The notes under the pieces were generated by a model. It did not search any database, had not been told where the DNA came from, and saw only the letters and a list, made by a program, of their open reading frames with translations. A stretch of 59,747 bases of DNA, from positions 1-59,747 of the forward strand of contig JAJPJV010000013.1 of assembly GCA_021324045.1 (NCBI GenBank), given 5' to 3'. A program made the translations under genes and the position numbers. Below are positions 1 through 59,747 of this stretch, one piece after another. Position 1 is the stretch's first letter; every line of letters starts with the position of its first letter. This DNA is from Actinomycetota bacterium. Lineage in GTDB: Bacteria; Actinomycetota; Acidimicrobiia; Acidimicrobiales; RAAP-2.

Positions 1-91
1 CCTCTCGGGTCTCATAGAGGTGGTTGTCGGCGTCGAAGGTGCTGTAGGGCAGCTCCCGGTGGACGACGTGGATGTACTCGGTGTCTGCCAT
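1..91 (-). CDS. Amidohydrolase-2 family protein, N-terminus only
   Basis: The gene runs off the left edge, so only about 30 residues are visible. Translation from the ATG at 91 gives MADTEYIHVVHRELPYSTFD followed by ADNHLYETRE. The FDADNHLYE stretch is the metal-site start of amidohydrolase-2 (TIM-barrel hydrolase) proteins common in actinobacterial lipid catabolism regions. A strong ribosome site (AAAGGAGGAGG) ends about 9 bases before the ATG and fixes the start. It is distantly like the complete amidohydrolase at 55669-56946, which has IIDADAHFTEP at the same place. The substrate is unknown. Confidence 0.7.
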   Translation of the reverse strand, partial: MADTEYIHVVHRELPYSTFDADNHLYETRE

Positions 92-581
92 GGCCCTATT
101 CCTCCTCCTTTAATCCCATTTTCCTCGCTCCTGTGCCCGCCGACTCCAGTCCGAGCTGGAGGGTCACCGAAGAGCGCTCAGGCCCGCGCTCAGCGCAACC
201 ATCGCTTCACGACGATCGTCGTCAATTGCATCGCAATGATAGGTCAGGCGGCCAATCCCGGGTTCTCGATGCCGTGGGCAGATCCACCTGACCCGTGGAG
301 CGATGCCGTGCGTTGAGGGCATGCGTCGCCAAGCTCCCCGCCGTCGAGGGCCGCCGTCCGACGAGGGCCGGTCGATCGATGGCAACCGGCAACCAACTGT
401 GCGCGCTTTGACTCGCTCCGCTCGGAGCGAGATACGGGGCCGTCGGCTGACCACCATCGACGATTTCCTCGTCTGACGATCATTGGCAGTGCGATCGATC
501 GCATCGCCGCTGGATCACTGACTCGGGTCCCTTCGAGGGGGTCGCACGAACCCGGAGGCGACCAGCGGTTGTCGCGCTCGA
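92..581. other. Non-coding leader region with palindromes
   Basis: I see no convincing gene here. The stretch should hold the promoter of the amidohydrolase on the minus strand. Structures visible are a 10-bp palindrome GACGATCGTC (211-220), ATTGC-N3-GCAAT (225-237), a 9-bp perfect inverted repeat CTCGCTCCG/CGGAGCGAG with a 2-base centre (412-431) and a 14-bp perfect palindrome TGCGATCGATCGCA (490-503). Any of these could be an operator or a transcript end; none is assigned. Confidence 0.4.
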
Positions 582-889
582 CCCGCGCATCGACCTGGTG
601 GCGTTGGCAAACTGAAGCACCCGCTGGTCCCTGCGAGCGCGTGCTTGGTTGCGGTGGCGACGCATGTCGGCGCCTCGGTGCACGCTCTGGTGCTCAGGGG
701 CTGCGATGTGCTGCGCGACGAGGGAGAGCGTACGCGGCGCGACTGCGGGAAGGCGGCGTCGACGTCGAGGAGGTCTGTTACCCTGGCCAACCGCATGGGT
801 TCGTGAACCTCGGGTTCCCAATGGCCCGGCCCGCGTTCGAGCGAATCGGGGCCTGGCTCCAGGCGGTGTTCGCCCGCTCGGCCGGGTAG
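582..889 (+). pseudogene. Decayed alpha/beta-hydrolase (acetyl-esterase type), C-terminal remnant
   Basis: The last third of an HSL/acetyl-esterase-like hydrolase can be read only across frames. One frame (603-730) gives LVLRGCDVLRDEGER, which carries the Asp of the catalytic triad. A one-base loss near 729 then moves to the frame giving YAARLREGGVDVEEV and PGQPHGFVN, with the catalytic His, ending with a stop at 887-889. A further shift near 601-612 joins an upstream piece LDPRIDLVALAN. No start, oxyanion-hole HGGG or nucleophile GDSAGG is present, so this is a broken remnant and not a gene. It is probably an old hydrolase of the neighbouring catabolic set. Confidence 0.55.
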
Positions 890-923
890 GCCAAACGCCT
901 CGCATCGGCCTGGGCCTCGTTGG

Positions 924-1823
924 TCAGGACGAGGCCCGGCGTGCCCGATTGAATGCTTCGATGCCGGCGCGCAACGAGGTCGCCGTCACGTGAAGATGAC
1001 GCGCGGACTCGACCTCGACGTATTCTTCGATGTCCAGTCGCTCCGCGGAGAGAATGTTGGCCTTCATCATCCGCAAGGGAAACGGGTGGTGGCTCGTGAG
1101 GTCCTCGGCTCGTTGGAGCACCTCGCTGTGAAGGTCCTCCGCCGGGAAGACGCGGGTAACGATCCCCAGGGCGAAGGCTTCTTGCGCGGTGAGTTTTTCG
1201 GGGAAGAAGAGCAGCTCGCGTGCACGAGCGGCACCGACGAGGCGCACGAGCGACCAGGCGAGACCCATGTCCCCCGACACGCCGACCCTCAGGAACGCTG
1301 TCGAGAACCTCGCGCGCGCTGAGGCGAAACGGAAGTCGCAGGCGCAAGCCCAGCCCATCGCCGCACCCGCGCAGCCGCCGTCGATGGCCGCGATGGTGAC
1401 TTGGGGCATCGTGTGCAGAAGCGTCGAGGCATGGTAGAGGGGTCCGAGGTGCTCGAGCGTCGGCGTACCGGGGGTCCCAGGATTGGTGTGGCTCCGGTCG
1501 GCGGTGGCTCGTTCCGGCGCGGGATCGCCGATGTCCCTGGGGACGTCTCCAGGTGCTGAGCCCGCCGTCAAGTCGGCGCCGACGGAGAAGTCATCGCCGG
1601 CACCGCGAAGGATGACCACGCGTACGTCACTTGCCTGAAGTGCCACGAGCGCTCCGTAGAGCTCCTCGCACATCTCGACCGTGACGCCGTTGCGCCGCTC
1701 GGGCCGGTTCAGCACGACGGTCGCCACAGCGCCACGACGTTGGACGAGGACGGTTCGCTCCGCGGTGGCCGTCTCGGCTGGCGCTCGGCGATGTGGCTCA
1801 TCGCGATGAATCCGAACGTGCAC
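924..1823 (-). CDS. Enoyl-CoA hydratase/isomerase family protein
   Basis: Crotonase-fold protein of about 299 residues, expected to hydrate or isomerise an enoyl-CoA in beta-oxidation-like breakdown. The two oxyanion-hole regions are visible (FSVGADL and GGCAGAAMG). At the site where true hydratases carry a Glu, the sequence is FLRVGVSGDMG; the Asp lies where PaaG-type isomerases have theirs, so an isomerase role is as likely as hydration. The start is uncertain: the GTG at 1823 gives a full N-terminus but overlaps the upstream dehydrogenase by about 115 bp. Later in-frame starts would cut into the first beta strand. The overlap suggests co-transcription with the KstD-like gene. Confidence 0.75.
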   Translation of the reverse strand: MHVRIHRDEPHRRAPAETATAERTVLVQRRGAVATVVLNRPERRNGVTVEMCEELYGALVALQASDVRVVILRGAGDDFSVGADLTAGSAPGDVPRDIGDPAPERATADRSHTNPGTPGTPTLEHLGPLYHASTLLHTMPQVTIAAIDGGCAGAAMGWACACDFRFASARARFSTAFLRVGVSGDMGLAWSLVRLVGAARARELLFFPEKLTAQEAFALGIVTRVFPAEDLHSEVLQRAEDLTSHHPFPLRMMKANILSAERLDIEEYVEVESARHLHVTATSLRAGIEAFNRARRASS

Positions 1824-3448
1824 GTGTGCCCGATGCTTCCTCCGGCGCCGAGGTAGTGGCGACCCATCACGCTGGCAGCCACATTGCCTGTCGCGTACAG
1901 CCCCGGGATGGGCTTTCCCGCGTCGGTGAGCACCCGCGCGTGCTCGTCGGTGAGCACCCCGCCGCACGTCCCGACGTCGCAGGGGTAGACCGCGACCGCG
2001 TAGAACGGCGCCCGGTCGATGGGGGCCAAGCAGTTGTTTGGTCGATAGCTGGGGTCTCCCATGTACCGGTCGTACGCGTTCTCGCCACGATGGAAGTCAG
2101 TGTCCGTGCCGCTGCGGGCAAAGCCGTTGAAGCGTTCGACGGTCGCCTCGAGGCCACGAGCATCGATACCACAGTCCGCTGCGAGGGCATCCAACGAGGG
2201 CGCGCGCTTGACGTACCCGTCGGTGATCCAGCGCTCGGGGAGCCGACCGGGAAGGGCACCGAAGAGGCATCGGCGCCTGAACGCGTCGTCGAAGATCAAC
2301 CACGCCGGCACGGCACCACGGTCGAACATGACCTGGCCGAGTTCCATGAAGGACATCGATTCGTTGGCGAAGCGACTGCCTGTGGAGTCAACGATGATCG
2401 ATCCTGGTCGCCAGCGAGCTCGGTTGAACGCGCTCGTCTGCCTCGAGGGGTAACGGGGAAGGCTCCCATCCGGCATGCAGTGGGTCGGGATCCAGAATGC
2501 CTCGTCCAACAAGTCGGTTGCGGCACCGGCTGCCATTGCCATCTCGAGGACCTCGCCGGTGTCGCCGGGGTTCGAGATCGACCACCTCGCAGACGTCGCG
2601 CGCTTGGCACCATAACGGGCACGCATGCTGTCGTTGCGGGAAAAGCCACCAGCTGCCAGCAGGACGCCGCGACGGGCCGCGACGCGCACTTCTCGGTCGG
2701 ACCTGCGCACGGTGACGCCTGCCACACGTCCATCCTCGATGACCAGGTTCTGAACCGGCGCTTCGGTCCATAGCTGCACCCCCCGCTCGAGGGCGCCGTG
2801 AAGGAGGCGACCCACCAACGCTGCACCATTCGCGACCAGGGCCTGATGACGCACTTTCCCAACCTGCGTACGGCCGAAGACCTTCGCGGCGACGAGGAGG
2901 TTCGCGATATTGCGGTTGTAGTACGTCATCGCTGCAAGCTCGGTGCCGAAGCCGATGAGGCCCAATCCCGAGCTCATCCCTGGCCGCAGCTTCTCCTGCC
3001 AGGGCCCGAGCTCGCGGGCGTCGAAGGGGTATGCCTCGATGGTGCGACCGCGTGCCTTGCCGCCCAGGGCGTCCGGGTAGTTGTCGGGGTAGCCGTCGGC
3101 GTAGCGGAAGGGAATGCCTTGCTCCTGGAGGAACGCCACCATCCGAGGGCCGTTGGTGACAAACGCTGTCCGCCGCTCGGGAGACGAGGCGCGCCCGACA
3201 GCTCCTACGACGGCTTCGAAGTACTGCAAGGCGTCTTGCTCCGAGTCGGCGACGCCCTTGGCTCGCATCAACGGATTGTTCGGGATCCACAGGCCACCGC
3301 CGGACATCGCGGTGGAGCCGCCGACGAGCTCGGTCTTCTCGAGAACGAGCACGTCGAGCCCCTTTGCTCGCCCGAGGAGAGCGCCAACGAGGGCACCGCC
3401 GCCGCTACCGACGACGACGGCGTCGGCCGTGAAGTCCCAATCAGGCAT
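1709..3448 (-). CDS. KstD-like FAD-dependent dehydrogenase (3-oxosteroid 1-dehydrogenase family)
   Basis: A 579-residue flavoprotein. The N-terminal dinucleotide motif VVGSGGGALVGALL (about residues 12-25), the middle LAAGGFSRN and the C-terminal GLYATGNVAASVMGRHYLGAG follow the order in 3-ketosteroid delta1-dehydrogenases and fumarate-reductase-like flavoproteins. The Tyr in HYLGAGGSIG matches the conserved Tyr of that motif in KstD. The usual activity is insertion of a double bond in a ring next to a ketone, on the cytoplasmic side. The ATG at 3448 follows GAGGGGGC. The family also contains enzymes for non-steroid substrates, so the substrate is not proven. The downstream gene overlaps it. 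Confidence 0.82.
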   Translation of the reverse strand: MPDWDFTADAVVVGSGGGALVGALLGRAKGLDVLVLEKTELVGGSTAMSGGGLWIPNNPLMRAKGVADSEQDALQYFEAVVGAVGRASSPERRTAFVTNGPRMVAFLQEQGIPFRYADGYPDNYPDALGGKARGRTIEAYPFDARELGPWQEKLRPGMSSGLGLIGFGTELAAMTYYNRNIANLLVAAKVFGRTQVGKVRHQALVANGAALVGRLLHGALERGVQLWTEAPVQNLVIEDGRVAGVTVRRSDREVRVAARRGVLLAAGGFSRNDSMRARYGAKRATSARWSISNPGDTGEVLEMAMAAGAATDLLDEAFWIPTHCMPDGSLPRYPSRQTSAFNRARWRPGSIIVDSTGSRFANESMSFMELGQVMFDRGAVPAWLIFDDAFRRRCLFGALPGRLPERWITDGYVKRAPSLDALAADCGIDARGLEATVERFNGFARSGTDTDFHRGENAYDRYMGDPSYRPNNCLAPIDRAPFYAVAVYPCDVGTCGGVLTDEHARVLTDAGKPIPGLYATGNVAASVMGRHYLGAGGSIGHTCTFGFIAMSHIAERQPRRPPRSEPSSSNVVALWRPSC

Positions 3449-3456
3449 CGTGCCCC

Positions 3457-3482
3457 CTCGCCTCGATCAGGCGAGCAGTGTA
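3457..3482 (-). promoter_or_regulatory. Promoter -10 with 19-bp dyad before the KstD-like gene
   Basis: Reading on the minus strand, TACACT (3482-3477) could be a -10 box. It is followed at once by CTCGCCT-N5-AGGCGAG (3457-3475), a perfect 7-bp inverted repeat that would cover the transcription start and reaches the ribosome site. This is a good layout for a repressor operator; the sequence does not resemble the KstR motif known from mycobacteria. Confidence 0.45.
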
Positions 3483-3516
3483 GCGTGGGCTTTTCACGGA
3501 CTTCCCTTGCCCGCGC

Positions 3517-4113
3517 TCAGGACCGTGTCGCGCGGACCAACGCGTCGATCGCCCACGCTTCACCCTGGTCCGTCTGGACTGCCCTTCGGACCTGCTGGGC
3601 TTTGACGATGCGCAGGCTGCTCAGGTCCTCGGCCACGTCCTGGGGGCTGAACAGGACCGATGCATCGCGTGGGCCCCCATACCCGTGTGCCAGATTGTCC
3701 AGGTCGTGCCCCACGACCAGCATGGTGCCGCCGGGAGCGACCCCGGTCGCCATGCGACGGTAGACCTGACGGCGTTGCGCTGCCGGCAGCTGGAGATAGA
3801 AGACGATGACCAGGTCGAAGGCGCCCGCTACGGGTGTCCACTGAAGGAGGTCGGCATTGATCCAATCGACGGTCACTGCGCGCTGATCGGCCAGCCGCCG
3901 CGCCTTGGCCAACGCGACCTCGGAGAAATCGACACCGGTCGCATTCCAACCGTGTTCTGCCAGCCAGATCGCGTTACGGCCCTCTCCGCACGCGACGTCC
4001 AGCGCGCGGCCAGGAGGCAGCTCGGCAACCTCCTCCACCAAGAACTGGTTCGGTTCGGCACGCCACAGCAGCTCCTCTCCCGCATAGCGGGCATCCCACT
4101 CCGCCCGGTCCAT
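3517..4113 (-). CDS. Class I SAM-dependent methyltransferase
   Basis: A 198-residue Rossmann-fold methyltransferase. Motif I is LDVACGEGRNAIWLAE (about residues 37-52), the acidic residue of motif II is in GVDFS, and motif IV is FDLVIVFYL. The family resembles TehB and related small-molecule methyltransferases. The ATG at 4119 touches the ribosome site AAGGAG with no spacing, so the second ATG at 4113 (spacing 6) is preferred. It stands alone between the KstD-like gene and the ABC binding protein, and its substrate is unknown. Confidence 0.8.
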   Translation of the reverse strand: MDRAEWDARYAGEELLWRAEPNQFLVEEVAELPPGRALDVACGEGRNAIWLAEHGWNATGVDFSEVALAKARRLADQRAVTVDWINADLLQWTPVAGAFDLVIVFYLQLPAAQRRQVYRRMATGVAPGGTMLVVGHDLDNLAHGYGGPRDASVLFSPQDVAEDLSSLRIVKAQQVRRAVQTDQGEAWAIDALVRATRS

Positions 4114-4268
4114 CACCATCTCCTTGTCTCACTCTGAGGGACCAACCGGCGCCATCATTGCGCGGTCGACGGCGGCTAGCCGTTCACCGAGTCGTGTACC
4201 CGTGCGGTCGTTGGGGTGGCTGAGATTGCCGCAGGGCCGGAGCTCGTTGCGAGCCGGCGACGCGGAGC

Positions 4269-5549
4269 TCAGGTCTGTGCCTGCCGGATGCTGCAGAGCG
4301 GCTTGCCACCGTTGGCGAGCACGAAATGCGTGCCTCGGAGCTGCACCAGGTAGGTGCAGAACTGCTTCGGCAGCATGGCCAAGGTTCCGAAGTGGCACAT
4401 GCTGGTGGGGCTTGGCAGCACCCCTTCAGCCGTGTAGTTGCAGTCCTTGCGCAAGTTCGTGATGAACTTCTGGCGAGTTGGGTTCTTACCGGCGAGCTGG
4501 AGTCCCTTGATCATGAGGTCAGCTGCCAGGTACGAGCCGTAGGTCCCCATTGACGGGATGTCGCCCTTGTGGAACTTGGGGTCATAGCGAACCAGGTTCG
4601 CCAGCATCTTGGCCGTCGCAGCGTTGGGGCGAATGAAGTTGTACTGGATCGCGACGTAGTCGCCATCCATTGCCGCCAACGCGGACGGGTTGTCGATGAC
4701 CGACTGGTCGTAGCCGGTTTCGTAGTACTGCACGGCGTGAAGGCCGGCCTGCTTCACCTCCGAGCTGAGGGCGATGTCCGACGAGTCGACGAAGGCGGCG
4801 TTGACGCCATTGCACCCGGCCGACTTCATCGAGAGCACGTCCGCGGTGAAGTCGACAGCTCCGAAGGGAACCGAAGAGTTGTTGTAGCACGTCGCGATGC
4901 CGGCGTCCTTCTTCGCTGCCTGCAGGAGCTGGTTGGTGGCACGCTGCGCGGAAGGTGAGATGCCATAGGAGAGCCCCGCGAGCTTGGTGATGCCCGTGGA
5001 CTTCAAGAACTTCACGAGCCCACTGAGGTAGTAATAGTAGACCCCGTTAATCGGACCGAGGGTGGGCGGGTTCACGTCGAACATGTTCGTATAGGGCTGT
5101 TCAATCCATTCCGGGCCGTCGACCGCCCAACTCGTGACCGGAATGCCGGCTGAATGCAGGTAGGGCGCTGCGGCAAAGGTGAACGACGAGAAGTCGATCA
5201 CTCCGAAGACGCCTGCGTTTTGGACGAGGTCCTGTGCAGCGGTGGTGTTCTGCGAGGGGCTCGACGCGTCGTCCTTGACGATCAGCTGGAGCTTGTGCCC
5301 GTCGACTCCACCAGCAGCATTTTGAGCGTCAATGCGCGCAACGGCACCGTACTGGCCATTGGTATAACTTGACGCTGCGACCCCTGTCAGGGACATGATC
5401 AAGCCCAACTTGATCGGTGGCTTCGATGCGCCACTGGCAGTTGCCGACCCCGCGAGCCCGGCGACAGCGAGTGGAATGAGCAGGCCTGCAGCTCCGATGA
5501 GCCGCACTGCCCGCAACAGCGCTGGCGAACTCCCCCGTACACCGCTCAT
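4269..5549 (-). CDS. ABC transporter substrate-binding protein (Peripla_BP_6/LivK type)
   Basis: Exported binding protein of 426 residues. The N-terminus has a signal peptide: hydrophobic AAGLLIPLAVAGLAG, then a likely cut after SATAS. The mature domain begins IKLGLIMSLTGVAASSYTNG, typical of type I binding proteins for branched-chain amino acids, amides or aromatic acids. It is a paralogue of the protein at 57242-58507: both share RIDAQNA-GGVDGHKL, SVPFG-DFTADVL and LAGKNPTR. A further, more distant binding protein at 6727-8058 sits with the permease. The ATG follows AAGGGGGG at good spacing. It has no permease on its own strand and may use the Liv system nearby. Confidence 0.88.
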   Translation of the reverse strand: MSGVRGSSPALLRAVRLIGAAGLLIPLAVAGLAGSATASGASKPPIKLGLIMSLTGVAASSYTNGQYGAVARIDAQNAAGGVDGHKLQLIVKDDASSPSQNTTAAQDLVQNAGVFGVIDFSSFTFAAAPYLHSAGIPVTSWAVDGPEWIEQPYTNMFDVNPPTLGPINGVYYYYLSGLVKFLKSTGITKLAGLSYGISPSAQRATNQLLQAAKKDAGIATCYNNSSVPFGAVDFTADVLSMKSAGCNGVNAAFVDSSDIALSSEVKQAGLHAVQYYETGYDQSVIDNPSALAAMDGDYVAIQYNFIRPNAATAKMLANLVRYDPKFHKGDIPSMGTYGSYLAADLMIKGLQLAGKNPTRQKFITNLRKDCNYTAEGVLPSPTSMCHFGTLAMLPKQFCTYLVQLRGTHFVLANGGKPLCSIRQAQT

Positions 5550-5584
5550 GTGGCCCCCCTTGCACGTGGTCCCGCTTCCGAATG

Positions 5585-5623
5585 TCTCAAAAGCTTATCA
5601 AAATTTCTCAAAAGCTTATCAAA
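5585..5623 (-). promoter_or_regulatory. Tandem 18-bp repeat with embedded promoter before the binding-protein gene
   Basis: The sequence TCTCAAAAGCTTATCAAA occurs twice, at 5585-5602 and 5606-5623, a 21-bp period or two helical turns. Read on the gene strand, TTGATA (5622-5617), a 17-base spacer and GATAAG (5599-5594) form a plausible -35/-10 pair built from the repeats. An AT-rich tandem box in otherwise GC-rich DNA suggests an operator with two sites on the same DNA face. Confidence 0.55.
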
Positions 5624-6103
5624 TGTTCAGGCAGCAAAAGCGAGGTGCTTGGAGCCGCTGGTGAGCGGAATTGGCTCACGGCTCCTCCGAGGAGCTCGTC
5701 AGCAGGTGCCGCCGATGAGGAGCCCAGCGCAAAGGGTTGCTGCCGCTCTAGCGCTCTGTCAGAACGGGGAAAACCCGCTCCAAGCGGTACGGCCTTGTGG
5801 AGAATCCCGAGATGCCACGGACTCAGCGACCGGTTGGGCGTGGCTTCGCCCGATCCGCTTGCCGATGCAGTCCCGCGTCGATCTGAGTCCATGCGACCGG
5901 TCACTGTTGTCCCGTTCATGGGGTTTACGGCGCCTACCCCATGGATGACTTGGGACCGATTGGCGAAGAGCCGAGTGACGCGCGGCAAGGGCGGCGAGTC
6001 GGTTACGTCCTCACGGCTCCTCCAGACCCGAGGGGAGCGACGACGCTGCAAGGAAGGCCGAGGCACAAGCAAGGGCGGCGAGTGGCGATCGTTAGGCGGC
6101 GAG
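5624..6103. other. Intergenic region without a recognisable gene
   Basis: About 480 bases with no credible coding frame; short open frames lack family resemblance and ribosome sites. A weak hairpin CATGGGG/CCCCATG lies at 5917-5943. The string GGCGGCGAGT recurs three times between about 5990 and 6105, the last just outside the tRNA. I see no tRNA besides the one at 6104 and no known RNA. Confidence 0.4.
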
Positions 6104-6175
6104 TGCGCCCCGGGGGATTCGAACCCCCAACCTGCGGATTAAGAGTCCGTTGCTCTACCGTTGAGCTAGAGGCGC
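6104..6175 (-). tRNA. tRNA-Lys (CTT)
   Basis: A 72-nt tRNA on the minus strand. The acceptor stem pairs GCGCCTC with GGGGCGC followed by discriminator A. The T arm GGGGG-TTCGAAT-CCCCC is perfect. The anticodon loop CTCTTAA reads CTT, so it decodes AAG (Lys). CCA is not encoded. The D arm AGCTCAACGGTAGAGC is standard. Confidence 0.95.
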
Positions 6176-6726
6176 AGTGGGCAGTGTAGGCCTTCCAGGC
6201 TCCAGGGGGTCTCAGACAGGATCACCCTGGGCGACCAGCCGAGATGCCAGCTGACAAGCGCAGGCCCCAGGAGGAAGACGGGTTGGGATGCTCCACGGGC
6301 GCTCCTCCTCCCGAGCGGGCCTTGGGCGCCGAGCCCAGGGATGGGCAGCCGTCAGTGGGAATGAGGAGCGAACCCTGCCAGCGAAACGCGAGGCGCTCGT
6401 GTGGTAAGTAAACGTTTGATTGGCCCTCGCTTCGCCTTCGGACTTTCCACTCAGTGGGGGAGCTGTTTCGGTGCGGCGCGGACACTGCCCGCTACAGTGA
6501 GCATTGCGACGTCTTGCCGATATGCCGGTGCAATCGAGGTGGTCGCAATGCGGTCGGGAGTCCGATCGATTTCGCGAGCGTGCCTCGCCCTGTGGAACCA
6601 GGGATCGGTGCCTTGCCTCGGCCGTCGATGGGGGATCGGTTCTCCAGGGTGACCAGTGCGCGGGAAACGGTTTGGACGATGCGTTGGATAGGGGTTCATC
6701 GATCGAAGGTGCTTCGAAGTGCACCC
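6176..6726. other. Long upstream region of the Liv operon
   Basis: About 550 bases between the tRNA and the first Liv gene. The open frame of the binding protein extends upstream into it, but the extension has no signal-peptide logic, so I treat it as untranslated. No clear consensus promoter is seen; AGTAAACGTTTGATT around 6405-6422 is the most AT-rich spot. The operon leader may lie here. Confidence 0.35.
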
Positions 6727-8058
6727 ATGACGCGCGCGTGGGGCCGGCTAGGAAGGAATCGGTGCCGGTGGCGCCGTTGGCTGCGTTGGGGTTCGGCAGT
6801 CCTGACCGCCGCGGCCATGGGCGGAGCCGTGGTGCCGGGTACCTCGAGTGCGACAGGGAACGGAGCGTCAGCGCCCGGCGTGACCGCTAGGCAGATCGAT
6901 GTCGGAGCCCTTGCCACCCTGTCAGGTCCGGTGGCTGCGGATTTCGCACCGATCGTGCCTGGCGTCAAGGCATATCTTGACATGGTCAACGCCCATGGAG
7001 GGGTGTACGGGCGGAGGATCGTTCTCGGTCATGTCGCCGACGACGGCAGTAATCCCACAACCGACACCGATCTCGCACGGACGTTGGTCGAGCAGGACCA
7101 TGTCTTCGCGATCGTCGGAGTCGCGACGGCCTTCTTCAGTGCAGCGACGTTCCTTGCCCAATCGGGGACCCCTACCTTCGGCTACGCAACGGAGCCGAAC
7201 TGGTCGCCTGCTCCCAACCTCTTCGCTGCATACGGATCGATCATCGATTACTCCTCGACGGCGCCATTCTTTGCCTACGTCGCGAAGCGCCTGCACGCGC
7301 ATGCAGCCGGTGTGATTTCCTACGGCATTCCCCAATCTTCCGCCGAGTGTCGGGTCGCGATCACGGCGTTCCACAAGTACGGGATCCGAGTCGGCTACGC
7401 GGACCTCTCCGTGCCCTATGGCAGTGACCTCAGCTCAGATGTCCAGCACATGAAGCAAGCCAAGGTGGACTTCGTCGTGAGCTGCATGGACGTGCCGGGA
7501 AATATCGAGCTCTCGAGGGCACTCCAGCAATATGGAGTCAAAGGAGTGCATCAACTGTGGCTCGATGGATACGACGAATCGACGCTCCACCGATATTCGA
7601 GCCTGATGCAAGGAGTCTATTTCATCGTGGAGCACGTTCCTTTCCAGGCAAGCCGGGAGTTCAGGCACGCGTTCCCTGGCCTTGACCGTTACATCTCGGT
7701 CATGGGCAAATATGAGCCGGGTTACGTCGACAATGAAGTGGCAATGGATGGCTGGTTGAGCGCGGCGCTCTTCGTCGCCGGATTGAGAGCGGCTGGACCG
7801 CATCCCACGCAGCAAGGATTGGTTCGGGCGATCAACGACATCACCGATTTCACGGGTGGAGGCCTGACGACCCCGGTGGATTGGCGGATCGCACACACGA
7901 CCGTCACTTCTCCCACGTGCGACGCTTTCGTCACCGTACGAGGTGATCGATTCGATGTCACCTTCAATCGAGGAAAGGACATCTGGGTCTGCTTCCCCAC
8001 CTCCAACCCGAACGTCACGCATCCCGTTGCGCCGCCACCGGGTTCACCGGGGACCTAG
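6727..8058 (+). CDS. ABC transporter substrate-binding protein of the Liv cluster
   Basis: A 443-residue periplasmic-type binding protein. From the ATG at 6727 the product starts with a basic stretch rich in Arg, then a hydrophobic segment VLTAAAMGGAVV and a cleavage-like SSA. The mature part reads IDVGALATLSGPVAADF and has the LivK-type two-lobe arrangement (VNAHGGVYGRRIVL, FAIVGVATAFFSAA). The open frame extends 273 bases upstream, but the extension would bury the signal. It is the first gene of a likely operon with the fused permease (25 bp downstream) and two ATPases. The ligand is unknown; the tail is Pro-rich. Confidence 0.83.
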   Translation: MTRAWGRLGRNRCRWRRWLRWGSAVLTAAAMGGAVVPGTSSATGNGASAPGVTARQIDVGALATLSGPVAADFAPIVPGVKAYLDMVNAHGGVYGRRIVLGHVADDGSNPTTDTDLARTLVEQDHVFAIVGVATAFFSAATFLAQSGTPTFGYATEPNWSPAPNLFAAYGSIIDYSSTAPFFAYVAKRLHAHAAGVISYGIPQSSAECRVAITAFHKYGIRVGYADLSVPYGSDLSSDVQHMKQAKVDFVVSCMDVPGNIELSRALQQYGVKGVHQLWLDGYDESTLHRYSSLMQGVYFIVEHVPFQASREFRHAFPGLDRYISVMGKYEPGYVDNEVAMDGWLSAALFVAGLRAAGPHPTQQGLVRAINDITDFTGGGLTTPVDWRIAHTTVTSPTCDAFVTVRGDRFDVTFNRGKDIWVCFPTSNPNVTHPVAPPPGSPGT

Positions 8059-8083
8059 CGAGGACGACGGGAGGTAGGGGGCC

Positions 8084-10120
8084 GTGAACACCTTTCTCGG
8101 ATATGCAATTCCTGGGATTCCGTTCGGCTGCACCTATGCCATCGTGGCGATTGGCCTCGTCCTCACGTACCAAACGACCGGCGTATTCAATTTCGGGTTT
8201 GGGGCTCAGGCCTTCGCCTCCGCGTTCGTCTACACGGTGCTCGTTGGCCGAGGAATCGGAACGGGAATCTCTTTTGTCATCGCGGTCCTCGTTCTTGCCC
8301 CAATGCTAGGTGTGGCGCTGGATCGCCTCCTGTTTCGGCACATCGCATCGAGCAACACCGTCGCGAAGATCGTTTCTTCCGTTGGCGTGTTGGTTGCCAT
8401 CCCTGAGCTGTTGTCGCTGATCTTCGGTAACCAAACGCGCTTTGCGCCACCACAGCTGTTCTTGAACCAGGCTTCCGTGTACTTCCACCTCGGATCGACG
8501 CCAATCAACGGGCTTGAGCTCGAGACGGTGATCATGTCCGTAGCGATCGTGGGAATCGTCATCGCGATCCTCCATTCGAGGGGGATCGGTCTCGAGATGC
8601 GCGCCGCGGTCGAAAGTCGCCGCATGCTCGAGCTCCATGGAGTCCCCGCGAACAGGGTGGTGGGCTTTGCCTGGGTGCTCTCAAGCACGATGGCGGGTCT
8701 CGCCGGCGTGTTGCTCGCGCCCCAATACCCGACGCTGCAAGCGAACGATTTCGCGATCCTGCTCGTGGCAGCGATCGCTGCCGCGGCGGTGGGCAGCCTC
8801 CGCAGCGTGCCGCTCGCATTGGCCGGCGGCATCCTCCTCGGGGTGATCGGAGGGCTCGGGGCGGGCTACTTCCCTCCTTCGAGCATCTGGCACACCGGTT
8901 TGCTGCCGGGCATACCCTTCCTGCTCCTTGCGGTACTCCTGGTTGCTGCACCTCGGTTGCGGAACCTCGAGACCAGTAACGATCCGCTTGCTTCGAGCGA
9001 TCCGCCGCCGCCCCCGCCGATCACGGTGACACGTGCTCCCGAGCTCGACCGGCTCATCAAGGGCGGCGGACGTGTGCTCGCAGTGGTTGCCGTGGTGTCG
9101 GTACTGACATGGGTGCCCGCGAACTGGGTCTTCGTGTTGACGACCGGGCTCGTTTTCTCGGTCGTGTTCCTTTCGATCACGCTGATTACCGGCATGGGCG
9201 GACAGCTCTCGCTCTGCCAGGCCAGCTTCGCCGGAGTGGGTGCCTTCACCGCTGGCCAGCTCGCGCTGCACTTCGGAATGCCGGTCCTGCTCGGCATCGT
9301 GGTCGGTACCGTTGTTGCGGGGATCATCGGAGCGGTGGCCGCCTTACCCGCGCTGCGGTTGCGTGGGCTTCCGCTCGCGCTGCTCACCCTGGCATTCGCC
9401 CTTCTGGCCGATAACGTTGCGTTCCCCGCCTCCTGGATCGGCGGGCCACTGACCGGCCTCAATGTCCCACGACCCCAGGTCGGCTCTCTCAGCTTCGCGA
9501 CGGAGAGCACGCGGGCGTTCTTCGTCCTCGCCCTCGTGGTCCTGATTCTTTGTGCCCTCGTCGTTCGATTCGTCCAAAGAGGAACGATCGGCAGCTATCT
9601 TGCGGCGATGCGGGGGAGCCCGGCGGGTGCCGCGGCGATCGGAGTCAACCTGAACTCCACGAAAGTCCTGGTTTTTTCGCTATCGGCGTGTCTTGCCGGA
9701 CTCGGTGGAGGGCTGTACGCATCGTTGCAACAGACCGTCACTCCCGCAGATTTCAACTACGAGTTCTCGCTCGTGTTCGTGGTCGTGGTGGTCACAACCG
9801 GCGTGCGGACCATCGAAGGCGCGATCCAGGCCGGCCTCGGCTTCGTAGTGGTCCAGCAGCTGCTCAGCTACCTGCCGGGTCGATTCGGCGCAGGCGGCCT
9901 TGCCATCGTCCTCTTCGCATTCGGCGCGCTCACGTACGCGAGCCACCCCGAAGGGGTCGTGGAATACCAGAAGCGCCAATGGACCCAACGAGCAGAGCGG
10001 ATCCTGTTGCGACGTGCTCCCCGAGGCACCCCTCCGGCGATGTCGATCGCGGGAGGGGCGGTCCCAACCATTCACCACTCGTTGCAGCCGAGTGCCCGCG
10101 ATCGAGTGGAGTCGGGATGA
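8084..10120 (+). CDS. Fused LivH-LivM branched-chain-type ABC permease
   Basis: A 678-residue integral membrane protein joining both permease halves of a Liv transporter. Residues 1 to about 290 are LivH-like (GIPFGCTYAIVAIGLVLTYQ, then GLEMRAAVESRRMLELHGV, the ATPase contact loop). A Pro-rich linker follows at about residues 300-315. Residues about 330-640 are LivM-like (ITGMGGQLSLCQASFAGVGA, and the second contact loop GSYLAAMRGSPAGAAAIG). GTG at 8084 follows GGAGGTAGGGGG. The last bases ATGA overlap the ATPase gene, so assembly is probably coupled. The fusion fixes a 1:1 ratio of the halves. Confidence 0.9.
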   Translation: MNTFLGYAIPGIPFGCTYAIVAIGLVLTYQTTGVFNFGFGAQAFASAFVYTVLVGRGIGTGISFVIAVLVLAPMLGVALDRLLFRHIASSNTVAKIVSSVGVLVAIPELLSLIFGNQTRFAPPQLFLNQASVYFHLGSTPINGLELETVIMSVAIVGIVIAILHSRGIGLEMRAAVESRRMLELHGVPANRVVGFAWVLSSTMAGLAGVLLAPQYPTLQANDFAILLVAAIAAAAVGSLRSVPLALAGGILLGVIGGLGAGYFPPSSIWHTGLLPGIPFLLLAVLLVAAPRLRNLETSNDPLASSDPPPPPPITVTRAPELDRLIKGGGRVLAVVAVVSVLTWVPANWVFVLTTGLVFSVVFLSITLITGMGGQLSLCQASFAGVGAFTAGQLALHFGMPVLLGIVVGTVVAGIIGAVAALPALRLRGLPLALLTLAFALLADNVAFPASWIGGPLTGLNVPRPQVGSLSFATESTRAFFVLALVVLILCALVVRFVQRGTIGSYLAAMRGSPAGAAAIGVNLNSTKVLVFSLSACLAGLGGGLYASLQQTVTPADFNYEFSLVFVVVVVTTGVRTIEGAIQAGLGFVVVQQLLSYLPGRFGAGGLAIVLFAFGALTYASHPEGVVEYQKRQWTQRAERILLRRAPRGTPPAMSIAGGAVPTIHHSLQPSARDRVESG

Positions 10121-10959
10121 GCAGCGAGGCCACTCGAGTGTCTGCTGGGAGCGAACTGGCATTCAGGGGATCGCGGGTGCAGGGAGCGACCATGGGGGAG
10201 GGCGGGGGGACCCTGCTCTCGGTTCGCTCGGTGACGAAGACCTTCGACGGCATCTCAGCTGTCCAAGACGTCAGCGTCGAGGTGGGTCACGGTGAGCTCG
10301 TCGGCTTGGTGGGCCCCAACGGGGCAGGTAAGACGACATTGTTCGACTGCATTTCTGGGCGGTTGCGCCCAGACAGGGGACACGTGTTCTATGAGGGGTC
10401 CCGGATCGACCATTGGCCGGTCCATCGTCGGGCGCGCGCGGGGATCGCTCGCACCTTCCAGCGCATGGAGCTGTTCGAGGAACTGACCGTTCGCGAGCAC
10501 CTATTGGTCGCGGACCGTGCGCACCGCGGCGGCGTGCTGGGAGCGCTTGTGCATCGGGGCCAGCAGCGTCCCGCCGAGCGCCAACGCGTGGACGCCATGG
10601 TGGAGCTCTTCGGGCTGACCGAGGTCGCGGACACGCTCGTCTCGGCCTTGCCCCTCGGAACGTGCCGGCTCGTCGAGCTGGCAAGAGCAATGACCTGCGA
10701 GCCCAAGCTGCTCCTTGCAGACGAGCCGTCGTCAGGGCTCGGGGAACGAGATCGGGATCACATTACCGCGGTCCTCCGGGACGCCCAGTCACATTGGGGG
10801 ATGGCGATGCTCCTCGTGGAGCACGATCTGGCGATGGTGTCCCAGGTGGTGGACCGAATCGTGGTGATGCACCTCGGCCGAGTGATTGCCTCGGGCGACT
10901 ATCAGACCGTGATGGCCGATCCAGAGGTCCGCCGTGCCTACCTCGGGCATGCAGCGTGA
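10117..10959 (+). CDS. ABC transporter ATP-binding protein, LivG type
   Basis: A 280-residue cytoplasmic ATPase that would power the fused permease. Walker A is GPNGAGKTT, the Q-loop lies in RTFQRMELFEELT, Walker B is LLLADEPSSGL and the switch His is in LLVEHD. The signature motif is replaced by LPLGTCRLVELARA, a variant frequent in this subfamily in place of LSGGQ. The ATG at 10117 overlaps the permease stop (ATGA). A second ATG at 10192, preceded by AGGGA, is possible and would drop 25 residues that lie before the nucleotide-binding domain. Confidence 0.9.
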   Translation: MSSEATRVSAGSELAFRGSRVQGATMGEGGGTLLSVRSVTKTFDGISAVQDVSVEVGHGELVGLVGPNGAGKTTLFDCISGRLRPDRGHVFYEGSRIDHWPVHRRARAGIARTFQRMELFEELTVREHLLVADRAHRGGVLGALVHRGQQRPAERQRVDAMVELFGLTEVADTLVSALPLGTCRLVELARAMTCEPKLLLADEPSSGLGERDRDHITAVLRDAQSHWGMAMLLVEHDLAMVSQVVDRIVVMHLGRVIASGDYQTVMADPEVRRAYLGHAA

Positions 10960-11803
10960 GGAACGGCTCTTGGCCAGGCTGGCGGCGGTGAACCGTTTAC
11001 GCTCGAGGGCAGAGGCACGGCGCACGCGGTCGGGGTGGGAAAGGACAGAGACGGGCGACGCCCGTGGGCCTGCGCTGGAGGTCTCTGGGGTGAGCGCTTC
11101 CTATGGCCCCTATCGTGCGCTGTTCGACGTCAGCTTCACGATCCGCCAGGGCGAGGCGGTAGCCTTGATCGGACCGAACGGAGCAGGAAAGTCAACGGTT
11201 GCCCGGGCGGTGACCGGGTTGATCCCCGTGACCGACGGTTCGGTTCGGGTCGGTGGGCAGGAGATCACCGGACTCCCGACCTGGCAAATTGCCCGTGCCG
11301 GCGTGGTCCACGTTCCGGAAGGAAGAGCGATCTTCGCCGGGCTCTCGGTCGAGGAGAACCTGCGGATCGCCCTGCGACGGCGCTCTGGACGCTCACGGAC
11401 CGACGAAGCCCTTCTCGAGGCGTACTCGACCTTCCCGATGCTCGCAGAGCGAAGGCACCAATCGGCGGGGACGCTGTCCGGTGGCCAGCAACGGCTGCTT
11501 TCCTTGGCCCCCGCGCTCATGGTCCCCTCGACGGTCCTGATCACCGATGAGCTGTCGCTCGGCCTGGCGCCAGCGTGGCTCGACGTGGTGTATGAACGGC
11601 TCGCAGAGGTTCACCGGAGGGGGACCGCAGTATTGATCATCGAGCAACAGATCGACCGCGCCCTCGCCATCGCGGATTCCGCCGTGGTGCTGCAGCGAGG
11701 GTCCGTGTGCTACGTCGGGACCCCGTCAGGGGCCGCCAGCGTCGCCGAGGAGCTCATCACGACCCCGGGAGCGGGATGGGCGGCCCCTGGACCGGGCACC
11801 TGA
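10949..11803 (+). CDS. ABC transporter ATP-binding protein, LivF type
   Basis: A 284-residue ATPase, the second of the pair. Walker A is GPNGAGKST, the signature is LSGGQQRLLSLAPAL (intact, unlike the partner), Walker B is VLITDELSLGLAP and the His switch is replaced by IIEQQ, as usual in LivF. An N-terminal extension of about 35 basic residues precedes the domain. The ATG at 10949 overlaps the LivG gene by 11 bp; a GTG at 10934 is possible. It closes the transporter operon. Confidence 0.9.
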   Translation: MQREERLLARLAAVNRLRSRAEARRTRSGWERTETGDARGPALEVSGVSASYGPYRALFDVSFTIRQGEAVALIGPNGAGKSTVARAVTGLIPVTDGSVRVGGQEITGLPTWQIARAGVVHVPEGRAIFAGLSVEENLRIALRRRSGRSRTDEALLEAYSTFPMLAERRHQSAGTLSGGQQRLLSLAPALMVPSTVLITDELSLGLAPAWLDVVYERLAEVHRRGTAVLIIEQQIDRALAIADSAVVLQRGSVCYVGTPSGAASVAEELITTPGAGWAAPGPGT

Positions 11804-11879
11804 AGCGCCTGGCGGGCCCTTACATTCCTCCAGTCCTGGGGTGCTGGTCGACTGCCCGCTCGCGTGAGACGATCATGGG

Positions 11880-12560
11880 GTGCGGGTCCGGCGGTCCTTT
11901 GCGTTCATCGACGTCTCAGGCTTCACGGCGCTCACCGAGACTGAAGGTGACGAGCGCGCGGTGAGCGTCGTGTCAGATTTCCGTTCACTTGTCCGAGGAA
12001 TCTGTTCGCGGCGTGCGGTACGCATCGCAAAATGGCTGGGCGACGGCGCCATGCTGGTCGGTGTCGACACGAAGCCACTCGTGTCTGCCACGCTCGAGAT
12101 GCAGATGCACACCCCTGCCCAGCCCCTGGGCATCCGTTGCGGCATCGCCGTCGGAGACGTGATCCTGCTGGAGGGTGACGACTACATCGGCCATGCGGTC
12201 AATGTCTCCGCCCGCTTGTGCGACGCCGCTTCCGGCGGGCAGATCCTCGCTCAGGCGGGCGTTGGCGACGAGCTTCCAAAGTGGGGCGCAGTGCTCGCCG
12301 AGAAGAGCATCCAGATCCGTGGCCTTGAACACCCGATGCAGGTTGCTGAGCTCGGCTTTCGGCACCTCGAGGGGCCGACCATGCTCGATCCCGTTTGCGG
12401 CATCCCACTGACGGCTTCGGTGGCTGACAGCATGACCCGCGATCACCTGGGGATGCTCGTCCTGTTCTGCTCAGAGAGCTGCCGGGACACCTGGGAGCGG
12501 CGCCCGACCCCAGCTCCCGACAGCCAGGGAAGCCTTCGGATCCCGCTCATCGGGTCCTGA
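11880..12560 (+). CDS. Class III nucleotidyl cyclase fused to a YHS-like metal domain
   Basis: A 226-residue soluble protein. Residues about 6-158 form a class III cyclase homology domain with metal-binding Asp11 (FIDVSGF) and Asp55 (LGDGAML), a Lys at 51 where adenylate cyclases bind the base, and the transition-state pair Asn108/Arg112 in NVSARL, so it may be active. Residues 169-208 read DPVCGIPLT, then LFCSESC, a YHS-like domain with Cys173, Cys197 and Cys201 that could bind a metal. The GTG at 11880 is the only sensible start; no good ribosome site is seen. The fusion suggests metal- or redox-dependent cyclic nucleotide output, which is an inference. Confidence 0.75.
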   Translation: MRVRRSFAFIDVSGFTALTETEGDERAVSVVSDFRSLVRGICSRRAVRIAKWLGDGAMLVGVDTKPLVSATLEMQMHTPAQPLGIRCGIAVGDVILLEGDDYIGHAVNVSARLCDAASGGQILAQAGVGDELPKWGAVLAEKSIQIRGLEHPMQVAELGFRHLEGPTMLDPVCGIPLTASVADSMTRDHLGMLVLFCSESCRDTWERRPTPAPDSQGSLRIPLIGS

Positions 12561-12607
12561 TCCCGACAGCTGCCCCGACCGGGCGGATGGTGCGCGGCTG
12601 GTTCCGG

Positions 12608-13282
12608 TCAGCCCGCTGCGAGGGGTGAGTCCCGCTCGCTCGAGGGCGTGCCGTGACCGTCTGTGCTCGAACCAGTAGGGCGACACAAGATCGCGGCCAC
12701 CTCTTCTGCCCGTCGCCGAAAGGCAGCTGCGGCCCCGTCGGTCTCGTCGAGCACCCCCGCGACATGCTCAAAGAACAGCCCGATCACCATTGCCCGGAGC
12801 AACCGGGCCACCCCCGCCGGGCCAGGTTCGCCACAGAGCTGTGGCTCTTCCTCGGCGATCCACCGCTCCAGCGACTCCTGGGTGATCGAAAGGAGCTCCT
12901 TGCCGACCCCGAGAGCCGTCTCGTCACTTCGAAGTGCTTCGCCCATCATCAACCGGACGAAGTCTTCGACCTCGAGCATCGATTGGAGGATCTCGTTGAG
13001 CAGATCGGCGAGGGCGGTCCGGCTGGTTCGATCGCCGGGCGTGGGGCTCGTGACGACGATGTCGTCGAGGAGCCCTCGCTCGGCGAGGACTGCAACGAGC
13101 AGGTCCCGCTTCGAGGGAAAGTAATGGTAGAGGGAGGCAACGTTGAGGCCGGTGGCGGCTGCCAAGTCCCGCATGCTGGTTCCGTCCACACCTCGCTGCG
13201 CCATCAGGGTGAGTGCAGTGTCGAGGATGTGCTGTCGCTGGCTTGTACCGGCCGGCGTCTGTGACGGGCTCGCCTGGCTCAT
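12608..13282 (-). CDS. TetR/AcrR family regulator
   Basis: A 224-residue repressor. The helix-turn-helix near residues 29-56 reads TSMRDLAAATGLNVASLYHYF and FPSKRDLL, the standard TetR signature. The remaining part is an all-helical ligand domain. The ATG at 13282 is preceded by AGGGGAG; the open frame continues upstream only by reading through the tRNA-His gene. It converges with the cyclase-YHS gene, and its target and ligand are unknown. Confidence 0.88.
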   Translation of the reverse strand: MSQASPSQTPAGTSQRQHILDTALTLMAQRGVDGTSMRDLAAATGLNVASLYHYFPSKRDLLVAVLAERGLLDDIVVTSPTPGDRTSRTALADLLNEILQSMLEVEDFVRLMMGEALRSDETALGVGKELLSITQESLERWIAEEEPQLCGEPGPAGVARLLRAMVIGLFFEHVAGVLDETDGAAAAFRRRAEEVAAILCRPTGSSTDGHGTPSSERDSPLAAG

Positions 13283-13304
13283 GAGCTCCCCTCTGAGATA
13301 TTCG

Positions 13305-13379
13305 GGTGAGCGAGGGGACTTGAACCCCCGACCTCCAGGGCCACAACCTGGCGCTCTAACCAGCTGAGCTACGCCCACC
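13305..13379 (-). tRNA. tRNA-His (GTG)
   Basis: The acceptor stem GTGGGCG pairs with CGCTCAC. The extra 5' G at 13379 faces C73 at 13305, the identity pair of tRNA-His. The anticodon loop in CCAGGTTGTGGCCCTGG reads GTG, decoding His. T arm GGGGG-TTCAAGT-CCCCT has one wobble pair. It lies 22 bp before the TetR start on the same strand, so transcripts could be joined. Confidence 0.95.
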
Positions 13380-13434
13380 GAGGCCTTTAGTGTGGCATAT
13401 CGCAGGGGTGCCTCGGCCAGTGGCCCGTCCCTCT

Positions 13435-13507
13435 GCCCCCGTAGCTCAACGGATAGAGCAGGTGGCTTCTAACCATCAGGCTGGAGGTTCGAGTCCTCCC
13501 GGGGGCG
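13435..13507 (+). tRNA. tRNA-Arg (TCT)
   Basis: A 73-nt tRNA with acceptor stem GCCCCCG/CGGGGGC, discriminator G, D arm AGCTCAACGGATAGAGC, anticodon loop CTTCTAA reading TCT (Arg, AGA) and T arm GGAGG-TTCGAGT-CCTCC. Its 3' half is overlapped by the end of a decayed recombinase frame on the other strand, as expected when a tRNA serves as an integration site. Confidence 0.95.
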
Positions 13508-13937
13508 CGAACCAGTCCTCCGCGCGCCTGCGAAGCGACCTCGCGGTGTCGCTGCCGCGGTCGTCGAGGGTGACTGGGACATCCACGGCGTCGTCAGCCG
13601 GTTGGTAGACGACGTCGAGCTGCAGTGCGTCGAAGACCTCCCGTGGTTCGCCCTGGGGCGCCGCGTCGAGCGAGGTGGCGAGGATGGGCAGGCGGTCGAG
13701 CAACGGGGCGACGTCGGCCAACGTGGGCGCTTCTGTCACCGACGCTCGGGCGAGTGCCACGAGACGCTCGCGCCGTTCGGCGACGGTGTCCTCCAGCTCA
13801 GCCACGCGCTGGCCGACGCGCCGACGGAGAGCAGCGGTCACATCGTCGGCTTCGAGGTTCATGAGCTGGTGGGTGAAGCACCGTTCGAGGTCGGCGATCT
13901 CGGCTTCGATCTCCTCGGCGCGCGCGTTTGCTGGCGC
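13476..13937 (-). pseudogene. Serine-recombinase-like C-terminal remnant at tRNA-Arg
   Basis: An open frame on the minus strand keeps only a recombinase-like tail. ARAEEIEAEIADLERCF begins an Arg/Glu-rich coiled-coil stretch as found in large serine recombinases, followed by EVFDALQLDVVYQPADDAVD, which resembles their final beta-rich segment. The resolvase catalytic domain is missing. The frame reads into the tRNA-Arg T arm and stops there, the usual geometry for an integrase inserted at a tRNA 3' end. Family assignment rests on pattern resemblance only, so it is moderate. Confidence 0.5.
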
Positions 13938-13940
13938 GGC

Positions 13941-14264
13941 GCACCTTCGGTGGAGTGGAAGAAGGTCGAAGAGACCGTCCGCGTCGGGCACGAGAACCGT
14001 GGCTTCGCCGGCCGCTTCGGAGCTAGGCTGCCCCGGATCAACGACGGCAGCTTCTTCTTCCTCCAGCACATGCGCTCCAAGATGAAGCCACCCAAGGGAG
14101 GCAGGAGCCGCCTTGTCATCATCTTCAACGGTTCGCCGCTCCTCCCGGGAGCTGCGGGATCGGGCGGGTCGAAGATGCACCGCTGGATCATCGAGAACGA
14201 CTGGCACGAAGCAATCGTCGCGTCACCCGACCAGCTCTTCTCGCCCTTCCCATCCGCACGATGA
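13941..14264 (+). pseudogene. HsdM (type I restriction methylase) internal fragment
   Basis: About 107 codons of a type I N6-adenine methylase. Recognisable stretches are VEWKKVEETVR, LPRINDGSFFFLQHM, RLVIIFNGSPLL and WIIENDWHEAIVASPDQLF, which follow HsdM order after the catalytic NPPF region. The NPPF motif itself and the N-terminal half are absent, and the match ends abruptly after DQLF at a stop. No hsdS or hsdR is nearby. It is a stranded piece of a lost restriction island beside tRNA-Arg. Confidence 0.78.
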
Positions 14265-14575
14265 GGTTGCCCATCCACCCCCTTAACGAAGGTCCGGATC
14301 GTACGAGCACCGCAACCCGGAATGTCCCCCTACCTGACGTAGCCATGAGGGCGGACCTTCGCGTGCCGAGAGAGCAGGCTGATCGCTGGCCCCTCCACCA
14401 ACGGCTCGAGGTTCGCATACCTGGTGGATCACCGTGCGGCACGGGCCGCGCTCGTCGTCTACTTCCTCGATCTCGACGGGATCGTCTGGCGTGTTGGATC
14501 CGACTGATGCGTCCGGGCCGCGCGGTCGTCGCCGAGGATGTCCTTGGGCAGCCGGGCCGGGGAACTGGCCAGAGC
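14265..14575. other. Scar region after the HsdM fragment
   Basis: No complete gene is visible. One short open stretch around 14405-14506 reads RFAYLVDHRAARAALVVYF and then LDLDGIVWRVGSD before a stop; I do not recognise it, and it could be another gene piece left by the island. The right part supplies the promoter of the BlaI-type gene. Confidence 0.35.
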
Positions 14576-14597
14576 TAAACTACGAATCTGTAGGAGG
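14576..14597 (+). promoter_or_regulatory. -10 box, TAC-N6-GTA dyad and ribosome site of the BlaI-type gene
   Basis: TAAACT (14576-14581) is a plausible -10. The dyad CTAC-GAATCT-GTAG (14580-14593) overlaps its end and runs into the ribosome site AGGAGG (14592-14597). TAC/GTA half-sites are what BlaI/MecI/CopY-type repressors use, so autorepression is likely. A matching dyad lies at 16077-16090. Confidence 0.55.
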
Positions 14598-14606
14598 TCA
14601 TGGTTG

Positions 14607-14990
14607 GTGCCGAGACGCTTTGTCGCGGGACGCCGGGTCGGCGAACTGGAAAACGAGATCCTCGAAGTGCTCTGGTCTGCCGGTACCTGGCTGACGGGTC
14701 GTGAGGTCCTTGAGCGGCTCGGCGACGAGTCTCGGGCATACACAACGGTCATGACCGTGCTCGGCCGCCTCGTCGACAAGGCCCTCGTCGAACGCGTTGA
14801 GGAGGGAAAGACACACCGCTACCGTGCCGCCGGTGACCCCGACGAACTGACCGCTCAGGCAATCCGCGCTCTGCTCTCAGCGACCGCGCACCCCCGTGTG
14901 GCCCTCGCGCGCTTCATCGAGCACCTCGACGACCCGCAGCTTGTGGCCGAACTGGCTACAGCGGTCAAGCGCCGGCGTCGCAGACCATGA
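14607..14990 (+). CDS. blaI: BlaI/MecI-type transcriptional repressor
   Basis: A 127-residue winged-helix regulator of the penicillinase-repressor family. VGELENEILEVLWSAGTWLT opens the domain, and REVLERLGDESRAYTTVMTV with LGRLVDKALVERVEEGKTHR form the recognition helix and wing. The C-terminal helices would dimerise and contain the region cleaved in classic BlaI. Ribosome site AGGAGG lies 9 bases before GTG 14607; a TTG at 14604 is also possible. It overlaps by ATGA the M56 protease gene, the usual sensor partner. The likely target is its own dyad and the one at 16077. The signal need not be beta-lactam; here the downstream genes point to metal or thiol stress. Confidence 0.88.
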   Translation: MPRRFVAGRRVGELENEILEVLWSAGTWLTGREVLERLGDESRAYTTVMTVLGRLVDKALVERVEEGKTHRYRAAGDPDELTAQAIRALLSATAHPRVALARFIEHLDDPQLVAELATAVKRRRRRP

Positions 14991-15973
14991 GCATCGCAGC
15001 CGTCGGCCTTGGCTTCTTCGCTGTGCTCGTGGGTCTCGGGCTGCTTGCTGATTGTCGTACCGGCGTCTCCCCTCGGGTCGTGGCCAGCGCGCAGTTGGTC
15101 AGCCTTCTCGGTTGGGCCCTCGTGCCTGCAGTCTGGTTGGCGTGTCTTGGGAGCGCGCTTGGCTCGTGGCTCGGAGGGCTTCGGGCGGCGGGCGGGAACT
15201 GCCTGCTCGGGCTCGATCATGCGCAGTGGCAGCTCCTCGGCTACGCGCCAGGGGCGCTCGTCGTTGGTTTGCTCGTCTTTCACGGGGTCCGACATGCTGC
15301 TGTCGCCCGTCGGAGCGAGATGCGGGGGGTGGCCTTGTCGAGGTCGGTCCGGCGTCCGGCGAGTGTCGGCGATGTGTGGGTCGTGCCCTCAGCACACCCG
15401 GCTGCGTTTGCATCTGGACTGTGGCGCTGCCGAGCGGTGGTGACCTCCGGACTGCTTGCCTCGCTGGAGCCAGGAGAGCGTCAGGCGGTGTGTGAGCACG
15501 AGGCGGCGCACGTACGCCTTGGACATCCTCGCCTGCTTGTGTTGTGTGGAGCGATCGCCGCGGCCTATGGTTCTTTCCCTCCGGTGTGCCGGGCATGGGA
15601 CGTACTTCGCCGAGCGCTCGAGGCCGCGGCCGACGACGAGGCTGCACGTGTCGCCGGGACCGAGTCGCTGATGTCGGCGCTCGTCCATGTGGCCGCGCTG
15701 GTGGAGAACAAGGTCCACGCAGTGGCACCAGCATTCAGCGGTGCCGAGCATCTGCGCTGGCGGATTGCGCGTCTTGAAAATTCTCGCGAACCGACACCCT
15801 GGCCGACGGCACTCGTCGGCATAGCCACCATCGCTACCGGCGTTGCGATGGCACTCGTGGGCTGCACGCTCGTCGGTGCTCCGGTGAGCATTGTCGGCGT
15901 GATTGCTTGTCTCGGTGCTGTCGCATCGATCGGCCTTCGGCCCACTTGGGCCTGGGGACGCCATCGTACTTAG
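14987..15973 (+). CDS. M56 family membrane metalloprotease (BlaR1-like, no sensor domain)
   Basis: A 328-residue membrane protease. Hydrophobic segments occur near residues 2-20, 33-60, 87-100 and, at the C-terminus, 277-298 and 300-320. The zinc motif HEAAH is at 171-175 in the cytoplasmic domain, with a later Glu in AADDEAARVAG as likely third ligand. The penicillin-binding sensor of true BlaR1 is absent, so signal input must come through the membrane part or partner proteins. It starts by ATGA overlap with the repressor and presumably inactivates it by cleavage. Relation to the cysteine-rich downstream genes is by adjacency. Confidence 0.87.
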   Translation: MSIAAVGLGFFAVLVGLGLLADCRTGVSPRVVASAQLVSLLGWALVPAVWLACLGSALGSWLGGLRAAGGNCLLGLDHAQWQLLGYAPGALVVGLLVFHGVRHAAVARRSEMRGVALSRSVRRPASVGDVWVVPSAHPAAFASGLWRCRAVVTSGLLASLEPGERQAVCEHEAAHVRLGHPRLLVLCGAIAAAYGSFPPVCRAWDVLRRALEAAADDEAARVAGTESLMSALVHVAALVENKVHAVAPAFSGAEHLRWRIARLENSREPTPWPTALVGIATIATGVAMALVGCTLVGAPVSIVGVIACLGAVASIGLRPTWAWGRHRT

Positions 15974-16068
15974 GAGTGCAGGTAGCGCGACGGCCATCGC
16001 CCCAAGTCGCTGTGCCGCTGGTCGGCGTGTCGCTCGATTCTCCTCGGGGCTTGGCCGGACGCTGCGGC

Positions 16069-16096
16069 TTGTTCTCTTACGGAGATGTAGTAGATT
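16069..16096 (+). promoter_or_regulatory. Internal promoter with second TAC-N6-GTA dyad
   Basis: TTGTTC (16069-16074), a 16-base spacer and TAGATT (16091-16096) form a plausible promoter for the gene at 16167. The spacer holds TTAC-GGAGAT-GTAG (16077-16090), the same TAC-N6-GTA dyad as before the BlaI-type gene. A repressor bound here would block polymerase, linking the four-gene downstream unit to the upstream regulator. Confidence 0.5.
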
Positions 16097-16166
16097 TTGC
16101 TTCGTCGTGAGTGTGCTCGGATTCGGTGTGCTGAATCAGAGCTCATGCAAGGCGAAGGAGGCGCTG

Positions 16167-16469
16167 ATGGCTGTTTCCCAGGCCCAGGATCCAAACGCAC
16201 GTATGAGTGAGCGTGCACATAGGGAGCTGAGCTGGGACTCGCAGGTTCCCGCCGAGAGGAAGGGGCCTGGTACGGCCCTCTTGCTGCTCGTCCTGCCGGT
16301 CCTGTGCTGTGGCGGCCCGGCCATCGCGAGCGCCGCGGCCGCGAGCGCGGTCACCCTGGGCGTCGTGGGCGGGGTGATTGGCGCAGCCCTTTTGGGCGTG
16401 GTCGTCTTCTTGCTGCGGCACCGACACCGTGGCGCGTGTTGTGCGCCGGCGCAACAGGCTCGCCCATGA
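16167..16469 (+). CDS. Small membrane protein with two vicinal cysteine pairs (MerF-like layout)
   Basis: A 100-residue protein with about 35 polar residues, then two hydrophobic helices (about 37-57 and 61-83). Vicinal cysteines occur at 47-48 in the first helix (VLCCGGP) and at 91-92 after the second (ACCAP). This layout, two helices with one CC in the first and one near the C-terminus, is that of the mercury uptake protein MerF, though overall similarity cannot be judged by eye. The ATG at 16167 has GAAGGAGG 5 bases upstream. The stop overlaps the next gene. A role in passing a soft metal or a thiol across the membrane is an inference. Confidence 0.7.
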   Translation: MAVSQAQDPNARMSERAHRELSWDSQVPAERKGPGTALLLLVLPVLCCGGPAIASAAAASAVTLGVVGGVIGAALLGVVVFLLRHRHRGACCAPAQQARP

Positions 16470-17161
16470 TGAGTACTGCAAGTGTCTCACGCCTGCAAAC
16501 GGCACGGGCACTCGCGGAGGTGCTGGGCACGCGTGCACGTCTGATTGGCTTCTTGGTTGCCGCGGGTGTCGTGGCGTTCTTCTACACGCTGCTTCTACCC
16601 TTCGAGTACACCCAGCGCTTCGAGCTCGCGAACTGGGACTACCTGAACGCCGGCTTGCTCGTGTGGGCGATCGTGCTGGGGCTGGCGATGGGGCTTGTCC
16701 TCAGCGTCCAGCTCTACGCGATGCGCAAGCTTGCCGCGGCCCGGGCTGCAAGTGGCGCAGCGGGGGGCGTGGCCTTCGTCGCAAGCCTGCTCCCGAGCTT
16801 TCTGTGCTGCACCCCAATCATCCCCTCGCTACTCGCCTTCGTCGGGGTCTCAGGAGTGGGGCTGTACACGACGACGGGCACTCTGCAGCACTTCTTCGCT
16901 GTGCACCAGGACGAGTTCCTCGCAGCGAGTCTCGTGCTCCTCGCGTGCACCGCCTGGTGGGGATTGCGCAAGCTGGTGCGCTCGGAGTGCTGCACCGAGG
17001 ACGGTTGTGCCCTCGAGGCGCCGCTGAGCGAGATGCCTGAGGTCCGCTCCGTCAGCTGGCGCGAGGACGCCGAGCTCGCCGAGGTACCCGCGGCGCCAAC
17101 CCCGAGCGGCGACAGAGTCCCAGCACGAGGACCCGACCACGGCCATGGGGGCCGTCGATGA
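16466..17161 (+). CDS. Multi-spanning membrane protein with CCTP motif
   Basis: A 231-residue membrane protein not assigned to a named family. About five hydrophobic segments are seen near residues 25-45, 61-82, 98-118, 118-136 and 151-167. FLCCTPIIP places a cysteine pair at 114-115 next to prolines inside the membrane, as in MerT/MerF-type carriers, and the cytoplasmic tail has RSECCTEDGC (175-181). The C-terminal 50 residues are acidic and Pro-rich. ATGA overlaps link it to the genes on both sides, so it is made with the CC protein before and the thioredoxins after. It could deliver reductant or a metal through the membrane. Confidence 0.7.
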   Translation: MMSTASVSRLQTARALAEVLGTRARLIGFLVAAGVVAFFYTLLLPFEYTQRFELANWDYLNAGLLVWAIVLGLAMGLVLSVQLYAMRKLAAARAASGAAGGVAFVASLLPSFLCCTPIIPSLLAFVGVSGVGLYTTTGTLQHFFAVHQDEFLAASLVLLACTAWWGLRKLVRSECCTEDGCALEAPLSEMPEVRSVSWREDAELAEVPAAPTPSGDRVPARGPDHGHGGRR

Positions 17162-17793
17162 GCAAGGCATCGACGCGCCCGCGACCGACTGGCGCTGCCC
17201 GACGTCGAGCCGAAGCACGGCGACAGAAGCGCAACCGACTGCTGCTCGCCGCCAGTGTGACCATCGTCGTCGCGCTCGTCGCTGTGGTCATCGCCGTGCA
17301 CGTGGCGACGCGTCGCTCCAATCCTGCATCGCAAAGCGTGTCGCTCCCGGTTGGCACGACCGCCCCCAATGGCACGATCACCACCCTCGATGGCAGAACG
17401 GTGACCGTGGCAGCCTTGCGAGGCAAGCCGACCCTCATCTGGTTCGTGACCACGTGGTGCTCGTCGTGCCAGGCCGGCACCCAGGCGATGGCTCAGAACC
17501 TCGCAGCGCTCGCCGCCGACGGGGTACGCGTCGTCGAGGTCGAGAACTATGCCGACCTCGGTCAGTCGGGCCCTCCGATGGACACCTTCGCCAGGACGCT
17601 CGCTGGCCCTGCCGCTTCGAACCCGGACTGGACTTTCGGCGAGGCGTCAGCAGCCCTCACCCATACCTACAACCCCAGGGCTTACCTTGACCTCTATTAC
17701 CTGATCGACGCCGAGGGCAAGATCACCTACGTCAACAGCTCGCCTTCGTCGACCATGCCCCAGCTGCTCAGTGCCGCGAGGGCGCTCGCATGA
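17158..17793 (+). CDS. Membrane-anchored thioredoxin-like protein (TlpA/redoxin type), WCSSC
   Basis: A 211-residue protein. A very basic N-terminus (residues 7-26) precedes one transmembrane helix (about 29-50), giving an inside-N, outside-C anchor. The outer domain has APNGTITTLDGRTVTVAAL and PTLIWFVTTWCSSCQAG, with active-site Cys101 and Cys104. It is a paralogue of the next gene. Start by ATGA overlap. It should oxidise, reduce or shuttle thiols outside the membrane, perhaps serving the cysteine pairs of its neighbours. Confidence 0.82.
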   Translation: MSKASTRPRPTGAARRRAEARRQKRNRLLLAASVTIVVALVAVVIAVHVATRRSNPASQSVSLPVGTTAPNGTITTLDGRTVTVAALRGKPTLIWFVTTWCSSCQAGTQAMAQNLAALAADGVRVVEVENYADLGQSGPPMDTFARTLAGPAASNPDWTFGEASAALTHTYNPRAYLDLYYLIDAEGKITYVNSSPSSTMPQLLSAARALA

Positions 17794-18461
17794 GCGTCGA
17801 CGCTGCTCCTACGCGCACGGTCGCAGGACGCCGGCGTTGGCGCTGGGCCTTCGCCGCAGGCATTGTCATCGTGGCCGCAGGCCTTGGCGCCCACGCTTTG
17901 GCGGGCACCGGGAGCACGGCGACGAATCCCACCATCGAGCCTGGGGGGTCACCACCGGGCTCAGCTACTGGCGCACTGGCACCCAACGGCACCTTTACGA
18001 TTCCTTCAGGGACGACGGCGACGATCGATTCCCTGCGCGGGCGGCCGACGATGGTGAGGTTCGTGGCCGGTGGCTGCGCCAGCTGCGCCGCGAGCATCCC
18101 CGCAGTTGCCACCCATCTCGACCAGCTGAGAGCCGCGGGGCTCACGGTGCTCACCTTGGGCCTTTACGGCGACTTCGCCCCAGGGGTCCAGGGGGTGACC
18201 CAGCTGCTGAGCTTCGGGCAGGAGGCAACCCTCGGCAAGCCCGTCACGCGTCCAGGCTGGGAGTGGGGGATGGCGTCGAAGCGGCTTTCCCTCGCCTACG
18301 ATCCCGCCGGCATCCCCGATCTCTACGTGCTCATCGGACCTCGAGGACACATCCGCTACCGCAACAGCGTGCCGGTGTCGACGATGGGGACGCTGCTCTC
18401 TGTGGCCAAGCACCTCGAGACTCACGGCTCGCCCACCGCCGCGCTCAAATCGTGCTGCTGA
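17790..18461 (+). CDS. Membrane-anchored thioredoxin-like protein, GCASC, ending in CC
   Basis: A 223-residue protein with an Arg-rich start, one transmembrane helix (about 19-38), a Gly/Pro linker and a redoxin domain. The active site is GGCASC with Cys96 and Cys99; the Trp of the usual WCxxC is replaced by Gly. The last two residues are Cys-Cys, an unusual exposed thiol pair. The shared LAPNGTFT start and overall plan show duplication with the gene before. It ends the coupled unit that starts at 16167. The different site and CC tail suggest division of labour, for example one donor and one acceptor. Confidence 0.8.
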   Translation: MSVDAAPTRTVAGRRRWRWAFAAGIVIVAAGLGAHALAGTGSTATNPTIEPGGSPPGSATGALAPNGTFTIPSGTTATIDSLRGRPTMVRFVAGGCASCAASIPAVATHLDQLRAAGLTVLTLGLYGDFAPGVQGVTQLLSFGQEATLGKPVTRPGWEWGMASKRLSLAYDPAGIPDLYVLIGPRGHIRYRNSVPVSTMGTLLSVAKHLETHGSPTAALKSCC

Positions 18462-18677
18462 GGCCGGCTCCGGCGGTTTCGGCTGCATATCGGGGACACG
18501 ACGGCTGCTGTGATGCTGCGTCGATCCGTCGAACCCGACCAGCTTGAGGCTGGCGCCGCGTTTTCGTTCGCGCCCAGGTCACAGAGGTCACATGCGAACA
18601 CGAGCGCCTCGCGTTAACATCTCCGATTTCGTCTGCAAGGTCTGCGGAGCTTCATTCTCAGGCGAGGGGTACGTCGA

Positions 18678-20537
18678 ATGTGGTCGATCATCAGGCGCGT
18701 ACCGGCGCCACGAGTCATCATGAACTTGCTTGCGACTGCCGCGCTGGCGACTGCTGTGCTGTCGGTGATCGTCAGTCGGGCCTCAGCGCTTCCAGCGTCG
18801 AGCGCACCGGTGACCGGTTACGACATCTCGTTTCCCCAGTGCGGGGGGCCGTACCCCAGTGGCCAGGACTTCGGCATCGTCGGGGTCAACGACGGGCTTC
18901 CGGGGACGTTGAACCCCTGCTTCGGACCTTCGTCCCAGTATCAGAGCGAGCTGTACTGGGCAGTGGAGACCTCTGCCGGACCGCAACCCACCGCATCGCT
19001 CTACGTCAACACCGACGATCCTGGCGATGTGTATCCCAACGGGACGCTGGTTCCCGACTGGCCCTCGTCTGGTTCAACCCCCTATGGCGACTGCACCGCC
19101 ACCACGGTGACGACCAGCGGCGGTCCAGCCCCTGCAGGTGCCAACTCACAGGCCTGTGCGTGGATGTACGGGGCCGAGCAGGCGAACGAGGACCTCTCGT
19201 GGCTGTCCCAAGCGGCTTCGGCCATCGATGCGCAGGCACCGCCGATCCCGGTCTCGGGCTCGGCGGGAGCGTACCCCTGGTGGCTCGACGTCGAGACGGC
19301 GAACCTGTGGCAGCCAGGTTCATCGGGGCAAGCGATGAACGTGGCGGTGCTCGAAGGGATGGTCGCGGCCCTCAACGCCGCCGGGGCGAGCAGTGTCGGC
19401 GTGTATTCCGCGGACTACGACTGGAGCGTGATTACCGGTGGGGTGACCTCGGGCCCGCTCGGGAGTCTTGCCGCCTGGGTCCCCGGAGCGGGGAGTCTCG
19501 CCGCCGCCGAGGCCAACTGCTCGGAGCCGTCGTTCAACGGTGGCCCAGTGGCCTTGGCGCAGTGGACCCAGACCTACGACGGTGACGTGGTTTGCGGCTC
19601 TTCCACCGCAGTCTCCAGCGTCACACCGCTGCCGACCCAGATCTACGGGACCGACGCCATCGGGACTTCCATCGCGATCTCCCAGCAGGAGTTCCCGAAC
19701 CCCGGCTCCGCCAGCGCCGTCGTCCTGGCCCGGTCAGACTTCTTCTCCGACGCCCTCGCGGGTGGCCCACTGGCGGCGGCGGTCCACGGACCGCTCCTCA
19801 TCACTCCCGGGGCTTCGCAGAGCTCGACCCTCGATCCTCGGGTCCAGGCTGAGATCCAGCGCGTCCTTCCCCAGGGCGGTACCGTCTACATCCTGGGTGG
19901 GCCGCTCGCGATCAGCCCGAATGTCGATCTGACGTTGGAGGGCCTGGGGTACAAGGTCGTCAGGGAGGCCGGAAGCGACGAGTACGCTACGGCTGTTGAC
20001 ATCGCGGAGGCACTCGGGAACCCCAAGACGATCTTCTTGGCAACCGGCCTGAATTTCTATGACGCGCTGTCCTCGGTGCCGGCGGCAATCGAGGAGGGCG
20101 CGGCGATCTTGTTGACCGACGGTTCCACCCAGGCTCCGGAGACCGCGGCCTATCTCGGCGAGCATCCCGGTGACACGGTCTATGCCATCGGTGGACCGGA
20201 GGCCGCTTACGGAGCGGATCCCTCGGCTATCCCGGTGTACGGCCAGGACCTTTTCGGGACCGCGGCGGCGGTGGCGACGAGGTTCTTCCCCAACGCCGCG
20301 ATGTACGGCGCGGCAACTGACGCCGACTTCCCCGACGCCCTCGGCGGTGGGGTATTCATGGCGACCGGCGGCCGTTTGGGTCCCATGCTCCTCGTCGATC
20401 CTGGCTCTGCCACGCTGGCGCCGAGCGTGGCCGCATACCTCGGGACGCTCGCACCGAACACGCCGGGGTTTGTCTTCGGAGGGCCGCTGGCTGTTCCTGG
20501 GCCGGTCCTCAGTGCCCTACAGGCGGCGGTGGGGTAG
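18678..20537 (+). CDS. Secreted glycoside-hydrolase-like protein with three CWB2 repeats
   Basis: A 619-residue exported protein. The signal peptide is basic (IIRRVPAPRV) then hydrophobic, with a likely cut after ASA near residue 38. Residues about 45-290 form a TIM-barrel-like domain of the GH25-like/DUF1906 kind (GYDISFPQCGGPYP, FGIVGVNDG, WWLDVETANLW). Residues about 310-615 hold three cell-wall-binding repeat 2 units, each with a [ST]-DFFSDALAGG, NFYDALSS or DFPDALGGG core. CWB2 units attach proteins non-covalently to the envelope. RBS GAGGGG precedes the ATG. A role in wall turnover or surface display is likely; catalytic activity is not certain. Confidence 0.8.
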   Translation: MWSIIRRVPAPRVIMNLLATAALATAVLSVIVSRASALPASSAPVTGYDISFPQCGGPYPSGQDFGIVGVNDGLPGTLNPCFGPSSQYQSELYWAVETSAGPQPTASLYVNTDDPGDVYPNGTLVPDWPSSGSTPYGDCTATTVTTSGGPAPAGANSQACAWMYGAEQANEDLSWLSQAASAIDAQAPPIPVSGSAGAYPWWLDVETANLWQPGSSGQAMNVAVLEGMVAALNAAGASSVGVYSADYDWSVITGGVTSGPLGSLAAWVPGAGSLAAAEANCSEPSFNGGPVALAQWTQTYDGDVVCGSSTAVSSVTPLPTQIYGTDAIGTSIAISQQEFPNPGSASAVVLARSDFFSDALAGGPLAAAVHGPLLITPGASQSSTLDPRVQAEIQRVLPQGGTVYILGGPLAISPNVDLTLEGLGYKVVREAGSDEYATAVDIAEALGNPKTIFLATGLNFYDALSSVPAAIEEGAAILLTDGSTQAPETAAYLGEHPGDTVYAIGGPEAAYGADPSAIPVYGQDLFGTAAAVATRFFPNAAMYGAATDADFPDALGGGVFMATGGRLGPMLLVDPGSATLAPSVAAYLGTLAPNTPGFVFGGPLAVPGPVLSALQAAVG

Positions 20538-20544
20538 CTGCGCC

Positions 20545-21261
20545 GTGCACCGCAGGGGTCAGGGGACCTGCGACCCGCGGCAGCCGCGCGAACACCGGCC
20601 GCCACGGCGCCGACGGATGGTGGCGACTGCGTTCGCCGCTCTCGTCGCCGGCGCAACGCTGGCAGCGTGCTCGGGCAGCGCCCCCCGATCGATCTCCTCA
20701 CCATCGCGGACCCACCGGCGGGCCTCCCCGTCCTCGCGGACCCAGCCTCAACCTTCGTCGACGACGTCGAGCACGACGACGACCTCCACGCCCGCAGTCT
20801 CTGTGTGCCAACCGGCACAGCTCGGGATCGCGCTGACCGGATCGGCGGGAGCTGCGGGAACCATCGAGCTCACGTTCTCCCTCACGAACCACTCCGGCGA
20901 TCGGTGCACGATGTATGGGTACCCGGGAATGCTCCTCCTCGGCCCCAACGGTGCCGGTGTCCCCACGACGGTGATCCGGGGTGGAGCGCTGGCCTTCGAG
21001 AACATCACGCCTACGGCGGTGTCCCTGGCCCCTGGGGCCAGCGCGTATTTCAACGTTGGCTACAGCGACGTCCCGGGGGTGCCGCCGAACTGCTCGACCG
21101 CTTCGCAACTCGAGATCACCCCGCCGAACGACACGGCCCATGTCGTCGTGGCGCTGCCGTCGGGCATCCATGCCTGCGAGGGCGGCAAACTCAACGTCTC
21201 GGCCGTGTTTGCCTCGACGGACGCCTCGGCCACCCAGACGACGGCGCCGAGCCTGCCCTGA
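20545..21261 (+). CDS. DUF4232 lipoprotein
   Basis: A predicted lipoprotein of 238 residues from GTG 20545. RRRRM, hydrophobic VATAFAALVAGAT and the lipobox LAAC place the lipidated Cys about 41 residues in. From the ATG at 20617 the signal would lack its basic residues, so the GTG is preferred. A Ser/Thr/Pro linker precedes a DUF4232 domain (LTFSLTNHSGDRCTMYGYPG, then LAPGASAYFNVGYSDVPGV), with paired cysteines. It follows the CWB2 gene by 7 bp and is probably co-transcribed. Function unknown; the family is common on actinobacterial surfaces. Confidence 0.72.
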   Translation: MHRRGQGTCDPRQPREHRPPRRRRMVATAFAALVAGATLAACSGSAPRSISSPSRTHRRASPSSRTQPQPSSTTSSTTTTSTPAVSVCQPAQLGIALTGSAGAAGTIELTFSLTNHSGDRCTMYGYPGMLLLGPNGAGVPTTVIRGGALAFENITPTAVSLAPGASAYFNVGYSDVPGVPPNCSTASQLEITPPNDTAHVVVALPSGIHACEGGKLNVSAVFASTDASATQTTAPSLP

Positions 21262-21295
21262 GCTCGCCGCGGGGTGCCGGGCGCCGGGGGCAATA

Positions 21296-21319
21296 ACGGC
21301 CAGTATCGGCCTTGGCCGT
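21296..21319. terminator. Candidate bidirectional terminator
   Basis: ACGGCCA (21296-21302) and TGGCCGT (21313-21319) form a 7-bp perfect stem with a 10-base loop, between the convergent lipoprotein and phosphotransferase genes. No U-tract follows, as is common in high-GC bacteria. Confidence 0.45.
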
Positions 21320-21344
21320 CAGCTCGACCAACTGTTGGAATCGA

Positions 21345-22385
21345 TCACTCGAGGCCGGCCAGGCGGAGTCCCTGGTGCATCCGGGCCTCCACCTCGATGG
21401 GGAAGGCGTTCAGGTTCTCCGGCGGCGCTCCCATCTTCCCGTCGACGTAGCGGCGGTAGACGCCGCCGAGGATGGCGGCCGACCGCCAGGAGGTGAAGGC
21501 CATCCAGTAGTCGAGCTGGTCGAGCGGGCGCCCTGACCGTTCCGCATATCGGCGGGCCAGGTCCTCGGCGCTGGGGAACCCGGGGGCGCGGGTGGGGATC
21601 TCGCCCCGGCGGCTCGTGGCATCGGAGGTCGACCAGGAGCGCAGCAGATAGGCGACGTCGGAGAGCGGGTCTCCCAACGTGCACAGCTCCCAGTCGACGA
21701 TGGCCAGAACCGTCCCGTCCCGACCCACCAACGCGTTGCCGAGGCGGAAATCGCCGTGCACGAGCAGTCCCGCTGACTCGGCCGGCCGATGCGTCACGAG
21801 CCAGTCATGGAGCCGGGTCATGCCGCGGAGATCATCGAGCCCGCAGGCGTCCCATTGCGTCGCCCAACGCTTCAGCTGACGGTCGAGATAGCCGTCCCGG
21901 CGCGCCAACCCCCCTAGGCCAACGGCATCGACGTCGATCGCATGCAACGCCGCTAACGCATCGACCAAGTTCTGCGCGGCCCGCTGACGTTCGGCAGTCG
22001 ATGGCAACAGTCGTTGCGCATCGCCGATGGTGTGAACTGCGACGCCGTCGACGTAGGTCATCACGAAGAAGGGTGCGCCTGTCACGGTGGGGTCGCTACA
22101 CGCGCCGACCATGCCAGGAACCGGTACCTCGGTGCCCGCCAGGGCACTCATGATGCGATGCTCGCGGATGACGTCGTGGGCAGTCGCTAGGAGTGCACCG
22201 ACGGGAGGACGGCGAAGGACGTAACGGTGGTCCTCGGTATCGGTGACGAGATAGGTCAGACATGAATGACCACCAGTCACCCGCTGATACTGCAGCGGCG
22301 GCCGCGCCCCATCCACGTGCTCGGCGAACCAGCGATCGACCGCGTCCACTTCGATCCCGAGGAGGCCTGTGCGCCAGCCTTCCAT
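21345..22385 (-). CDS. Aminoglycoside-phosphotransferase-fold kinase (ACAD10/11-like)
   Basis: A 346-residue APH-family protein. The catalytic loop is LLVHGDFRLGN and the metal-binding Asp lies in VLAIVDWELCTLGDP. The glycine-rich start is RVTGGHSCLTYLV. Proteins of this type sit next to acyl-CoA dehydrogenases in actinobacteria and are related to the kinase part of ACAD10/11, which phosphorylates 4-hydroxyacyl-CoAs; that role fits this neighbourhood but is not shown. A CATAAT box ends 8 bases before the ATG (plus-strand ATTATG at 22394-22399), so the mRNA may be leaderless. Confidence 0.8.
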   Translation of the reverse strand: MEGWRTGLLGIEVDAVDRWFAEHVDGARPPLQYQRVTGGHSCLTYLVTDTEDHRYVLRRPPVGALLATAHDVIREHRIMSALAGTEVPVPGMVGACSDPTVTGAPFFVMTYVDGVAVHTIGDAQRLLPSTAERQRAAQNLVDALAALHAIDVDAVGLGGLARRDGYLDRQLKRWATQWDACGLDDLRGMTRLHDWLVTHRPAESAGLLVHGDFRLGNALVGRDGTVLAIVDWELCTLGDPLSDVAYLLRSWSTSDATSRRGEIPTRAPGFPSAEDLARRYAERSGRPLDQLDYWMAFTSWRSAAILGGVYRRYVDGKMGAPPENLNAFPIEVEARMHQGLRLAGLE

Positions 22386-22403
22386 AGTGCCTGATTATGG
22401 CGG

Positions 22404-22432
22404 TTGACAACCCATCAAGAACGCATTACAAA
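22404..22432 (+). promoter_or_regulatory. Consensus-like promoter, TTGACA-N17-TACAAA
   Basis: TTGACA (22404-22409), 17 bases, then TACAAA (22427-22432) make the best sigma70-type promoter in the window. It points to the F420 oxidoreductase gene, about 115 bases before its GTG. A second, closer TAACAT at 22541-22546 could give a leaderless transcript from the same gene. Confidence 0.6.
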
Positions 22433-22553
22433 TATGACGGTTACGTAACTTCTGCGCCGGAGCGGTGGAATCGGCGTGGCGGTTGCGGCGGCACGAGTGG
22501 AGTCACCAACAAGGGGGGAGTCGCCGCGACCGTGCACGCCTAACATCGCCGGG

Positions 22554-23579
22554 GTGAAAGTCGACGCGTTCATTTCGAGCGTTCGTGGTGCTGCCCAAGA
22601 CGCGCGCCGTGCCCGGACCGTCGGCTACGACGGCCTGTGGTCTGCAGAGCTGGACCACGACCCGTTCCTGCCGCTGGGTCGCGCTGCGGAAGCCTCGTAC
22701 CCGCTCGAACTCGGCACCTCGATCGCTGTCGCGTTCGCCCGGTCCCCGATGACGCTTGCCGCGACCGCGTGGGACCTGCAGGCCCTTTCCGAGGGCCGTT
22801 TCATCTTGGGGATCGGCTCCCAGGTTCGTGCCCATATCGAACGGCGTTTCTCGATGCCGTGGTCTCGTCCAGCGGCGCGCATGCGCGAGTTCATCTGTGC
22901 CATGCGGGCGATCTGGACCGCGTGGCAGGAGGGGACGCCCCTTGACTTCCGCGGGGACTTCTACACCCACACCCTCATGACGCCGAACTTCGACCCCGGT
23001 CCACTTCCTTGCGGACCGCCTCGGGTCATGCTGGCGGCCGTCGGAGCGGCGATGACCTCGGTCGCAGCCGAGGTTGCCGACGGCGTGCTCCTACATGCGT
23101 TCACGACGAGGCGTTATATCCGAGAAGTCACCTTGCCAACGCTCCGCCAGGCCCTGGATCGCTCCGGGCGTGCTCGCGCGCAGTTCGAGGTGAAGTACGC
23201 GCCGTTCATTGCCAGCGGGGCCGACGAGGGCGAGCTCGAGCAGTCGATCAGTGAGCTGCGCCGGCGCATCGCTTTCTATGCGTCGACCCCGACGTACCGT
23301 CCCGTGCTCGAGCTCCACGGGTGGGGTGGCCTGCAGGCGGAGCTGAATGATCTCGCCCGCCAGGGACGCTGGGACGACATGGGGGCACTCGTCGACGACG
23401 AGGTGCTCGAGGCCTTCGCCGTCATTGCGCTGAGGTCGCAGCTCCCTTCCGCGCTCGGTCGGTGGGTCAAGGGTCTCGCTGACCGGGTCAGCGTGTCGTT
23501 GCCGACGCCACAGAGCTCCGAGGAAGAAAGCGCCATGATCGCCGAGTTGCGCCAGGCGGCGGGGGATGGCGATGGCTGA
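22554..23579 (+). CDS. F420-dependent LLM-class oxidoreductase (TIGR03617-like)
   Basis: A 341-residue luciferase-like monooxygenase-fold protein. The start VKVDAFISSVRG and GYDGLWSAELDHDPFLPL match the beginning of the F420-dependent TIGR03617 group; GRFILGIGSQVRAHIERRF is the core that carries the cofactor phosphate site. F420-linked oxidation or reduction of a lipid-like substrate is expected. The open frame extends 78 bases upstream, but the family N-terminus fits GTG 22554, which also lies 7 bases after TAACAT. It overlaps the crotonase gene by 14 bp. Confidence 0.85.
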   Translation: MKVDAFISSVRGAAQDARRARTVGYDGLWSAELDHDPFLPLGRAAEASYPLELGTSIAVAFARSPMTLAATAWDLQALSEGRFILGIGSQVRAHIERRFSMPWSRPAARMREFICAMRAIWTAWQEGTPLDFRGDFYTHTLMTPNFDPGPLPCGPPRVMLAAVGAAMTSVAAEVADGVLLHAFTTRRYIREVTLPTLRQALDRSGRARAQFEVKYAPFIASGADEGELEQSISELRRRIAFYASTPTYRPVLELHGWGGLQAELNDLARQGRWDDMGALVDDEVLEAFAVIALRSQLPSALGRWVKGLADRVSVSLPTPQSSEEESAMIAELRQAAGDGDG

Positions 23580-24327
23580 GGCCGGGCCGGTCGTCAGGGT
23601 GGAGCACCGGGGTGACGTCGCACTGGTCATTCTCGATCGTCCAGCGGTGCGCAACGCCGTCAACCTCGCGCTCGCCCAGGGCATCTGCGACGCGATGGCG
23701 GCCTGCGCACCGGCGCGAGCGATCGTCCTCACTGGCGCGGACCCCGCATTCTGCGCCGGACTTGACCTGCGCTCGCTCGGTGTCGAAGGTCTTGGGGATC
23801 TTCCTCCTTTCGTGGCGGCGGTGGCCGGATCACCGATTCCGGTGATCGCCGCGGTCAACGGGCCCGCAGTGACCGGAGGGTTCGAGCTCGCGCTGGCGGC
23901 CGACTTCATCGTCGCCTCCGAGCGGGCCGCATTCGCCGACACCCATCTGCGAGTCGGTGTCTATCCCGGACCGGTCATGGTCGATCTCCCACGCCGGGTC
24001 GGGGATGCCTGGGCGCGTGAGCTGTCTTTGACAGGGAACTTCGTGGACGCTGCGACGGCGTTGCGCATCGGTCTGGTCAACCATGTGGTCCCCCACGACG
24101 ACCTCGTTCCCTTCGCCGTGGAGCTCGCTGGAGCGATTGCCGAACAGGACCCGGAGATGGTGGCCGCCATGCGGCGCGAGTGGGGTGCACCGATCGACGA
24201 GGCCCGCCGTGCTCACGAGGACTCCATTCGTCGGAGCAGCTTCACGGGGGTTACTGCGGCCGACATCGCTTCCCGGCGCCAACGCGTTCTCGATCGCTCC
24301 CGAGCGCAGCGCGGCACGGGGGCCTGA
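23566..24327 (+). CDS. Enoyl-CoA hydratase/isomerase family protein
   Basis: A 253-residue crotonase. Oxyanion-hole segments are FCAGLDLRSL and NGPAVTGGFELALAADF. In the region of the second catalytic Glu the sequence is FADTHLRVGVYPGP, without Glu, so a hydratase role is doubtful; a racemase, isomerase or other crotonase reaction is possible. Start ATG 23566 or 23572, both inside the end of the preceding F420 gene, showing an operon. Confidence 0.83.
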   Translation: MAMAEAGPVVRVEHRGDVALVILDRPAVRNAVNLALAQGICDAMAACAPARAIVLTGADPAFCAGLDLRSLGVEGLGDLPPFVAAVAGSPIPVIAAVNGPAVTGGFELALAADFIVASERAAFADTHLRVGVYPGPVMVDLPRRVGDAWARELSLTGNFVDAATALRIGLVNHVVPHDDLVPFAVELAGAIAEQDPEMVAAMRREWGAPIDEARRAHEDSIRRSSFTGVTAADIASRRQRVLDRSRAQRGTGA

Positions 24328-24377
24328 GTCCAGCCTCACCGCTGATCGGACGCCCAGGTGGCCGCGGGCCGTGCCTT

Positions 24378-25307
24378 TCAGCCGCCGGGTCCCCCCCAGA
24401 GCATCCCGGCAAGCGGGTGACCGAGGTCGAATTCGACGTCGGCGAATCGAGCAGCCTCCTTTTGGAGCTCCTCGACGCTCCAGAAGCCCTCCTTCTTGAT
24501 CTCGTCGACGATGCTGAAGGGCTTGAACAGGTAGATGGAGCCGCCGTGGACGAAGAACACCCGTCCGTGGATCGGGCAGCTTTCGGTGCAAAGGTACGCG
24601 ACGAAGGGGGAGATGTTGCCCGGGTGCATCGGCGTCCATTCACCCGGTGCGGGCTCGGGCATCTCGGCGCCAGGTGAGACCGTGCCGATGAGACGGGTCG
24701 CGGCGGCCGGCGCGATGCAGTTGACCCGGACCCCGTAGCGTGCGAGCTCGGCGTCGGCGATGATCGAGAAGGTGGCGATGCCGGTTTTCGCCGCTCCGTA
24801 GTTGGTCTGTCCGCGATTGCCGAACAGGCCGGAGGTTGATGAGGTGTTCACCACCGCCCGAGGAACCTCACGGCCTTCTTTGGACTGGTCGCGCCAGTAG
24901 CTGGCTGCCCAACGCGTCGTACAGAAGTGACCCCGCAGATGGACGCGGATGACCGCGTCCCATTCCTCGGGGCTCATGTTGACGAGCATGCGGTCGCGCA
25001 GGATGCCGGCGTTGTTGACCAGGATGTGGAGGTCCCCGAACGTCTCGACTGCCTGATTGACGAGGCGCTGCGCCCCCTCCCAGTCGGCGACGTCGTCGTA
25101 GTTGGCGACGGCCTCACCGCCGGCGGCCTTGATCTCCTCGACGACCTGCTGCGCGGGGGTCTTGTCCGCACCCTCTCCTCTGGCGTCGCCACCCAGGTCG
25201 TTGACGACGACCTTCGCCCCTTCGCGGGCGAAGAGCAGAGCGTGCTCGCGGCCGATGCCCCTGCCGGCCCCGGTGATGATGGCAACTCGACCCTCGAGCG
25301 TCTTCAT
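24378..25307 (-). CDS. SDR-family 3-hydroxyacyl-CoA-type dehydrogenase
   Basis: A 309-residue short-chain dehydrogenase. NAD site TGAGRGIG (about residues 12-19), NNAG, catalytic Ser in NTSSTSG and Tyr/Lys in NYGAAKTG. The VVVNDLGGD element and the extended C-terminus (about 60 residues past the SDR core) match the subgroup related to the dehydrogenase part of multifunctional enzyme 2. It would oxidise a 3-hydroxyacyl-CoA. The ATG at 25307 follows AAAGGAG; the upstream open extension is not used. It converges with the crotonase gene. Confidence 0.85.
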   Translation of the reverse strand: MKTLEGRVAIITGAGRGIGREHALLFAREGAKVVVNDLGGDARGEGADKTPAQQVVEEIKAAGGEAVANYDDVADWEGAQRLVNQAVETFGDLHILVNNAGILRDRMLVNMSPEEWDAVIRVHLRGHFCTTRWAASYWRDQSKEGREVPRAVVNTSSTSGLFGNRGQTNYGAAKTGIATFSIIADAELARYGVRVNCIAPAAATRLIGTVSPGAEMPEPAPGEWTPMHPGNISPFVAYLCTESCPIHGRVFFVHGGSIYLFKPFSIVDEIKKEGFWSVEELQKEAARFADVEFDLGHPLAGMLWGGPGG

Positions 25308-25621
25308 GCGTGCTCCTTTAGTAGCTATGCCTGTGGTCGCGTTTGTTCTGGCAGCGGTGCGTTGGCTGCCCGTGCTGCGGTCCCGAATCCCCCATGGAGG
25401 GACCCGGGTGCACGTGGTCCTGGTTCGGTGTTGACGGTTGCACCGTAGTTCGAACACCCCTGCCTGGCACAAACTCCCAGGAGGGCCCGGGAACAGCGCG
25501 CTGAGGACATCCGTCGCTTCCTCGTTTCGTCGCCGGGCCTCAGGGCGGCGTTGGCGAGGGTCACGGTCGGAGCCAGGAGAGAATTCGCCGGGGCGCTCGC
25601 AAATGAGCGAAACTGCTGCCT
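25308..25621. promoter_or_regulatory. Divergent promoter region with small dyad
   Basis: 314 bases between the SDR gene and the FAD-subunit gene. Near the middle, ACGGT-N3-ACCGT (25434-25446) directly follows TTGACG (25431-25436, overlapping). This could be an operator on a plus-strand -35. No gene is seen in the region. Confidence 0.3.
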
Positions 25622-26488
25622 ATGAAGCCTGCACCCTTCGAGTGGCACGGTCCCGAGCGCCTCGAGGAGGTTCTGGCGCTGCTCGCCGAGTACGGCGACG
25701 ACGCGAAGGTTCTCGCCGGGGGCCAGAGTTTGGTGCCAATGCTGGCGTTGCGCCTGACGCGCTTCGATCATCTGGTCGACGTCAACAGGGTGGAGGGCTT
25801 GGCGGGGATCTCCCGCCTCGATGGCTGGCTCCGCGTCGGCGCGACGACGCGCCATCGCGTGCTCGAGCGCGACCCCCAGGTCCACGAAGCGGTCCCGCTC
25901 CTCGCTCGGGCGACCCCGCACGTTGGCCACTTCCAGATTCGCAATCGGGGCACGCTTGGGGGCGCCGTGGCGCACGCGGACCCCGCGGCGGAGCATCCGG
26001 CCGTTGCCCTGGCGCTCGACGCAGTGATGGAGGTCTCCTCAGTCCGCGGTGCTCGAGAGGTGGCGGCGCGGGACTTCTTCGAAGGCACCTGGGCCACCGT
26101 GCTCAGCCCCGACGAGGTACTGACCGGCGTGCGCTTCCCCATTCGTGCCGAGCGATCCGGTTTCGCTGTCGAGGAGGTTGCCCGCCGGCATGGGGACTTC
26201 GCTCTCGTCGGCGTCGTGTGCGCCGTGACGGCTGGCGCAGGCGCGGGCGATCGCTTGGACCGTGCGGCGCTTGCGCTCTTCGGCGTCGGCGGCACCCCGG
26301 TGAGAGCCACGACGGCGGAGCGAGCGCTGCTTGAGGGCGCGTCGCTCGAGGAGGTGGGTATGGCTGCGGCGAACGAGATCGATCCGGTCGACGATCTGCA
26401 CGCCAGCGCCAGGTATCGACGAAAGGTCGCTGGCGTTCTCGTGCAGCGAGCACTGGGGCGAGCAATCGAGGAGGCGCGCCGTGGCTGA
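25622..26488 (+). CDS. Xanthine dehydrogenase family FAD-binding (medium) subunit
   Basis: A 288-residue flavoprotein subunit of molybdenum hydroxylases (CoxM/CutM type). FAD motifs are AGGQSLVPM (about residues 32-40) and HFQIRNRGTLGGAVAHADP. The small 2Fe-2S subunit overlaps it by 8 bp. The large molybdopterin subunit that should bind the substrate is not in the window. The unit would move electrons from a hydroxylation at an aromatic or aldehyde carbon to a quinone or other acceptor. No strong ribosome site is visible at the ATG. Confidence 0.87.
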   Translation: MKPAPFEWHGPERLEEVLALLAEYGDDAKVLAGGQSLVPMLALRLTRFDHLVDVNRVEGLAGISRLDGWLRVGATTRHRVLERDPQVHEAVPLLARATPHVGHFQIRNRGTLGGAVAHADPAAEHPAVALALDAVMEVSSVRGAREVAARDFFEGTWATVLSPDEVLTGVRFPIRAERSGFAVEEVARRHGDFALVGVVCAVTAGAGAGDRLDRAALALFGVGGTPVRATTAERALLEGASLEEVGMAAANEIDPVDDLHASARYRRKVAGVLVQRALGRAIEEARRG

Positions 26489-26969
26489 GCGGACCATCGA
26501 GCTGACCGTCAACGGCGAGGCCAGGACCGTCGTCGTCGAGGACCGAACGACGCTCGCAGACGCACTACGGGAGCAGTGCCACCTGACCGGGACGCACCTC
26601 GGCTGCGAGCACGGCGTGTGCGGCGCGTGCACCGTGTTGCTCGACGGAGAAGCCGTCCGCTCGTGCCTTCTCTTCGCCGTGCAAGCGGCGGGGTCCGAGG
26701 TGACGACGATCGAGGGACTCAGTCCCGCGGACGGGTCGCTCACGACGGTGCAGGAGGCATTCCGCGAGTGTCATGGCCTGCAATGCGGCTTCTGCACTCC
26801 GGGGTTCGTGGTCTCGGTCACCGCGTTCTTGGCGGAGAACCCGACACCGACGGACGAGGAGATTCGTGAGGCGCTCAGCGGCAACCTCTGCCGATGCACC
26901 GGCTACCAGGGCATCATCAAGGCGGTCCGTCTGGCCGCCGAACGCCTCCAGCCTGCCAACGCGACCTGA
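26481..26969 (+). CDS. Xanthine dehydrogenase family 2Fe-2S (small) subunit
   Basis: A 162-residue iron-sulphur subunit (CoxS/CutS type). The plant-ferredoxin-like cluster uses Cys42, Cys47, Cys50 and Cys62 ([10 protein letters not shown]). The second cluster uses QCGFCTPG (102, 105) and LCRCTGYQ (138, 140). All eight ligands are present, so it should be functional. GTG 26481 lies inside the end of the FAD subunit gene. An alpha/beta hydrolase follows in place of the large subunit. Confidence 0.9.
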
Positions 26970-26987
26970 GCCCGCCTCGAGGGTCGG

Positions 26988-27764
26988 GTGGAACCAGGAG
27001 CGCAAGGTCGCGAGGTGCCCGGTGCCGGCGAGCAGACGGCGCGCTTCGTCGAACGCTGGACGCAGCGCAGCGGGATCCGTATCCGTTACGCGGACAACGC
27101 GCCAGCGGATCCCGTGGGGCTTCCGATCCTCTTCGTCCCCGGCCTGAGCGACGTCGCAGAGGAATATCGAGAGACGCTGGAGTTCTTCACGCCGCGACGC
27201 TGCATCGTGGTCGAGGTGCGCGGCCGCGGCCGCAGCGACGCTCCGGCGAGCGGCTATCGCTCGGCGGACCACATGGCGGACCTCGCTGCCGTGGTCGCCG
27301 AGGAGGGCTTGTCGCGGTTCCACCTGATGACCTTTTCCCGCGGGACGACGTGGGCACTCGATCTGGCGTTCGCCAACCCTGGGGCGGTGGCTTCGGTGTC
27401 GATCGGCGACTATCGCGCAGGCGAGGTCAGGATCGAAGGGTTCGTCGAGCGCCTGTGGGCCTCGAGCTTCAGGGGAAAGAGGCTCTCCGATCGCATCCAG
27501 CGCCACGTGCTCGACGAGTTGGCTCGGGAGTCCAAGCCGCGCGAGTGCTACGAGGCGCTCGCAGCGCTCGGCGTGCCGGTGCTCGTCGCGAGGGGCACGG
27601 CCGGTGGCATCGTGGACGACGCGGTTGCCGCGCGCTATCGCGAGGCGATCCCCGACGTTGAGATCGTGACCATCCCGGGCGCTGCGCACGACCTCTTCCG
27701 GCCCTCCCGGACCGCTTACCCTGCCGCCGTGCAGGCGTTCCTCGCGCGGCGAACCAAGGAATGA
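26988..27764 (+). CDS. Alpha/beta-fold hydrolase
   Basis: A 258-residue hydrolase. The strand-turn ILFVPGLSDVAEEY supplies the oxyanion site, RGRGRSDAP is the usual loop, and GAAHDLF carries the catalytic His. The nucleophile elbow reads MTFSRGTT: the Ser is kept, but the first Gly of GxSxG is Phe-preceded Thr, which is unusual. GTG 26988 or 27015 could start it. ATGA overlap with the next F420 gene shows an operon with the Mo-hydroxylase subunits; it may hydrolyse a ring-opened or ester product. Confidence 0.75.
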   Translation: MEPGAQGREVPGAGEQTARFVERWTQRSGIRIRYADNAPADPVGLPILFVPGLSDVAEEYRETLEFFTPRRCIVVEVRGRGRSDAPASGYRSADHMADLAAVVAEEGLSRFHLMTFSRGTTWALDLAFANPGAVASVSIGDYRAGEVRIEGFVERLWASSFRGKRLSDRIQRHVLDELARESKPRECYEALAALGVPVLVARGTAGGIVDDAVAARYREAIPDVEIVTIPGAAHDLFRPSRTAYPAAVQAFLARRTKE

Positions 27765-28603
27765 GGATCGGGCTCAGCGCCGGTGCTCGGAGCGTGGAGC
27801 GCGCGATCGAGCAGGCGACCGAAGCGGAGGCCGCCGGCATCACCAGCCTGTGGTATCCCGGGGCAGTCGGTGGCGACCCTCTCGTCCAGATGGCATTCGC
27901 CGGTCGGGCGACGTCGCGCCTGGAGCTCGGGACCGCGGTCCTCCAGACCTATCCCTGTCACCCCACCTTGCAGGCCTCGCGGATCAAGGCCGTAAGGGAG
28001 GCCGTGGGTCGGCCCGTCACCCTGGGCATCGGCCCATCGCACCAGAGCGTCGTCGAGGGGCTCGGGTACTCCTACGACCACGTCGGGCAAGACACCGAGC
28101 GCTACGTCGAGGCGCTGGTCGAGGTGCTCGACGACGAGACCCCCTTGCTCCTCGCCGCGCTCGGTCCGCGACTGCTCCGCGTGGCGGGTGAGCTTGCGAG
28201 TGGAACGATCACCTGGATGGCGAACGCGCGTGCCATCGAGACCCATGTCGCGCCCCGCATTGTCGAGGCGGCGCGCCGTGCCGGGCGGCCAGCACCGCGA
28301 ATCGTCGCAGGCCTGCCGGTGGCCGTCGACTCCGACGTCGACGCTGCGCGTGCCGGCGCCGAGGAGCAGTTCGGCTTCTACGCGACTTTGCCGAATTACC
28401 AGCGAATCCTCGCTCGTGGGGGCATTCGCTCGCCGGCAGAAGCTGCCATTGTCGGTGATGAAGAGCAGGTGCGTCGCCAGGTCGAAGCGTTGTTCAGCGC
28501 CGGGGCAACCGACGTCTGGGCGGCACCGTTCGCAGTCGGCGAGGATCGATCGGCCTCCCGGGCCCGTACGCGCAGCGTGCTGGCGGAACTGGCACGGAGC
28601 TGA
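27761..28603 (+). CDS. F420-dependent LLM-class oxidoreductase (TIGR03564-like)
   Basis: A 280-residue luciferase-like protein of the F420 group. It starts MRIGLSAGARSVERAIEQA and has LELGTAVLQTYPCHP and LGIGPSHQ, which are the sheet and phosphate-site segments of this branch. It is shorter than the other two LLM proteins of the window and not closely alike to them. It is translationally coupled to the hydrolase (ATGA) and ends an operon that began at 25622. Substrate unknown. Confidence 0.83.
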   Translation: MRIGLSAGARSVERAIEQATEAEAAGITSLWYPGAVGGDPLVQMAFAGRATSRLELGTAVLQTYPCHPTLQASRIKAVREAVGRPVTLGIGPSHQSVVEGLGYSYDHVGQDTERYVEALVEVLDDETPLLLAALGPRLLRVAGELASGTITWMANARAIETHVAPRIVEAARRAGRPAPRIVAGLPVAVDSDVDAARAGAEEQFGFYATLPNYQRILARGGIRSPAEAAIVGDEEQVRRQVEALFSAGATDVWAAPFAVGEDRSASRARTRSVLAELARS

Positions 28604-28613
28604 GGCGCAGGCC

Positions 28614-29576
28614 TCAGGAGAAGACGAAGTGCTCGATCGCTCTGGCAAGCTCGACCGGCATGTCCCCTTGGATGCTGTGGCCGGCGTTGTCGAAGCGAGA
28701 CACCGTTGCACTCGGGAGGCGGCGGAGCAGCTCTGCCTCGTCGTCGTCTCCGACGACCGACTGGGGGAGCATGCCACGTGCGAGCATCACAGGTACCTGG
28801 ATCCTGCTCACGAGGTCCCAGAGCTGGCCGTACATCGGCTGATCGCCCTTGCGATCCTCGAGCTGCTCGTTCCGAGTGCTCTGACTCCCCGCCGGTTCGC
28901 CCCCGGTGGGTTCCCGCCACCGTGCCCATCGCCAGACCCAGGTCCCGTCCTCGCGTTGCACCGCGTTGTGGAGGATCCCCCGCCGCAGGGATGAAACGCT
29001 TCGCGTCGGGTTGAAGGCGACCGTCCGCTCGAGCAGCTCCTCGAAGCTCGCGAACGTTGGCGGCCCGTTAATGAAGTCAGCGATCTGCTTGGACTTCTCA
29101 GGGGTCACCCCGGGGGTGATGTCGACCAGGACGACCTTGCGAACCAGGTGGGGAGCGACGTTCGTCAAGGCGATCGTCGTGAGCCCGCCGAGCGACATCC
29201 CGACGACGCCAGCGGCGTCCGGCGCGAGGGCTTCGATTGCGACCGCAACGTCGCGCGCGAACAGCTCGGGGTCGAGCATCCGCCGCCCGCGCTCACTCGG
29301 CGGATCGGAGTGGCCATGGCCTGGAAGGTCAATGGCGACCAGTGGCCGCTCAAGTGCCATGGCCACGGTGTCCCAGGTATGGGCGTTCTGGGATCCGCCG
29401 TGGAGCAGCACCAGCGCTGGCGGCGCGGCTCCCCACACCAGCGCGCTCAGGCGGCGTCCGGGAGCGACCTCGACGAACTCACGACGCACCTGGGGTGGCC
29501 CGCTGTAGGGGAGTCCGTACTCCTCGGCGTTCTCGTGGAACAGCCCGAACTCGTCGTAGTCGATGCGCTGGACCAT
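28614..29576 (-). CDS. Alpha/beta-fold hydrolase
   Basis: A 320-residue hydrolase. The oxyanion loop is LVLLHGGSQNAHTW, the nucleophile elbow GVVGMSLGG and the catalytic His lies in DNAGHSIQGD. The acid is probably in the segment after MLARGMLPQ. The ATG at 29576 has GGAGG 4 bases upstream; an ATG at 29597 would add MAFRGGK. An open frame continues far upstream but covers another gene. It converges with the F420 operon with 10 bp between stops. Confidence 0.83.
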   Translation of the reverse strand: MVQRIDYDEFGLFHENAEEYGLPYSGPPQVRREFVEVAPGRRLSALVWGAAPPALVLLHGGSQNAHTWDTVAMALERPLVAIDLPGHGHSDPPSERGRRMLDPELFARDVAVAIEALAPDAAGVVGMSLGGLTTIALTNVAPHLVRKVVLVDITPGVTPEKSKQIADFINGPPTFASFEELLERTVAFNPTRSVSSLRRGILHNAVQREDGTWVWRWARWREPTGGEPAGSQSTRNEQLEDRKGDQPMYGQLWDLVSRIQVPVMLARGMLPQSVVGDDDEAELLRRLPSATVSRFDNAGHSIQGDMPVELARAIEHFVFS

Positions 29577-29738
29577 CTTTCCTCCCCTGAAGGCCATCGC
29601 CTCCCTCGTGCCCGGATCGTCACTGCCAACGACCCGAGGCAGCTCGCTGCCTCCGCCCCGAACCAGTCGCGTCGTTCGGACGGCGACCAGACCCGACGAT
29701 AACGCGGTCGATCCTCGGTTGGCCCTTCGGAGATCTTC

Positions 29739-30683
29739 GTGGTGGACTTGGGCATGCCGAGCATCGACGTCGGGGTCTACATCCCCCAGATCGCCTTCCG
29801 CTTCGAAGACCTGGTGGATCGAGCAGGCTGGGCTGATGAGCTGGGGCTCCACTCGTTCTGGCTGATGGACCATCTGTACCCACCAGGCCTTCCGAACCAG
29901 CCGAGCTTCGAGGCCTTCACGCTCGCCGCCGCGCTCCTTGCTCGGACCAGCCGGATCAGGCTCGGTCACATGGTCACGTGCAACAATTTCCGCCACCCGG
30001 CGCTCGTGGGGAAGATGGTGTCGACATTGGAGGCGATCTCGGGGGGGCGCTTCATCCTCGGGATCGGCAGTGGTTCGGTGCCTGCCGAGCACGACCAGGT
30101 CGGCCTGCCGTGGGGGTCCTTCACCGAGCGCACGGAGCGACTCGCAGAGTCACTCGAGATCCTGACGTCGATGCTCGGCCAGGAGCGGACCACCTTCGAG
30201 GGTCGCCACTACGTCGTCAAGGACCTGCCCAACCTGCCCCAGCCGCAGCGGCGCCCAGAGGTGCTCGTCGGTGGCGGCGGGGCACGGACGCTGGCGCTCG
30301 CCGCGCGCTATGCGGACATCTGGAACTGCGCGACCTATGACCTGGCACACCTCCGGGAGCGGGTGCACGCGCTGCGCGAGGCGTGCGCGAGCGTCGAGCG
30401 GGAGTTCTCATCGATCCGGCTCTCGCTGGAGGCGGTCTTGGTGACGGCGGAGACCGACGAAGCGGTCGACGACGCACTCGCCCTCGCCGAGCGCCGCTAT
30501 GGCGGGCCAGGGTTCGGCTTGACCGAGGCGGGCTTCATCGGCACCCCGCAGCGAATCGCCGAGCGGATTCGCGCCTTTGCCGCCGAAGGGATCACGCTGT
30601 TCGTGTTCTTCCTCCACGATCGGGGGACTCGCCGGACGCTCGAGCTCCTCGGGGAACAGATCGTCCCCGCCCTGAGCGACTGA
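29739..30683 (+). CDS. F420-dependent LLM-class oxidoreductase (TIGR03560-like)
   Basis: A 314-residue luciferase-like oxidoreductase. VGVYIPQIAFRFEDLVD, FWLMDHLYPPG, and GGRFILGIGSGSVPAEHDQ are typical for the F420-using group. The protein resembles enzymes annotated as F420-dependent reductases in actinobacteria. The GTG at 29739 follows GGAG. It stands alone, divergent from the hydrolase at 28614. Confidence 0.84.
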   Translation: MVDLGMPSIDVGVYIPQIAFRFEDLVDRAGWADELGLHSFWLMDHLYPPGLPNQPSFEAFTLAAALLARTSRIRLGHMVTCNNFRHPALVGKMVSTLEAISGGRFILGIGSGSVPAEHDQVGLPWGSFTERTERLAESLEILTSMLGQERTTFEGRHYVVKDLPNLPQPQRRPEVLVGGGGARTLALAARYADIWNCATYDLAHLRERVHALREACASVEREFSSIRLSLEAVLVTAETDEAVDDALALAERRYGGPGFGLTEAGFIGTPQRIAERIRAFAAEGITLFVFFLHDRGTRRTLELLGEQIVPALSD

Positions 30684-30757
30684 GGGCAGGCGCACACGTC
30701 GGCCACATGGGGCGTTCGTGCGTCGCGCGTACCGATGGCGTGAGGTGCCGGAGGACC

Positions 30758-31021
30758 TCAGGGCAGGAGCCCCTCAGGAGCTTCGTCGAGGGCCGCATCG
30801 ATGGCGCGTGCGAGCGCACGCGCTGCTGCCGCATCCAGCTCCAGCGCGACCCGTGCGCCGGGACCGATCGAGCGGTTGATGAAGTCGATGTTGAGCGTGT
30901 GATCGGCGGGGGCGTGAGCGGGGTGATCGACATAGACGGTGGCTTCAGTGGTGGTGAACCACCCCTCCGGGCCCTTCGCGCTCACCTTGAGCGGGATGGA
31001 TTTCGTGAGGTAGGTGCACAT
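30758..31021 (-). CDS. DUF6295 family small protein
   Basis: An 87-residue protein. MCTYLTKSIPLKVSAKGPEG, then WFTTTEATVYVDHPAHAPA and HTLNIDFIN, is the signature of DUF6295, a family without known function that often sits beside dienelactone hydrolases. Its ATG lies 1 base after the stop of the upstream gene, so the two are co-translated. The conserved His/Asp pairs could bind a metal, which is an inference. Confidence 0.8.
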   Translation of the reverse strand: MCTYLTKSIPLKVSAKGPEGWFTTTEATVYVDHPAHAPADHTLNIDFINRSIGPGARVALELDAAAARALARAIDAALDEAPEGLLP

Positions 31022-31022
31022 C

Positions 31023-31766
31023 TCAGGACGCGAGGTGGGTGCCGAAGAAGTCCCAAATCCGTCGCCAGCCGTCGGTGGCGGCTTCGGGGCGGTACGCGGG
31101 CCGGTCGACGCTGAAGAATGCGTGGCCCGCTCCCTCGTAGGAGTGGAATTCATGGGGCTTGCCGAGACGGGTGAGCTCCTTGTCGAAGGCATCCACCTCC
31201 TCGGGGGAGGGGTATTGGTCTTCGGCTCCGAACAGTCCGAGCAGTGGGCAGGACAAGTTCGGGAGCAGGCCGGCAAGCGGCTTGAAGGCTACTGGTGCAC
31301 CTTCAGGCGGGTCGAAGAACGCGAAGGCCCCGTAGCAATCGACCGCCGCATCGAGGCGGAGGCTGCAAGCTGCAAGCACGCTCTGGCGCCCGCCAGAGCA
31401 GTAGCCGATGACGCCGATCTTTCCGTTGGCACCGGTGAGGGCACGCAGGTACCGGGCGGCACCGTCCACGTCGCCCACGAGGCGCTCGTCGGGAACCCCG
31501 CCTGCTGCCCTGACCGCGGCGGCAGCGTCATCGGGGCTGGCACCGGGAGCCTCTCGCGAGTAGAGGTTCGGGCAGAGGGCCGCGTAGCCGTAGAAGGCGA
31601 AGCGCCGGGTGATCTCCTTGGTCGGGTCGTCGTAGCCCGGCATGTGGTGAATCACCACCACGCCGCCGTAGCGGTCTCTTCCGAGTGGCCGAGCGAGGTA
31701 GCCCTCGATGACGTCCCCCTGGGCTCCGGCGAAGTGCACGGTTTCGGCCAGCAACGCGTCGCTCAT
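31023..31766 (-). CDS. Dienelactone hydrolase family protein
   Basis: A 247-residue hydrolase of the DLH family. Cys123 in GVIGYCSGGR is the nucleophile, the Asp lies in LGLFGAEDQYPS and the His in YEGAGHAFFS, giving the Cys-Asp-His triad. DLH-family proteins act on lactones or esters from ring cleavage. ATG 31766 follows GGAGGAGA. It forms a pair with the DUF6295 gene. Confidence 0.88.
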   Translation of the reverse strand: MSDALLAETVHFAGAQGDVIEGYLARPLGRDRYGGVVVIHHMPGYDDPTKEITRRFAFYGYAALCPNLYSREAPGASPDDAAAAVRAAGGVPDERLVGDVDGAARYLRALTGANGKIGVIGYCSGGRQSVLAACSLRLDAAVDCYGAFAFFDPPEGAPVAFKPLAGLLPNLSCPLLGLFGAEDQYPSPEEVDAFDKELTRLGKPHEFHSYEGAGHAFFSVDRPAYRPEAATDGWRRIWDFFGTHLAS

Positions 31767-31893
31767 GAGTGATTCTCCTCCAGGCTTTCGTCAACCACGT
31801 GCTCGGGCGGGTTCGGGCGTTCACCCCTCAAGACATCAGAGGAGCGAACCTCGGGTCCCCTCCGGGGGCGAGCCCCGGCCGGTGACCCGGCCC

Positions 31894-32781
31894 TCAGGCT
31901 ACCGGGCCGTTCTCGGCGCTGCCGAGACGACGGCACACGGTGGACACCACCGAGACGACGCGATCGCCCTCGCCACGGTCGCAGAGGGTGACCCGTACGA
32001 AGCCAAGGTCATCGGTGCGCTGCAGGAGGTCTGCACGCGCCACGAGCGGCCCGGCGCTGAGCCGTCCGAGATACCGGATGTCGAGATCGATGACGCCGAA
32101 GGTCCCGTGAGGAGCCAGCACGTGCTCAGAGGCGAGCTCGCCGATTGTCGCCTGTACGCCTCCTTGGATGGTCCGGGTCCAAGGATTGGCGATCGAGGCG
32201 TTGGGCTCCACCACGAGCGTGCGGTCGTCGGCGATGGATGGACGGATGTGAGATTCGAACGACGAAAGGGACTCCAGCGCCGCGGTGCCCGAAGACCCCG
32301 GCAGCGGCGAGCCCACCACGGCCATCCGCCCCGGTGCGCGCTGGTCCTGGGGCCTTGGTGCGGGGACGGGCTGGTTGAGGAAGGTGACGATCGCCCGAGC
32401 GAACGGAGCGTGCCCGGCATCGACCAGGACCTCGCCGACGAACAGGCGCCGGCCAACCTTCAGGGGATGGCAGACCAGGTGTGCCCATCCCCCCGCCGGT
32501 GGCGCCGCGAGGAGCTGGATCCGCAGGTCCACCGTGGGGTGGATGGGGCCGGTGGGGGGGCACCCGGCCACGATGTCGGCCATCGTCGCCAGCGCGCCGA
32601 TGCGAGGGCGACTCGTGGCCGCGGCCCAGACCGTCGGACCCAGGGTGGCGCGCCCGTGGGTCACGCCATCGCGGACCCAGGTCTTGAGCCAGAGGCTCGC
32701 GATCGCTCCCCCCGGTTGAGCGGAAGGGTCATGGGCGGGCAGGCGAGCCTCGGGCGCGCGTGCAGAGGGAGAAATGGCCAT
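31894..32781 (-). CDS. PaaI-type tandem hotdog thioesterase-like protein
   Basis: A 295-residue protein built of two similar hotdog segments. The first ends with PTVDLRIQLLAAPP and the second with GVIDLDIRYLGRLSAG, both resembling the long-helix edge strand region of acyl-CoA thioesterases. NPWTRTIQGGVQATIGELAS is the second active-site region. The family would release free acids from acyl-CoA. It starts divergently from the nitroreductase. Confidence 0.72.
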   Translation of the reverse strand: MAISPSARAPEARLPAHDPSAQPGGAIASLWLKTWVRDGVTHGRATLGPTVWAAATSRPRIGALATMADIVAGCPPTGPIHPTVDLRIQLLAAPPAGGWAHLVCHPLKVGRRLFVGEVLVDAGHAPFARAIVTFLNQPVPAPRPQDQRAPGRMAVVGSPLPGSSGTAALESLSSFESHIRPSIADDRTLVVEPNASIANPWTRTIQGGVQATIGELASEHVLAPHGTFGVIDLDIRYLGRLSAGPLVARADLLQRTDDLGFVRVTLCDRGEGDRVVSVVSTVCRRLGSAENGPVA

Positions 32782-32825
32782 GAATTTGCACTCAGCTTAG
32801 TTTCTCGGAAGGGCGCGCTGCCAAC

Positions 32826-32840
32826 TAACATTCATGCATC
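32826..32840 (+). promoter_or_regulatory. TAACAT -10 box placing the start at an in-frame ATC
   Basis: TAACAT (32826-32831) lies 6 bases before ATC at 32838, the first codon of the family-conserved IDLREAM stretch of the nitroreductase. If transcription starts there, the mRNA would be leaderless with an AUC start. The first ATG is at 32856. Confidence 0.35.
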
Positions 32841-32855
32841 GACCTGCGCGAAGCC

Positions 32856-33545
32856 ATGCGCACCACGCCTGCGGTGCGCGAGTTCACTGACGATCCGCTT
32901 CCCGACGAGGTGCTCTACGAGATCCTCGATGACGCGCGGTTTGCCCCGAACGGGGGGAACCGTCAGGGATGGCACGTGATCGTGGTCCGCGACCGGGCGA
33001 CGAAGCACCGCATCGCCGAGCTCTACGAGCTCGGCATGCGTGAGTACGCCGCGTACCTGAGAGCGGGGCTCGTACCGTTCGCTGCCTCGGAGGCCTCCGA
33101 GGGGTCGGGGAAGTCGTCGCGACCGGCGGTCGACCTCGAGGCAGCACGGACGATCCCATCACCAGGGGGCTTCCCCGACTACATGGTGGACGCCCCCGTG
33201 CTGCTCGTGGTGACCCTCGACCTGACGAAGGTGGCGGCAGTGGACACCGGTCTCGGGCGTCTCCCCCTGGCAGCCGGCGCCTCCGTCTACCCTTTCGCTC
33301 ACAACATCTTGCTCGCAGCGCGTGCCCGAGGCTTCGGCGGGCACTTCACCACCGTGCTCTCGCGCCAGGAGCACGAGCTCCGCACGCTGCTGGCGATCCC
33401 CGACGAGCAAGTGCTGGCGACGATGCTGCCGCTGGGGAAGCCGGCGCGAAGCGTGAAGAGGCTGCGGCGCTTGGCGGTCGAGGAGTTTGCGACCCTCGAG
33501 ACCGCAGGTGGGCCGAGGTTGACGAGGCCCGAGGCGTCGCGGTAG
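32856..33545 (+). CDS. Nitroreductase family protein
   Basis: A 229-residue FMN-type reductase. MRTTPAVREFTDDPLPDEV, ILDDARFAPNGGNRQGWHV and FGGHFTTVLSRQE are the FMN-binding and dimer segments. These enzymes reduce nitro groups, quinones or enones; here the substrate is unknown. Family members usually start with a DLREAM segment, which is present upstream in frame (32838-32855) but without ATG, GTG or TTG. I give the ATG start and note the alternative at ATC 32838. Confidence 0.83.
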   Translation: MRTTPAVREFTDDPLPDEVLYEILDDARFAPNGGNRQGWHVIVVRDRATKHRIAELYELGMREYAAYLRAGLVPFAASEASEGSGKSSRPAVDLEAARTIPSPGGFPDYMVDAPVLLVVTLDLTKVAAVDTGLGRLPLAAGASVYPFAHNILLAARARGFGGHFTTVLSRQEHELRTLLAIPDEQVLATMLPLGKPARSVKRLRRLAVEEFATLETAGGPRLTRPEASR

Positions 33546-33565
33546 GGACCGAGCGTGCCGGCGGC

Positions 33566-34591
33566 TCAGCGAGCGTGTTCGCGCGCCGCAGCGTCGGCGC
33601 CCGGAGACTCGTGCCGCGCGGGCTTGATGAGGACCTTCCCGATCGCCTGACGGTCGGCGACTGCACGAAGCGCATCCGCGGTCTTCTCGAGAGGGAAGAC
33701 GGCGGAGACATAGGGATGGATGCGACCTGCGCTGAAGAGCGACTGAAGCTCCTCTTCGTCCCGGCGGGCCTGCTCGGGTGCGTGCTGGGAAAAGGTGCGG
33801 ATCTCGAAGCCCTTCACGATGACCCCCTTGAGCAGGACGAGGTTGAGGGGGATGCGCGGGATCTCCCCTGAGGCGAACCCGACGGTGACGAAACGGCCGC
33901 CCCAGCGGGTCGAGCGCAGCGCCGCCTCGGCGTAGGGGCCACCGACTGGGTCGATGACCACGTCGGCCCCGGCGCCGTCGGTGGCGGTCCTGATCGCTTC
34001 CTTGAGGTCCTCGGCGGTGTAGTTGATGAGACGCTCGGCGCCTCGCATGCGGCAGACCTCGAGCTTGGGATCCGACGAGGCTGCCGCGACCACCCGAGCC
34101 CCCATGATCTGGGCAAGCTCGACGGCGGCAAGCCCGACGCCGCCTGCGGCGCCCAGGACGACCACCCAGTCGCCGTTGCCGACTTCGGCGACGCTGCGCA
34201 GTGCGTGGAAGGCCGTGGCGTAGACGACGTGGTAGCCGGCGGCATCGGCGAGGTCGATCCCCGCGGGCAGGAGCTCGAGGGAGGCCTCGGGGACGAGGAT
34301 CTGCTCGGCGAAGCAACCGACCATCGCTCCCCCTCGGACCCGGTCGCCGGGACGAAGGCGCGTGACACCCGTCCCGACCGACCGGACCGTGCCGGCGAAT
34401 TCGCTGCCAGGGGTGAAGGGGGGCGGCACGCGAACCTGGTACTGGCCGGTGCCGATGAGCACGTCAGGGAAGTTCACGGCAGCCGCAGCGATGTCGACGA
34501 CGACCTCTCCGGGGCCCGGGACGGGATCCGGCAGTTCCTCGATGACGACGGACTCAGGCGGACCGTAGGCGAGGTAGCGCGCCGCGAGCAT
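33566..34591 (-). CDS. NADPH:quinone oxidoreductase (zinc-free MDR) family protein
   Basis: A 341-residue medium-chain reductase. The N-terminal catalytic fold begins MLAARYLAYGPPESV and holds PDVLIGTGQYQ; the NADPH-binding turn is GAAGGVGLAAVELAQ. No structural zinc cysteines are seen, as in quinone reductases and enoyl reductases. It would reduce an enone, quinone or enoyl-CoA. TACAGT ends 8 bases before the ATG (plus-strand ACTGTA 34600-34605), so the message may be leaderless. Confidence 0.87.
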   Translation of the reverse strand: MLAARYLAYGPPESVVIEELPDPVPGPGEVVVDIAAAAVNFPDVLIGTGQYQVRVPPPFTPGSEFAGTVRSVGTGVTRLRPGDRVRGGAMVGCFAEQILVPEASLELLPAGIDLADAAGYHVVYATAFHALRSVAEVGNGDWVVVLGAAGGVGLAAVELAQIMGARVVAAASSDPKLEVCRMRGAERLINYTAEDLKEAIRTATDGAGADVVIDPVGGPYAEAALRSTRWGGRFVTVGFASGEIPRIPLNLVLLKGVIVKGFEIRTFSQHAPEQARRDEEELQSLFSAGRIHPYVSAVFPLEKTADALRAVADRQAIGKVLIKPARHESPGADAAAREHAR

Positions 34592-34820
34592 GCGGGCTCA
34601 CTGTAGTGCCACCCTCCGCACCGGGGGCGAGCCCGGTCGCGGGCGTGGCCCGGCTGCATGGGCGGACGGGCCGCTGGGTACGAAGCGCTGGCCTCGGCGC
34701 TTCGCTCAGCTGTTCGTCCGGTGGACCTCCTAGGATGAGGCGTGCACGGCCGGCGAGGTGGCTCGTCGACCGGCGTCTTTCGGTCGCCTGCTCGATGCTG
34801 CGTTGAAGGAGGATGGAAGG

Positions 34821-35129
34821 TTGCAACTCAAAGCTGGAGCTCGCCTGAAGAGCACGGTCTGCGACGCTGAGGTGGTGGTGGTGCGGGCCCCAGCCGGCGA
34901 CGTCGAGTTGACCTGTGGCGGTCAACCCATGGTCGTCCTCGGGGAGGAGTTCGAACCCGGTAAGGCTCCTGAGCCCGGGAAGGACGAGGGGATCCTGCTG
35001 GGGAAGCGCTACACCGACGCAGAGGGCACCATCGAGGTGCTTTGCACCAAGGCGGGGACCGGTTCGCTCTGGTTGGACGGCCAACCGCTCAAGGTGAAGG
35101 AAGCGAAGCCCTTGCCCTCCTCGGACTGA
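34821..35129 (+). CDS. Conserved hypothetical protein
   Basis: A 102-residue protein of beta-rich look starting LQLKAGARLKSTVCDAEVVV. I do not recognise a named family with confidence; it resembles small actinobacterial proteins found before acyl-CoA synthetase genes. TTG 34821 has GAAGGAGG 8 bases upstream (34805-34812). Upstream in-frame starts lack ribosome sites. Two cysteines (one near the start, one in VLCTKAG) are present. The next gene, an acyl-CoA ligase, follows after 40 bp on the same strand. Confidence 0.65.
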   Translation: MQLKAGARLKSTVCDAEVVVVRAPAGDVELTCGGQPMVVLGEEFEPGKAPEPGKDEGILLGKRYTDAEGTIEVLCTKAGTGSLWLDGQPLKVKEAKPLPSSD

Positions 35130-35169
35130 GGCTGGCGGTCGTACGCCGAATCGGGAGCGCCAAGCCTCG

Positions 35170-36840
35170 GTGGCCACCGAACTTCCCGACCTGGGCTACA
35201 AGCCCACGGTGGGAGAAGCGATCAAGCGCGCGGCGCAGCGCTTCGGTGACGTCGACTTCCTCGTCCTGCCCGATCGGCGCATGACGTTCGCACAAGCTGA
35301 AGCGTGGTCACGACGCCTCGCGCGCCAGATGCTCGCGAGCGGGCTGGGGAAGGGCAGTCGGGTCGGACTCTTCTTCACCTACGGGCCGGAGTTCGTCGTG
35401 GCGTGGCTTGCCGCGCTACGGATCGGGGCGCTGGTGATGCCTTTCAGTACGGTCTCCAAGCCTCCTGAGCTCCGCAGGATGCTGCGCATGGGCGACGTCG
35501 CGGTCCTCCTCGCGCCGGCGAGGCTGCTCGGGATCGACGTCTGCCGCTACCTCGAGGAGGTCGTCCCCGGACTCTCGGACCAGGCTGGCGATCGACCGCT
35601 CCTTGTCGACGAGCTCCCGTATCTCCGTTCGATCTGGATGGTCGGAGCGGCGAGCATCCCCTGGGCCCGTGCGATCTCCCTCGTCGACCCCCAGGTGGAT
35701 CAGCGCACCGGGCCGCACGTCGGCGCTGACGGAGCCGAGGCGACCGATGCGTTGCTGGCCCAGGTCGAAGAAGAGGTGGTGCCTGCGGACCTGGCCCAGG
35801 TGACCTACACCTCAGGATCGAGCGCGCTCCCCAAGGGCGTGGTCCACTCCCACGGTTCGATCGTTCGGACGACTGCGCACTTTGGCGAGCTGGTGCAATC
35901 CGGGTCATCCGGGATGACAGCCACCCCCGGGGCTCGCCCGGCCTCGCCGGGGGAACGGAGGGTCTTCTGCGCGTTCCCCTTCTTCTGGATCGGGGGAACC
36001 CTGGTGCTCGGGGGTGCGTTGCACAGTGGGTTCACGATCCTGTGCCTCGAGCGCTTCGAACCGGAGGAAGCGCTGACCATGGTGGAGCGCGAGCGCGCGA
36101 CGAGCGTCGCCGCGTGGCCGTCGTTCATCCAGTCGATGAGGAACCATCCGAGCCGGGTGGGACGGGATCTTTCGAGCTGTCCGATGCTGACCGACGGCCC
36201 CTCCGACGTCGCCCTCGTGAACAGCCCCGTGCCCGGGGTCCCCGCGCATCGGGGGATGAGCGAGACGGTGGGCAACTGGTACGGGGTCGACCGCAGGGTC
36301 ATGGACCCCATCACCGGCGCGGACCTTCCCGAGGGGGCCGAAGGCGAGCTTCTCGTTCGGGGATACGGGCTGATGCAGGGGTACTACAAGAAGGAGCGCG
36401 AGGAGGTCTTCGATCCCGACGGTTGGTTCCACACCGGCGATCGTGCGTTCCTGCACGGGGATCGTCCCTACTTCAAGGGCCGTTACTCCGAGACCATCAA
36501 GGTCCGCGGCGCCAACGTCTCCCCGCGCGAGGTCGAGCTCATGCTCGAAGGGGTGCCCGGCGTCCAGCATGCCATCGTCATGGGGCTCCCCCGTTCCACC
36601 GGTTCAGCTGGGACGGCGGAGCTGGACGAGGAGGTGACGGCGGTCGTGGTGCCGGCCCCGGGTTGCGCGCTCGACCCCGCGGCGCTGGCGGATCGTGCAC
36701 GTGCCGAGCTGTCCGCGTACAAGGTGCCCACGCGCTGGGAGCTCTTTGAGGCAGAGGACGAGGTTCCTTGGCTCGGCTCCGGCAAGCCGGACAAAGGGAA
36801 GCTCCGCGAACTCTTGCGTCGCCGGCACGCCGGGCCCTGA
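35170..36840 (+). CDS. AMP-dependent acyl-CoA synthetase/ligase
   Basis: A 556-residue adenylating enzyme. The phosphate loop is TYTSGSSALPKGVVHSHG, altered from the usual TSGTTGxPKG. Later motifs are intact: GYYKKEREEVFDPDGWFHTGD holds the ribose-binding Asp, and LGSGKPDKGKLREL has the C-terminal catalytic Lys. MSETVGNW is the adenine-site segment. It should activate a carboxylic acid to its CoA ester, the entry step for the surrounding enzymes. Start GTG 35170; no strong ribosome site. Confidence 0.86.
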   Translation: MATELPDLGYKPTVGEAIKRAAQRFGDVDFLVLPDRRMTFAQAEAWSRRLARQMLASGLGKGSRVGLFFTYGPEFVVAWLAALRIGALVMPFSTVSKPPELRRMLRMGDVAVLLAPARLLGIDVCRYLEEVVPGLSDQAGDRPLLVDELPYLRSIWMVGAASIPWARAISLVDPQVDQRTGPHVGADGAEATDALLAQVEEEVVPADLAQVTYTSGSSALPKGVVHSHGSIVRTTAHFGELVQSGSSGMTATPGARPASPGERRVFCAFPFFWIGGTLVLGGALHSGFTILCLERFEPEEALTMVERERATSVAAWPSFIQSMRNHPSRVGRDLSSCPMLTDGPSDVALVNSPVPGVPAHRGMSETVGNWYGVDRRVMDPITGADLPEGAEGELLVRGYGLMQGYYKKEREEVFDPDGWFHTGDRAFLHGDRPYFKGRYSETIKVRGANVSPREVELMLEGVPGVQHAIVMGLPRSTGSAGTAELDEEVTAVVVPAPGCALDPAALADRARAELSAYKVPTRWELFEAEDEVPWLGSGKPDKGKLRELLRRRHAGP

Positions 36841-36935
36841 TCCCGCGAGCGGTGAGCGAGCCCGGGCACGGATCGACGGCGCCGAGCTGCCGCTCGACCG
36901 TAGGACGCGGATCCGCCGTGACCGAATGACCGAGC

Positions 36936-37838
36936 TCAGGCCCGGACCTTGTCCTTGACCGCCTGGACGACCGGTGGCGCGTCCTTCCAGTGGGGAACGC
37001 CGTCTTGGGGTTGGGCGATGGGAGCGTGGTCCTCGTGGATCTGTGCCCAGTGGGAGTGGTTCAGCTGGTGCAGCGTGAAGCAGGCCTGGAGTGAGTTGTA
37101 AAAGCCCATGTTGTCGACCGTCTGGTTGACCGCTTCTTTGATGAGCAGCGCGCTCATCGTCGGAATGGCGGCAATGCGGCGGGCGAACTCGAGGGTTCGT
37201 TCCCCGAGCTCGGCCGCAGGGAAGACCTTGTTCACCATGCCGAGGCGGTAGGCCTCCTCGACGCCGATCGAGTCGCCGGTCAGCATGAGCTCCTTGGTCT
37301 TGCGTGGGCCGAACTCCCAGGGATGCGCGAAGTACTCGACGCCGCACATCCCCAGTCGCGCGCCGACGACGTCGGCGAACTCGGTGTTATCGGCTGCCAC
37401 GATGAGGTCGCAGGCCCACATCAACATGAGCGCTGCCGCATACAGGGTGCCGTGGACCTGGGCGATGGTGATCTTGCGGAGGTTGCGCCAGCGAAGGGTG
37501 TTCTCGAAGAAGTAGTGCCATTCCTGCAGCATCAGGCGCTCGGCACCCTGGCGCGTTGCGCCGTTGCCGCGAAAGGTCGGGTGCTGACCCGGACCCGGGG
37601 TTCGCTCGGCGATCGCCTGGGGGGTCCCCATGTCGTGACCGGAAGAGAACATTGGGCCCATGCCGCCGAGGATCACGACCCGGACCTTGTCGTCGGCCTC
37701 TGCCGCCAAGAACGCATCCCCGAGCTCGACCAATAGCCCGCGGTTCTGCGCATTCCGGGCCTCCGGACGGTTCAGCAAGATGCGCACGATGGTGCCTTCG
37801 TCGTGGCTCTCGACTGCGAGGTACTGGTAATCGGGCAT
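36936..37838 (-). CDS. Enoyl-CoA hydratase/isomerase family protein
   Basis: A 300-residue crotonase. Oxyanion-hole segments are MFSSGHDMG and GTLYAAALMLMWACDLI. The region around the second Glu position reads FADVVGARLGMCGVEYF, without the usual Glu, and RPEARNAQ opens the domain. The C-terminus is long (about 40 residues more than crotonase). The ATG at 37838 follows GAAGGGA; the open frame extends upstream without a ribosome site. It is divergent from the TetR gene, a likely regulator. Confidence 0.83.
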   Translation of the reverse strand: MPDYQYLAVESHDEGTIVRILLNRPEARNAQNRGLLVELGDAFLAAEADDKVRVVILGGMGPMFSSGHDMGTPQAIAERTPGPGQHPTFRGNGATRQGAERLMLQEWHYFFENTLRWRNLRKITIAQVHGTLYAAALMLMWACDLIVAADNTEFADVVGARLGMCGVEYFAHPWEFGPRKTKELMLTGDSIGVEEAYRLGMVNKVFPAAELGERTLEFARRIAAIPTMSALLIKEAVNQTVDNMGFYNSLQACFTLHQLNHSHWAQIHEDHAPIAQPQDGVPHWKDAPPVVQAVKDKVRA

Positions 37839-37932
37839 GACGATCCCTTCGACAAGTTCGTGACCGGGGCGGTGGGGTGGTGCAGCGACGGCCGCGCACC
37901 CCTTGCCGCTCGTGAACAACGCTCACCCTAAC

Positions 37933-38697
37933 ATGGGCCGCCGTGAGCGCGAAGGGCCGGTGTCCGCCGTGAGCCCCGGTGCAACCAGCGGTCCGGCGTC
38001 TTCGCCAGAGCGTCCCCGTCGGTCCGCATTGCTCCAGGCGCGTTCTCGATCGACGCGCCGCCAACTCGTGGTGAGCGCGCTCGCCCTGTGGGGGGCGCGC
38101 GGTTTCGAGCGTGGCATCGAGGAGACGACCGTCGAGGAGATCGCCCGTGCGGCCGGGGTGACGAAGGGCACCTTCTACTTCCATTTCGCACACAAAGAGG
38201 ACATCCTCCTCGAGCTTGGATGGGTGGCTGCCGCGGCGATGTTCGACGAGGCGGAGGCGGGAATCAGTGAAGGGGTGCCCAGCGACCGGATTATCGATGA
38301 CCTCGTGCGCTCGCTCGCACGGCGTGTCGAACGCGTGCCGCGTGCCGCGGTGATCCGATCTGCGGCCGAGTTCCATCGGCGGGCCCATGACGCCTCCGTC
38401 CGCCCTGCGGGTGCTCGAGGGTTCGCCGACGCCTTCTGCGCGGTCGCACGTTACGCCATCGCAAGGGGGGAGCTGCCGCGAGGAAGCGACCCAGTCGAGC
38501 TCGCCAACGTGCTCGAGGCGGCGGTGATGGACACTTTGCTGCGATGGGCGGCGAACGAGCCGATGGAAGACCGCCGCCCTTTGGCGGTGAGGCTCTGGGT
38601 CGCCGCCCGACTGGTGCTCGCCGGAGCCCGCGTGGTCTATGCGGACTGCCCGGCTGGGGCCTTCGGCCAGTACCGATCGCGCAGCGCACGCTTGTAG
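37933..38697 (+). CDS. TetR/AcrR family regulator
   Basis: A 254-residue TetR protein. HTH: TTVEEIARAAGVTKGTFYFH, followed by FAHKEDILLELG. The start is uncertain: ATG 37933 sits on a TAACAT box, and GTG at 37960 or 37969, after GAAGGG, are alternatives that remove 9 or 12 residues. The 3' end overlaps the convergent ligase gene by 61 bp. It likely controls the divergent crotonase and perhaps the ligase-thiolase unit. Confidence 0.82.
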   Translation: MGRREREGPVSAVSPGATSGPASSPERPRRSALLQARSRSTRRQLVVSALALWGARGFERGIEETTVEEIARAAGVTKGTFYFHFAHKEDILLELGWVAAAAMFDEAEAGISEGVPSDRIIDDLVRSLARRVERVPRAAVIRSAAEFHRRAHDASVRPAGARGFADAFCAVARYAIARGELPRGSDPVELANVLEAAVMDTLLRWAANEPMEDRRPLAVRLWVAARLVLAGARVVYADCPAGAFGQYRSRSARL

Positions 38698-40181
38698 AGC
38701 TTGCCGTTGTCCAGGCGCGGGAGCTCGCGCTCGAAGTCGATGCTGCGCGGGCACTTGTAGCGGGCGATCCGCGAGCGGCAGTACTCGATGAGCTCGGCTT
38801 CGAGCGCTGGCCCGGCCTCGGCCCAATCGGCCGGCTGTACCACGGCCTTGACCTGTTCCCCGAGCTCTTCGTCGGGAACCCCGAAGACCGCGACGTCGAG
38901 CACCTTGGGATGCATGACCAGGACGTTCTCAGCCTCCTGGGGATAGATGTTCACCCCACCGCTGATGATCATGTACGCCCTTCGGTCCGTCAGGTAGAGA
39001 TAGCCATCCTCGTCGAGATAGCCGACGTCCCCGACCGTCTTGTAGCCAAGAGAGTTCTGCGCCTCTGCGGTCTTCTGAGGGTCGTTGCGGTACTCGAAGC
39101 CCAGCGGTCCCTCGAACCAGATCGTCCCGACCTCGCCTGGACCGAGCTCGTTGCCAGCCTCGTCGAGGATGTGCACGGGGGAGGTGATGGGTTTCCCAAC
39201 CGTTCCGGGATGGGCCAGCCACTCCTCGGGGGTCACGAAGGTGGCACCGACCCCTTCGGTGGAGGCGTAGTACTCGTAGATGATCGGTCCCCACCACTCC
39301 AGCATCTGGCGCTTGACCTCGACCGGACAGGGTGCCGCGGCGTGCACGACCCACTCGAGGCTCGAGAGGTCGAAGGCCTGCCGAAGGGGTGTGGGCAGCT
39401 TGAGCATGCGAATGAACATCGTGGGGACGAACTGGCCGCAGGTGACGCGATGCCGTTCGATCAACGCCAGGGTTTGCTCGGCGTCGAAGCGCTCCATGAG
39501 CACCACCGTCGCGCCCAGACGTTGGATTCCCATCGACCAGCCAATGGGGGCAGCGTGGTACAGGGGGGCTGGGCAGAGGTAGACGCTGTCCTCGCGCACC
39601 CCGAGCAGCGAGAAGAAACCGGCGAGGCCCGACGGGGCATGGCCCATCGGGGCCAGCGTCGGTGGCCGCAGCACGCCCTTGGGTTTGCCCGTCGTGCCCG
39701 ATGAGTAGAAGGTCGCGGTTCCCTCGCACTCGTCGGGGATCGGTTCCGGGGGGAATTCGGCGACCGCCTCCTCGTAGGGCTCCCACCCCCCGGCGGCGCC
39801 GTCGACCATGAGGCGGTGCTCGAGGCGCGGTGTCCCCTCCGGGGCCATCGCCGCGGCCACGCCTGCCAGGCGACGGCTCGAAACGATCAACCGTGCGCCG
39901 CAATCGCCGACGATGTACTCGACCTCGGGCGCGGTCAGGTGCGAGTTGACGGGGGTCCACGCGAGGCCGGCTCGTTGTGCGGCCCAGGCGACCTCGAGGT
40001 AGCGAACGTGGTTCTCCATGAAGATCGCCACGGAGTCCCCGGGTTCGAGTCGACGCGCACGGAACAGCTGCGCAAGCCGGTTGGATCGTTCGTCGAGCTC
40101 CCGATAGGTCACCAGCTCGCCGGTGCCCATGACGATCGCCGGACGTTGTGGCGCCCGACGTGCAATCGCGCCCGGATACAC
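38637..40181 (-). CDS. AMP-dependent acyl-CoA synthetase/ligase
   Basis: A 514-residue ligase. Phosphate loop YSSGTTGKPKGVLRP, adenine-site YYASTEGVG, ribose-binding GDVGYLDEDGYLYLTDR, hinge and catalytic Lys in ELPRLDNGKLYKR. It is a canonical acyl-CoA ligase. Relatives begin MYPGTIA, which fits GTG 40181 (VYPGAIARRAP); the open frame extends upstream into the thiolase gene. It is downstream of thiolase, DUF35 and MaoC genes on the same strand, making a side-chain-degradation-like set. Confidence 0.88.
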   Translation of the reverse strand: MYPGAIARRAPQRPAIVMGTGELVTYRELDERSNRLAQLFRARRLEPGDSVAIFMENHVRYLEVAWAAQRAGLAWTPVNSHLTAPEVEYIVGDCGARLIVSSRRLAGVAAAMAPEGTPRLEHRLMVDGAAGGWEPYEEAVAEFPPEPIPDECEGTATFYSSGTTGKPKGVLRPPTLAPMGHAPSGLAGFFSLLGVREDSVYLCPAPLYHAAPIGWSMGIQRLGATVVLMERFDAEQTLALIERHRVTCGQFVPTMFIRMLKLPTPLRQAFDLSSLEWVVHAAAPCPVEVKRQMLEWWGPIIYEYYASTEGVGATFVTPEEWLAHPGTVGKPITSPVHILDEAGNELGPGEVGTIWFEGPLGFEYRNDPQKTAEAQNSLGYKTVGDVGYLDEDGYLYLTDRRAYMIISGGVNIYPQEAENVLVMHPKVLDVAVFGVPDEELGEQVKAVVQPADWAEAGPALEAELIEYCRSRIARYKCPRSIDFERELPRLDNGKLYKRALRDRYWPKAPAGQSA

Positions 40182-40227
40182 CGTCGCCGAGCGGCTCGAC
40201 CTCAACGAGGAGCCGGGCCCACGGAGG

Positions 40228-41424
40228 TCACGCGGCCGACTTCTCGAGGATGTGGATCCCGCAGGTCGACCCGAGACCGATGACGTGGGCAAGACCGACC
40301 TTGGCACCGGGGATCTGGCGATCGCCTGCCTCCCCGCGGAGGTGATGGCAGATCTCCCAGACGTTGGCGATGCCGGTTGCCGCGATGGGGTGGCCCTTGG
40401 ATTCGAGCCCGCCGGACACGTTGACCGGCATCCGCCCGTCCCGCCAGGGAGCTCCGCTGTTGAAGAAATCGACCGCCCCGCCGGGCTCGCAGAGCATCAG
40501 GTTGTCGTAGTGGACCAACTCTGCGGTGGCGAAACAGTCGTGGAGCTCGACGAGATCGAGGTCCTCAGGGCCGATGCCGGCAGTCTCGTAGGCCTGGCGC
40601 GCACCGTTGCGGGTGACGGTGTTGACGTTGGGGAGGACCTGGCAGCCCTCTTCCCACGGATCGGTGGTGAGGACCGAAGCCGCGATCTTCACCGCGCGGC
40701 GTCGCTGCTCGAGCGAGAGCGTCTTGAGCTTGGAGTCCGAGACGACGACGGCCGCCGCCGCACCGTCGCAGTTCGCCGAGCACATCGGACGGGTGTTCGG
40801 GTAGGCGATCATGACGTCGTTCATGATCTCCTCGAGGCTCATCCGCTTCGAGTAGGTCGCCAGGGGGTTGAGCGTCGAGTGCGCGTGGTTCTTCTCGGCG
40901 ATCCGGGCGAAAAGCTCGAAGCTCGTCCCGCCATATTTGTAGCCGTACTCCATGCCGATCTGTGCGAAGACCCCGGGCATCGTTTCCGTCCCAATCCGCC
41001 CGTCGATGGCAGCGACTGCCCCGAATCGGCCATGAGGCGTCCAGGTCGGTTCGTCCTCCTTCCGGGTGCCCCCAGCGAGCAGTCCCGCACCGGAGAGCTT
41101 CTCGACCCCGACAGCGAGCCCGAAGTCGACTTCTCCAGCCTTGACCGCCAGGATTACGGTCCGCAGCGCCGTTGCCCCAGTGGCACACGCATTCGCGACG
41201 TTGAAGACTGGGATCCCCGTCTGGCCGATCTGCTTCTGCAGCATTTGCCCACTGGAGCCGCCCATGAGGTTGCCGTAGGCAAGGACGCCAATGTCCTTCA
41301 TCGTCACGCCCGCGTCCTTCAGCGCCGCGAGTGCCGCCTCCGAAGCCAAGTCGAGGGCATCTTTGTCTGGGTGCTTCCCGAACTTGGTCATGTTGATTCC
41401 GAGGATCCAGGCGTTCTCAGCCAT
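40228..41424 (-). CDS. Thiolase/SCP2-type acetyl-CoA acetyltransferase
   Basis: A 398-residue thiolase of the SCP2/lipid-transfer class. Cys80 in NVANACATGATAL is the acylated nucleophile, HDCFATAEL holds the His/Cys segment and GGLESKGHPIAATG the catalytic His. All residues for thiolytic cleavage are present. It lies with a DUF35 protein upstream (131 bp), the usual partner that binds and positions the acyl-CoA. The ATG at 41424 follows GAAGGAG. Confidence 0.9.
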   Translation of the reverse strand: MAENAWILGINMTKFGKHPDKDALDLASEAALAALKDAGVTMKDIGVLAYGNLMGGSSGQMLQKQIGQTGIPVFNVANACATGATALRTVILAVKAGEVDFGLAVGVEKLSGAGLLAGGTRKEDEPTWTPHGRFGAVAAIDGRIGTETMPGVFAQIGMEYGYKYGGTSFELFARIAEKNHAHSTLNPLATYSKRMSLEEIMNDVMIAYPNTRPMCSANCDGAAAAVVVSDSKLKTLSLEQRRRAVKIAASVLTTDPWEEGCQVLPNVNTVTRNGARQAYETAGIGPEDLDLVELHDCFATAELVHYDNLMLCEPGGAVDFFNSGAPWRDGRMPVNVSGGLESKGHPIAATGIANVWEICHHLRGEAGDRQIPGAKVGLAHVIGLGSTCGIHILEKSAA

Positions 41425-41555
41425 CGTTTCTGCTCCTTCTGTCGCTGCCACTCCTGACTACGTTCACAGGCTCGCCGGCGTTGCCCGGTCGGGTCGACGC
41501 TCGGGGCGAGCCGACGGCGGTTCCTGACGCGGCGCGGACCACGCTGGCGCGCCAA

Positions 41556-41957
41556 TCAGCTGGACGGCACTGGTTCGAAGCCGAACCCGATGGCCTCCAC
41601 GCCCGCCGAATCCACACCGAGAGAAAACGTCGTGAGCCGGACCTTCATTCCAAGGGTGACGTGCTCAGGGTCTGGCTCGACGTTGACGAGGTTCGTGCGC
41701 ACCGGAGTCCCCCCACAGTCAACGATCGCCGACACGAAGGGCACGGGGATCCCCGGTGCGGCCAGCGAGACGATGGTGAAGGTCGTGACCGTCCCTTCGG
41801 TGGGGATGTCGACCGTTTTGAACGAGGTCCCTGAGCAGTTGGCGCAGGCGTTGCGGTGGTCGAAGTACCGGGCGCCGCACTGCTCGCACTCATGGGCGAT
41901 CAGGTGGGGCTCGTCGCCGAGGACGAGGTAGTCGACAAGGGGGATCTGAGAGGCCAT
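41556..41957 (-). CDS. Zn-ribbon/OB-fold protein (DUF35)
   Basis: A 133-residue DUF35 protein. The rubredoxin-like zinc ribbon uses Cys24, Cys27, Cys38 and Cys41 (HECEQCGARY, ACANCSG). An OB-fold follows (EGTVTTFTIVSLAAPGIP and PFVSAIVDC). DUF35 proteins are obligate partners of thiolase-like proteins. TAGGGT lies 8 bases before the ATG (plus-strand ACCCTA 41966-41971), suggesting its own leaderless transcript. Confidence 0.88.
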   Translation of the reverse strand: MASQIPLVDYLVLGDEPHLIAHECEQCGARYFDHRNACANCSGTSFKTVDIPTEGTVTTFTIVSLAAPGIPVPFVSAIVDCGGTPVRTNLVNVEPDPEHVTLGMKVRLTTFSLGVDSAGVEAIGFGFEPVPSS

Positions 41958-42048
41958 GCCCGTTGACCCTACTCGCGAGCGAAGCACGCGGAGCCAGACG
42001 CCCAGGTTGACATCAGCTTCGTGGGGCGTTGCTCCACGGCGAGGACCC

Positions 42049-42918
42049 TCAGTGCGCCGAAGCGGGAACGAAGGTGCAGCGACCCTCGGAGAGGACCGTT
42101 TCTCCCGCAGCGTTCTTGGTGGTGAAGACAGCGCTGGAGTCGCCCTCGAGCCACATCGAGATCGTGAGGCTTTCGCCGGGGAAGACGGGCTTGGAGAAGC
42201 GGCCTTCCATCGAGCGAAACCGTGCCGCGTCGGAGTTGCACAAGGTGTGCAGGAGCGCGCGGCCCGTGAAGCCATAGGTGCAGAGGCCGTGGAGGATGGG
42301 TCGCGGGAATCCCGCACGCTTGGCGAACTCGGGATCCGAATGGAGCGGATTGCGGTCACCGCTCAGGCGGTAGATGAGCGCCTGGTCCTCACGGGTCCGG
42401 TAGGTCACGACGTGGTCTGGTTCGCGCTCCGGCGGTACGTTGCGCGGCCCTGAAGGACCACGGTCGCCGCCGAACCCCCCGGCCCCCCGGATGAAGGCCG
42501 AGGAACGGGTTCGTACCCGCCGCTGCCCGGTCTCAGGGTCCACCCCGACCGACTCGTACGCGATCACCATCCCCGATCCCTTGTCGTAGATGCCAGTGAT
42601 GGTGGTCGTCACCGAGAGCGTCCCGGAGGTGGGGATGGCGTCGTCCAGCTCGAACGCCTGCTCACCATGCACCAGGTTCGCCATGTCGATCTCGCCGACC
42701 GCCGACAGGTTCGGGCCACCGCTCCCGATGATCACGGCGAAGGTGGGGAGTACCTGTTGGGTGACGCCGATGCTGTTCTCCGTCGTGAACGCCAGCTCCG
42801 AGAGGGGGTCCTCTGCGCCGGCGCCCACGCCGACCGCGTACAGCAACGCGTCCTTCGAGGTCCACGAGCGCTCGAAGGGCCCGCTCGTTGTCCCGACCGC
42901 ATCGAGGTTCACCTTCAC
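42049..42918 (-). CDS. MaoC-type (R)-specific enoyl-CoA hydratase (hydratase 2)
   Basis: A 289-residue double-hotdog hydratase like the hydratase-2 part of multifunctional enzyme 2. The first, degenerate hotdog starts VKVNLDAVGTTSGPF; the second carries the active-site motif YRLSGDRNPLHSDPEFAKRA (Asp and His) and FPRPILHGLCTYG. The start at GTG 42918 matches family N-termini; the open frame runs 300 bases further without support. It would hydrate an enoyl-CoA before the SDR-type dehydrogenase acts. It heads the MaoC-DUF35-thiolase-ligase set. Confidence 0.88.
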   Translation of the reverse strand: MKVNLDAVGTTSGPFERSWTSKDALLYAVGVGAGAEDPLSELAFTTENSIGVTQQVLPTFAVIIGSGGPNLSAVGEIDMANLVHGEQAFELDDAIPTSGTLSVTTTITGIYDKGSGMVIAYESVGVDPETGQRRVRTRSSAFIRGAGGFGGDRGPSGPRNVPPEREPDHVVTYRTREDQALIYRLSGDRNPLHSDPEFAKRAGFPRPILHGLCTYGFTGRALLHTLCNSDAARFRSMEGRFSKPVFPGESLTISMWLEGDSSAVFTTKNAAGETVLSEGRCTFVPASAH

Positions 42919-43168
42919 GACCGTCACTCCTGTCTCCAGACCGATTGGGGTCTCGAAGGCCCGCCGCGGGTGGCGCCGTCGCGGGCTCAGCCTGCGATCA
43001 GCAGGCTTAGCGCAGCCGACCACTGATCCGCCACTCCATGGCGACTTCTTGCGTGCCGGCCTGCGCGCCCCGGCACGCGCGGGTGTCAGGTGCCCTCGAG
43101 CACCGGGCTCGGTCGTGCGCGCCGACGGGCTGAAGGGCGGGAACGACGCCCCCGTAAGGTGTCCGGTG

Positions 43169-44515
43169 ATGGAGTCCCCGAGCTGTCCGGTTCTCGAGTT
43201 CGCAGCCTCGGGTGCGATGTGGCTCACCGGCGAAGCGGACGGTCCTCCCGCGGTGCTCGAGGCCCCGCTCGTCGGCGCGCTCCGAGCCGCCTGCGAACAG
43301 ATCGCGTTCCTCAGTGGTCAGCTCGGCGAGCGCGTGGTCCTCGATCCTGCCCTCGTGTTGACCGAACGAGCAGCCCGGCGAGGGTTCCGCCGATCTGGGC
43401 GAACCTCGCTCAACGGGTCGTGCCGGCTCCTCCGAGCGCCGGACGGCTGGCTGGCGGTCAACTTGGCTCGCCCGAGCGACTTGGAGCTCCTCCCGGCGGT
43501 GCTCCACCCGCTCGCCGCCTCCTCAGCCCGAAGGGGGCCGGTGCTGGGCGCGCCCGCACGATCGGCGAGCCAGGGGTCCGAGCCACCGGCCGATCAGCTG
43601 GCGAGGAGGGAGGAGGCCTGGGCGCTCTTGGAGCGTGCGGCATGGGTCGTCGGAGCCCACGCGCTCGTGGAACGGGCACAGTTGGTGGGCATCGCGGCCG
43701 CGGTCTTGCCCAGCGGGCCTTCGGTGTGGCCCCGAGCGGTGCGGCTCGTGCCCTTCGGCCGGGGGCGGCCGGGGGCCCGCCAATGGGGCGCGCGACCGAT
43801 GGTGGTGGATTTCTCGGCGCTGTGGGCAGGGCCGCTCTGCGCGTTCGTCCTTGGCGCGGCGGGTGCCAGAGTGGTCAAGGTCGAGGATCCCGCACGCCCC
43901 GATCCTGCGCGAGGGAGTGACCCCGCCTTGTTCGATCGCCTCCACGGAGGCCACGAGCTTGTGGCGGTCGGCTTTCGCAGTGAGGAGGGAAGGCGGCGGT
44001 TGCGGGAGCTCGTCGAGGAGGCCGACATCGTCATCGAAGCCTCTCGACCCCGCGCACTCGAGCACCTTGGGCTGTCCCCGGCGCGCTTTCTGGCGGCCCG
44101 GACCGGTCGGAGCTGGGTCAGCATCACCGGGTACGGACGCCATGGGCCGTACGCCAACCGTGTGGCATTCGGCGACGACGCGGCCGTCGCCGGGGGCCTC
44201 GTCGCCTGGTCCACTCGAAGGACCCCGGTCTTCTGTGCTGACGCCGTTGCCGATCCGTTGAGCGGGATCTACGCCGCGCTCGGTGCGCTGCGTTCCCAGT
44301 CGCTGGGTGGGGGGCATCTCGTCGACGTGTCGATGGCGGCGGCCAGCGCTTCGGTGGCAGCGAGCGGGCCACGTTGCGACCGTCCCCACCGGGTCGTCTG
44401 GGAGCCGGCGGGCGGATGGTTGGTGTGCCACGACGCGATCTGCCAGCCGGTGGTCGATCCGCTGGCGTCGGCGCCGCAGATCCCCCGAAGGGGGCCATGC
44501 CCGACCTCGTCATAA
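43169..44515 (+). CDS. Class III (CaiB/BaiF) CoA-transferase family protein
   Basis: A 448-residue protein. The second half is clear CaiB/BaiF: VVDFSALWAGPLCAFVLGAA, GARVVKVEDPARPDPARG, then ITGYGRHGPYANRVAFGDDA, where the Asp lies near the catalytic position. The N-terminal half (about 200 residues) is poorly conserved and Arg/Ala-rich. TAAGGT (43155-43160) ends 8 bases before the ATG, so it may be leaderless. It would move CoA between acids. The next gene overlaps its end by 19 bp. Confidence 0.78.
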   Translation: MESPSCPVLEFAASGAMWLTGEADGPPAVLEAPLVGALRAACEQIAFLSGQLGERVVLDPALVLTERAARRGFRRSGRTSLNGSCRLLRAPDGWLAVNLARPSDLELLPAVLHPLAASSARRGPVLGAPARSASQGSEPPADQLARREEAWALLERAAWVVGAHALVERAQLVGIAAAVLPSGPSVWPRAVRLVPFGRGRPGARQWGARPMVVDFSALWAGPLCAFVLGAAGARVVKVEDPARPDPARGSDPALFDRLHGGHELVAVGFRSEEGRRRLRELVEEADIVIEASRPRALEHLGLSPARFLAARTGRSWVSITGYGRHGPYANRVAFGDDAAVAGGLVAWSTRRTPVFCADAVADPLSGIYAALGALRSQSLGGGHLVDVSMAAASASVAASGPRCDRPHRVVWEPAGGWLVCHDAICQPVVDPLASAPQIPRRGPCPTSS

Positions 44516-46029
44516 AACGGGCCGAGATCGGTCCGCCTATACCGTGGGCCCATGGGCGCCGCCGTCGGGTTCGCCCTCGGGACCACGAGCGCACCGCGTC
44601 AGCCCTGGGAGACATCCGGATCCACGACGGGGTCATCACCGAGGTCGGACCCCACCTCGCCGTCGACCGGGCCGACGAGGTGGTCGATGCCGGCGGTTGC
44701 GGCGTCATTCCCGGTCTGCACGATCACCACGTTCATCTCTACGCGGCAGCGGCCGCGCGAACGTCGCTTCGCGTCGGGCCTCCACAGGTCCGCGACGCTA
44801 AGCAGTTCGAAGCAGCGCTGCGTCAAGCGGATCGGTCTCTGCCTCCGGACCGCTGGCTCCGGGGTGTCGGCTATCACGACAGCGTTGCCGGGCGCCTCGA
44901 TCGGCGCATGCTCGACGCGATCGTCCCAGGGCGGCCGGTTCGGATCCAACACCGCAGCGGGGTTGAGTGGGTGCTCAACAGCGCGGCGCTCGAGCAGCTC
45001 CCGCGTGCAGAGCTCGATCGCGACGGGGTCGAGCGGGACGAGGAAGGGGTTCCCACCGGTCGGTTGATCCGGATGGACCAATGGCTCGCCAGCGTGCTCC
45101 CGGCTGCAGCGCTCGACCTCCGTGCAGTCAGCGCAACGGCGGCGGCCGCCGGGGTCACCGGCTTCACCGACGCGACACCATTGGCGACAGCCGAAGCGTG
45201 CGAGCGGCTGTTCACGGCGAAACGCACCGGGGAGATCGTTCAGCGCCTGACGTTGATGACGGCTCCGGGTCTTGGGAGCGCTGGGGGCGCCGGTGACCGG
45301 GAGCGTTGCGAACCGGACTCGTCGGCAATCCCTGTACGCACTGCGACGGCGAGCGGGGTTCGCTTGGGTCCGGTCAAGATCGTGCTCGACGACGCCCTCC
45401 TTCCCAGCCTCGAGGAGCTCGGGGGTTGGGTGGCGAACGCGCACCGGCAGCGGCGGCCAGTGGCCGTCCATTGCGTCACTCGGGTGCAAGCGGCGCTGAC
45501 AGTGGCAGCCCTGGTTGCGGTGGGAAGCGTCGAAGGCGATCGGATCGAGCACGGGTCGCTGCTCTCCCGCGATCTTGCCGTGACGCTGGAGCGCTTGGGG
45601 GTCACGGTAGTGACGAATCCCGGTTTCGTCTACGAACGCGGCGATACCTACTGGCACGAGCTCGAGCCCGCCGAGTTGGACGACCTCTACCGTTGCGCGT
45701 CGCTGCAGGCTGCAGGGGTTGCTGTGGCTGCCGGAACCGACGCCCCGTTCGGGCCGGCGGACCCGTGGGTGGCCATTCGCGCCGCGAGCACCCGCATGAC
45801 CGCCGGTGGCAGACTGCTCGGAACCGACGAGCGCCTCACCCCGTGGGCTGCGCTGTCGCTGTTCTTCGGGACCGCGGAGGCACCGGCAACCCCTCGGAGC
45901 CTGAGCGCCGGGCAGCCCGGCGATCTCTGCGTGCTCAAGGTCCCCTTGGCGGAGGCGCTCAGGGCCTTGGACTCGGCGGTGGTCGGGGTGACGATCCTCG
46001 GTGGGCAGGTCGTCTCCAGCGCGTGGTAG
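44497..46029 (+). CDS. Amidohydrolase-3 family metal-dependent hydrolase
   Basis: A 510-residue amidohydrolase. VIPGLHDHHVHLYAAAAA holds the first metal ligands, RIEHGSLLS and VAAGTDAPFGPADPWVAI the later His and Asp. This order fits the amidohydrolase-3 branch, which includes amide- and exo-acting deacetylases. The start ATG 44497 (AAGGGGG before it) overlaps the CoA-transferase end. It is unlike the amidohydrolase-2 protein at 55669. Substrate unknown. Confidence 0.83.
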   Translation: MPDLVIKRAEIGPPIPWAHGRRRRVRPRDHERTASALGDIRIHDGVITEVGPHLAVDRADEVVDAGGCGVIPGLHDHHVHLYAAAAARTSLRVGPPQVRDAKQFEAALRQADRSLPPDRWLRGVGYHDSVAGRLDRRMLDAIVPGRPVRIQHRSGVEWVLNSAALEQLPRAELDRDGVERDEEGVPTGRLIRMDQWLASVLPAAALDLRAVSATAAAAGVTGFTDATPLATAEACERLFTAKRTGEIVQRLTLMTAPGLGSAGGAGDRERCEPDSSAIPVRTATASGVRLGPVKIVLDDALLPSLEELGGWVANAHRQRRPVAVHCVTRVQAALTVAALVAVGSVEGDRIEHGSLLSRDLAVTLERLGVTVVTNPGFVYERGDTYWHELEPAELDDLYRCASLQAAGVAVAAGTDAPFGPADPWVAIRAASTRMTAGGRLLGTDERLTPWAALSLFFGTAEAPATPRSLSAGQPGDLCVLKVPLAEALRALDSAVVGVTILGGQVVSSAW

Positions 46030-46111
46030 ACCTCGCTCGACGTCAGGCCCGCCGGCGGGGTACCGCACGCGGTCGTGTCGGAACCGAGTCCCATCGAACC
46101 ACGAAGCCGAG

Positions 46112-47122
46112 ATGCGCCAATACGAGTTTTCGGTCAAGGAGTTCACGGAGCTGCTCGCGACGAGCCCCGGCATCGAGGACCTGGTCGATGTCGATGGGAC
46201 GGTTGCGGTCGTGCGGTTGGATGACGACGCCGACGTGCCCGTGGATCACCGCCTCATCGAACGGGTGGCGGTCCTGCCCATGGTCCTCGTAGGGGTACGC
46301 GCCGGTGCGGACGGGACTGATCCACGGGCCGTGCCATTCGCTCCGTACTGCGACGTCATCATTTCGGAGGACCCTTCGACGCTCGAGCCGATCATCGAGT
46401 CGGTGGCAATCGCGCCGCGTGCTGCGACCGCGCTGGCCATGCTTCTGCGGGCCAGCGAGCACCGGTCCATTGGCGATGGGCTCGTTGCCGAGTCAGCCGT
46501 GTACTCGATGCTCCAGGGGGGCCCCGAGTTCGCCGCCTGGCGTCGGAGCCGCCCCGTCCGCCAGCGATTCGAGGCCGGCCCCGCCGTCCGAATCTCTCGC
46601 TCGGGGAACACCCTCGAGCTCGTCCTTGACCGTCCACAGGTCCGCAACGCGCTGAACGTCGCCATGCGCGACGAGCTCTACGAGGCCTTGACCATGGCCG
46701 CGGCGGAGCCTGACGTGCACGTCCACCTCCGTGGGGAGGGTGCGACGTTCTGTGCCGGAGGCGATCTCGACGAATTCGGCTCCTTCCCCGACCCGGCGAC
46801 CGCGCACCTCATCCGCCTCGCTCGGAGCATCGGGCACCTCATCGCCGGGATCTCCGAGCGGGTCACCGCACATGTCCACGGCGCCTGCATGGGCTCGGGC
46901 ATTGAGCTCCCGGCCTTCGCCGGGCGGGTCGTTGCCCGTGAGGGTGCGACGTTCGGCCTCCCCGAGGTCCGCCTCGGGCTCATCCCCGGGGCGGGAGGAA
47001 CGGTGAGCATCACCCGGAGAATTGGACGGCATCGAACCGCATATCTCGCGTTGAGCGCCCAGCAGATCGATGCCGTGCTTGCCTATCAGTGGCAGCTGGT
47101 CGACGAGATCGTCTCCCAGTGA
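46112..47122 (+). CDS. Crotonase-family protein with degenerate N-terminal half
   Basis: A 336-residue protein. The C-terminal half (about residues 160-330) is a recognisable crotonase: VLDRPQVRNALN, FCAGGDLDEFG, HGACMGSGIELPAFAG and FGLPEVRLGLIPGAGG with the canonical Glu. The N-terminal 155 residues are a vestigial domain of similar size: CDVIISEDPSTLEPIIESVA and DGLVAESAVYSMLQGG follow, without catalytic loops. Such double proteins recur in actinobacteria. ATG 46112 has no strong ribosome site. Confidence 0.78.
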   Translation: MRQYEFSVKEFTELLATSPGIEDLVDVDGTVAVVRLDDDADVPVDHRLIERVAVLPMVLVGVRAGADGTDPRAVPFAPYCDVIISEDPSTLEPIIESVAIAPRAATALAMLLRASEHRSIGDGLVAESAVYSMLQGGPEFAAWRRSRPVRQRFEAGPAVRISRSGNTLELVLDRPQVRNALNVAMRDELYEALTMAAAEPDVHVHLRGEGATFCAGGDLDEFGSFPDPATAHLIRLARSIGHLIAGISERVTAHVHGACMGSGIELPAFAGRVVAREGATFGLPEVRLGLIPGAGGTVSITRRIGRHRTAYLALSAQQIDAVLAYQWQLVDEIVSQ

Positions 47123-47147
47123 GGACCGCTGAGATCGGAGGGGACTG

Positions 47148-48065
47148 ATGACCCGAGTGCTTCGCTTCTTCCTCGTGGTTGGGATCTTGGCCGTTACCCT
47201 GGCTGTCGTCGGCGATGCTCGCGCATCGGCAGCGCCGCCGGTTCGTTACGACCTCGCGCTCGGTGACTCGCTCTCACGCGGCGTCCAGCCGAATGCCCGC
47301 GGGGTGTCCCTCGAGACCAACGAGGGGTACGCCGAGCAGCTGTTCCAGATCGAACGGCGGCGCATTCCGGGCCTCAGGCTCGTGCAGCTCGGGTGCCCCG
47401 GGGAGACCACGGGGAGCATGATCACCGGTCATGGCAACGCAGATGCGGGCCTCTTCCACTGTCGACCGGCTGGTGGATCACAGCTCAAGGCCGCCGAGCG
47501 CTTCCTGCGTGCTCACCATCGGCGCGGCGAGGTGGCATTCGTGACCATCGACATCGGGGCGAACGACGTCGATGGCTGCGCGGCCCCGGGCGTGAACCTT
47601 GCGGCCTGCGTCGCAAAGGGCGAAGCATCCATCGCGGCGGACCTGCCAGTCATTCTCGATGGGATCCGGCACGCGGCTGCGGCAGGCACCCCGCTCGTCG
47701 GGATGACCTTGTACGACCCGGTGCTGGCCGCCTACTTCAATGCTGACGCGAGCGTCAGGTCTTTGGTCGACGTGTCCATCGCCGTGCTCGAAAAGGTCAA
47801 TGCAGAGATCGCTTCCGCCGACCGCGCGGCGGGGTTCAGGACGGCCGATGTGGCCGGAGCCTTCGAGAGCTACAACCTGGGGCACCTTGTGCCCTTCAAC
47901 GGTCAGATGGTCCCGGTGAACGTGGTGAGGGTCTGCAGCTGGACATGGGCCTGCACGCCTCCACCCAACGGGACGACGTCACCCATTGGCAACATCCATG
48001 CCAACGACAACGGGTACGCGGTCATCGCCCAGGCATTCGCCCATGCCCTCGGCAGCCTGCGCTGA
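47148..48065 (+). CDS. Secreted SGNH/GDSL hydrolase
   Basis: A 305-residue exported esterase or lipase. Signal peptide RFFLVVGILAVTLAVVGDAR ends around ASA (residues 26-28). Block I is LALGDSLSRG with Ser41, block III GANDVDG, and block V HANDNGYAVI holds the Asp/His pair. The oxyanion Gly is in LVQLGCPGETTGS. Four or more cysteines suit an extracellular protein. RBS GGAGGGG precedes the ATG. It could release fatty acids for uptake and breakdown by the surrounding genes. Confidence 0.87.
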   Translation: MTRVLRFFLVVGILAVTLAVVGDARASAAPPVRYDLALGDSLSRGVQPNARGVSLETNEGYAEQLFQIERRRIPGLRLVQLGCPGETTGSMITGHGNADAGLFHCRPAGGSQLKAAERFLRAHHRRGEVAFVTIDIGANDVDGCAAPGVNLAACVAKGEASIAADLPVILDGIRHAAAAGTPLVGMTLYDPVLAAYFNADASVRSLVDVSIAVLEKVNAEIASADRAAGFRTADVAGAFESYNLGHLVPFNGQMVPVNVVRVCSWTWACTPPPNGTTSPIGNIHANDNGYAVIAQAFAHALGSLR

Positions 48066-48088
48066 TCGCTGGATCCCCTTGGCGGCGA

Positions 48089-49312
48089 TCAGCCGTTCGG
48101 GGAGCGAACCGCGAAGGGTGTTTGCCTCGACGCCCGCATGCCGACCTCGACGATCCCCCGCTCGGGGCCACGAATGAACATCGAATTGCCGAAGTCGAGG
48201 TCGCGGAGGTGGTACTCGGGGGCAACGTGGAGGAGCTGCTCGATGGCGATGCGCGTCTCTAGGCGTGCCAGAGGGGCCCCGAGACACAGGTGCGGCCCGA
48301 AGCCAAATGCCAGGTGCCCCTTGGCCTCCCGGGAGACGTCGAAGCGGTCGGGTTGCACCCAGCGGCGTGGGTCACGGTTCGCGGCGGAGTTCATGACGTA
48401 GACGTTCTCACCGGCTGAGATCTCCATGCCGTCGAGGACGGTCTCTGCCAGCGCGCGGCGGGGCAGCCATTGCACCGCGCCGAACCAGCGCAAGCCCTCT
48501 TCGATCGCTGCGGGGAGGAGCGACGGGTCCTCGACGGCCAGCCGTCGCTGGTCCGGGTTCCGTTCCAGGGCGATCAGGCAGTTGGCCATCGTCTTGGCCG
48601 TCGTGTCGTACCCGGCGATCAGCAACAGGACCGCAGTCGAGCGGATCTCCTCGTCGGTCATCGCCTTGTCGCTCGGCAGATTGAGCATGTAGGTGAGCAG
48701 GTCGTCGGGCTGCTCCCGGCGGTGTCGCTCCATCTCCTCGCGGAGGTACTCGTTGATCTCGGTCGCGGCCCGCCGCAGGACTGCCCGGGTCTCGTCGTCC
48801 TCGAAGCCGAACGACAGGTTCGTGACGACCTCGTGGGACCAGCGCCGAAAGTCTCCGTAGCGCTCTTCGGGCACGCCAAGCATGTCGGCCACGATCACCG
48901 TCGGCAGCATCGTGAAATCGTTGATCAGGTCGAAGTGGTCATCGCCAGCGACGAGTGGTGCCAACAGCTGCTCGACGACTTGGGTGACACGGCGCTCCCA
49001 TTTCGCCACCGCGTTGCGGGTGAACAGCGGAGCGAGCGCCGCGCGCAGCCGGTGGTGATAAGGCCCATCCACGGTGATCATGTTGGGAGCCTCGAACCAG
49101 AAGGTCAGTTCCGGATCACCCGCAAGGATGGCGAAATGGTTGCCCGAGTCGGTCAGCACCGAGACCGCTTCGTCGTAGCCGACCACCACCCAACCCTGGA
49201 GCGGCTCGCTCCACACCACGTTGCCGACCGCTCGGATCTCCTCATAGAGGGGGAAGGGATCCTCCAGGAACGCCGGGTCAAAGAAGTTCGTGTCCGACTG
49301 CCTGCGGTCCAA
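48089..49312 (-). CDS. Cytochrome P450
   Basis: A 407-residue soluble P450. I-helix AGYDTTAKTMA, K-helix EEGLRWF (ExxR) and heme loop FGFGPHLCLGA with the ligand Cys at about 343. Such enzymes are CYP-type hydroxylases of lipids or polycyclics, fed by ferredoxin; no ferredoxin gene is near. TTG 49312 has AAGGAGG 7 bases upstream. A TetR gene is divergent. Confidence 0.92.
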   Translation of the reverse strand: MDRRQSDTNFFDPAFLEDPFPLYEEIRAVGNVVWSEPLQGWVVVGYDEAVSVLTDSGNHFAILAGDPELTFWFEAPNMITVDGPYHHRLRAALAPLFTRNAVAKWERRVTQVVEQLLAPLVAGDDHFDLINDFTMLPTVIVADMLGVPEERYGDFRRWSHEVVTNLSFGFEDDETRAVLRRAATEINEYLREEMERHRREQPDDLLTYMLNLPSDKAMTDEEIRSTAVLLLIAGYDTTAKTMANCLIALERNPDQRRLAVEDPSLLPAAIEEGLRWFGAVQWLPRRALAETVLDGMEISAGENVYVMNSAANRDPRRWVQPDRFDVSREAKGHLAFGFGPHLCLGAPLARLETRIAIEQLLHVAPEYHLRDLDFGNSMFIRGPERGIVEVGMRASRQTPFAVRSPNG

Positions 49313-49352
49313 CCTTCCCCCTCCTTCGCGTCCGGCACTTCTCCGGGCAGGC

Positions 49353-49380
49353 CGGAGTGCTCAACCCCTGTTTAACTCCG
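49353..49380. promoter_or_regulatory. Dyad between P450 and TetR genes
   Basis: CGGAGT (49353-49358) and ACTCCG (49375-49380) are an inverted pair spaced by 16 bases in the 141-bp divergent region. It could be the operator of the TetR protein. Confidence 0.3.
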
Positions 49381-49453
49381 CGACGGACCTCGGTCAAGCG
49401 CGCTGGCGTGTGAGACTGGAGAGCGGTTCGCACGCAGGTCGAGGAGGGGACCA

Positions 49454-50074
49454 ATGGCTTCAGCGCGCCGGATCGGGACGGAGACCTCCAGGACGCGTGC
49501 GCGGCTGCTGGAGGTCACCGAGCGGCTCATGGTCGAAGAGAGCTTCGTCGCGGTGACCTCGCGCCGTGTTGCCAATGAGGCAGGGGTGAACCCAGCGCTG
49601 GTGCACTATTACTTCCCGACCCTCGACGATCTCTTCATCGCCGTGTTCCGGCACCGCACCGAGCGTCTCCTCCAGCGCCTTGCCGAGGATCTGCAGACGG
49701 ATCAACCGCTGTGGGCGATGTGGGAGTACAACAGCGACCGAACCGTGAGCGCCCTGGCGACCGAGTTCATGGCATTGGCCAATCACCGCAAGGCCATCCA
49801 GGCAGAGATCGCAGCCGTGGCGGAACGGATTCGTGCCATGCACCTCCGAGCGCTCGCTGACACCTTGGAGCGCCATGGGATCGACACAGAGATCTTCGCG
49901 CCTGCTGCCATTGTCACCTTGATGGTCGCGATCCCGCGCTCCATCGCGATCGAAGAGGCGCTGGGCATGACCGCCGGACATCGCGAGGTCCGTGCACTCG
50001 TGGAGCATCTCCTGGAGCGCCTCGAAGGACCCCGGCGCAAGGCCACGAAGACGGCGCCGGGAATGATCCGATGA
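49454..50074 (+). CDS. TetR/AcrR family regulator
   Basis: A 206-residue regulator. The HTH VTSRRVANEAGVNPALVHYY with YFPTLDDLFIAV is standard. The ATG follows GAGGAGGGG. It is divergent from the P450 gene and overlaps the thioesterase by ATGA, so it probably controls both. Confidence 0.88.
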   Translation: MASARRIGTETSRTRARLLEVTERLMVEESFVAVTSRRVANEAGVNPALVHYYFPTLDDLFIAVFRHRTERLLQRLAEDLQTDQPLWAMWEYNSDRTVSALATEFMALANHRKAIQAEIAAVAERIRAMHLRALADTLERHGIDTEIFAPAAIVTLMVAIPRSIAIEEALGMTAGHREVRALVEHLLERLEGPRRKATKTAPGMIR

Positions 50075-50496
50075 CCAAGGTCCCCCTCGACCGCATGTGG
50101 TCGGCGACCGTGGGCCTCGAGCTGCTCGCGGTCGGTGACGATGCGGTGACGGCAAGGCTCCCGATCACCGAGGGGGTGTGCCAGCCGATGGGTCTCGTGC
50201 ACGGTGGGATCTACGCCTGTGTCGGCGAAGAGCTCGCGAGCGTGGGCACCGGGCGCGTCGTGAGCCGAGAGGGCAAGTGGTGCGTGGGCCAGTCGAACCT
50301 CACGCACTTCTTCCGGCCGGCCGTGCTCGGCGGGACGCTGCACGGCGTGGCCCGACCCCTCCACCGAGGGCGCACCTCATGGGTGTGGGACGTCGAGATT
50401 CGCAACGACGACGGCCAGCTGTGTGCGCGCTCTACGGTCACCATGGCGGTTCGTGAGGGGACCCCGCCGACTGAAGGAACCCGCTCGAGAGCTTGA
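50071..50496 (+). CDS. PaaI-type hotdog thioesterase
   Basis: A 141-residue single hotdog protein. MGLVHGGIYACVGEELAS has the HGG motif and following Glu of the PaaI/4-hydroxybenzoyl-CoA thioesterase group. It would free CoA from an acyl-CoA. Translationally coupled to the TetR gene. Confidence 0.87.
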   Translation: MTKVPLDRMWSATVGLELLAVGDDAVTARLPITEGVCQPMGLVHGGIYACVGEELASVGTGRVVSREGKWCVGQSNLTHFFRPAVLGGTLHGVARPLHRGRTSWVWDVEIRNDDGQLCARSTVTMAVREGTPPTEGTRSRA

Positions 50497-50592
50497 GTAG
50501 CCTCGACTGAACGACTCGGTGCCTGCCTCACCCCGGCACGGGCAAGGCGGTGGCCCGGGGCAGGGGGCGATCTGGCGCGCTCGCGACGCTCG

Positions 50593-51567
50593 TCACGAAG
50601 GGCTCACGCGTGCTCGGAGGAGCTCGGCAAAGAGCCTCCATGCCGAGGAGCGGCGCTCGGCCTCGTCGATGACCTCGTAGATCCGACTGAGTGGCACTGC
50701 CTGGGCATGGCTCGCCAGCGCCGTTCGGTCGACGGCCAGCGCGTCGAACCACTCGGCGAACGCGCGCCCTGGTTCGGTCGAGGCACACGCGGTGTCGGAG
50801 GAGAAGCGTTTCAACCCGAGCACACGCGCTCGAAGGGGATCCGCGGAGGGCAAAGCCGGCCTCGGCGGAGGCTGGGCCTGGGATGAGGAGGACCCCAGCC
50901 GTCGGCGGACGCTGCGTACCGTCTCCGGAGAGGCACCCACTTGGCGGGCGATCGTCCGCAGCGAAGCTTGCGGCTGCTCGGCCAAGGCGGCGGCAATCCG
51001 TTCGCGTAGTCCCTCGGAGCGCACCGGGCGGTGCCGGCCGTCTCTGCCCTCGCGCCAGGTGCTCTCGATCGGCTTCGCTGGGTCCGTGGTGGTTCGCCGC
51101 AGTTTGCCGATGCTGCGTCTTGACAGACCGCACAGCTCCGCGAGGCGCCCGTCGGACCAGGTCGGGTGCGCTGCGAGCAGCTCGAGCGCAGCACGACGGC
51201 GTTCGAGGATGCTGAGGGGCAGCCCATGGGTCACGTTCTCGTGCAGAGCGATCAGGCGGACTTCTTCGAAGGGGCGATCGATCAGCAGGACCGCCACCAA
51301 CTCGAGGCCCAGCCGTCGCGCTGCCTCGAAGCGGTGGAGCCCGTCGACCACGGTCATCGACGCCTGGTGGACGAGCAGCGGGGGCCAGTGGCCGGCGAGC
51401 TCAAGGAGTGTTGTGAGGTGACCCTCGTCGACGGTCCGGGTTCGCAACGAGGGGCCGGGGCGCAGGGCCCGCAGCGCGACTGCCACCGGAGCCACGTGCC
51501 CCAGCTCGAAGGGGCGTGACGCGGCCTTTCGAGCTGTGTCCGCTTGCAGGTCGCTGGCGTGCAGCAT
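50593..51567 (-). CDS. StrR/ParB-domain transcriptional regulator
   Basis: A 324-residue protein. A ParB-type nucleotidase-fold domain (VDGLHRFEAARRLG and ENVTHGLPLSILERRRAALE) is followed by an HTH (SDGRLAELCGLSRRSIGKLR) and a second one (SLRTIARQVGASPETVRSVR). This order is that of StrR-type pathway regulators of antibiotic clusters, not of chromosomal ParB. No parA or antibiotic genes are near. The 8-bp inverted repeat 14 bases upstream suggests autoregulation. The ATG follows GGGGGA. Confidence 0.78.
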   Translation of the reverse strand: MLHASDLQADTARKAASRPFELGHVAPVAVALRALRPGPSLRTRTVDEGHLTTLLELAGHWPPLLVHQASMTVVDGLHRFEAARRLGLELVAVLLIDRPFEEVRLIALHENVTHGLPLSILERRRAALELLAAHPTWSDGRLAELCGLSRRSIGKLRRTTTDPAKPIESTWREGRDGRHRPVRSEGLRERIAAALAEQPQASLRTIARQVGASPETVRSVRRRLGSSSSQAQPPPRPALPSADPLRARVLGLKRFSSDTACASTEPGRAFAEWFDALAVDRTALASHAQAVPLSRIYEVIDEAERRSSAWRLFAELLRARVSPS

Positions 51568-51580
51568 TTTCCCCCAATCA

Positions 51581-51601
51581 GTACCGCAAGGGATGCGGTA
51601 C
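51581..51601. promoter_or_regulatory. Perfect 8-bp inverted repeat before the StrR-like gene
   Basis: GTACCGCA (51581-51588), AGGGA, TGCGGTAC (51594-51601). It begins 14 bases upstream of the regulator start and lies between two divergent regulator genes. Length and symmetry fit a dimer site for the StrR-like protein. Confidence 0.6.
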
Positions 51602-51741
51602 CTATGGTTAACAGCTAACGGTCCAGCTCGTAAGTGTCAAGATCCATCCAAGAGATATTCCGTTCGAAAACATGAAATAATCTATGAGCGAGGCATTGCG
51701 CCCGAGGGACGCAGTTCGCAGTGCTAGAGGACGATGCAGCG

Positions 51742-52629
51742 GTGAACGTCGGTCAGCTCGAGGCCTTCGTGGTCCTATCCGAAGAGCTCCATTTCGGCCG
51801 GGCGGCCCGGAGGCTCCAGGCGAGCACGCCAAACTTGAGCAAGCGTCTTGCAGACCTCGAGCGTGAGCTAGAGGTCCGGCTCTTCGAGCGCACCAGTCGC
51901 CAGGTCCGCCTCACCCCTGCAGGTGCCTTGCTGGTTGACCCGGCGCGCCGGGCGCTGACGGAGCTGGAGCATTTCCGGGCCATAGCCGAGAATGCCGCGC
52001 GGGGCCGAGCGGGCGTGGTGCGGATCGCGTATGCCCCGGGCACCGGGCAGGTCGTCGCCCAGCTCACCCATCGGCTGCGAGCGTCCTCGGACCTCCAGGT
52101 GGACGTGGTCCTCGAACCGCTGATCAGCCTCCAAGTCATCGAAGCCGTTCGATCCGGAAGGGCGACGATCGGTGTCTGCCGTGACGGGTCCGGACCGGGG
52201 TTGTCCCGGTTGGTGGTATTGCGATCGCCGCGCAACATGGTGGCGATGCCCGTTCATCACCGCCTGGCGAGCAAGCCCGCCCTCACCTCGGCCGACTTCG
52301 AGGGCGAGACCTTCTTGCATCCCGATGCCTCGGTGACGTCGCTGTCGGAGTCGGCCGACGTCCTGCGACGCCTTGGTGCCCGCATCGAGATCCGTTTCGA
52401 ACGCTTCGAGACCGAGACCGAGGTGATGGACCGTGTGGCGGCTGGGTTCGGCGTCTCGCTCATCTCGGCGGCGTTCGGCGAGCGAAACCCTCGCCCCGAT
52501 GTTGTCGTCAGGCAATTGACCGACCTCCCGAGCGAGCCACTCGAGGAATTCGACCTCATATGGCGGAGCGCGGATCGCTCCGCCCTCATAAGCTTCGTGA
52601 TCGAGCAGGCGCGCCCACTGGCGCGATGA
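51742..52629 (+). CDS. LysR family regulator
   Basis: A 295-residue LysR protein. HTH LGRAARRLQ-type segment: FGRAARRLQASTPNLSKRLA, with the family start VNVGQLEAFVVLSEELHFG. The effector-binding part follows (GVVRIAYAPGTGQVV). GTG 51742 matches the family start; a GTG at 51721 adds seven residues. It may act on the DUF35-Ltp unit downstream or on the divergent StrR-like gene. Confidence 0.87.
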   Translation: MNVGQLEAFVVLSEELHFGRAARRLQASTPNLSKRLADLERELEVRLFERTSRQVRLTPAGALLVDPARRALTELEHFRAIAENAARGRAGVVRIAYAPGTGQVVAQLTHRLRASSDLQVDVVLEPLISLQVIEAVRSGRATIGVCRDGSGPGLSRLVVLRSPRNMVAMPVHHRLASKPALTSADFEGETFLHPDASVTSLSESADVLRRLGARIEIRFERFETETEVMDRVAAGFGVSLISAAFGERNPRPDVVVRQLTDLPSEPLEEFDLIWRSADRSALISFVIEQARPLAR

Positions 52630-52687
52630 ACGCGAAAGCGATCGTTGCCGCCGACCCGATTTGACCAACCTGGCGATCGCGCCACCT

Positions 52688-52721
52688 TGGACAGAGAGTC
52701 GATTGACGCGGATGCTGTCCA
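52688..52721. promoter_or_regulatory. 7-bp dyad before the DUF35-Ltp operon
   Basis: TGGACAG (52688-52694) and CTGTCCA (52715-52721) frame a 20-base spacer that contains TTGACG. The distance suits an operator over the promoter of the DUF35 gene, perhaps for the LysR protein. Confidence 0.4.
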
Positions 52722-52817
52722 GAGGGTCGTGCTGATAGAACGTGGACACCGATCGTCGCCGCTCGAAGGAGCAAGAACGACCAGCGTAGGCCGTCGTTGG
52801 CAGCGGGGAGATCCAAG

Positions 52818-53279
52818 ATGGTGCCGATGAGCGATACCGAAGGGGTCGATCGTGTGAGTGCACTCTCCCCACCGGTTCCAGGTGAGCACCCGGTCCACCA
52901 GTTCTACTGGGACGCGGTCAGGGAGGGGCAGCTCAAGCTGCTCCGTTGCCAATCCTGCCGGCACTTCATCCACTATCCGAGGCCGATCTGTCGGTTCTGC
53001 GGCTCGGTCGACCTGACGCCAGAGCCGATCTCGGGTCGGGGGACCCTGTACTCCTACACGGTGGTGATGCAGCCCGGACATCCGTTCTTCATGGACAAGA
53101 TCCCTTACATCATCGGCGTCATGGAGATCGACGAAGAGCCGGGTGTCCGTCTTCCTGGGGGCATCGAAGCGGCCGAGGACGAACTACGCTGCGGCATCCC
53201 CCTCGAAGTGCTCTTCAAGCAGGTGACCCCGACGCTGACCCTGCCGTTTTTCCGGCCAACAGGGAGGCAGGCGCAGTGA
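52818..53279 (+). CDS. Zn-ribbon/OB-fold protein (DUF35)
   Basis: A 153-residue DUF35 protein. Zinc ribbon Cys44, Cys47, Cys58, Cys61 (LRCQSCRHF, ICRFCGS), then OB-fold (GRGTLYSYTVVMQPGHPFF). A 40-residue N-terminal helix segment (VHQFYWDAVREGQLKLLRC) is typical for partners of Ltp-type proteins. ATG 52818 or 52827. GTGA overlap with the Ltp gene. Confidence 0.88.
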   Translation: MVPMSDTEGVDRVSALSPPVPGEHPVHQFYWDAVREGQLKLLRCQSCRHFIHYPRPICRFCGSVDLTPEPISGRGTLYSYTVVMQPGHPFFMDKIPYIIGVMEIDEEPGVRLPGGIEAAEDELRCGIPLEVLFKQVTPTLTLPFFRPTGRQAQ

Positions 53280-54460
53280 GGCTGCACGAACGGGTCGCCG
53301 CGGTGGGTGTCGGTTATTCGACGACCGGGCGGCGTACCGGGCTCAGCTCTTGGCAGCTTGCCATCCAGGCCTGTACCGCAGCGATGGCGGACGCAGGGAT
53401 GACCCCTGGCGACATCGACGGGGTGGCGCTGTTGTGGGGAGTCGCTGGACCGGCTCCCAGCGGTCTCGACGTGGTCGACCCGATGAATCTGGGCTACACC
53501 CTCGGCATCTCGCCCCTCAATTGGTTCGCGGAGCCCAGTCCCTCGCCCGCCTATGTCGGACCCGCGCTGCAAGCGATCGCAGCGATCCGTGCCGGCTTCG
53601 CACACACGGTGCTCACCGTGCGTATCATCAATCAGCGGGCAAGCTCAAGGGAGGTCATTCGCGAGGCTGCCGAGCGCGGACCGGAGGTGGTTACCGGCGA
53701 TCGCGCCTACACGGCCCCCTATGGCTTCGAGGTGGGAGGCATGATCCCTTCGATCGCTGCGTTGCCTGCCCGACGGCACATGGACCTCTACGGCACGACG
53801 GAGGCCCAGTTCGGCGCGCACGTGGTCACCCAGCGCTACCACGCCTCGCTCAACGAGGACGCGATCTTCCGCGAACCCATCACAGTGGACGATTACCTGG
53901 CCAGCCGTTACATCTCCAAGCCCGTTCGGTTGTTGGACTGCGATTACCCGGTCGACTCGGCGTCAGCGGTCATCTACACCGCCGGCGACCGCGCGCGTGA
54001 CTGGGCGAAGCCTCCGGTATGGGTCGAGGCTGCGGCCTATTCGTCCATCAAGTACCTGGACTTCAACACGATCGACATGAACGAGAGCTCGCCCTTTCAC
54101 GCCGCCAAGGAGCTCTGGAACCGCACCGACCTCCGACCCGAAGACGTGGATTGCGCCCAGCTCTACGACGGCTTCACCATCATCACCTTCCAGTGGCTCG
54201 AAGCGCTCGGGTTCTGCAAGCTGGGCGAGGCCGGGCCGTTCGTCGAGGCCGGCAACACACGCCTTGGGGGCACCATCCCGACGAACACCGATGGTGGAGC
54301 GTGCAACGTCGGACGCCGTCACGGCGCGAACTTCTGTATCGAGACGGTGCGCCAGCTGCGCGGGGAGTGTGGCGCGCGTCAGGTCCCCAATGCGCAAGTG
54401 GGCGTCTGGGCGAACGCCGTGGGGCCGTTCTCCGGCGTCGTGCTGATGACCGCCGACTGA
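53276..54460 (+). CDS. Thiolase-like lipid-transfer protein (Ltp2-like, no nucleophile Cys)
   Basis: A 394-residue thiolase-fold protein. At the place of the thiolase nucleophile the sequence is EPSPSPAYVGPALQAIAAIR, without Cys. The last active-site region is GGACNVGRRHGANF in place of GGxxxxGHP. Loss of the Cys is the mark of Ltp2-like retro-aldolases, which work in complex with a DUF35 partner; the DUF35 gene directly precedes. GTG 53276 overlaps its stop. A C-C bond cleaving side-chain step is inferred, not shown. Confidence 0.82.
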   Translation: MRLHERVAAVGVGYSTTGRRTGLSSWQLAIQACTAAMADAGMTPGDIDGVALLWGVAGPAPSGLDVVDPMNLGYTLGISPLNWFAEPSPSPAYVGPALQAIAAIRAGFAHTVLTVRIINQRASSREVIREAAERGPEVVTGDRAYTAPYGFEVGGMIPSIAALPARRHMDLYGTTEAQFGAHVVTQRYHASLNEDAIFREPITVDDYLASRYISKPVRLLDCDYPVDSASAVIYTAGDRARDWAKPPVWVEAAAYSSIKYLDFNTIDMNESSPFHAAKELWNRTDLRPEDVDCAQLYDGFTIITFQWLEALGFCKLGEAGPFVEAGNTRLGGTIPTNTDGGACNVGRRHGANFCIETVRQLRGECGARQVPNAQVGVWANAVGPFSGVVLMTAD

Positions 54461-54497
54461 GAGGATCGTCTCGGTCCGTTCCCTCGCGTGCCGGCGA

Positions 54498-55700
54498 TCA
54501 ACCGGGCCGAGGCTCACGGGGGAGTCCGAGGACCCGCTCGCCGAGAACGTTCTTGACGATCTCGGTGGTCCCGGCGGCGATGGTGGCCGAGCGTGACCCG
54601 AGGAAGTCCGCGGCGCTTTCGGGGTCCAAACCGACGATGGCAGGGAGTCCAGCGACGGCCATGCGGGTCTCGCTGAACCGCTGGCGCAGGAGGCTCCAGG
54701 CCAGCTTGATCACCTGTTGCTCCGGCCCGGGTTCGCCACCGGCCACGACCGCCGCCAGCGTGCTTCGCCCCATCGCACCCACGATGCGGCCTTCGATGTA
54801 GCGCCGAAGGACCTCGTCACGAAGGACCGCAGACATGGTTCCCCAGCGACCGCCTCGCTGCAGTGAGGCCACGTAGCCCACGATCTCCTGCTCGAGGCGG
54901 GTGGCGAAGATCGCCACCCCAGAGCGTTCGTGTGCGAGCGTCGTGGTGGCGACCCGCCATCCTTCGTTGAGCGGCCCCAGCAGGTTCTTGCGCGGGATGC
55001 GGACGTCGTGGAAGGAGATGACCGCGAACTCCGCCTCGCCGGTCATCTGGCGGATGGGACGCCGCTCGATCCCCGGGCGGTCCAACTCGGTGAGCAACAC
55101 CGAGATCCCTCGGTGCTTGGGAGCCTGCGGATCGGTTCGGACGAGCAGCTCGCAGTGCGTGGCGCGAAGGCCGTTCGTGGTCCAGATCTTCTCGCCGTTG
55201 ACGACGAAGTCGTCACCGACGGCGACGGCACGCGTCCGAAGGCCGGCGAGGTCCGAGCCGAAGTCTGGTTCGCTGAACCCCTGGCACCACAGTTCGTCGC
55301 CGGAGAGGATTTTCGGCAGGTGGCGCTGCTGCTCCTCGGTTCCCCAGACGATGATGGTGGGGCCGACGTTCTTGGTGCCCAGGGTGCCAGCGATCTGGGG
55401 CGCACCCGACGAAGCCAGCAGTTCCTCGCACAAGACGTTCTGCCCGGGGGTGAGTCCTCGACCGCCGAACTCCACGGGCCAGGAAGGGGCCACCCAGCGG
55501 CCTTCGTTCAGGACCCGTTGCCACGCCAGCTGTGCATCGAAGCTGCGGTCCGATCCCCACACCTTTTCGAAGTGCGGGAGCGCGACGTCGAGGAACGCCC
55601 GCAGCTCATCGACCGGTTCGGTGCCGGGGGATTCCTCGGCACCACTGTGGCCGTTGCCGCCGGGGGCGCTAGCGACGGTCGGTCGGGATGGGAAGGCCAT
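54498..55700 (-). CDS. Acyl-CoA dehydrogenase
   Basis: A 400-residue acyl-CoA dehydrogenase. WCQGFSEPDFGSDLAGL and NGEKIWTTNGLRATH are the FAD and substrate segments; LAHERSG has the Glu typical of the isovaleryl-type position; GTTEIVKNVLGERVLG ends the fold. An N-terminal Ser/Gly-rich stretch is poorly supported, so the start may be later than ATG 55700. It overlaps the amidohydrolase stop by 32 bp, showing co-translation. It would form the double bond in the acyl-CoA. Confidence 0.9.
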   Translation of the reverse strand: MAFPSRPTVASAPGGNGHSGAEESPGTEPVDELRAFLDVALPHFEKVWGSDRSFDAQLAWQRVLNEGRWVAPSWPVEFGGRGLTPGQNVLCEELLASSGAPQIAGTLGTKNVGPTIIVWGTEEQQRHLPKILSGDELWCQGFSEPDFGSDLAGLRTRAVAVGDDFVVNGEKIWTTNGLRATHCELLVRTDPQAPKHRGISVLLTELDRPGIERRPIRQMTGEAEFAVISFHDVRIPRKNLLGPLNEGWRVATTTLAHERSGVAIFATRLEQEIVGYVASLQRGGRWGTMSAVLRDEVLRRYIEGRIVGAMGRSTLAAVVAGGEPGPEQQVIKLAWSLLRQRFSETRMAVAGLPAIVGLDPESAADFLGSRSATIAAGTTEIVKNVLGERVLGLPREPRPG

Positions 55701-56946
55701 AGAGCTCCACCGCGTTGTCCTGGAGGATCCGTCGACGAGTCACGGGGTCGAGCTGGGCCATCACCGACGCGATCCGCTCCTTGGCGCCAGGGTAGATGCA
55801 GGTGGGGTGGGGAATGTCGGTCTCGACAAGCACGTTGCGCACACCGATGTCCTCAAGGAGCTTCGTCGGGCCGACTCGCTCGAACCAGAAGGTCACGTAG
55901 ATGTGGTCACGGAAGTACTCCGATGGCCGACGTTTCTGGAGCTTGACCTCGGAGGGGTCGGTCACCATCTCGTCGAGCTGGTACTCCATCGCTTCGAGGA
56001 CAAAGGGGATCCAACCGAGGCCGCTCTCGGCGGAGGCGATCTTGACGTTGGGGTAGCGGTCGAACATGTCGCTCATGCACAGGTTGGTGATGATGCGGAC
56101 ATTGCTCATGTAGAACTGCGTCGCCAGGATCGCCAGGCGCCGTTGGGGGCCGAACGACTCCCAGTAGAGGTCGGGGTTGGGGCCCGCGACGGCAGAACCC
56201 CGCCGGATCTGCTCGCTGATCTCTGGGTCCTCGGCCCCCATTTGCCGGTGTCCGCCGCTTCCGATATGGAAGTTGATCACTGCTCCCATGTCGTTGGCGA
56301 GCGACCACATCGGAGCGAAGTAGGGGGCATCCAGGTCCGGCAGGCCGACCATGTGGGGCTTGTCGGAGATGGTGAACCCGGTGATCCCCTGTTCACGCAG
56401 CCGGGTCATTTCCTTCAAGGTGAGGTCCATGTCCCACACGGGGAGGACGGCCTGAGGGAAGAGCCGATTGTTCGACTCGTGCTGGAGCTCGACCAAAAAG
56501 TCGTTGTACATGGTCTGCACGGCATTGCGCAGCTTCAGGTCTTCGATGCCGAACATCGAGTTCGAGGCGAACCCCACTGCGTTGGGGTAAAGGATCTGCG
56601 CGTACACGCCCATCTCGTCGAGGAGCTGGAGGCGGGCGGACACGTCCCAGCTCGCGCGGTCGATCTCTTCGAAGGGTTGGAGGGTCTGGGTGCCGAGGAC
56701 CTTGCGATGCCCCTCTTGGATCGTGTTGCCGCCCACGCTGGCGAAGACGTAGTCCCCGAGGTACCAGGCAGTGACGCCATCGATCGTTCGCAGCACGGGC
56801 ACCTGGCTGCGCAGGTTTGCCGGAGCGCGCGATGTCCACAGATCGGGGGGTTCGGTGAAGTGGGCGTCGGCGTCGATGATCCTCAGGTCTCCGACGACTT
56901 TTTCGACGTCATGCGCATTGATGGCAAGTGCATCGGTGGTCACCAT
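55669..56946 (-). CDS. Amidohydrolase-2 family metal-dependent hydrolase
   Basis: A 425-residue TIM-barrel protein. Metal residues are expected in RIIDADAHFTEP, VINFHIGSGG (His) and VLVETDIPHPTC (Asp). Relatives in aromatic and lipid breakdown are decarboxylases or hydrolases (ACMSD-related). The ATG at 56946 follows GAAAGGG. It is upstream of the acyl-CoA dehydrogenase in one transcript, and a truncated relative begins at the left window edge. Confidence 0.85.
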   Translation of the reverse strand: MVTTDALAINAHDVEKVVGDLRIIDADAHFTEPPDLWTSRAPANLRSQVPVLRTIDGVTAWYLGDYVFASVGGNTIQEGHRKVLGTQTLQPFEEIDRASWDVSARLQLLDEMGVYAQILYPNAVGFASNSMFGIEDLKLRNAVQTMYNDFLVELQHESNNRLFPQAVLPVWDMDLTLKEMTRLREQGITGFTISDKPHMVGLPDLDAPYFAPMWSLANDMGAVINFHIGSGGHRQMGAEDPEISEQIRRGSAVAGPNPDLYWESFGPQRRLAILATQFYMSNVRIITNLCMSDMFDRYPNVKIASAESGLGWIPFVLEAMEYQLDEMVTDPSEVKLQKRRPSEYFRDHIYVTFWFERVGPTKLLEDIGVRNVLVETDIPHPTCIYPGAKERIASVMAQLDPVTRRRILQDNAVELYGLPIPTDRR

Positions 56947-57112
56947 CGGTGGAGTCCCTTTCGATTTCGATCGTTAGCTGCAGAAGTGTCAATCGCACGA
57001 ACAAAGGCGGATTCACCGGAATTGTGATCACGTCGGCGCGTGGATTGCCATGGTGGACAGATGGAAGATCCGGGACCTGACGTCGCTCGCCGCAGTGCCT
57101 GGACGTCCACGT

Positions 57113-57141
57113 TTGACATCGGGTCGTTGCGCTCCCAACAT
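57113..57141 (+). promoter_or_regulatory. Promoter TTGACA-N17-CAACAT for the right-hand binding protein
   Basis: TTGACA (57113-57118) is a perfect -35; CAACAT (57136-57141) is a moderate -10 at 17-base spacing. The start would be near 57148, leaving about 95 bases of leader that hold the hairpin at 57157-57172. Confidence 0.55.
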
Positions 57142-57156
57142 GAGCATGACTCTTCG

Positions 57157-57192
57157 GTCACCTTATGGTGACGTTTTGATGAAGATTTGCAA
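57157..57192 (+). promoter_or_regulatory. Leader hairpin and TTTGAT element
   Basis: GTCACC (57157-57162) and GGTGAC (57167-57172) form a 6-bp stem with a 4-base loop. Next, TTTGATGAAGATTTGCAA (57175-57192) matches 12 of 18 bases of the tandem repeat before the paralogous gene at 4269, in the same orientation to its gene. Confidence 0.4.
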
Positions 57193-57241
57193 GTGACCTC
57201 TTGCTGCCGTCGCAGCTCATTCAGGTAAAAAAGGGGAGGAA

Positions 57242-58507
57242 GTGAAACGTCTCAGTCGAGTGGGCTCATTCAAGGCTGTGCTCGCGGTGGTGGCAGCGAT
57301 GAGCACCGGCGTTCTGAGCGGTGTCGTGACGACCGGAACGGCTTCCGCCGCCACGAGCTCGGCCGCCAAGGCCCCGATCACCTTGGGATACATTGGTGAC
57401 CTCACTGGGGTCGCGGCCTCCTCGTTCGCCGATGGCGCCGGGGCCGCTCGGGCCCGCATCGACGCTCAGAACGCGCGTGGCGGCGTGGACGGGCACAAGT
57501 TGAAGCTGATCGTCGTCGATGACCAATCGAGCCCGACCGAGGCTTTGACAGCAGCTCAGGACTTGATCTCAAGGGGCGTCTTCGGGATCATCGAGGATTC
57601 AGCCTTCATCTTCGGAGCCGATCACTACCTCGCTCAACAGGGCATTCCGGTGACTGGCGGAGGCTTCGACGGTCCGGAATGGGGCACGCAGCCCTTCTCG
57701 AACTTCTTCACCTTCACGCCTGCGACTTCCTCGACCTTCGGCGGCAAGTACTACACCTACACCTACACCGCGAAGTTCCTCAGGGACATCGGTGTCACGA
57801 GGCTGGCGGGGCTTGCCTACACGACCAGCTCTTCGACGGCTTCGATCCACGAGATGTTCGACGAGGCGCACGACCTCGGCGGTCCCCAGGAGTGCTACTC
57901 GAACTACTCGGTGCCCTTCGGCACAGCCGATTTCACGGCTGACGTGCTGCAGATCAAAAGCTCGCACTGCAACGGGGTCGTGGGCTCCTTCGTCGACACC
58001 TCCGACGTCGCCATGGCCCAAGCGATCAAGAACGCGGGGTTGGATGCGAAACAGCTGTACTTCACCGGTTACGACAACGACGTCACCGACAACCCTGGCG
58101 CGGCCAGGGCGATGGATGGCGCGTACGTGCAATCGCCATACAACTTCACGACCCCCAATGCCGCGACGCGCCAGATGCTGGCGACGCTCAAGAAATACGA
58201 CCACTTCAGCGGGGTTCCCGACATCGGCATCTACGACGCGTATTTGGCGACTGACCTCATGATCTACGGTCTGGAGCACGCAGGAAAGAACCCGACGCGT
58301 GCCTCGTTCATCAAGAACCTGCGCAGCGTCGGTTCGTACAACGACGGGGGCATCCTGCCCTCACCGGTGACCTTCAAGCACTTCGGGACGGTCCAGATGC
58401 TGCCGAAGACGTTCTGCAATTACTTTGTGCAGTTGCAGGGCACGACGTGGCACGTCTACCAGAATCGCCCGATCTGTGGCACCTTGATCCCGTCACCGAG
58501 CGCCTAA
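57242..58507 (+). CDS. ABC transporter substrate-binding protein (Peripla_BP_6/LivK type)
   Basis: A 421-residue exported binding protein, paralogue of the one at 4269. Signal: basic KRLSRVGSFK, hydrophobic AVLAVVAAMSTGVLSGVV, cut near ASA (about residues 31-33). The mature domain begins ITLGYIGDLTGVAASSF. Paired cysteines occur near ECYSNYS/HCNGV and at the C-terminus (TFCNYF, ICGT). GTG 57242 follows GGGGAGGA. It has no permease next to it; the cognate system may be the Liv set at 8084-11803. Confidence 0.9.
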   Translation: MKRLSRVGSFKAVLAVVAAMSTGVLSGVVTTGTASAATSSAAKAPITLGYIGDLTGVAASSFADGAGAARARIDAQNARGGVDGHKLKLIVVDDQSSPTEALTAAQDLISRGVFGIIEDSAFIFGADHYLAQQGIPVTGGGFDGPEWGTQPFSNFFTFTPATSSTFGGKYYTYTYTAKFLRDIGVTRLAGLAYTTSSSTASIHEMFDEAHDLGGPQECYSNYSVPFGTADFTADVLQIKSSHCNGVVGSFVDTSDVAMAQAIKNAGLDAKQLYFTGYDNDVTDNPGAARAMDGAYVQSPYNFTTPNAATRQMLATLKKYDHFSGVPDIGIYDAYLATDLMIYGLEHAGKNPTRASFIKNLRSVGSYNDGGILPSPVTFKHFGTVQMLPKTFCNYFVQLQGTTWHVYQNRPICGTLIPSPSA

Positions 58508-58537
58508 ACCTCACTCCATTGCGTAGCTGGGGGCTGA

Positions 58538-58564
58538 CCCCTCCCCGACGACCGGTGGGAGGGG
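58538..58564 (+). terminator. Candidate terminator after the binding protein
   Basis: CCCCTCCC (58538-58545) and GGGAGGGG (58557-58564) form an 8-bp all-matched stem with an 11-base loop, about 30 bases past the stop. No U-run follows. Confidence 0.5.
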
Positions 58565-58821
58565 ACTGGTGTACGCGGTGCCGAGAGGCGGTTGTGACCT
58601 GGGCAGGGACGTGATCGACCAGAGACGCCTGTGGTTGGCGGGAGGTCAGCCCACTGTTGCGGCGTCTGCGGCTGCGCCGAGCGCGACACCAGAGTTCAGG
58701 TCACCGCGACAGGGCGCGCAAGTTCTTGTTCTTGAGCGTATGGGTGATCGGCACCCGCCACGACCGGGCGAAGGCCGGCGCCTTGTCGTCTGGGGCACGC
58801 GGCTCCTCGGACCCCAGCGCG
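58565..58821. other. Region between terminator and transposase remnant
   Basis: About 257 bases with no clear gene. Plus-strand frame around 58700-58820 leads into the transposase piece but shows no recognisable transposase residues. It may be lost part of the same insertion element. Confidence 0.3.
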
Positions 58822-59112
58822 GTGGAGACCGACGCCTTCCACCGTGGGCGCGCTCAGGCAGCGCTCAACATCTGCGCGAAAGAAGAGGCAGGGATCGAGC
58901 ACTGCCCCTCGGGGGAGCTTCTGGGCCAACGCCGCCTGGTTCCAGTGTGCCGTGTTGGCCCACAGCCTGCTGCGTTGGACCCAGCTCTTAGGTGGCTTCC
59001 GCGAGGACGAACACCGCCCAGCCGTGGCACGAACCATTCCCACCCGTTTGGTGTCCATGTCCCGAGTACTCGTCAACCGGTCGGGGACGCCGACGGTGCG
59101 CGGCGGCCTCCC
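58822..59112 (+). pseudogene. IS1380-type transposase, C-terminal piece (plus strand)
   Basis: Two frames together give a transposase end. First VETDAFHRGRAQAALNICAK with EEAGIEHCPSG, which has the H..A...LNI..AK..G.EHCPSG order of IS1380 proteins. After a frame change near 58912 the text continues FWANAAWFQCAVLAHSLLRW and TIPTRLVSMSRVLVNRSGTP. The catalytic Glu region is close to EHCPSG. The piece ends around GTPTVRGG at 59112. It points toward, and ends next to, the central piece on the other strand. Confidence 0.72.
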
Positions 59113-59137
59113 CGCCGTCGGGATCGTCGATGCTGGC

Positions 59138-59580
59138 CTAATCCTCCTCGGTAATTGTGCTGATCACTGCCCAAACGGCCTTCGTGTTCGCCCGCACCGC
59201 CATGGGGTAGGAGACGTCCAGACGCTCCAAAGTGGCCAGGATCTCCTTGGAGCAAAGGCCTGAGTCGAAGCCCATAACGAACGTGCCGTGGCTCCCACCC
59301 GACGCAGGCGGGCTACGAGCTCTTCGATGAAGCGCTTCGCCCCACGTTGGGTGTTGGCCGACCCCTGCGCAGCCGGGCGGGGAGCACCTCGCCGGTGTCG
59401 CCACGGGTCGCGAGCAGTGGGTGGAGCCCCAGGACCGTGGTGTCACCGCAGGCGGCGCCGGCCTTGTGCTTTTCCGTCACCTCGCAGATCGTCGAGTCCA
59501 CGTCGACCACACGGTTGGGAAGTGCCACGACGCTCCATGCGCACCGCAGCGCCTCACCCCCTGCGGCTTCGAGCTGGTGC
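59138..59580 (-). pseudogene. IS1380-type transposase, central piece (minus strand)
   Basis: On the minus strand, VVDVDSTICEVTEKHKAGAA and VLGLHPLLATRGDTGEVLPA are the first catalytic Asp region of IS1380 transposases. After a frameshift near 59380 another frame gives GTFVMGFDSGLCSKEILATL and ERLDVSYPMAVRANTKAVWA, then a stop (TAG) after ITEED. Sequence changes such as ACGDTT for AYGYTK show decay. N-terminal part is not identified. Confidence 0.78.
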
Positions 59581-59646
59581 GGCGCCGAAGAGCTGCCCGC
59601 GCGCTTCTGCGCACCAGTCGAGGCCTCCATGATCGAGGCCCTGGGT

Positions 59647-59703
59647 GTGCTCACCTGTTCTGGCCCCACTTCGGCCCGTGGTGCTCACCTGATTTGGCCC
59701 CAC
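59647..59703. repeat. Two 23-bp direct repeats (21/23 identical)
   Basis: GTGCTCACCTGTTCTGGCCCCAC at 59647-59669 and GTGCTCACCTGATTTGGCCCCAC at 59681-59703, a 34-bp period. Two differences, TG[T/A]T[C/T]-type. Such closely spaced copies resemble multiple transposase-binding sites at the end of an insertion element; the element would lie beyond the window edge. Confidence 0.6.
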
Positions 59704-59747
59704 CCCTGAGGTCATCTGAGGATCTACCACCGAGGCCTTCGTCACCC

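Follow-up and report, generated by a model that had tools for sequence, protein, structure and literature searches.

What does a BlaI-type repressor control in the genome of an acid-dwelling actinobacterium when the genes that follow it encode membrane proteins with paired cysteines and anchored thioredoxins? The question is raised by one locus in the window, the whole stretch of 59,747 nucleotides that was analysed. A sequence-only reading had proposed that positions 14604 to 18461 hold a tight set of six genes, coding for a repressor, an M56-type protease, the membrane proteins CC1 and CC2 and the thioredoxins TRX1 and TRX2, with no beta-lactamase among them, and our analysis confirmed both the set and the absence of a beta-lactamase gene within it. 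The features of the locus are the following:

14580 to 14593, no strand: putative operator 1, CTACGAATCTGTAG, an exact palindrome that overlaps the blaI ribosome-binding site and is kept 5' of blaI in relatives.
14604 to 14990, plus strand: BlaI/CopY-type repressor (PF03965, 75.2 bits, cut-off 22.6).
14987 to 15973, plus strand: M56-type (BlaR1-like) membrane metalloprotease without a beta-lactam sensor domain, assigned by profile and predicted structure.
16077 to 16093, no strand: putative operator 2, TTACGGAGATGTAGTAG, a palindrome 5' of the CC1 operon.
16167 to 16469, plus strand: CC1, a two-helix membrane protein with one CC pair in helix 1 and another after helix 2, a MerF-like layout.
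16466 to 17161, plus strand: CC2, a four- to five-helix membrane protein with a MerT-like C-terminal half (C114-C115, C175/C181).
17158 to 17793, plus strand: TRX1, a ResA/TlpA-like thioredoxin with an N-terminal anchor and a WCSSC motif.
17790 to 18461, plus strand: TRX2, a thioredoxin-like protein with an N-terminal anchor, a GCASC motif and CC at the C-terminus.

Four neighbouring pairs of genes overlap by 4 bases (BlaI/M56, CC1/CC2, CC2/TRX1 and TRX1/TRX2), the last three being the ATGA overlaps already claimed for the final four genes, and a gap of 193 bases separates the M56 gene from CC1. The repressor starts either at GTG 14607 (the called gene, 14607-14990) or at an in-frame TTG at 14604, the two being equally likely.

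The repressor is the sole PF03965 match in the genome and scores above the gathering score of the BlaI family. Within the window TAC-N6-GTA occurs only twice, before blaI (14580) and before CC1 (16077), and with a matrix trained on sites from related loci, without those of the window, operator 1 scored 21.1 bits and operator 2 scored 18.9 bits, the next best window position reaching 13.4. BlaI-type palindromes lie 5' of blaI and of CC1 in most relatives that carry blaI, and across the related loci upstream DNA (17.9 kb in all) contained 17 sites of the motif vs 10 in 305.6 kb elsewhere, a count that omits the duplicates L039 and L045 (the same match as L038 and L044), both of which are kept in all 24-locus counts given here. 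The putative operators of L048 and L049, where blaI is not in the locus, were missed by the exact-motif scan and scored 18.3 and 17.2 bits with the matrix. The two palindromes of the window are putative BlaI-type operators, one of them at the repressor's own promoter. Matrix scores of at least 16 bits also occur at places of no known role (22.7 at position 1577 of L053, 17.7 at position 2876 of L096), and TACNNNNNNGTAG gave 40 strand matches in genome G000 vs 156 for its backward control.

The protease has 328 residues and ends after its last helix. Its Pfam match to M48 is above the cut-off (36.8 bits, cut-off 20.3) and that to M56 (PF05569) is below it (15.8 vs 31), while HEAAH at 171-175 is followed by E212, with H171, E172, H175 and E212 invariant in 16 rows. 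The predicted structure has the BlaR1 membrane-protease fold with HExxH...E, and its best structural match is BlaR1 itself (8ext_A, Z 11.3, rmsd 5.1, 216 residues aligned), the next other protein having Z 9.1; Foldseek alone returned no match with E at or below 0.001, ZMPSTE24 heading its rows (E 0.024) and BlaR1 ranking fourth (E 0.22). The model covers only the membrane-protease part of BlaR1, which together with the length of the protein bears out the earlier statement that it has no beta-lactam sensor. Its conserved cysteines are 53, 72, 293 and 308; of these, C53, C293 and C308 each recur in 14 of 16 relatives (C293 and C308 as read by eye). The candidacy of C72 as a sensor residue specific to this unit was weakened, in that Cys occupies the aligned column in just 2 of 29 controls yet a loop cysteine is seen by eye in many true M56 controls.

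The sequence-only reading had made its case depend on the six genes keeping company in other genomes, and they do: blaI and the M56 gene lie upstream in 17 of 24 related loci, all six genes are present in 10 of the 24, and the distant genome G271 also has all six. Since the genes are conserved together, the set is not a product of chance. Its composition varies, with no blaI-M56 pair seen in the available DNA of L035, L048, L049 and L051, a single redoxin in L038, L039 and L042, no CC1 found in L046 and L047, and the order ArsR-MerA-CC1-CC2-TRX1 in G036. At least one CxxC redoxin is encoded in 23 of the 24 loci and two in 19, the exception, L036, stopping at a contig end.

CC1 has 100 residues, with cysteines at 47, 48, 91 and 92, and its two helices, with CC in helix 1 and CC near the C-terminus, reproduce the layout of MerF, although the second pair is replaced by a single Cys in 2 of 20 CC1 rows (L035 and L095). 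The description of CC1 as MerF-like was upheld by profile alignment, which gave an hhalign score of 40.6 against four MerF proteins, compared with 23.1 for the best of 100 shuffles and 22.9 for the reversed sequence. Against MerT, CC1 scored no better than its control (26.5; reversed sequence 28.6). No curated Pfam or NCBIfam family was matched over its cut-off by the CC1 of the window and no MerF model was among its matches; MerF was also absent among the 25 of 36 Pfam families listed for the 20 CC1 rows, so that at most one row could match it in Pfam.

CC2 has 231 residues and cysteines at 114, 115, 161, 175, 176 and 181. Its C-terminal half aligns with MerT, placing C114-C115 on C24-C25 and C175/C181 on C76/C82 (hhalign 32.9, against no more than 21.2 for shuffles and 19.8 for the reversed sequence), and it has the cysteine pattern of MerT, a helix CC pair and two cysteines six apart that would face the cytosol. 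The pair at 114-115 stood as first described, while 175-176 proved not to be the conserved cytosolic pair: C114, C115 and C175 are present in 23 of 23 CC2 rows and C181 in all 21 actinobacterial rows, so that the conserved cysteines are C175 and C181, with the spacing of 6 seen in MerT C76/C82. In size CC2 departs from MerT (three helices, about 116 residues), having four to five helices; PF02411 (MerT) was listed for none of the 23 rows at E up to 1 in a complete list of 8 families, and the window's CC2 matched no Pfam or NCBIfam family over its cut-off. Searching by fold with the model of CC2 (mean pLDDT 69) gave nothing below E 3, profile searches for solved relatives of CC1 and CC2 gave none that was meaningful, and homology of CC2 to MerH was not supported (probability 0.4%).

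TRX1 has cysteines at 101 and 104 and matches the Redoxin and AhpC-TSA Pfam families over cut-off, with ResA as its closest solved relative. TRX2, whose Pfam matches are below cut-off, has cysteines at 96 and 99 and CC at 222-223; this terminal pair, pointed out earlier, is present in the window but in only 6 of 16 homologues.

A thiol relay or a system for soft metals (Hg, Cu, As) had been suggested for the set, a suggestion that our results support, with gene neighbourhood and co-occurrence in genomes favouring mercury among the candidates. Of the 23 CC2-bearing genomes, 21 (20 of 22 plus G271) have a MerA above the curated cut-off, vs 18 of 196 class genomes in which CC2 was not found (Fisher p = 1.3e-16), an association perhaps inflated by habitat, as many of the relatives apparently originate from acid or mine sites. 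Within the class sample, where MerA occurs in 20 of 198 genomes, two of them carrying CC2, the comparison is 2 of 2 vs 18 of 196 (p = 0.0097). In 7 of the 22 CC2 genomes MerA is encoded no more than about 1 kb away from the set: directly 5' of blaI in L042, L054 and L055, directly 5' of CC1 in L051 and G036, and just past TRX2 on the opposite strand in L043 and L050. MerB is over cut-off in L037 and L043, and MerP in none of the 23 CC2-bearing genomes. The genome of the window has merA on a separate contig, so that its tie to the set is one of shared genome; about 1 kb away from this merA stands an ArsR gene whose product is 80-88% identical to the ArsR of L037, L040, L044, L045 and L054 (L044 and L045 being mutual duplicates). 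A flavoprotein with a CAYWAC motif in L036, L037, L043 and L055 was rejected as MerA, the L037 copy reaching 330 bits vs a cut-off of 454, and the ends of those in L037, L043 and L055 lacking an SCC motif. Mercury is the best supported of the candidate metals, and as a substrate it is well supported.

Other metals would account for part of these observations. The CC proteins and Sco/ResA-like redoxins might carry Cu(I), or the set might handle silver or arsenic, its association with merA then reflecting metal-rich habitats and shared islands. Genes for CopA or for CsoR-like proteins (the latter by eye) accompany 5 of the 24 loci in the available DNA (L039, L046, L047, L056 and L058, CopA domains having been checked in L056 only), L047 also has an ArsP permease, TRX1 matches SCO1 weakly (18.0 bits vs 22.8), and the relatives of BlaI include the copper repressor CopY (a weak match, 32 bits vs a cut-off of 122). 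However, MerA or MerB is over cut-off in 7 of the 24 loci and accompanies the most compact operons (G036 and both plasmids described below), even outside the phylum, and the cysteine layout fits MerF and MerT, which leaves copper, silver or arsenic an unlikely substrate. We regard as equally improbable a thiol-disulphide relay in the membrane, comparable to DsbD/CcdA-TlpA, mending oxidised or mercurated envelope thiols, in which CC1 and CC2 would carry electrons rather than metal. The near-constant CxxC redoxin and the kinship of TRX1 with ResA agree with such a relay, and thioredoxins of Thermus thermophilus are reported to be important in Hg(II) resistance; the vicinal CC pairs in MerF/MerT layout and the linkage to merA argue against it, and DsbD and CcdA are absent among the Pfam and NCBIfam matches listed for CC1 and CC2. 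A response to antibiotics or cell-wall stress, as in classical BlaI/BlaR1, is suggested by the repressor and protease families only and is very improbable for a set that has neither sensor domain nor beta-lactamase, whose partners kept across relatives are CC proteins and redoxins, and which has mer genes near some of its copies.

The set is thus probably a module for inducible uptake of Hg(II) that supplies the cell's MerA, whose gene is on another contig. The M56 protease would detect Hg(II) on the outer side of the membrane, perhaps by way of the conserved cysteines in its outer half, and would cleave BlaI, by analogy with BlaR1 and its own BlaI. BlaI would then vacate the palindromes, as their sequence and position suggest, and both the blaI operon and CC1-CC2-TRX1-TRX2 would be expressed. 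TRX1 and TRX2 may catch Hg(II) with their CxxC pairs, as MerP would, or may keep the membrane CC pairs reduced; both the thioredoxin role in MerP's place and mercury sensing by M56 are roles that we infer. Judging from cysteine layout and merA linkage, Hg(II) would pass to the helix CC pairs of the MerT-like CC2 and the MerF-like CC1, and from these, by way of the cytosolic pairs (C175/C181; C91-C92), to MerA for reduction to Hg(0).

Comparison with known systems shows where this module would stand. With MerT/MerP/MerF (for example merTPCADE of plasmid R100) it shares small membrane proteins with a helix CC and a cytosolic cysteine pair, and the link to MerA; in contrast, CC2 has extra N-terminal helices and no Pfam MerT match, redoxins are found rather than MerP, and BlaI/M56 rather than MerR. 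The mer cluster of Mycobacterium marinum pMM23 (ArsR, merA, merH, merB, 'MerT') includes a protein annotated 'Mercuric transporter MerT' that is related to CC1 (probability 97%), and its ArsR shares 56% identity with the one encoded next to merA in the window's genome. Nothing in pMM23 convincingly matched CC2, the redoxins, BlaI or M56: the lowest E values belong to TRX2 (0.002, over 69 residues and distant from mer) and to BlaI (0.008, over 19 residues). BlaI-BlaR1 and MecI-MecR1 of Staphylococcus aureus share the repressor, the membrane HExxH...E protease and a palindrome at the repressor's start region, whereas here there is no penicillin-binding sensor domain, beta-lactamase or PBP2a, and C53, C293 and C308 are conserved. 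A parallel in arrangement comes from two acidophile plasmids, Acidiphilium multivorum pACMV1 and Acidithiobacillus ferrooxidans plasmid CP084175, in which TRX1 and CC2 homologues, annotated merely as redoxin and hypothetical proteins, are adjacent and directly follow merA. In searches of the whole plasmid collection TRX1 matched them with E 1e-17 and 6e-18, respectively, and CC2 modestly (9e-5 and 0.08); when ten sequences were compared, CC2 gave E 4e-12 and 2e-9. Both differ from the window in having a MerR-type regulator, one redoxin and no BlaI/M56 in the annotated stretch. The composition had been thought undescribed, and literature searches joining mercury or mer with BlaI, M56 or redoxins, with subscription journals mostly outside their reach, gave no description of it. 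Tentatively, and at less than even likelihood in our judgement, the set may represent a distinct class of mercury system, in which thioredoxin Hg(II) carriers replace MerP and feed a MerT-like/MerF-like pair, and M56 is an outward-facing Hg(II) receptor that destroys BlaI and so senses the ion before entry, unlike the cytosolic MerR and ArsR.

If correct, the proposal would give acidophilic actinobacteria and, via the sister module, acidophilic proteobacteria a route of mercury uptake. Since the annotation of the plasmid copies goes no further than hypothetical protein and redoxin, surveys based on MerT/MerP may then under-read mercury cycling in acid mine water. It would also mean that a BlaI/M56 switch can serve metal rather than antibiotic, with a receptor that possibly senses Hg(II) from outside the membrane.

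The six genes proposed from sequence, encoding a BlaI repressor, an M56-type protease, two cysteine-pair membrane proteins (CC1 and CC2) and two anchored thioredoxins (TRX1 and TRX2), were all found at 14604-18461 on the + strand. BlaI scored above the Pfam cut-off and is the sole PF03965 match in the window genome (G000). The BlaI/M56 junction is an ATGA overlap, followed by a 193-base gap before CC1, and the ATGA overlaps said to join CC1, CC2, TRX1 and TRX2 were borne out. A single N-terminal helix is predicted for both TRX1 and TRX2, and a basic stretch lies ahead of it, which should put their CxxC domains outside; the C-terminal CC pair of CC1, which follows basic residues at the protein end, should be inside. 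The gene directly 3' of TRX2 (18678-20537), whose product has three CWB2 cell-wall-binding repeats, is probably unconnected with the set. Separately, 11880-12560 encodes a protein that has a weak nucleotide-cyclase domain and a C-terminal cysteine-rich tail (VCG...FCSESC) that was likened by eye to a YHS/TRASH metal-binding motif, Pfam matching the cyclase part only.

CC1 and CC2 gave no match to a Pfam or NCBIfam family above its cut-off, and Pfam does not place them in the MerT or MerF families. We compared them by hhalign, with a reversal and 100 column shuffles as controls. The MerF-like character ascribed to CC1 was supported by a score of 40.6 against four MerF proteins, where no shuffle exceeded 23.1 and the reversal gave 22.9. 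CC2 scored 32.9 against five MerT (shuffles at most 21.2, reversed 19.8) and 25.3 against MerF (shuffles at most 19.4, reversed 15.0). In the CC2-MerT alignment (probability 65%), the cysteines line up at the CC pair and at both later positions. CC1 was rejected as a MerT, its score of 26.5 being exceeded by the reversed control (28.6). On pMM23, a Mycobacterium marinum plasmid with a mer cluster, the protein annotated as MerT aligns with CC1 at a probability of 97%; MerH of this species is reportedly the subject of experimental work. CC1 and CC2 likely act in the manner of MerT and MerF.

A CC2 scan of genome contigs gave 24 loci; L057 comes from the cultured Aciditerrimonas ferrireducens, the other 23 from metagenome bins with the title Actinomycetes or Actinobacteria. 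That the six genes belong together was upheld by their neighbourhood in these loci: iterated profiles recovered all six in 10/24 and blaI-M56 upstream of the set in 17/24. These counts include L039 and L045, duplicates of L038 and L044, and in L040, L056 and L058 a sequence edge leaves blaI-M56 beyond judgement. The pair is absent from L035, L048, L049 and L051, in all of which the upstream sequence runs to 2.8 kb or more. Most loci (19) have two redoxins; L038, L039, L042 and L057 have one, and L036, whose sequence stops with CC2, has none. The profile search left four loci without CC1: L046 and L047, and also L056 and L058, whose sequences both begin within CC2. The order is broken in L057, where TRX1 and a second CC1 lie divergent ahead of blaI, and other genes occupy the M56-CC1 interval in L036, L037, L041, L043 and L055. 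Among 396 sampled genomes of the phylum, CC2 was found in G000 and in G271, a member of another family with the window's gene order (BlaI, M56, CC1, CC2, TRX1, TRX2); G031 holds a CC2 fragment only (18.9 bits).

Several further genes were observed around these sets. On the minus strand of the M56-CC1 interval, L036, L037, L043 and L055 carry a divergent MerA-like flavoprotein disulphide reductase with a CAYWAC active site; the L037 copy is under the MerA cut-off, and those of L037, L043 and L055 are without a C-terminal CC. Upstream of its divergent blaI-M56-CC2 set, L047 encodes a fusion of an ArsP-type permease and a YHS domain (305-1807). A conserved, probably membrane-anchored protein, absent from the window, follows TRX2 in seven loci (L044 8141-8818, L037 8163-8816, L045, L047, L050, L051, L058); five full-length copies have 215-227 residues and end in PCG plus one residue, the L044 copy has no Pfam or NCBIfam match, and a 15-bit operator-like site precedes the L037 copy.

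BlaI-type palindromes of the form TAC-N6-GTA occur exactly twice in the window:

14581, operator 1: TAC-N6-GTA, perfect palindrome across the blaI ribosome-binding site
16078, operator 2: TAC-N6-GTA, in the gap before CC1

The motif was counted over 26 sources, two duplicates being left out and, for L046 and L047, CC2 upstream DNA replacing that of CC1. The stretches upstream of blaI and CC1, 17.9 kb in all, have 17 occurrences, against 0.59 expected at the background rate, and the 305.6 kb elsewhere has 10. The consensus, read by eye, is CTACGAAnnCGTAGGAG before blaI and CTACGAATnTGTAGTAG before CC1. A matrix trained with the window sites left out gave them 21.1 and 18.9 bits; overlapping places aside, nothing else in the window exceeded 13.4 bits. 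With a matrix trained on all sites, L048 and L049 have a place of at least 16 bits before CC1 though blaI is absent from the locus; control in trans is possible at L048, since L045, which carries blaI, is in the same bin. By the same matrix, the DNA ahead of CC1 or CC2 has no place reaching 16 bits in L035, L046, L047, L051 and genome G036. BlaI of L046 and L047 is divergent (35% identity), L051 carries a gene of the MerR family that is divergent from merA, and in G036 merA is preceded by an ArsR gene. A strong operator-like site was also seen at L053 1577 (22.7 bits, away from known promoters). Contig C11 of the window genome has two tandem palindromes, CTACCATTCGGTAG and CTACCATTTGGTAG, 23 bases apart (57857-57893; L013-L016).

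If the set takes up Hg(II) and feeds it to MerA, BlaI and the protease would be the switch. By sequence the protease is nearer the M48 model than the M56 model; the structure predicted for it (mean pLDDT 75.6) is nearest to BlaR1 (Z 11.3, 216 residues, 5.1 A), a comparison that agrees with the earlier claim that it has no beta-lactam sensor domain. C53, C293 and C308 are kept in 14/16 aligned rows and C72 in 16/16. A cysteine near C53 occurs in 1/29 class controls, about ten of which are by eye ordinary HtpX-like M48 proteins, and one in the C72 loop is common among true M56 controls. Direct cleavage of BlaI by BlaR1 is reported in PMC9834060. Sensing, that is, Hg(II)-triggered cleavage of BlaI by the protease, is the least secure step of the mercury reading.

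The thioredoxins keep CxxC in every aligned row (TRX1 20/20, TRX2 16/16). MerP was above its cut-off in 0/23 genomes; 17/23 have weaker matches, and many of these fall in long frames, the pattern that HMA domains of P-type ATPases would give. Roles for TRX1 and TRX2 as MerP-like carriers or as reductases both fit.

The composition had been thought undescribed, and no such system emerged from our literature search that paired mercury with BlaI/M56 or with redoxins. Passages of two mer-gene papers (PMC3466566, PMC8261052) name MerT, MerP, MerC, MerE, MerF and MerG, one adding MerH, with MerR, MerD and, in one, ArsR as regulators; the former touches on a Streptomyces lividans ArsR-type regulator. 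The word "thioredoxin" is absent from PMC3466566 and confined to the reference list of PMC8261052, where "BlaI" and "redoxin" are absent, and the mercury-gene passages of two acidophile papers (PMC9449456, PMC7760498) name no such set.

The sequence-only reading had left the soft metal open (Hg, Cu, As or similar); merA linkage and co-occurrence favour mercury, with copper genes also in some loci. MerA is above its curated cut-off in 20/22 CC2 genomes (21/23 with G271), the misses being G199, with merA in pieces only, one of 379 bits on the set's contig, and G212 (best match 349 bits). The background is 20/198 class genomes, two of the 20 with CC2; within this sample alone, 2/2 CC2 genomes have MerA versus 18/196 others (p = 0.0097). 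Habitat is a confounder here, because many relatives seemingly come from acid or metal-rich sites. Copper genes (CopA and, by eye, CsoR-like) in 5/24 loci and the position of merA, not adjacent to the set in most genomes, count against mercury. In the window genome, MerA (563.6 bits) is on contig C41, about 1 kb from an ArsR gene whose product is 80-88% identical to ArsR in L037, L040, L044, L045 and L054; that of the pMM23 mer cluster is 56% identical.

Physical linkage to merA is harder to explain away than co-occurrence. In 7/22 genomes about 1 kb or less separates MerA from the set, and copies with a C-terminal SCCAA stand beside related sets in L042, L043, L050, L051, L054, L055 and G036, the last ordered ArsR-MerA-CC1-CC2-TRX1 up to the contig end. 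MerB over its cut-off is beside the set in L037 and L043, and MerR-like regulators, all under the MerR cut-off, in L043, L049 and L051. On two acidophile plasmids from another phylum, pACMV1 (Acidiphilium multivorum) and CP084175 (Acidithiobacillus ferrooxidans), merA, a redoxin gene and CC2 follow a divergent MerR-type regulator; their MerA score 560 and 579 bits, and the regulators 118 and 117 bits for MerR (cut-off 151), the first slightly higher for CueR (119.7).
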